Shown piece by piece: positions 1 to 20,349 of a stretch of 20,349 bases of DNA. The notes under the pieces are model-generated. The model made no database searches, was not told where the DNA came from, and saw only the letters and a list, made by a program, of their open reading frames with translations. Positions within the stretch are counted from its first letter, which is position 1. Each line of letters begins with the position of its first letter. The translations under genes and the position numbers were made by a program. The stretch comes from a virus: the IMG/VR virus record IMGVR_UViG_3300025880_000149, positions 1-20,349 of that record. One strand, 5' to 3'.

Positions 1-62
1 AGGAAAAGCATGAACAGTGTAAACACCGCCAGAATTAAAGTGATTGCTAAAACCTGTCCCAT
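1..62 (-). CDS. Small hydrophobic protein, 3' end outside window
   Basis: An ATG at 60-62 on the minus strand opens a frame that stays open to the window edge (20 codons seen). It reads MGQVLAITLILAVFTLFMLF, almost entirely hydrophobic, as expected of a membrane-spanning segment. An AAAGGA ribosome binding site lies about 8 bases upstream of the ATG. It follows PhoH after a stem-loop. No function can be given. It resembles in style the other tiny membrane ORFs of this window. Confidence 0.5.
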   Translation of the reverse strand, partial: MGQVLAITLILAVFTLFMLF

Positions 63-96
63 AGGGGAGTCCTTTTGTTGTTACCCACCTTACTTA

Positions 97-126
97 AGCC
101 CCCCTAACCGTGAAGTCAAGGGGGCT
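97..126 (-). terminator. Stem-loop after phoH, possible terminator
   Basis: AGCCCCC at 97-103 can pair with GGGGGCT at 120-126 (7 bp stem, 16-base loop). It sits 8 bases after the PhoH stop and before the next small gene. On the minus strand it is followed by TTAAGTAAGG rather than a run of T, so it is not a perfect Rho-independent terminator. It may be a weak terminator or an RNA-processing or stabilising hairpin. Confidence 0.4.
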
Positions 127-133
127 CTCTAAA

Positions 134-814
134 TTAAATTCCTTCCGACATGAAAGCTACAATCCAAGCCTTACAAATGTCAGACCGGACAATGTCATCC
201 ACAGAGAACTCAATAACCGGAGCCGAGACGTTGTACTTCTCACTCAAGCTGATAAGTGTCTCCAAGCCATTGGACCCCCGTAAGTCGGACTGCTGCACGT
301 CACCGTTCAGAACAAGTTTGGAACCTTGCCCAACTCGGGTGACCAGCATCTTAACCTCTGCCACAGAAATGTTCTGTGCTTCGTCAACGATTATGAAAGA
401 GTCCTCAAAGGACCTCCCCCGCATCAAGGCCAGAGGTGCAATCTCAATCTTACCGTTCTTGAGTCCGGTATCCACTGCACCCTTGCCCAACCATTTCTCC
501 AATACGTCCAGAGTAGGCAGAGCCCAAGGTACGGTTTTCTCCAACACGGTTCCGGGAAGGTGTCCAAGGTCCTTTCCTACTGCGACATGAGGACGGGTGA
601 TGACAATCTTACTAATGTCCCCGGACTTGAGTGCAAGGGCTGCAAAGGACGCAGCAATGTAAGTCTTACCAGTCCCCGCAGGTCCAAGCACGATTGTTTG
701 GTCGTAAACACTTAGGGAATTTAGGTAGGCCCTTTGTGTCTCCGTCTTAGCCTCCAGCTGTGGGAAGGTTTGGTTGAAACTTGACTTAGACTTCTTTCCA
801 CGTATCTTCCGCAA
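134..814 (-). CDS. phoH: PhoH-like P-loop ATPase
   Basis: A 226-residue PhoH family protein: a P-loop ATPase common in marine phages, of uncertain role, sometimes linked to phosphate stress or RNA metabolism. The Walker A motif GPAGTGKT is at residues 44-51, Walker B IIVDEAQN at 141-148, and the family motif NGDVQQ at 170-175. The start appears to be TTG at 812-814, preceded by AAGAGG about 8 bases upstream. There is no in-frame ATG before residue 131, which would remove the Walker A motif. The start overlaps the upstream gene by 29 bases. It is the last gene of the nucleotide metabolism block and is followed by a stem-loop. The family call is secure; the physiological role is not. Confidence 0.93.
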   Translation of the reverse strand: MRKIRGKKSKSSFNQTFPQLEAKTETQRAYLNSLSVYDQTIVLGPAGTGKTYIAASFAALALKSGDISKIVITRPHVAVGKDLGHLPGTVLEKTVPWALPTLDVLEKWLGKGAVDTGLKNGKIEIAPLALMRGRSFEDSFIIVDEAQNISVAEVKMLVTRVGQGSKLVLNGDVQQSDLRGSNGLETLISLSEKYNVSAPVIEFSVDDIVRSDICKAWIVAFMSEGI

Positions 815-1238
815 AACGAACCTCTTGAATGTCAGTAACTGGGATATGGAAGAACAACTCTCCCCGGTGAATGTTAGGGCCGAACGCAGGACGTAAGCCC
901 CTCGGGTCCAACTGGTCCCCCCGGATGACCCACACTCGGGAACAGTCGTTGGAGAACACGTAGAAAGTTACTTCATCGTGCTTTGTGAGCAGTCGGGCTT
1001 TCCGGCCCGGTATCCGTACCTCTGCCCACTTCTCCGGCCAGTCCCCTTGCCAAGCTGTCTTAATCTCAGCTTCGGAGTAGTGGTCCTTGCCCTCTTTTGT
1101 AGAGGTGATGTCTGCGTTGTAGTTTTCCTTGACGTTAAGGATTTCATGCCCCCACTGTTCCAGAAGAGAGACAAGAGCCTCCCGTCCGGGCTTGTCGTAG
1201 GTCTTGTAAAGAGCTGGGTCAAAAGGTCTTTTAATCAT
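786..1238 (-). CDS. Unknown protein, possible PD-(D/E)XK nuclease fold
   Basis: 150 residues from ATG 1238, chosen because GGAGGG lies 5 bases upstream; a longer frame reaches 1277 but lacks a site. The protein has D43 followed by E58-I-K60 (SEAEIKTAW), spacing that would fit the D...ExK core of a PD-(D/E)XK nuclease. The surrounding pattern, hydrophobic then charged with many Trp (QGDWPEKWAEV), would fit a small alpha/beta protein. I do not recognise a named family, so nuclease is a hypothesis. It overlaps the glutaredoxin stop by 8 bases and PhoH overlaps its end, so the three are translated as a tight block. Confidence 0.75.
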   Translation of the reverse strand: MIKRPFDPALYKTYDKPGREALVSLLEQWGHEILNVKENYNADITSTKEGKDHYSEAEIKTAWQGDWPEKWAEVRIPGRKARLLTKHDEVTFYVFSNDCSRVWVIRGDQLDPRGLRPAFGPNIHRGELFFHIPVTDIQEVRFAEDTWKEV

Positions 1239-1458
1239 GGTATCCCTCCAAGGCTTCAAAGCCCCCGACATATTCACCAGTTGGTCCCCAAATCTGTGGG
1301 ACAGTGTTCAGGCTGGACTTGCGCATTAACCCCAAGAGAAACTTGTTTTTGTAGTCGGTTAAGTCGAACTCTTGGTAAGACAGGCCCCGGTCCTTAAGAA
1401 GCTGTTTTGCCTTCTGACAGGAGGGGCAGTTGGGTTGGGTAATAATTGTGTAGGGCAT
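1231..1458 (-). CDS. grx: Glutaredoxin (NrdH-like)
   Basis: A 75-residue thioredoxin-fold redox protein. The N-terminal strand is followed by the CPSC active site (residues 11-14), then the TVPQIW cis-proline loop (from about residue 52) and the GGFEAL end motif. Length fits short phage glutaredoxins. The likely role is to reduce the cysteine pair of the phage ribonucleotide reductase encoded 0.9 kb upstream. The start ATG overlaps the ThyX stop (TAATG at 1456-1460), implying translational coupling. Glutaredoxin versus NrdH-redoxin cannot be settled from sequence alone. Confidence 0.9.
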   Translation of the reverse strand: MPYTIITQPNCPSCQKAKQLLKDRGLSYQEFDLTDYKNKFLLGLMRKSSLNTVPQIWGPTGEYVGGFEALEGYHD

Positions 1459-2099
1459 TACTTTTGGCCTTTCATAAGAGCCCGGAAGGACTCCGGGTAA
1501 AGTTCGTCCAGTGTCTCGGCAACCTGCAAAGCAACTTCCCGTGTCTCAGCTTGTGCATCTGCCCCCATGCGTAGGTTGCACATTTTGGCGAAAGCATCCA
1601 AAGAGCCTGACCACCACCATGAAGTCATCATGGATTGAGGGAGGACCATTCGTGCCTGTTCCGGTGCTACCCCCTGAGAAATCATGAAGTCGTAAACCTT
1701 CTCCATTCGGGACATAGCTTCGTCGTACTGCCCATTTAGAAAGTGCTGATGAGGAAGGACCCCGGAGGAACCTTGTTTTTTGTCCCGTGCTTTCCCTCTC
1801 CAAAAATCAGGAGAGTAGAACTCTGGGGAACTGTCCACGTATCTCCGGCTTACTTCGTTCATCCGGAGGTACTGGTGTTTTACCAATTGCCGGGCCACAA
1901 AGACAGGAGCATCCACCTTGAAGGTCACAAAAGCATGACCGAAAGGGGAGAGGTGTTGGTGGTCTGCTAGGTAGTGGATAAGTTTACTATCCCGGTCAGT
2001 CAGTTCCGGGCTTGTCTTATCGAAAGACACCCGGGCAGCATTCACGGTTGTTAGGTCATCCCCACAGTGGTGGATGTAGGTGGCTTTAATCTCAGACAT
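1458..2099 (-). CDS. thyX: Flavin-dependent thymidylate synthase ThyX
   Basis: 213 residues from ATG 2099; the frame extends to 2135 but those extra residues look unrelated. ThyX makes dTMP from dUMP with FAD, NADPH and methylene-tetrahydrofolate. The signature RHR-X7-S is present in altered form as KHQ-X7-S (KHQYLRMNEVSRRY). The C-terminal dUMP/FAD-contacting block RMGADAQAETRE follows ARMVLPQS and a tryptophan triplet (WWW). Length is normal for the family. Upstream site is weak (GTGGA), and a tiny membrane ORF overlaps the start, so coupling is likely. It acts with the RNR and MazG-like genes in dNTP supply. Confidence 0.93.
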   Translation of the reverse strand: MSEIKATYIHHCGDDLTTVNAARVSFDKTSPELTDRDSKLIHYLADHQHLSPFGHAFVTFKVDAPVFVARQLVKHQYLRMNEVSRRYVDSSPEFYSPDFWRGKARDKKQGSSGVLPHQHFLNGQYDEAMSRMEKVYDFMISQGVAPEQARMVLPQSMMTSWWWSGSLDAFAKMCNLRMGADAQAETREVALQVAETLDELYPESFRALMKGQK

Positions 2100-2208
2100 T
2101 GTTTTTCCACTTCGATGACAAGAGCATCCCGGCAAAACCGAGGAACATCACCGAGGCATAAGCCCCGGCAACGTAAGGGAGGAGTAGGTGCAGAGTTTCA
2201 ATAATCAT
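2092..2208 (-). CDS. Tiny membrane protein, 38 residues
   Basis: ATG at 2206-2208 to TGA at 2092-2094. The protein begins MIIETLHLLLPYVAG and has one long hydrophobic stretch (about residues 6-31) ending SSKWKNNV, so a single membrane helix with a basic tail is likely. It overlaps the ThyX start by 8 bases and begins 2 bases after the stop of the preceding tiny ORF. No strong ribosome site is visible; coupling to the upstream stop is plausible. Function unknown. Confidence 0.45.
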   Translation of the reverse strand: MIIETLHLLLPYVAGAYASVMFLGFAGMLLSSKWKNNV

Positions 2209-2210
2209 GA

Positions 2211-2336
2211 CTATCCATTCACAAAGTTGGGGCCACCGGAGAAAAAGGTGAAGACCACTGGTGCAGACATAGCTACGAGGGCAGCTGCAATCAAGACCTT
2301 CTTAATAAACTCGTACATCTTGAAGTCGGGTTCCAT
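2211..2336 (-). CDS. Tiny membrane protein, 41 residues
   Basis: ATG at 2334-2336, with TTAAGGA about 9 bases upstream, to TAG at 2211-2213. A basic N-terminus (FIKKV) is followed by a hydrophobic segment, LIAAALVAMSAPVVF, at about residues 15-29. The ribosome site and its placement in the gap between RNR and ThyX support a real gene. The AALVAM-SP stretch resembles that of the 56-residue protein at 5103-5273, hinting at a shared origin. Function unknown. Confidence 0.5.
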   Translation of the reverse strand: MEPDFKMYEFIKKVLIAAALVAMSAPVVFTFFSGGPNFVNG

Positions 2337-2345
2337 CAGTTTTCC

Positions 2346-4256
2346 TTAAGTTAAGTCCACTATCTCACATCCGTCCGAAGAACAGGCCAAGGTCTGCATT
2401 CCGGAGGTGTTGTCCTCCAACTCATACTCCGAGAGCTTGCCCCAGTCAATCAGCTTTGGCATTTTAGACAGTGCCTCTTCGTAATCCTCTTCGGAACACT
2501 CCTGATACGGAGCTTGCTGGTAGGTATGGTCCGAGTGAGGTAGGAAGGAAACCCCGGACATTTCGTCGAAGTGACGGTAGACAAAAGCACCAACGTCCAA
2601 CCACTCATCCTCTCGGACAGAAACAGTGATGGAGGGCTTATGTTCACACCAGTGCCTCTGATACTCCAACCAAGTCTCCAACTGTTCTATGGCCGTCATG
2701 TCACCACGTACAACAGCCCAATGTCCCCCCGGTGACTTAACCGGAAACGAGAACACAGTAGTGGTGTTCGGGTTCATAACGTCGGGTTCACAAGGGACCC
2801 CGGAGTCAATCAAGAACTCTGTCAGGGGGTCTTTGTTGTCACCCCGGACAGTACGGATGTAAAACTCACTGTGTCGGGCATGAATCCCGGAGGCAGAGTC
2901 TACCAACTGGGAAACTGTCCCGGAAGGTTTTACACAAGTGATTGCAGCAGACTGCTGAACCCCAAGCTTCTCAGCCCACTCCTTGTTTGTAGCTACCGCC
3001 ACAGACTTAAGGTGCTCCAAGGTTTTCTCCAACCCTGCGTTCGCAGTGGTCATTAAGGGGTTGTCCATAATCCCGGTGAGGCTGACCCCCAACAAACGTT
3101 CCTCCTCAGTGTTCTTTTGCCAGACCTTGCGAAGGTAGGGGAACTTAGTGAAGGTGCTTTGCACGGTCCCTAGAATTGTGGCCAGACGTACCTTTTCCTC
3201 AAGTGTTTCTACTGTGTCGTCAGAACGTACGACGACCTCAGTAAGGTTGCAGAATTGGTACGGACGCAAGATGATTTCCGAACAAGGGTTGGTCCCCCAC
3301 TCGTAGCCACCTTCCCGACGTCCGTTCTTTAGTGCCTGTGCCTCCGCAGCCTTGCGGTTGAAGATACCACGTTCACCGGACTTGGACTCGATAAGGGAAG
3401 CCCACTCTTTCATGAACAACTCAACGTCTGGCTTCTCGGTGTAAGAAACCGAGTTGTTAGCCAAAGCCCTCTGTGCTTCGTTCTCCCACCACTGGCCGGA
3501 CTTTGCATTCCGCATCCGGTCATCTGACAGGTTGGACAGGCTAATCATTGCGGAACGTCGGACACCTCCCACAACTACAACCTGACCGATTTTACACATC
3601 AAGTCATGGCACTCTAGGGAAGTCAGCTTGCGTCCCTTGGCTTTCTTGAAAACTGCAACAGCAAAGTTGAACAGGTCAACCAGTGGAGCAGGACCGGATG
3701 CACGTCCTCCGAAGGTCTTGAGCCTAGCACCGGAGGGACGAACTTTAGAGACGTCCCACTGGGGAATCTCTCCTGCCCACAGGAGGGACAGAACTTGACG
3801 GAAGGACTTTGCCCAACCCTCTTTGCTATCCTTCACAACTACTGTGGTCTCACTCTCGAACAGTGCCTCTGGGACTTCCGGGAGCTTTGTCACGAATTGA
3901 CGTTCTACGGAGAAGCCTACCCCAGTCCCACAGAGGAGAATGAACATAGCTTCGTCAAAGCTCTTTGGGTCATCCACCGGGAGATAAGAACAGTTGTAGC
4001 CCGAGGTATTGTCACGGTGGAGAGCTGGACCGGCGGTCATGACTGCACGCATTGACGGCATGATTCCCAGACCAAGGATTTCGTTCTCCACGTTGGCTCT
4101 CTCTTGAGCCGGGAGCTTGTCCCCAACAACCTCGGACATGTAACGTGAGACAGTCTCTGCCCAAGTCTCTCGGCGTCCTTCTGATTCTAGCCAACGGGCA
4201 TACCGTGACTTAGCAATAAACTCCTGATACGGAGTGGGCAAATGATTATCCGACAT
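2346..4256 (-). CDS. nrdJ: Class II (adenosylcobalamin-dependent) ribonucleotide reductase
   Basis: A 636-residue monomeric-type class II ribonucleotide reductase. It reduces ribonucleotides to deoxyribonucleotides using a B12-derived radical. Visible residues: C89 in YNCSY, NPCSE at 323-327, C336 in FCNLTE, and the C-terminal redox pair C625/C630 in ACSSDGC. The spacings 325-336 and 625-630 match those known for the Lactobacillus leichmannii enzyme (408-419 and 731-736). KPSGTVS lies at 443-449. It is about 100 residues shorter than that enzyme, as usual in phages. Glutaredoxin nearby is the likely reductant. The host must supply cobalamin. The start ATG at 4256 has AAGGA about 11 bases upstream inside a tiny ORF. 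Confidence 0.95.
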   Translation of the reverse strand: MSDNHLPTPYQEFIAKSRYARWLESEGRRETWAETVSRYMSEVVGDKLPAQERANVENEILGLGIMPSMRAVMTAGPALHRDNTSGYNCSYLPVDDPKSFDEAMFILLCGTGVGFSVERQFVTKLPEVPEALFESETTVVVKDSKEGWAKSFRQVLSLLWAGEIPQWDVSKVRPSGARLKTFGGRASGPAPLVDLFNFAVAVFKKAKGRKLTSLECHDLMCKIGQVVVVGGVRRSAMISLSNLSDDRMRNAKSGQWWENEAQRALANNSVSYTEKPDVELFMKEWASLIESKSGERGIFNRKAAEAQALKNGRREGGYEWGTNPCSEIILRPYQFCNLTEVVVRSDDTVETLEEKVRLATILGTVQSTFTKFPYLRKVWQKNTEEERLLGVSLTGIMDNPLMTTANAGLEKTLEHLKSVAVATNKEWAEKLGVQQSAAITCVKPSGTVSQLVDSASGIHARHSEFYIRTVRGDNKDPLTEFLIDSGVPCEPDVMNPNTTTVFSFPVKSPGGHWAVVRGDMTAIEQLETWLEYQRHWCEHKPSITVSVREDEWLDVGAFVYRHFDEMSGVSFLPHSDHTYQQAPYQECSEEDYEEALSKMPKLIDWGKLSEYELEDNTSGMQTLACSSDGCEIVDLT

Positions 4257-4374
4257 TTGTAATTAGTTCCTTTATCAAGTTTTCTTCTGTTCGAACGGTC
4301 ATAAGTGCTGTGGTCATAACCACCGCCAACCAACCAATAAGCAGGGCAAAAGTTATCGCCTGTTGATTTCGCAT
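4246..4374 (-). CDS. Tiny membrane protein, 42 residues
   Basis: ATG 4372-4374 to TAA 4246-4248. The sequence has a hydrophobic stretch ITFALLIGWLAVVMTTALM at about residues 7-25, then a charged tail (RTEENLIKELI). The final codons carry the AAGGA that probably serves as ribosome site for the RNR, whose start it overlaps by 11 bases. It overlaps the preceding tiny ORF by 22 bases in another frame. No good ribosome site of its own. Function unknown. Confidence 0.4.
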   Translation of the reverse strand: MRNQQAITFALLIGWLAVVMTTALMTVRTEENLIKELITNVG

Positions 4375-4472
4375 AGTAACCACATCACAAAGTTAAAGAC
4401 TACTGCGGCAACCCCTAGCAGGGCTGCTGTTAAGATGGGGGCAGCAAAGATAAATAGCAAGAGGGTCAGCAC
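4353..4472 (-). CDS. Tiny membrane protein, 39 residues, GTG start
   Basis: GTG at 4470-4472 overlaps the TAG stop of the MazG-like gene (TAGTG) and runs to TAA at 4353-4355. About residues 2-33 are almost entirely hydrophobic (LTLLLFIFAAPILTAALLG onward), enough for one long or two short helices, ending in basic EINRR. There is no clear ribosome site, so expression would depend on coupling to the upstream stop. Function unknown. Confidence 0.4.
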   Translation of the reverse strand: MLTLLLFIFAAPILTAALLGVAAVVFNFVMWLLCEINRR

Positions 4473-4912
4473 TAGAAAAGGTCGTCTAAGTTTGGTTTCT
4501 CGTAGTTAGGTCCCTTGAGGACCTTTCCGTCTTCCCGGTAAATCGGCTTACCGTTGTCATCTAGTTTGGACATGTTGGACCGATGGACCCTCTCAAACAC
4601 TTCGTCAAGTGGTAGCCCAAACGTGACGGCCATCCCGTAGGTCACATAAAGCAGGTCAGCCAACTCTTTGGTAAAGGCTGCTTTGTCAATAGCCTCTTGG
4701 GTTCGGTTAGTGAAGACACCGGGGAGTTCGTCAGCTATCTCCAACGCCTCCTCCTCAATCAGGTCCATTCTCATTATGAGTAGGCCCCCAGTCTCAAGGG
4801 AGGTGATGTCTTCGCCCACGGGTTGACCCATCGCCACTGTGAATGCTTTGACCGCATCGTAGTGGGCGGAGGTAGTACGGAGGGTTCCGTTTGGATTGTA
4901 CTCTGGTTTCAT
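4472..4912 (-). CDS. MazG-like nucleotide pyrophosphohydrolase
   Basis: 146 residues with the all-alpha MazG / phosphoribosyl-ATP pyrophosphohydrolase pattern: a first helix with acidic cluster LIEEEALEIADEL (about residues 51-63), and a second with FTKELADLLYVTYGMA (about 80-95), giving the ExxE...ExxD metal site. Members hydrolyse (d)NTPs or related nucleotides to monophosphates; the substrate cannot be read from sequence. The start overlaps the upstream 64-residue gene by 4 bases (ATGA), with AAGGTGA about 7 bases upstream. Fits the dNTP supply block. Confidence 0.85.
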   Translation of the reverse strand: MKPEYNPNGTLRTTSAHYDAVKAFTVAMGQPVGEDITSLETGGLLIMRMDLIEEEALEIADELPGVFTNRTQEAIDKAAFTKELADLLYVTYGMAVTFGLPLDEVFERVHRSNMSKLDDNGKPIYREDGKVLKGPNYEKPNLDDLF

Positions 4913-5103
4913 TCTTCGTCACCTTCCGGATATCCTCTATGCCTTTCAATAACATCATTAACCCATTGCGGAGTAATACCGCTTTCAGCAATCTCCTGCC
5001 CCATGTTACCAAGATACCAATGCGCCAATCTCAAAAACTCTCCTGCATCATCAGAGGCACATTGCTCTACGCCATCAATGATAAGTCTATGTGGTAGTTT
5101 CAT
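4909..5103 (-). CDS. Small soluble protein of unknown function, 64 residues
   Basis: ATG 5101-5103 to TGA at 4909-4911. A predicted mixed helical protein (GVEQCASDDAGEFLRLAHWY) ending PEGDEE. Its start overlaps the stop of the membrane ORF upstream (TAATG) and its stop overlaps the MazG-like start. AAGGTGA lies 7 bases before its ATG. No family recognised. Confidence 0.7.
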   Translation of the reverse strand: MKLPHRLIIDGVEQCASDDAGEFLRLAHWYLGNMGQEIAESGITPQWVNDVIERHRGYPEGDEE

Positions 5104-5273
5104 TATTCATCACCTTCCGGGTCCAGTCCTTGAAAAGCCATGACCATCCCGAAGACTACTCCGAGCAAGGTTTGAGAAATCCCCAGCACCAGTCCCAAGA
5201 GTACTCCGGCTCCAACAATGATAAAGGGGGAAACCATAGCCACCAGTGCAGCAACTTTTAATGTCTCAATCAT
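5103..5273 (-). CDS. Small membrane protein, 56 residues
   Basis: ATG 5271-5273, overlapping the DUF3310 stop (TGATG), to TAA 5103-5105, overlapping the next start (TAATG). Mostly hydrophobic: MIETLKVAALVAMVSPFIIV, then a Gly/Leu-rich region and VVFGMVMAF, consistent with two membrane helices and an acidic tail DPEGDE. Perfect stop/start fits on both sides argue that it is a real gene. Related in style, and partly in sequence (AALVAM), to the 41-residue ORF at 2211-2336. Function unknown; a holin-like role is possible but unsupported. Confidence 0.6.
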   Translation of the reverse strand: MIETLKVAALVAMVSPFIIVGAGVLLGLVLGISQTLLGVVFGMVMAFQGLDPEGDE

Positions 5274-5524
5274 CACAGTACGTCCTTACCAGTCAGTCGG
5301 TTGATTTCCATTTCCGCATAACGTCGTACCTTCTCAAGGTCAGTGATGCGGGATTCGATTTCGTCTTGGTCAGGGTATAGCTTTCCCCCTGCCCGACACG
5401 CATACTTCACAATGTTACCAATCTCAAACGAGAGACGGTTGGTCATGATGAAGGTGACGGGCTCAATTACGTACTTAGTGTAATGGGAGGGCCGGTTCAC
5501 GATGTCTTCTTTTTCGGTGGGCAT
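5273..5524 (-). CDS. DUF3310 family protein
   Basis: 83 residues with the DUF3310 signature: VNRPSHYT near the start, then IEPVTFIMTNRLSFEIGNIVKYACRAG. This phage family includes T7 gp1.7, which is reported as a nucleotide kinase, so a role in nucleotide metabolism would fit the neighbours. That activity cannot be assumed here. The second half is a charged helix (DEIESRITDLEKVRRYAEMEIN). Start ATG 5524 has AGGAG about 6 bases upstream. Confidence 0.85.
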   Translation of the reverse strand: MPTEKEDIVNRPSHYTKYVIEPVTFIMTNRLSFEIGNIVKYACRAGGKLYPDQDEIESRITDLEKVRRYAEMEINRLTGKDVL

Positions 5525-5532
5525 GTCGTCTC

Positions 5533-5769
5533 CTAGTGAATTGTCAGGTTGTCGAATGGGTAGGTGTCCACCAGCTGTGTGACTTCGGAGTCAGCCGGGA
5601 GAGTTAGGTACTCGTAAAACACTCCCATTTCTAAGTCAAGCCGTGCTTGAGGGGAGTTGATGTACTCCTGACACTCTTGGTTACTACCGTCCCAAACGGT
5701 CATGTAGAGCCCCCCTTCAGGCAACTCGGCCCATCCGTAAACTATGAACTGTTCTTCTGACTGTGACAT
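5533..5769 (-). CDS. Small acidic protein of unknown function
   Basis: 78 residues from ATG 5769, chosen because GGAG lies about 10 bases upstream; the frame extends to 5814 without a good start. Composition is acidic, with a beta-rich look (EQFIVYGWAELPEGGLYMTVW). It overlaps the nuclease gene upstream by 28 bases. No family recognised. Confidence 0.7.
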   Translation of the reverse strand: MSQSEEQFIVYGWAELPEGGLYMTVWDGSNQECQEYINSPQARLDLEMGVFYEYLTLPADSEVTQLVDTYPFDNLTIH

Positions 5770-6101
5770 TCTACAAGCTCCAAGTAGTGTTCGATGTTGA
5801 CGACCACAAGCCAAGGCTTCCGGTCACCCCGGAGGAAGACCACCGGTTCATAATTGCCGTCTTGTTTTGCCTGATCTTGAAAGTCATACAGGGTCTTAAA
5901 AGTCTTACGTCGTTTCACTTCGATAGACACCGGCAAAAGTTTACGGGCTGTGGGGGAGAGTTGAATGTCCTCCCCGTTCTGTCCCATAGCCGTAGAACGG
6001 ACGTCGTCTGGCTCAAGTTGGGGGAAGGTCTTTAGAATTGCGTCACGGACCTCCTGTTGCCCATTTCGACCCTTGGCCTTGGCCGTTGCTGTCTTACTCA
6101 T
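5742..6101 (-). CDS. PD-(D/E)XK nuclease, Holliday junction resolvase-like
   Basis: 119 residues. The order basic N-terminus, GRNGQQE (E17), GEDI (D45), IEVKRRK (E61, K63) is the E...D...ExK arrangement of small phage PD-(D/E)XK endonucleases related to Hjc-type resolvases. It would cut branched or other DNA intermediates, and it sits directly after the 5'-3' exonuclease as expected for a DNA recombination/degradation pair. Start ATG 6101 overlaps the exonuclease stop (ATGA), with GGGAG about 11 bases upstream. The exact substrate is inference. Confidence 0.78.
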   Translation of the reverse strand: MSKTATAKAKGRNGQQEVRDAILKTFPQLEPDDVRSTAMGQNGEDIQLSPTARKLLPVSIEVKRRKTFKTLYDFQDQAKQDGNYEPVVFLRGDRKPWLVVVNIEHYLELVECHSQKNSS

Positions 6102-6802
6102 TCCGGTGGCTCCCACAGTTCATTATCTTCCTTACGCATCCACAGAAGTCTCCCGTTCTCCACTACCCGGTCCCGGTCACCCTCGTAAGCTTCCAAAACT
6201 CTCCGGTACAGACCTACCTCTGTGGTAGCCCCGTCTAGGATTTGTGCAGCTTTCTTAGGCCCTACCCGGTGAATGCCTTTGATATTATCAGCAGGGTCTC
6301 CGGTCAGGACTTGGGTGTAGAACCACACCAAACCCTCGAAGGGTTCAACGTAGGTGAAGGTTTCTTTTACAAAGTTGTAATGCCAACAAGGGACCATTTT
6401 AAGGTCTTTGTCTACTGAGGCAATACAGGAGGAGGGGCCGTTTTTGTAAGCTGCTTTGCTGCACAAGTCATCAGCTTCCTCCCCCTCGGAGACCTCGGCG
6501 TCCCAACGTGCTACCATGTAGTCCCGTAAGGGAGAAAGGAACTTTGGCTTTTCCTTATTGACTCGATTCCCCTTGTAGGGGTGGCTCTTGGCAATATCGA
6601 AACGAAAGTTACTCTTTCCAGTCAGGTAAACTTCCCAGTCTGTATCTTCCGGGAAATCCAAGGAAGTATGAACGATCCCACTCAGCATGGAGTCCACGTT
6701 GTCCTGTGCCTCTTGGAGGCTAAGGTCCTTTGACTCTGCGGAAGCTGCTGACCGATAGGCGACAATGTCCCCATCTACAAAAGTCTTTGTGATACCGTTC
6801 AT
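6098..6802 (-). CDS. 5'-3' exonuclease (FEN/T7 gp6-like)
   Basis: 234 residues of the 5' nuclease family, which trims 5' ends and flaps and removes RNA primers. Acidic metal ligands are visible: DGDIVAYR (D10, D12), EGEEADD (about 105-111), SVDKDLKM, and TGDPADNIKG. The helix-hairpin-helix-like VGPKKAAQIL follows. YKGNR marks the helical arch. Length is short, as in phage T7 and other phage exonucleases. Start ATG 6802 has AGGAG about 7 bases upstream. It lies between the SSB-like gene and the PD-(D/E)XK nuclease in the replication block. Confidence 0.92.
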   Translation of the reverse strand: MNGITKTFVDGDIVAYRSAASAESKDLSLQEAQDNVDSMLSGIVHTSLDFPEDTDWEVYLTGKSNFRFDIAKSHPYKGNRVNKEKPKFLSPLRDYMVARWDAEVSEGEEADDLCSKAAYKNGPSSCIASVDKDLKMVPCWHYNFVKETFTYVEPFEGLVWFYTQVLTGDPADNIKGIHRVGPKKAAQILDGATTEVGLYRRVLEAYEGDRDRVVENGRLLWMRKEDNELWEPPE

Positions 6803-6811
6803 AACTTGCTC

Positions 6812-7021
6812 CTAGTAAATGTCGTGGGAGGTTACCGTACCGCCGGAACTCTTCTCAGCAACAAGGGTTTCCACGTAAGTGAACCCCATTGATACGAGGA
6901 AACTTTCCATAACCCGGAGGGTGTCACACAAGCCCTCGCCTACGTCTAGTTCCTCAAGGGAAAGAGTCTGGTCTACACCGTCGTCTTCGGCGTTAAAGGA
7001 AACTGAGATTTTGATATCCAT
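6812..7021 (-). CDS. Small acidic protein of unknown function
   Basis: 69 residues, acidic (FNAEDDGVDQTLSLEELDVG), with Ser/Thr-rich C-terminus. Its ATG overlaps the stop of the SSB-like gene (TAATG), so it is translationally coupled to it. Not recognised. Confidence 0.75.
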   Translation of the reverse strand: MDIKISVSFNAEDDGVDQTLSLEELDVGEGLCDTLRVMESFLVSMGFTYVETLVAEKSSGGTVTSHDIY

Positions 7022-7521
7022 TAGAAGTCGTCTCCTGCTGCGTTAAACTCTTCGAGCTCTGTAACTGCTACTTTTTCCAAGGTGTCGATGGTTGCACGGT
7101 CACCGTAGTAGACAGAAACCTGAACCTTAACTCGGGAACCATTCCCAATAGAACCGTCCTCAGAGAAGGACCACTGTTCGGAACCCGTAGCATCTTCTGT
7201 CCGGTTAAGGACAACGGGTGGGGACATGAAGACACCCTTGCCACCTTCCTCGTTTGGGAGGTTCGGGTTGTAGACCGGGCGTTTCAGTTTAACACACTTG
7301 CCGGAACCGTAAGCCGGGTTGCCATCCTTAATAGTCTTGAATGCACCTTTAGCTTCTGGGAAACCGTCTTCAATGAACTTCTCCAAATTGTCCGGATAGA
7401 AGATCATGTTGTATTGGCCCTTAGTGTTTTCGTGATACTGCATGTTATCATCAAAGTGGTCCGAGAAAATCTTAACCCACTCAACAGTTCCTTCGGCGAT
7501 AATTCGTTTTGTAGTAGCCAT
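7021..7521 (-). CDS. Single-stranded DNA binding protein-like
   Basis: 166 residues. Beta-rich body (TVEWVKIFSDHF, GKCVKLKRPVYNP, VKVQVSVYYG) and an acidic C-terminal tail ending EFNAAGDDF with a terminal aromatic, the hallmark of T7 gp2.5-type ssDNA binding proteins that contact the polymerase and helicase through that tail. Position just after the polymerase and before the exonuclease fits. Start ATG 7521 has AAGGAG about 8 bases upstream. It is the first gene after copy 1 of the 29-bp promoter-like element. The family call rests on architecture rather than strong motifs. Confidence 0.78.
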   Translation of the reverse strand: MATTKRIIAEGTVEWVKIFSDHFDDNMQYHENTKGQYNMIFYPDNLEKFIEDGFPEAKGAFKTIKDGNPAYGSGKCVKLKRPVYNPNLPNEEGGKGVFMSPPVVLNRTEDATGSEQWSFSEDGSIGNGSRVKVQVSVYYGDRATIDTLEKVAVTELEEFNAAGDDF

Positions 7522-7555
7522 GTCGGGTCTCCTTAGCTGGCTTTTTTAGTATTCA

Positions 7556-7586
7556 GATATACCTCTGTTCGGAGGTGTTTGGTCAC
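7556..7586 (-). promoter_or_regulatory. 29-bp early promoter-like element, copy 1
   Basis: Minus strand GTGACCAAA at 7578-7586, 11 bases, then AGAGGTATA at 7558-7566, followed by a -10-like TATATC at 7556-7561. It lies in the 71-base gap between the DNA polymerase stop and the SSB-like start, 35 bases before the ATG. The 11-base spacer contains CCTC facing GAGG, a short dyad. It differs from copies 2 and 3 by one base in the upstream box (G for A). Confidence 0.65.
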
Positions 7587-7592
7587 AGAAAA

Positions 7593-9446
7593 TTAGTGGA
7601 TTTCTGCGTAGTTATTCCCAAACTGCACGTCTACTCCTAGACGGACGTTCAGCTTGAGTTGTTCGTTCAACTCTTGGGCTGCTTCCTGCATCAGTCCTTC
7701 TACTTTACCTTCCTCCCCTTCTGGGACTATGGCAATAATTTCGTCGTGGAACTGTCCGATAGTCTGGATCCCCTTGGACCGGCACAGCTTAACCCAAGAG
7801 TCGAAGCAGTAAACCCCAGTGCCTTGGTTAAGGGTAGAGAAACGGTCCTTGTCAGACCGGAGGGAGTACCAGAAACCTGAGACAGGGTTTTGAAGCCACT
7901 GTTGCCCAAACCGTTCCCGGACCTTGAGGTTTTTGGCTACAGCTTCCACAGCCCAATTCCGTTTCCAGAACGAATCTAGCATAGACTTGCACTGAGCCGT
8001 TGAATAACCGGTTGCACGGCTCAAAGCCATTGCACCGATCCCGTAGGTGCTGCTGTAGTTTACAACCTTGTAAGCTTTACGCAGTGCTCCCAAGGGTTTC
8101 TCCCCAGAGTTGTGCTTGTCGATATCCTCCTGAGTAATGGCCCCGGCATGTTTAGCCAAGTCCAAGTGTGGATCGAAACCTTCCTGACTCATTTCAAGAA
8201 CGTACTCCGGGTCCAACGGTTGCATATAGTGTCGTTTGGTAGTGTCCTCCAGAGACACCATATCAGCCCCGGACAGAACGTAGCCCTCCGGTGCAATCAA
8301 ACAACCCCGAATGTCAGCCCCGTAAGGCTTGTCTACCCCGGGCAGATTTACCAAGGGCTTAAAGTGTCGGAACCTCAGTGTGTTGGTGAAGCCGTTAATG
8401 CTTGCCGTCACGTAGCCGTTACGTTCCTTGTCTAAGAAAGCCTTAATGATACCGAGGCGGTGGTTCAGGACTGTAAGCCCGTCAAGAATCCCAACCGCCG
8501 GGTGGCGGGAGATGAGTGCTTTCACACTGTCACACAACTCGGAACCGTTCCGGACCTGCTCTACGGACTTCTCATTCCCGTCTACGTCTCGGCTGAACTT
8601 GAACGTGGTAGGGTTCCAACCCAACGTGTAGAGCCAATCCTTAACTTGGGAGTTGGAGCCGGGATTAGCCGGGACCATTTCCTTAATTAAGTTGATAGGC
8701 CCCTCCGTCGTACTGGGGAGCTTTGCCTCCTCCAAGACTGCAAACCACCGTTGTCCGTAAGCAGTCAAAGACCCGTCTTGCTTGTGGGTCTTCACGGGTT
8801 TTGAAACCTTCCGGTAGACCGGGACCACTGGCATTGCCTCGGTCAGCTGTTCCATTTTCTGCCTGCGAAGTTCGGTCCAGTCAGCAAACAGGGTCTCAGC
8901 TTTAGTAACGTCAAGACGCCACTGCAAAGCTTCCTGCTCTGCTGAACAGTCCAACTTAAAGGACAGGTAGTCCACAAAACGTGTCAGTTCCGCAGTCTCC
9001 GGGTATAACCACTTGAGGTCTGCCAACTGTTCCTTGTAGAGCCGTACGTTTATTTTCACGTCCTCTTCACAACGATGGCGGTAGTCCTCCGGAGTCAGGC
9101 TGTCCCAGTCGGTAATGACCGGCTTGGGAATACCGTAGTCCTCCCCGTAGCCCTCTAGACCGTGTCGGGGTCTTTCGGGACGGAGATACCAAGAGAGGGC
9201 AAGGGTGTCCACCATCCGGGCTTCAAGCTTAACTCCCAACAACTTCTCTAGGAGAACTGCATCAAACCGAATGACGTTGTGTCCCACAAGTACGGAGGCC
9301 CCAGTAAGGACCTCACGCATTTCGTCGTAGTTGTGGGTGCTGTGGACCTCCCCATCTTTGTAGTAGGACAGTACGTGTATTTTAGTAGCTACGTCTAGGA
9401 GACCATCGGACTCCACGTCGAAGACTATGTGGTTATCGGGTATCAT
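7593..9446 (-). CDS. polA: Family A DNA polymerase with 3'-5' exonuclease
   Basis: 617 residues, shorter than T7 gp5 (704). Proofreading domain: Exo I D10/E12 (FDVES), Exo II GHNVIRFD (D62), Exo III D129 in HRCEED. Polymerase domain: motif A GADMVSLED (D395, E400), motif B RKAYKVVNYSSTYG (R456, K460, Y464, Y468), motif C HDE at 568-570. By alignment with E. coli Pol I, Y464 occupies position 762. Start ATG 9446 overlaps the methyltransferase stop (ATGA), with AAGGAG upstream. It works with the primase-helicase and SSB in this window as a T7-like replisome. Confidence 0.95.
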   Translation of the reverse strand: MIPDNHIVFDVESDGLLDVATKIHVLSYYKDGEVHSTHNYDEMREVLTGASVLVGHNVIRFDAVLLEKLLGVKLEARMVDTLALSWYLRPERPRHGLEGYGEDYGIPKPVITDWDSLTPEDYRHRCEEDVKINVRLYKEQLADLKWLYPETAELTRFVDYLSFKLDCSAEQEALQWRLDVTKAETLFADWTELRRQKMEQLTEAMPVVPVYRKVSKPVKTHKQDGSLTAYGQRWFAVLEEAKLPSTTEGPINLIKEMVPANPGSNSQVKDWLYTLGWNPTTFKFSRDVDGNEKSVEQVRNGSELCDSVKALISRHPAVGILDGLTVLNHRLGIIKAFLDKERNGYVTASINGFTNTLRFRHFKPLVNLPGVDKPYGADIRGCLIAPEGYVLSGADMVSLEDTTKRHYMQPLDPEYVLEMSQEGFDPHLDLAKHAGAITQEDIDKHNSGEKPLGALRKAYKVVNYSSTYGIGAMALSRATGYSTAQCKSMLDSFWKRNWAVEAVAKNLKVRERFGQQWLQNPVSGFWYSLRSDKDRFSTLNQGTGVYCFDSWVKLCRSKGIQTIGQFHDEIIAIVPEGEEGKVEGLMQEAAQELNEQLKLNVRLGVDVQFGNNYAEIH

Positions 9447-10573
9447 TCTTTACTCCTTACGGACTCGATACGAGCCTTTGCAATTTCCATATATTCCTCG
9501 TCAAGCTCCATGCCAAGGAAATTAAACCCCTCAAGCATTGCAGCCTTGCCGGTACTGCCAGATCCCATGAATGGGTCAAGGACTACACCACCCTCGTGGG
9601 TGACAAGTCGGACCAAATAACGCATGAGGTCCGTAGGCTTTACCGTTGGGTGTGTGTTCTTCCGTTTGGTGTCACGTCCCTCCGACATAGAGGAAGGCTT
9701 GCCACTAGCACCGTTTCCTGTCTGCCACTGAACAAACTGCTGTTCTTCCATATGAGCTAGACCTTCATCACGATCTTTCTTAGACGCCTTGGCACAGTAG
9801 AAGAAACGGGCGGAATCGCCTGCCAACTCAAGCACCTCATCCGAACCATCATGGATTAGGTTTGCAGGGAAGCGGCCTAACCCTTCGACGGGTTTTGCAA
9901 ACGTCCCGTTTAATCCGTTCCCGTAGACCCTTGCACCTGCACCTGCACCTGCACCTGCACATCCGCCCTCATCCCCCACCCGACAACCATCGATGTTAAT
10001 AGCCCCTGTCCCATACTTCAGAACATTACCTGCCACGGTCTTTTCCGAGATAGGTTTACGAGCAACAGTGATAGGTTCAAGGGCAGGTTTCAAGGCAGTA
10101 CCCCAGCCGTCCCATTTCTTGGCAAGCAGAGTTTCGGGCAGAGTTTCGGGCAGAGTTTCGGGCCGTGGCTTACCGTCGTGAAACATGGACTTCGGTCCTT
10201 GACGCTTGAAGCCAACAACCTCACGTCTAGCCCCGGCCATCTTATCAATAGCCTTGCTGATATTGTGAGACTTAGTAAAGCCAGAACCATAGACCCATGC
10301 AATCATGTCACGGATTTCAAATCCTGCATCTTCGATGTTTACTGCCATTCTATGCTGTGTACGAGTGCCAGCAAAGGCCAACAGGTGTCCCCCGGGTTTC
10401 AGTACCCGGAGGCATTCCTCCCAGATTGCTACACTAGGGACCTCGTAGTCCCACTTCTTACCCATGAATGACAGACCATAGGGCGGGTCAGTCACGATGG
10501 AATCCACCGAATTGTCCTCTAGGGTCTTCAGGCTGTCTAGGCAGTTGCCAAGCATTAGGTTTAATTCAGTCAT
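9443..10573 (-). CDS. DNA methyltransferase (N6-adenine or N4-cytosine, DPPY type)
   Basis: 376 residues from ATG 10573, which overlaps the primase stop (TGATG) with AGGAG upstream. The catalytic motif IV DPPYG (29-33) comes first, and the SAM-binding motif I DPFMGSGSTG (333-342) is near the C-terminus, the motif order of beta-class methylases. DPPY favours N6-adenine but does not exclude N4-cytosine. The central region, where target recognition would lie, carries two in-frame tandem repeats: PETL x3 and a Gly-Ala run. No partner restriction enzyme is seen, so it may protect phage DNA from host restriction. Target unknown. Confidence 0.92.
   Translation of the reverse strand: MTELNLMLGNCLDSLKTLEDNSVDSIVTDPPYGLSFMGKKWDYEVPSVAIWEECLRVLKPGGHLLAFAGTRTQHRMAVNIEDAGFEIRDMIAWVYGSGFTKSHNISKAIDKMAGARREVVGFKRQGPKSMFHDGKPRPETLPETLPETLLAKKWDGWGTALKPALEPITVARKPISEKTVAGNVLKYGTGAINIDGCRVGDEGGCAGAGAGAGARVYGNGLNGTFAKPVEGLGRFPANLIHDGSDEVLELAGDSARFFYCAKASKKDRDEGLAHMEEQQFVQWQTGNGASGKPSSMSEGRDTKRKNTHPTVKPTDLMRYLVRLVTHEGGVVLDPFMGSGSTGKAAMLEGFNFLGMELDEEYMEIAKARIESVRSKE
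9932..9960. repeat. 6-bp tandem repeat TGCACC, 4.8 copies
   Basis: Plus strand TGCACC repeats from 9932 through 9960 without error. Within the methyltransferase it encodes a Gly-Ala run (GAGAGAGA). The unit is a multiple of three, so copy-number change would alter length without breaking the frame. Confidence 0.95.
10126..10163. repeat. 12-bp tandem repeat, 3 copies
   Basis: The unit GCAGAGTTTCGG (plus strand) occurs three times exactly, starting at 10126, 10138 and 10150, with a two-base partial copy after. It encodes PETLPETLPETL in the methyltransferase. Exact identity of copies suggests recent expansion. Confidence 0.95.
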
Positions 10574-12171
10574 CACAAAATCTCCTGTAGGGTGAAGGAT
10601 CGAGGGTCAAACCGGAGCTTACCGGCTGTACCTTCCTCAGAGCAAGGACGGTTCTTCTTAATCGTCAAGTAGGTGGTGTTTCGTTCCTCTAGGTCCTCGG
10701 ACTCTTTGTCCCGGTGAATGTCGATAACTACGCCTGCACGTTGGGTTATCATTCGGCAATACTTAACCTCCCCCATTTCGTTAGTGTGGCCGATGGTCAC
10801 AAGGGCGATGTTCAACTCCGCAGCAAGCTTAGAAAGACGGACAGACAGGTCTGCAAGCAACGCCTCTTTGTTTTCGTCAGTCATCCCGGAGACTACATCC
10901 TGAATCGGCTCAAAGAAGATGAACTTTACTTCCGCAGCTGTGGCGAAGTACCGGATTTGTTCGATAAAGTCATCAATGGTAGAGCCCTCCGGCATGTAAA
11001 ACTGGTGGAAGACCTCCTTTTCTGCAATCTCTTGAATTGCCTTCTCAACTTCCGCATTCGTCTCTTCGTCCTCAATCAAGTCACGTCGGGTTACGTTCTT
11101 ACCTAGCTGGTAGGAGACCAGACCCAAAAGTGTCCGGAGCTTTGTTTCCTCCAAGTGCCAAGCTGCAAAGGGTATCCCCTGCTTAAGTAAGCTAAACTCA
11201 AGGAACCGCATCACTTCAGTTTTGCCAATACCGGTAGCAGCCTTAAGAACGTGGAACTGCCCTTGATGGATACCTAACAACTTGTCGTCTAGTGCTTGGA
11301 TTCCCGTAGGGGCGAACTGGTGGTCCGGTGTGTCCCGGTAGAGAGAGAGCAGCTGGTCTGGGGTAGTAAGCACGTTCTCCGGAGTGAACTTCCGGGCATT
11401 GTACCAAGCAGACTTAAATTCTTGCTGCTTGCCGTTTGACAGGAACTCGTTGGGGTCCTTGTACTTGTCGAAGTTCATCCGGTAAGTCTTGGACGGGAAC
11501 AGACGAAAGATTTTCTCAGCAAGAGCATTGCCGGGAGCATCACTGTCTGTGGCAACAATGATCTTTTCGAAGCTATCCAACCAAGGACCACACTTCTCCC
11601 AAAGACCTTTAGACGGAGTTGCAGACGGGAAAGAGACTACAGGGTTGGTGTAGGTCCCTTGGAGGATTTGGTAGGCTGAGAGGGCGTCTAGCTCCCCTTC
11701 GGTCACTGTCACAAACCTAGCCGAACCTGCGTTCCAAAGGTTCATCCCAAACAGTTCGTCTTGGCGGAGCCCGTTTGCAGAAAATGCCTTGGGGAAGTAC
11801 CGGACCTTCTGACCACCGGAGGGGTAGGTGTATTCCTGCTTAACAGGGCCTTCGTTGTCGGAGTAAGTCTTGACCCCATAGAAAGCCATAGTGTTCTCAG
11901 AAATCCCCCGCATGGCTACAAAACCAGACTTAAGTTTTCCGTTGTCCTTGGCTTGAATGTGTTTTGGGACAAACGAGGAAATGTTGTCGTTGTCCTTAAG
12001 TGGGTAGTTCATTCGGGTTTCCTCTGAGTAATTTACCCCTTTTGCAGGGTAGGCATTATCACAGCTAAAGCACTTACCAACTCCCTTTTCAGGGTTAAAG
12101 CTGAACCCGTCGGAAGAGCTACAGCTTGGGTGTGGACAAGGTTGGTGGGACTGTTCTTCGTTTAAGTACAT
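10573..12171 (-). CDS. Primase-helicase (T7 gp4-like)
   Basis: 532 residues from ATG 12171, chosen because AAAGGAGAGG lies just upstream; a longer frame to 12207 would run into the promoter-like element. N-terminal zinc ribbon C12, C17, C34, C37 (CPHPSC...CFSC). TOPRIM domain: TEGELD (E158) and VATDSD (D209, D211). RecA-like DnaB-type helicase: Walker A ATGIGKT at 312-318, Walker B FIFFEPIQD at 417-425, then TIGHTNE. It synthesises primers and unwinds the fork. It heads the module primase, methylase, polymerase, all stop/start overlapped. Confidence 0.94.
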   Translation of the reverse strand: MYLNEEQSHQPCPHPSCSSSDGFSFNPEKGVGKCFSCDNAYPAKGVNYSEETRMNYPLKDNDNISSFVPKHIQAKDNGKLKSGFVAMRGISENTMAFYGVKTYSDNEGPVKQEYTYPSGGQKVRYFPKAFSANGLRQDELFGMNLWNAGSARFVTVTEGELDALSAYQILQGTYTNPVVSFPSATPSKGLWEKCGPWLDSFEKIIVATDSDAPGNALAEKIFRLFPSKTYRMNFDKYKDPNEFLSNGKQQEFKSAWYNARKFTPENVLTTPDQLLSLYRDTPDHQFAPTGIQALDDKLLGIHQGQFHVLKAATGIGKTEVMRFLEFSLLKQGIPFAAWHLEETKLRTLLGLVSYQLGKNVTRRDLIEDEETNAEVEKAIQEIAEKEVFHQFYMPEGSTIDDFIEQIRYFATAAEVKFIFFEPIQDVVSGMTDENKEALLADLSVRLSKLAAELNIALVTIGHTNEMGEVKYCRMITQRAGVVIDIHRDKESEDLEERNTTYLTIKKNRPCSEEGTAGKLRFDPRSFTLQEIL

Positions 12172-12202
12172 AACCTCTCCTTTCGGGTTTACTTGGGTTA
12201 AA

Positions 12203-12233
12203 ACCATACCTCTTTTTTTCGAGATTTGGTTAC
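12203..12233 (-). promoter_or_regulatory. 29-bp early promoter-like element, copy 2
   Basis: Minus strand GTAACCAAA at 12225-12233, 11 bases, AGAGGTATG at 12205-12213, with -10-like TATGGT at 12203-12208. It sits in the 58-base gap between the sigma-like stop and the primase ATG, 32 bases before that ATG. The spacer contains CTC facing GAG around an A-rich loop. Confidence 0.7.
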
Positions 12234-12799
12234 GATTTAGCCCGTAAAAAGGCTTTAAGCTGACTGTTCATCTTCTTCACGAGGGACAAACCAAGGCCCG
12301 ACTCGTTAGCAACTTCCTGCAAGGTGTAGCCCATTTCCCCGTAATGTAGCACGAAAAGTTGCACGTACTGCTCTCCGAACTTCCGAGAGACCAAGTTCTC
12401 CAACTGCTGAAAATACACCGTAGTCTCAGACTTCTTAGAAGATGCTCTAGGCATTTCATCGGCAACCATCCCCATCCCACCTAAAACTGTGGCAAGGCTC
12501 TCGTAGGACTTTCGGTCCAAACAATCACCTTCGTTCCAAGAATGGCCAGAACGGATCCTCTTAAGTGCAGTCCGGGTCCCTTCGTGCATCGGCACAGTTA
12601 CTGCAATTTTCGACTTAGACATAAAGTCATTCATTGCTTCCCAAGCCTCAACAGCTTCCCTACCGTCCCCTTTGTTGACAGACTCCAACCAAGCTACAGC
12701 CCCAACTTGAAACAAGTCCTGCTGAATCTGTGGGTCATTGAACTTCCATGACAGGCTGCTTACAACCTTCACCATGTCCGTCTGCTCTTTATTCGTCAC
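12230..12799 (-). CDS. Sigma-70 family-like transcription factor
   Basis: 189 residues from GTG 12799 (AAGG about 9 bases upstream); an alternative ATG is at 12775. Residues 20-60 resemble sigma region 2 (QQDLFQVGAVAWLESVNK, like the DLIQEG core). About 66-82 (VTVPMHEGTRTALKRI) recall region 3. About 140-186 look like a region 4 helix-turn-helix (YTLQEVANESGLGLSLVKKM), where the -35 element would be read. It is small and divergent, so a sigma factor is likely but not certain; another helix-turn-helix regulator is possible. It ends inside copy 2 of the promoter-like element and is transcribed downstream of copy 3. Confidence 0.72.
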   Translation of the reverse strand: MTNKEQTDMVKVVSSLSWKFNDPQIQQDLFQVGAVAWLESVNKGDGREAVEAWEAMNDFMSKSKIAVTVPMHEGTRTALKRIRSGHSWNEGDCLDRKSYESLATVLGGMGMVADEMPRASSKKSETTVYFQQLENLVSRKFGEQYVQLFVLHYGEMGYTLQEVANESGLGLSLVKKMNSQLKAFLRAKS

Positions 12800-13052
12800 C
12801 TGTCTTACCTTTCTTCTGGCTTTCGTCTACACCGTCCTCGGTGCAAGAGGCAAGCTCCAACCCGTTAAGCTCCCGGTACGTGAGGGAGGCGTAGTAGTCA
12901 CTTCGCATTACCCGGTCCTCCGCAGAGGGTAGCTTGGGTGACACTGTTTCGGAGTGAGTTGCCGGTGGGCAAATCGTGGCACCTACAGTCTTAAGGTGGG
13001 CTTCTACCAGCTGGTCCCGGGCTGCTTGTTCTATCTCTTTAAAGTTCTTCAT
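12789..13052 (-). CDS. Unknown protein, 87 residues
   Basis: ATG 13052 overlaps the upstream stop (ATGA), with GGAAGG about 7 bases upstream. Basic helical N-terminus (FKEIEQAARDQLVEAHLK), then a Pro/Ser region (ICPPATHSETVSPKLPSAED) and a charged tail (ESQKKGKTGDE). Ends 11 bases inside the sigma-like gene. Not recognised. Confidence 0.7.
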   Translation of the reverse strand: MKNFKEIEQAARDQLVEAHLKTVGATICPPATHSETVSPKLPSAEDRVMRSDYYASLTYRELNGLELASCTEDGVDESQKKGKTGDE

Positions 13053-13234
13053 TTCTTACCTTCCTCTGTACGGTCTAAGTACCACTCTATAATCTCGAAC
13101 TGCAACTCCACTGCGGCTCTGGCTAACCTCTCTGCGGTGTCCATGCTAGGGTGTGTTGCGGTGATATGGTCTTCAGTCATTGCCTTTGCTTCCTGAATGA
13201 CTGAAACCAATAAATCTTCCATTCTGCTGTTCAT
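13049..13234 (-). CDS. Small helical protein of unknown function
   Basis: 61 residues, predicted helical (MEDLLVSVIQEAKAMTED; ERLARAAVELQFEIIEWYLD), charged. Strong GAGGAG site about 6 bases before ATG 13234. First gene after copy 3 of the promoter-like element and after the 13250-13273 hairpin. Not recognised. Confidence 0.75.
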   Translation of the reverse strand: MNSRMEDLLVSVIQEAKAMTEDHITATHPSMDTAERLARAAVELQFEIIEWYLDRTEEGKK

Positions 13235-13249
13235 TAGTGCTCCTCAGTT

Positions 13250-13273
13250 GCGGGAGGGGTTTTCCCTACCCGC
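13250..13273 (-). other. Stem-loop at the predicted 5' end of an early transcript
   Basis: Minus strand GCGGG-T-AGGG / AAAAC loop / CCCT-CCCGC: nine base pairs with one bulged T. No T run follows, so it is not a standard terminator. It lies immediately downstream of the -10-like TATAAT of promoter-like copy 3, where a transcript would begin, and upstream of the ribosome site at about 13241-13246. Confidence 0.6.
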
Positions 13274-13276
13274 CGG

Positions 13277-13307
13277 ATTATACCTCTTAAACTGAGGGTT
13301 TGGTTAC
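13277..13307 (-). promoter_or_regulatory. 29-bp early promoter-like element, copy 3 (with TATAAT)
   Basis: Minus strand GTAACCAAA at 13299-13307, 11 bases, AGAGGTATA at 13279-13287, giving a perfect -10 TATAAT at 13277-13282. No TTGACA-like -35; the conserved AACCAA ends 17 bases before the -10, at -35 distance. It overlaps the last codons of the 62-residue gene and lies 43 bases before the next ATG. Confidence 0.72.
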
Positions 13308-13475
13308 GGAAAGTTCCTGCTCAATTCGGAAAGACTGTAGGAAGTCTCTTGCAGCACGAAGTTCCTGCTTTAGACCTACATAGCCAAGGGTCTTTTTGTC
13401 TCCGGAGAAATTCTCAATCCTGTTCACAAGGTCTGCAATTTTGTTTTCGGTGAAGGTCTCAAATGGGTTTTTCAT
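13287..13475 (-). CDS. Small charged protein of unknown function
   Basis: 62 residues, helical and charged (FTENKIADLVNRIENFSGDK; KQELRAARDFLQSFRIEQEL). Site GAAAGG 8 bases before ATG 13475. It is the first gene after the late terminator, so probably the first early gene of the leftward block. Its C-terminal codons contain the upstream box of promoter-like copy 3. Not recognised. Confidence 0.72.
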   Translation of the reverse strand: MKNPFETFTENKIADLVNRIENFSGDKKTLGYVGLKQELRAARDFLQSFRIEQELSVTKPSV

Positions 13476-13560
13476 GGGGTAGCCTTTCGGTTTGGGTGGT
13501 TGGTATGTAACTAACTTAAACCCTCCTCCGAGGAAATCAAGAGTAAAAATGCACTAGAGA
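13476..13560 (-). promoter_or_regulatory. Candidate early promoter region with 11-bp palindrome
   Basis: The gap between the late terminator and the first early gene has no ORF. On the minus strand TTGATT at 13535-13540 could be a -35 box with TAAGTT at 13513-13518 as a poor -10 at 16 bases. The palindrome TCCTCGGAGGA (13524-13534) lies exactly in this spacer, a position suited to an operator. The 29-bp element is not present here. A promoter is expected by position, but the exact boxes are weak. Confidence 0.35.
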
Positions 13561-13561
13561 C

Positions 13562-13591
13562 AAAAAAAAGCCCCCGGAGTTATCCGGAGGC
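13562..13591 (-). terminator. Rho-independent terminator of the late operon
   Basis: Minus strand GCCTCCGGA-TAAC-TCCGGGGGC (stem 9 bp with one T-G pair, loop 4) at 13570-13591, followed at once by eight T at 13562-13569. It lies 6 bases after the outer spanin stop and separates the late (tail/lysis) from the early block. Confidence 0.93.
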
Positions 13592-13597
13592 CTTTCA

Positions 13598-13828
13598 TTA
13601 GTAACCCTTGCAGAAAGCTTCCCTTCTGAGGTTGTACTCTAGGATTTGGTCTGTGGTCTCAAGGGTGTCGTACCGTGAGGCGTAAATGTAGTCCCACTGG
13701 TTACAGGCAATTTCAATCTCGATACCACCCTTTCTTGACGAGCAACCTGCTACGGTCAGCAGCAGAAAGCCGGTCAGCATCACGGGCAGCATTGTCCGCA
13801 TCTTTTGCCCTGTGGTTGGCGTCTTCAT
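13598..13828 (-). CDS. Outer membrane spanin lipoprotein (Rz1-like)
   Basis: 76 residues from ATG 13828, with AAGGA about 9 bases upstream; a longer frame from a TTG exists but is unlikely. A lipoprotein signal (MLPVMLTGFLLLTVAGC) ends in lipobox VAGC with the lipidated cysteine at 29. The mature part is about 48 residues, ending in a C-terminal cysteine and tyrosine region (EAFCKGY). It would sit in the outer membrane and pair with the inner spanin to fuse membranes at lysis. It overlaps the inner spanin gene by 116 bases in another frame, the classic Rz/Rz1 layout. Mature part lacks the usual proline-rich stretch. Confidence 0.82.
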   Translation of the reverse strand: MKTPTTGQKMRTMLPVMLTGFLLLTVAGCSSRKGGIEIEIACNQWDYIYASRYDTLETTDQILEYNLRREAFCKGY

Positions 13829-13952
13829 CTTGTTTGTCCTTATACCGTTCAACTGCGTCTCTCTGGCCCCACCAAATGAGACCTGCAATCAGTCCCACTC
13901 CGACAAGCAGGGCTTGCCATCTGGTGTCTAACCACCGAATAATTTGACTCAT
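13713..13952 (-). CDS. Inner membrane spanin (Rz-like)
   Basis: 79 residues: N-terminal membrane helix at about residues 12-28 (WQALLVGVGLIAGLIWW), then a highly charged, Ala/Asp-rich helix (DEDANHRAKDADNAARDADR) expected to form a periplasmic coiled coil. Shorter than lambda Rz (153). Start ATG 13952 overlaps the lysin stop (ATGA). Its 3' half encodes the outer spanin in another frame. Function in outer membrane disruption is inferred from this layout. Confidence 0.8.
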   Translation of the reverse strand: MSQIIRWLDTRWQALLVGVGLIAGLIWWGQRDAVERYKDKQDEDANHRAKDADNAARDADRLSAADRSRLLVKKGWYRD

Positions 13953-14842
13953 TTCTTAAGTCCCTTCTTTAGTAACTTCTCAAACCGTCCCCAGAACTTC
14001 ACAACTAGGAACAACACAGCAAGCCCGATAAAGACTTGGGCCACTACGGAACCCATCTGCTGTGCTTTCTCAAAACCAAGTAGGTCGAAGACTGTGGCAA
14101 AGAATGTGGCAACGATACCAAGTCCCCCGGTGATGATCGTCCGGAGACCCTTTAAGCCACCGTGAAGCAATGGGTCCCGGTCATCTTCCTCGGCTTCCAC
14201 AACTTCCACAGGGGCCTCTGTGTTCCCCGAGAACCCAAGCTCTTCCTTGGTCTTTTCGATGGTGCAGCCTTGGTCTCTCCAAGACTCTCTCATCCCGTGG
14301 ACCATCCCGTAAAACATCTCATCAACTACGTTCTGGTCTAAAAGGTTGTAAACTAAGTGGAACGGTTCGTAGCCCTTTTGTGAGCTGTTACGGGCTCCGG
14401 CTTCCCAACGTCCCATGCTTACCATGACTTTGTAAGCCTTTGTGAAGCCCTCCGGGTCCTGCCAAAGGTCAATCCCTTCGTGCAGCCCTACAGCAGTCTC
14501 TCGGGAGACTGTGTTCCCGTAGGTGTCAGAATGTCCGGTGGAGTAGGCTTTCAGGATTGAGGCGATGGTAACCACTCCCGGCTTTACCTCTGCCCTACGA
14601 ACAACGTAGTGGCCCCAGTAGGCACAACCACCGTAAACAGAGTCGAACACCGGAGTAGGCAGAGGGTTCCCATCGGAGCCGGGAAGCTCTTGGCCCTCGG
14701 AACCTCCGAAACGAAATTCGTGTTTGTCTCGGCTGGAACCAATTGCCCCAATGTTACGGAGCCGGACTGAGGCTGGAACGGAACGGTTGTATTCGTCGTA
14801 AATCCAAGGGCCGGTGTAGATATCTTTTGCTGTGAAGCTCAT
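13949..14842 (-). CDS. Putative muralytic protein with two C-terminal membrane helices
   Basis: 297 residues. The N-terminal 170 residues distantly follow the pattern of phage P5-type lytic transglycosylases: RLRNIGAIG (cf. NNPGNI), VFDSVYGGCAYWGHYV, VTIASILKAYS, DTYGNTVSRETAVG and a closing GRWEAGA. About 190-230 is acidic linker (VEVVEAEEDDRD). Two hydrophobic helices follow at about 232-255 and 263-284, with a basic tail. Placement directly before the spanins supports a lysis role. I cannot name catalytic residues with certainty, and a tail-associated structural protein is the main alternative. Start ATG 14842 has only a weak site (CGAAAG). Confidence 0.55.
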   Translation of the reverse strand: MSFTAKDIYTGPWIYDEYNRSVPASVRLRNIGAIGSSRDKHEFRFGGSEGQELPGSDGNPLPTPVFDSVYGGCAYWGHYVVRRAEVKPGVVTIASILKAYSTGHSDTYGNTVSRETAVGLHEGIDLWQDPEGFTKAYKVMVSMGRWEAGARNSSQKGYEPFHLVYNLLDQNVVDEMFYGMVHGMRESWRDQGCTIEKTKEELGFSGNTEAPVEVVEAEEDDRDPLLHGGLKGLRTIITGGLGIVATFFATVFDLLGFEKAQQMGSVVAQVFIGLAVLFLVVKFWGRFEKLLKKGLKK

Positions 14843-14858
14843 AGTTTTTTCTTTCGGG

Positions 14859-15233
14859 TTACTTTGGGGGTTCTGGCCAGACTACGTCTCTGGGGTCTTC
14901 TAGACCCTTGGTAATGTCTCGGAGTGCTTGTCGGTACTTTTGCCAAGCCACAGTGTCAGCCGGTGTATCCGGGAACTGTGTCCAATCTGACTTGCTTAGG
15001 TGCTTGTCTCTTGCCATCCTAAGCTTATTCCAAGCCCTCTCTAAGTCTCTGGCCTCTAGTTCTTCGGAGGGGAGGGACACCATCGCCCCACCCACTACCC
15101 GTTTGTCTACCGTAGATTCCTCAGACTCCAAGTAGGACTCCCCTGCCCACAAGTTCTCCTCTAGAGTCTTCCGGGTCCCGGAGAGAGCCCGGAGAATTTC
15201 CCCGGTTTCAGTGTTATAAATAACGTAGGTCAC
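14859..15233 (-). CDS. Tail fibre assembly chaperone-like protein
   Basis: 124 residues. The C-terminal half has the widespread phage signature R..RD..L..SDWTQ.PD.P.D...W..YRQALRDI (LRMARDKHLSKSDWTQFPDT), typical of tail fibre assembly chaperones next to a fibre or tip gene. The start overlaps the tail tip stop (ATGA), so it is coupled to its likely client. The N-terminal half (TYVIYNTETGEILRALSG) is a small beta domain common in these proteins. Confidence 0.8.
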   Translation of the reverse strand: MTYVIYNTETGEILRALSGTRKTLEENLWAGESYLESEESTVDKRVVGGAMVSLPSEELEARDLERAWNKLRMARDKHLSKSDWTQFPDTPADTVAWQKYRQALRDITKGLEDPRDVVWPEPPK

Positions 15234-17839
15234 TTTTTAAACTCCCGGATGGATAAGGATTTAGGTGTAACGGAAACAGAAGAAGGTGTGTAAGCAGATG
15301 AACGCCTAGCCTCTAGTGTGTAGGTCGTACTTGAAGCAGTGGCAGAGGTAACGATAGAGCCTCCGAAAGCTCCACCACTAGGTCCCATTCCGATATCCTG
15401 TGCATCAAATATCACAGTACCGCCCTTTGTGACACGGTAGTCCATAGCTGCGTCACTGTCCATGTAACCTGCGGGAGGCTTCACGTTGAATGAGAAGTTT
15501 ATCAGTGCATTCTCCCCTGTCCCTGTGAAGGTTACGGAGGCAAGGGATATGTAGGTCACGATTCCGGTGATGGTTGTGGTGGACGTGGAGTAGGCACTCC
15601 CTCCGTCTGAAACAGCTTCGTTCTGAACTTTGACCGTGGAGACGGAGTTGGTAGCAAGCTCCCCGTTTGCCAGACTTGCAGACTCAGTGCTGCCACTGGC
15701 TACAGAGCTAAAGCCCGAGGTGTTGCCGGAGTAGTCTACAGCCTTAAGCCAGTAGTACCGAGTTACACCGGTTCCCAACTTCTCCCGGACAAAAGTGTCT
15801 CCGTCAATCTCTGCAACCTTACTAGCCGAAGCCGAGTTGTTCGAAGTGTGTTCCCAGACTTCTACATGCTTCAAGTCAGAGTCGGAGGGGTTGGTCCAAG
15901 TCAATCGAATAGACCGGAAGCCCCCAGAGGCAGACAGTGCAGTTGGGGCAGCTGGGGCCGTTGTGTCTCCCCCTCCCGTGAAGGTATCTGCGGCAAAGGA
16001 CCCCTTTACACCAGAGTTAGACAAGGAACGAACTCGAACATCGTAGGAGATTCCTTCCACAATTGGACCAATCTGCCCTTCGGTAGCAGTCACAAACATG
16101 GAGGAGTATACCGAAGCAGAGACAGGTTTGTATTGAATCTCATACCGAGTGATGAACGGGTTACTTGGGGCAGTCCAAGAGATATCTGCCAGAAGGAAGA
16201 AAGTTCCATCGGACTTTAATTGCCCCGATTCCGTCACCGTCAACCCGGAGGTGATTGTGGTGTTGTCGAACGGGTTAGGTAGTGTAGTGTTGTCCGTCTC
16301 AAAAACCGTGGCGTCTGTAAATTCGTCGTAGGTTGTGGAGGTTATCTCCCGGAGAGTGAGGTTTACCGTAAAGTCCATATCTGGACCAAGGGTGAACTCC
16401 CAACCCGAAACTTCGAAAGGCTTACTTGAGAACCCCAGTCGGGAGTTCGTAAGGCTTACAATGTCCCCGACTTGAACCTTGAATGCGTTAAGTCCAAAGT
16501 CTGCTACGACTGTGACCTGAGACCTTACCCGTTCCAGAAGGATGTTTGCCAACCTTTGAGCCGAGTCAGAGTCATTTGTGAACGGGGTAGGGAAGTCAAC
16601 AATGGACTCTTGCCCTCCGTCCGTTGCTACAAAGGCTGCATCTGTAACTAGTGGGTACTCAGTGGGCTGATAGTTAGTCTCAGGCCCTCGGAATATCCCA
16701 CGAACTCCGTTAAAGTTGTCTCTGCGGCTGTGTCGGGTGGAGACACTTAGGGGACCCCGTAAATCATCCTCTGTAAGTGTCACAGTAGGGGCTACATACT
16801 TCCCGGCCTTAACTCTCCACTGACCCTGTGCATACCACGTTGTCCCTGCCATTGAACCGGTCAGGTCTTCGATGATATCAGTAGGAGCCTTGGAGGTAAG
16901 GAAAGCACCATTACAGGTGTACCGTGACACCAGAGCCGTAGCTAGTACCTCTTCGCAAACGTTTGCAGAAGTTGAAATAGCTGTGTCGTCCACTGCTGTG
17001 GCAGCTTCCCCAAGTCCGTAAACTGTGTCGGTCAGGTAGTCCCGGAGACACAAGGCAGGGTTCTCGGACCATTCCGTAGCTGCGGCTGTCCCTGTACCGG
17101 TACCAACCCCTGTGGCTACGAAGGTAGTACCAACGTTACTGTCTGCTGCACCAATCAGGGTGAAGTCTGTAGTTCCAGCTGAGAGGATGGTATAAGTGGT
17201 GCTTACTACAAAAGACCCCGAGGTGATTGGCCGAGGGTCATAGACCTTCTTCCCTTTTACCAGAGAGGTGATTGTGGGCAACCCGGAGGGGAATGCATCT
17301 TCGTCGTACTTAAAAGTTACTGCGAGGTGGGCAATACCTTGGAGCTTGTGGTTTGCCGTCCAGTTAGAGCTAAAGTTAGAAAAGGCTGTACCGCCTAAAC
17401 TAGCAGTGTGGGACCCGTCTACCTTCCGAATGGAAACTAGCCCGTCGTAAATAGTGGAAGTAGCACCGATTAAGTTCCCCTTCTCATCCACTTCCTGAAC
17501 CTGCGAGACGTTACCGTTGGCGTCCAAGGTGGTCACTTTGTAGTTGTCCAAGTAGATGTCTACAAAGTCCTCTACGGGGTGTCCTGCAAAGGCTACAATT
17601 CGGGACAGGTACTCACTACCTGCTCCGGATACTTCATCAAAGACAACGGCTCCACCCACCTTCTGCTGGCCGTAGATAACCTGCTGACCGAGTGCAGCAC
17701 CTTTAGAGTTAAAGGAATACCCGCCGGTAGTTGCTCCGGACCCTGTGTCCGTCTCAGCTGGTGAACCTTCCCCGGTGTCTTTTTTTCTCCCGAACAGGAG
17801 GGGTGCCAAGATAAAGGCACCTAAAAGGAATCCAAACAT
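15230..17839 (-). CDS. Tail tip / host specificity protein (lambda J-like) with two FN3 domains
   Basis: 869 residues from ATG 17839 (TAGGAG upstream); a longer frame to 17899 overlaps the previous gene. A hydrophobic N-terminus (MFGFLLGAFILAPLLFG) precedes the J-like hub region. WSENPALCLRDYLTDTVYGLG (about 255-275) and the region to about 440, ending LANILLERVRSQVTV...GDIVSL, fit the phage tail-3/J core. FN3-like domains lie at about 545-620 and 628-710 (APAAPTALSA...). The rest is Ser/Thr/Gly-rich beta structure. A roughly 50-residue insert lies at about 205-255. It is the central tip protein that contacts the host. Confidence 0.88.
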   Translation of the reverse strand: MFGFLLGAFILAPLLFGRKKDTGEGSPAETDTGSGATTGGYSFNSKGAALGQQVIYGQQKVGGAVVFDEVSGAGSEYLSRIVAFAGHPVEDFVDIYLDNYKVTTLDANGNVSQVQEVDEKGNLIGATSTIYDGLVSIRKVDGSHTASLGGTAFSNFSSNWTANHKLQGIAHLAVTFKYDEDAFPSGLPTITSLVKGKKVYDPRPITSGSFVVSTTYTILSAGTTDFTLIGAADSNVGTTFVATGVGTGTGTAAATEWSENPALCLRDYLTDTVYGLGEAATAVDDTAISTSANVCEEVLATALVSRYTCNGAFLTSKAPTDIIEDLTGSMAGTTWYAQGQWRVKAGKYVAPTVTLTEDDLRGPLSVSTRHSRRDNFNGVRGIFRGPETNYQPTEYPLVTDAAFVATDGGQESIVDFPTPFTNDSDSAQRLANILLERVRSQVTVVADFGLNAFKVQVGDIVSLTNSRLGFSSKPFEVSGWEFTLGPDMDFTVNLTLREITSTTYDEFTDATVFETDNTTLPNPFDNTTITSGLTVTESGQLKSDGTFFLLADISWTAPSNPFITRYEIQYKPVSASVYSSMFVTATEGQIGPIVEGISYDVRVRSLSNSGVKGSFAADTFTGGGDTTAPAAPTALSASGGFRSIRLTWTNPSDSDLKHVEVWEHTSNNSASASKVAEIDGDTFVREKLGTGVTRYYWLKAVDYSGNTSGFSSVASGSTESASLANGELATNSVSTVKVQNEAVSDGGSAYSTSTTTITGIVTYISLASVTFTGTGENALINFSFNVKPPAGYMDSDAAMDYRVTKGGTVIFDAQDIGMGPSGGAFGGSIVTSATASSTTYTLEARRSSAYTPSSVSVTPKSLSIREFKK

Positions 17840-17849
17840 TTTTTCTCTC

Positions 17850-18404
17850 CTACTCCGAGACTGTTCCCCAAGTGATTTTCTTGTTAGGCAGGCTCTCAAC
17901 GAAGTCCAAACCCAAGTCCCCGGCGTACTGACTTTTTAAATACGAGGACGTGTACTTAATCCCGGAGGGAACCTCTAGGCGTACGAGTCGACTCTCAAGG
18001 CTAACCCGAACCGTTGAAACAGTGGGCTCCTCAAGTATGTCCATAGTGTCGATGAACCCCGAAAAGAGTTCCGTATAACTTGACGTGTCGTTCAAGGTCC
18101 CGAAGTAGATGTTACCGGTCCTGCCTTGGTACTCAGTGCTCAGGGCAATGGAAACAACCTCCGAGGGGACTCCGGTTAAGGTCAGGACTGCTCCCCTTGC
18201 GGAAGCATCACTTGCCTCCTCTATGGTTTCAATCTTTAGCAGCTCCTCAGACCCCACGTAGGTCTTCCCATCGATAACGATATCGCCTTGACCGGACCAC
18301 ACGTAGAGAGGGGAACCGTCAAAGTTAAGGTCTACAGCAAAGAACGGCTCTATTACGTCTGCTGAAAGTGCAGTCTCTAGGGCAGTTGTCAGGTCTCTAC
18401 TCAT
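17850..18404 (-). CDS. Minor tail protein, DUF2163-like
   Basis: 184 residues. Begins with a helix (DLTTALETALSADVIEPF), then beta-rich sequence (LNFDGSPLYVWSGQGDIVIDGKTYVG; EYQGRTGNIYFGTL; ELFSGFIDTMDILEE). This resembles the DUF2163-type baseplate/tail proteins encoded just before the J-like gene in gene transfer agents and related siphophages. Family call is by pattern and position, so moderate. GAGGA lies about 7 bases before ATG 18404. Confidence 0.65.
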   Translation of the reverse strand: MSRDLTTALETALSADVIEPFFAVDLNFDGSPLYVWSGQGDIVIDGKTYVGSEELLKIETIEEASDASARGAVLTLTGVPSEVVSIALSTEYQGRTGNIYFGTLNDTSSYTELFSGFIDTMDILEEPTVSTVRVSLESRLVRLEVPSGIKYTSSYLKSQYAGDLGLDFVESLPNKKITWGTVSE

Positions 18405-18413
18405 TTCTATTCC

Positions 18414-18818
18414 TCAAGGGTACATTTTTGTAAACTGTGTCCACAGTGGGTGACACTTGTGTTGCACGAAAAGAGTGGAGCCCTCCAACGTAGTGAGTCC
18501 CACTAGCCAAGGTCCTACTTCATTTTCGGAAGGTGGTCTAGTCCCAACGTTATCGTTGAACCTAACCGGGGCCGCATGTCCACTTGCATCGTACCAAATA
18601 ACTTTCATGAAGTCACAGGAACGGACCTTTTGGAAGGTCAGGTAGACGGCCATACTAGACCCATCGGATGTGGGGATAGCTTTCGTTATTACTACGTCCT
18701 TGACTACAGGAAACGCCGATAGCTCTACGGACTTAGCCGCAAAGAGGGACCCCCAAAAGAGGGCCAAAAGTGAGGCCCAAAAGAGTATGGCCCGAATCTC
18801 TTTGAATACGGACGTCAT
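18414..18818 (-). CDS. Membrane-anchored protein of unknown function
   Basis: 134 residues from ATG 18818, which overlaps the previous stop (ATGA), with GGGAG about 10 bases upstream; the frame extends to 18917 but that part is the coiled-coil gene in another frame. An N-terminal hydrophobic helix (ILFWASLLALFWGSLFAA, about 11-28) is followed by a beta-rich domain with two cysteines (SCDFMKV, HKCHPLW) that could form a disulphide in the periplasm. Position among holin-like and tail genes leaves lysis control or tail function open. Confidence 0.7.
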   Translation of the reverse strand: MTSVFKEIRAILFWASLLALFWGSLFAAKSVELSAFPVVKDVVITKAIPTSDGSSMAVYLTFQKVRSCDFMKVIWYDASGHAAPVRFNDNVGTRPPSENEVGPWLVGLTTLEGSTLFVQHKCHPLWTQFTKMYP

Positions 18819-19135
18819 GGTAAAAGTTCTCCCCCTAGTTGTTTCACTAAAAGAGCAGCAGCAGCACCGGCGAAGGTCCCCACTATTGCCCAATAAGCTC
18901 CGGACCGAGACCTCCAACCTTCAAGGTCTCTAAGCCTAGCTTCGTGCTTCTCCATTACGGTATGTCTACGGTCTAGCTCTTGGGAGAGGTTGGAGTTCAT
19001 CCTAGAGACTTCCCCCGTAAGTTGCCGGACAGTAGATGCATTTTCGTGTTGCAGCTTAGTCAGTTGCCTGATTTCTTCGGAGTTACGTCGCAAGTCCTCT
19101 TCCAAGTAGTCCTCTCTGGACCAATCTTTGCTCAT
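18815..19135 (-). CDS. Coiled-coil protein with C-terminal membrane helix (XhlA-like)
   Basis: 106 residues from ATG 19135 (GGAG about 9 bases upstream). Residues about 8-72 are a charged heptad-like helix (EEIRQLTKLQHENASTVRQL; DRRHTVMEKHEARLRDLEGW), then a membrane helix at about 79-97 (YWAIVGTFAGAAAALLV). This is the architecture of XhlA-type holin partners. It directly follows the holin candidate, which supports a lysis role. Sequence identity to a family is not established. Confidence 0.65.
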   Translation of the reverse strand: MSKDWSREDYLEEDLRRNSEEIRQLTKLQHENASTVRQLTGEVSRMNSNLSQELDRRHTVMEKHEARLRDLEGWRSRSGAYWAIVGTFAGAAAALLVKQLGGELLP

Positions 19136-19188
19136 CCCATCAATCTCCAAGGGGGTGAGTGGGGGCCTCGGGTAAACCCCCCTTAGTG
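19136..19188 (-). other. Short intergenic stretch with G/C stem
   Basis: GGGGG within 19177-19182 can pair with CCCCC at 19161-19165 (minus strand), and a second CCCCC lies at 19151-19155, so two alternative stems are possible. No T run follows. It separates the holin candidate from the coiled-coil gene whose ribosome site is at its 3' end. It may tune relative expression. Confidence 0.35.
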
Positions 19189-19395
19189 TTATTTTAGTTG
19201 CTTGGTAGCTGCGACACGTCCCCAGAGGGCCAAGGCCCCGGAGAGAACTGCTACAACGTCCAGAGAAAGGCTAACAATGCCCTCCTGAATCTCTGGGGTA
19301 ATAACATAGCCAAAACGACCTAAGAGAACTGTGGCCATCATTACCAGAACAGCCCAAACTGTCCGGGAGAGAAACCATTGCTTTTCTTCAAACAT
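19189..19395 (-). CDS. Holin candidate, two membrane helices
   Basis: 68 residues: short charged N-terminus with WFLSRTVW, helix 1 at about 13-31 (VWAVLVMMATVLLGRFGYV), a turn with acidic PEIQEG, helix 2 at about 40-58 (VSLSLDVVAVLSGALALWG), and a basic tail (RVAATKQLK). This matches the common small phage class II holin pattern. AAAGGA lies about 8 bases before ATG 19395. It is separated from the lysin and spanins by the tail tip genes. Pore function is inferred. Confidence 0.68.
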   Translation of the reverse strand: MFEEKQWFLSRTVWAVLVMMATVLLGRFGYVITPEIQEGIVSLSLDVVAVLSGALALWGRVAATKQLK

Positions 19396-19409
19396 ACTTT
19401 TTCCTTTCT

Positions 19410-20349
19410 TTATGGGAGGGTGTAAGAGCCTTCGGCGTTATTACTCGTAAGAGAGTATACTAAGGTTCCAGACTCATTGTAGATGAAGACTCCTCCGTCG
19501 TTGCCGTCGTCTGCGGCGTTAGTTGCAGACCGCATCCCCTGCCCACCCCTACCGAGATCTGTTGTGTAGGCTACAGCTGTAGACCCTGCAAGTTGGTCAA
19601 TGCCTATACCACCGTGGGCGGTTCTGGACTCGAAGGTTCCCTCTTCTGAGGTGTACGAATAGACGTAGGAGCTGTTGACGTAGGAGCCACCACCGCCGCC
19701 ACCGCCACCGGATTCGGCACCTGACGTAGCAGAACCGCCACCGGAGCCACCGAAGTAGCCAGCACCACCGCCACCTCCGGGACCTAGACTGCTAGACATA
19801 CGGCCAGAGGTTCCCCCTCTTCCTCCCCAACCAGCTTCAGGGGATGCTGTCGTCTGTCCACTTCCGAAAGTTGTTAGGGCTCCATTTTGACCAAAGCCGC
19901 CATCTTGGAGGTCTTCAGTCTTTGCTGCGGGAGTAGCCCCGGTTTCTCCGGTTAATACCCCGGCTGTGGTGGATGTACCGGATTGTCCACCTATACCACC
20001 GTTTACGTCCCCAACGTCTGTGGCATAGACACCGGTTCCACCCACGGAGTTACCACCACGGCCACCCGTACCATCGGCCAAGGCAGTAGCACCACCGCCA
20101 CCGCCACCGCCACCACCACCGGCAACAGCTATTACAGCCCCACCTGATATGCGGATAGCACTGGCACCACCACCAGAGCCACCCCTCGCAGAGGAGGAAG
20201 TTGAGCCGTCCCCTCCTGCGTTACCTTTTGCCCCGTTGTAGACCTCTAGGACAGTCCCAGAAGTCAGGCCGGTAAAGCTACCACTTAAAAAGGCACCAGC
20301 ACCGCCCGGACCACCATCCTCTGTGCCAGAAACAGACCCTGTGTGACCA
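19410..20349 (-). CDS. Glycine-rich tail fibre/adhesin, 5' end outside window
   Basis: The frame is open from TAA at 19410-19412 to the window edge, at least 312 residues. The visible part is dominated by glycine, with runs such as AVAGGGGGGGGGG (about 20090-20126) and SGGGGGGGGSYVNSS (about 19685-19710), separated by short Ser/Thr/Ala segments, closing with GVFIYNESGTLVYSLT...GSYTLP. Glycine runs of this type form polyglycine II helices in phage adhesins such as S16 gp38. A TTG at 20081 is not the true start. A receptor-binding role is inferred. Confidence 0.8.
   Translation of the reverse strand, partial: GHTGSVSGTEDGGPGGAGAFLSGSFTGLTSGTVLEVYNGAKGNAGGDGSTSSSARGGSGGGASAIRISGGAVIAVAGGGGGGGGGGATALADGTGGRGGNSVGGTGVYATDVGDVNGGIGGQSGTSTTAGVLTGETGATPAAKTEDLQDGGFGQNGALTTFGSGQTTASPEAGWGGRGGTSGRMSSSLGPGGGGGAGYFGGSGGGSATSGAESGGGGGGGGSYVNSSYVYSYTSEEGTFESRTAHGGIGIDQLAGSTAVAYTTDLGRGGQGMRSATNAADDGNDGGVFIYNESGTLVYSLTSNNAEGSYTLP

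Follow-up and report, generated by a model that had tools for sequence, protein, structure and literature searches.

Probable phage sigma factors and their matched promoters

Phage sigma factors with promoters of their own are known from T4 and SPO1, and in T7, T3 and SP6 the specificity of the phage RNA polymerase and the promoters diverge together. ECF sigma factors use a -35 element with AAC and a -10 element of the GTC type, and sigma-70 promoters contain a TAT element. In phage 7-11, the sigma factor SaPh711_gp47 uses late promoters of the form GTAAtg-(16)-aCTA, and gp36, the sigma factor of phiEco32, uses single-element promoters, tAATGTAtA (PMC8948821). Roseobacter phage CRP-6 represents a type of phage that is abundant in the sea, and the CRP-6 paper makes no mention of a sigma factor (PMC6918029).

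Here, we analyse 20,349 nucleotides of viral DNA (IMG/VR record IMGVR_UViG_3300025880_000149, positions 1 to 20,349), referred to as the window. It is a fragment of a tailed phage whose replication genes resemble those of CRP-6 (polymerase 59% identical). The window contains three copies of a 29-bp element. We suggest, with a probability of about 0.9, that this element is a bipartite promoter, used by host RNA polymerase when it is loaded with a sigma factor that the phage itself encodes. There are no transcript 5' ends, binding data or in vitro data.

The closest system in mechanism is phage 7-11, which has, as is inferred for the window family, a phage sigma factor with a region 4, bipartite promoters, host core RNA polymerase and late-gene promoters. 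However, the promoters of the window family also head replication genes and they covary across dozens of phages. The likeness to gp36 of phiEco32 is that a phage sigma factor drives middle and late genes, but gp36 lacks homology to region 4 and its promoters have no -35 element, whereas region 4 of the window family is predicted to read a -35 box. None of the phiEco32-like phages, including 7-11, was matched by four family members in a tblastn search of 50,697 GenBank phages; this involved no profile comparison. The ECF (group IV) factors share the two-domain build of sigma2 and sigma4 without sigma1.1 and sigma3, and the region 4 matches of the family include ECF chains. Yet the -10 element is TAT in nearly all members and not of the GTC type, and AAC occurs only in -35 boxes of the type seen in the window and its nearest relative, most phages having TGTTAC or TGTCTA types. 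The T7-like pairs, finally, consist of a single-subunit polymerase and its promoters, while the window family has a sigma subunit for the host enzyme. A promoter for a T7-like polymerase was rejected as a reading of the element because of the -35/-10 layout and because the annotation of CRP-6 lists no RNA polymerase gene.

CRP-6 itself has a homologous sigma gene, gp14 (MK613348, annotated "hypothetical protein"), at the same place before the primase and with three matched elements, at 4092, 8031 and 42211 on the minus strand, but these elements, GTTGACTAA-N9-CAGACGTCATA, differ from those of the window. The laboratory host of CRP-6 is FZCC0042. A phage sigma factor with cognate promoters is a known kind of system; judged by sequence, this family is unannotated, is separate at the level tested and has an unusually open recognition code. 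It provides a candidate transcription factor and regulon for CRP-6-type phages. Its dozens of sigma/promoter pairs also form a natural collection, useful for studying the evolution of sigma specificity and for orthogonal promoters.

Three copies of the element in the window

The gene order of the window is PhoH, glutaredoxin, ThyX, B12-dependent RNR, MazG-like, exonuclease, SSB-like, polymerase, methyltransferase and primase-helicase, followed by tail genes, all on the minus strand. The pattern GTRACCAAA-N11-AGAGGTAT has exactly three exact matches, at 13280-13307, 12206-12233 and 7559-7586, all on the minus strand. This is far above chance; the fourth-best place (19887, plus strand, within a gene) needs three mismatches, and shuffled windows gave 0.19 matches at up to three mismatches, with four reached in 0 of 100 shuffles. 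A scan for sigma-70 style promoters found fewer sites in the window than in shuffles.

The first copy, promoter 1 (13277..13307, minus; GTAACCAAA-N11-AGAGGTATAAT), heads an operon of two small ORFs and the sigma gene. Its -10 hexamer, TATAAT, lies at 13282-13277 on the minus strand and the predicted start is near 13270. The operon consists of a 61-residue ORF (13049..13234, minus), an 87-residue ORF (12789..13052, minus) and the sigma gene (12230..12799, minus), which has a GTG start and encodes 189 residues. Promoter P (12203..12233, minus; GTAACCAAA-N11-AGAGGTATGGT) precedes the primase-helicase (10573..12171, minus; phrog_239, 2.4e-98) and shares bases with the 3' end of the sigma gene, whose stop codon TAA (12230-12232) lies within the GTAACC of the -35 box. 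The primase most likely starts at the ATG at 12171 (ribosome site GGAGAGG) and not at the longer ORF start at 12207, which falls inside the element. Promoter S (7556..7586, minus; GTGACCAAA-N11-AGAGGTATATC) lies between the family A DNA polymerase (7593..9446, minus) and the downstream gene of an SSB-like protein (7021..7521, minus). The latter has an acidic C-terminal tail; no family match was found for it, so its name is inferred.

The threefold element, its 11-base spacer of constant length and variable sequence, and the -10 hexamers TATAAT, TATGGT and TATATC were all described correctly in the initial annotation. The distances to the start codons, given there as 32-43 bases, are in fact 44, 33 and 36 bases, while the good ribosome sites are present as described. 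In the proposed mechanism, region 4.2 of the sigma factor would read the upstream box, GTRACCAAA, as the -35 element, and the AGAGG that directly precedes the -10 TAT would most likely be recognised by the region 2.3/2.4 loop and helix. The three promoters would then switch on the sigma operon, the primase-helicase and the SSB-like gene, and the copy before the sigma operon would give positive feedback. The transcription starts, their timing and this feedback are inferred.

Some further features surround promoter 1. A strong hairpin (GCGGGTAGGGAAAACCCCTCCCGC, 13249-13273) follows it directly, near the predicted 5' end of the transcript. A terminator-like hairpin (13565..13596, minus), with a 14 bp stem and a T run, marks the end of the tail gene operon, ahead of the early module, and its structure is also kept in the nearest relative, L011. 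After this terminator and before the first early gene, a motif, TTC(C/T)TC.GAGGAGGGTTTAA, is kept in both phages (window 13565-13476, L011 about 5805-5850); it is possibly an early host-type promoter.

A predicted two-domain sigma factor

Sequence profiles and a structural model identify the product of the minus-strand ORF 12230-12799 as a predicted two-domain sigma factor, with sigma2 and sigma4 and no sigma3. The window protein has a long branch and by itself matches Pfam Sigma70_r2 poorly (E=0.012); its family membership therefore rests on its relatives and on the fold. Among 44 family members, Pfam Sigma70_r4 matches 42 (best 1.1e-13), while Sigma70_r2 gives weak matches to 17. The computed model of the window protein (pLDDT 83.8) has two folded parts, separated by a low-confidence linker at residues 111-122, and sigma factors or sigma-containing complexes occur throughout the top PDB matches listed. 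Residues 125-189 superimpose on the -35 binding domain of SigD (best Z 9.5) and residues 1-64 on the N-terminal domain of SigE (Z 8.6). The region 2.3/2.4 loop covers about residues 64-86 and the recognition helix about 166-178. That the protein binds host core RNA polymerase and starts transcription is inferred, without biochemical data.

No viral relative was recovered when the window protein was the only query, and one query against a bacterial genome collection gave none there. The relatives were instead reached via the DNA polymerase and then through sigma alignments. When four family members were compared with the GenBank phages by tblastn, the only clear relative was CRP-6 gp14; the other matches were weak, among them annotated Bacillus phage sigma factors. 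An annotated sigma factor from Zobellviridae (PQ867839) was not matched by the family HMM at 1e-3, and hhalign gave a probability of 5%.

Matched promoters in the relatives

The sigma gene occurs in about 65 relatives, consisting of IMG/VR contigs and CRP-6, usually just before the primase. In these phages the primase and the SSB-like gene are each preceded by a two-box element, and the two elements match. In most of them the sigma gene ends just before the primase promoter. We defined P as the region after the sigma stop codon and S as the region after the polymerase stop codon, and compared distinct loci with both genes. The position profile retained 73 loci, a few of them unclear, and 65 phages remained after unclear pairs were dropped.

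P and S resemble each other in two blocks, at positions 1-6 and 18-25 of a unit of 28 bases that ends in TAT. At these positions the bases are identical in 84-99% of comparisons within a phage versus 31-61% between phages, whereas agreement in the flanks is little higher within than between phages. The TAT at positions 26-28 is nearly universal. P and S have the same -35 box in 61 of the 65 phages (permuted mean 14.5, maximum 25) and the same 5-mer before the -10 in 56 of the 65 (permuted mean 5.4, maximum 13). The form of the element varies from phage to phage, and the copies inside one phage agree. Most likely, as far as sequences can tell, the phage sigma factor reads the element, and the element varies between phages in step with it.

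Nine long genomes or contigs were scanned, and eight contain three near-perfect copies of their own element (at most one mismatch). A few additional sites have two mismatches, some of them with a different spacing. The ninth, G010, was scanned with the element of a relative and gave one copy only. In all eight, the third copy heads an operon whose second large gene is the terminase large subunit, followed by the portal where tested. In the relatives the promoters would thus serve the primase, the SSB-like gene and the late terminase/portal operon; the window fragment does not reach its late promoter. The initial annotation proposed a promoter class that heads early transcription modules. The comparative evidence supports such a class, but the third copy heads a late structural operon in the relatives, so that the class is better named sigma-dependent (middle/late) than early. 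The exact boxes, which had been expected to recur in relatives, are found only in near-identical phages, while the paired arrangement of matched two-box elements is conserved in all relatives.

Of the relatives with a complete sigma factor, L011 is the nearest (identity 46-48% for sigma, 87% for the SSB-like protein and 79% for the polymerase). The window and L011 have the same loop, VTVPMHEGTRTALK, and the same (A/G)GAGGTAT. In contrast, the recognition helix differs, and so does the -35 box in both promoters (GAACC-N13 in L011 versus GTRACC-N14 in the window). This suggests that the window element belongs to the same system, with a specificity type of its own. L011 has no copy before the sigma operon; there the two small ORFs abut.

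Covariation of the recognition helix and the -35 box

The -35 box follows the recognition helix of the sigma factor, and three residues predict the box nearly one-to-one. The distances between recognition helices correlate with those between -35 boxes (partial r 0.70 given the overall sigma distance, p<0.0005) but not with those between -10 boxes (partial r -0.13). The strongest single columns for the -35 box are 163, 164 and 168. Among pairs with similar backbones, the box is equal in 136/136 pairs when residues 162-164 are equal, and different in 245/256 when they differ (23/23 at 75% backbone identity). Such pairs lack independence, but independent evolutionary pairs agree, in 10/10 cases for NKM with TGTTAC and in 8/8 for QK with TGTCTA. 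The sigma factors of L076 and L082 differ hardly at all outside the HTH. In a profile alignment to RpoD, the three columns align with R584, E585 and Q589 of E. coli sigma-70, which we take to be the region 4 residues that contact the -35 bases, as established by structural work. In this alignment position 178 corresponds to residue 599, and the ungapped helix was placed by eye.

A sigma backbone tree from which helix and loop were left out shows 28 changes of the -35 box. It could be argued that the elements are promoters for an alternative sigma factor of the host, given their -35/-10 layout and the need of early phage genes for host holoenzyme in any case. Such a factor would explain none of these changes, while the box tracks the phage sigma factor residue by residue, and we regard this explanation as very unlikely.

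Recognition by the phage sigma factor was also examined through prediction. The code was fixed in writing before new loci were fetched: xKM corresponds to TGTTAC, xQK or xQR to TGTCTA, xQV to TGTATA, NQT to TGAATA, xQS to TGCATA, KQA to GTTGAC, TKQR to CTTTAC and SRQA to CTTGCG. An automatic table of helix labels mixes a few labels (row SRQ) owing to its pattern and was not relied on. The P box was predicted correctly, with exact spacing, for 12 of 13 new sigma proteins, the miss being L306, and the S box in 6/6, one of which lacks the first T. Several of the 13 are close to family members already known and about seven are clearly new. The copies might instead match merely through recombination between intergenic regions, without regulatory meaning; the helix-coding end of the sigma gene immediately adjoins P, and both can move as a cassette. 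This can hardly be maintained, as only the two boxes match within a phage and not the spacer or flanks, and as the protein predicts the box in loci from which the code was not derived, including S, which is several kb distant. In one phage, L197, P has TGAATA and S has TGCATA, with the helix HQT; it is perhaps a phage caught between two -35 types.

The -10 side of the element

The box upstream of the -10 likely follows the region 2.3/2.4 loop, as judged from the alignments, although this rule is looser and has one clear exception clade. Residues 41-82, comprising the end of region 2 and the loop, covary with the -10 box (0.43 and 0.22) but show no such link to the -35 box, and the loop rule holds in 34/43 and 278/349 pairs. 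In the CTTTAC clade, the sigma factors of L017 and L162 are identical and that of L019 nearly so, but there are three different -10 boxes, which have changed together in P and S. It is because of this clade that the loop rule can be called no more than likely. The simplest explanation is a second specificity factor, not yet found; the variable gene between primase and polymerase was considered as the cause and rejected.

This exception also bears on the possibility that a phage repressor or activator uses the element as its operator and that the sigma-like protein is an ordinary HTH regulator. In the CTTTAC clade part of the element must be recognised by something besides sigma, and two-box sites at operon heads would suit an activator too. 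On the other hand, the invariant part of the element is a -10 TAT at a fixed distance, the covarying residues are those with which region 4 of sigma reads the -35, the protein has both the sigma2 and the sigma4 fold, and the window copies have no dyad symmetry. An operator is therefore improbable, and we prefer a promoter read by the phage sigma factor.

For such promoters, 39 combinations of -35/helix and -10/loop modules are seen. It can be speculated, though only tentatively and with more doubt than confidence, that these modules are exchangeable so that co-infecting or resident relatives cannot share a transcription system, and that one clade has a further, unidentified phage factor for reading the -10 box.

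Other variable sites

The slot between primase and polymerase (window 9443-10576) varies, with an N6/N4 methyltransferase in the window, another gene in L011 and an endonuclease in CRP-6. The window gene has short in-frame repeats (PETL three times, and GA repeats). In L005 (14519-14576), and also in L043, L045 and L046, a sequence GTAACCAAA-N10-AAGTGTATAA is found inside an inverted repeat, CCTAGT..ACTAGG, before glutaredoxin. It resembles the window boxes and is not the CRP-6 sigma element.
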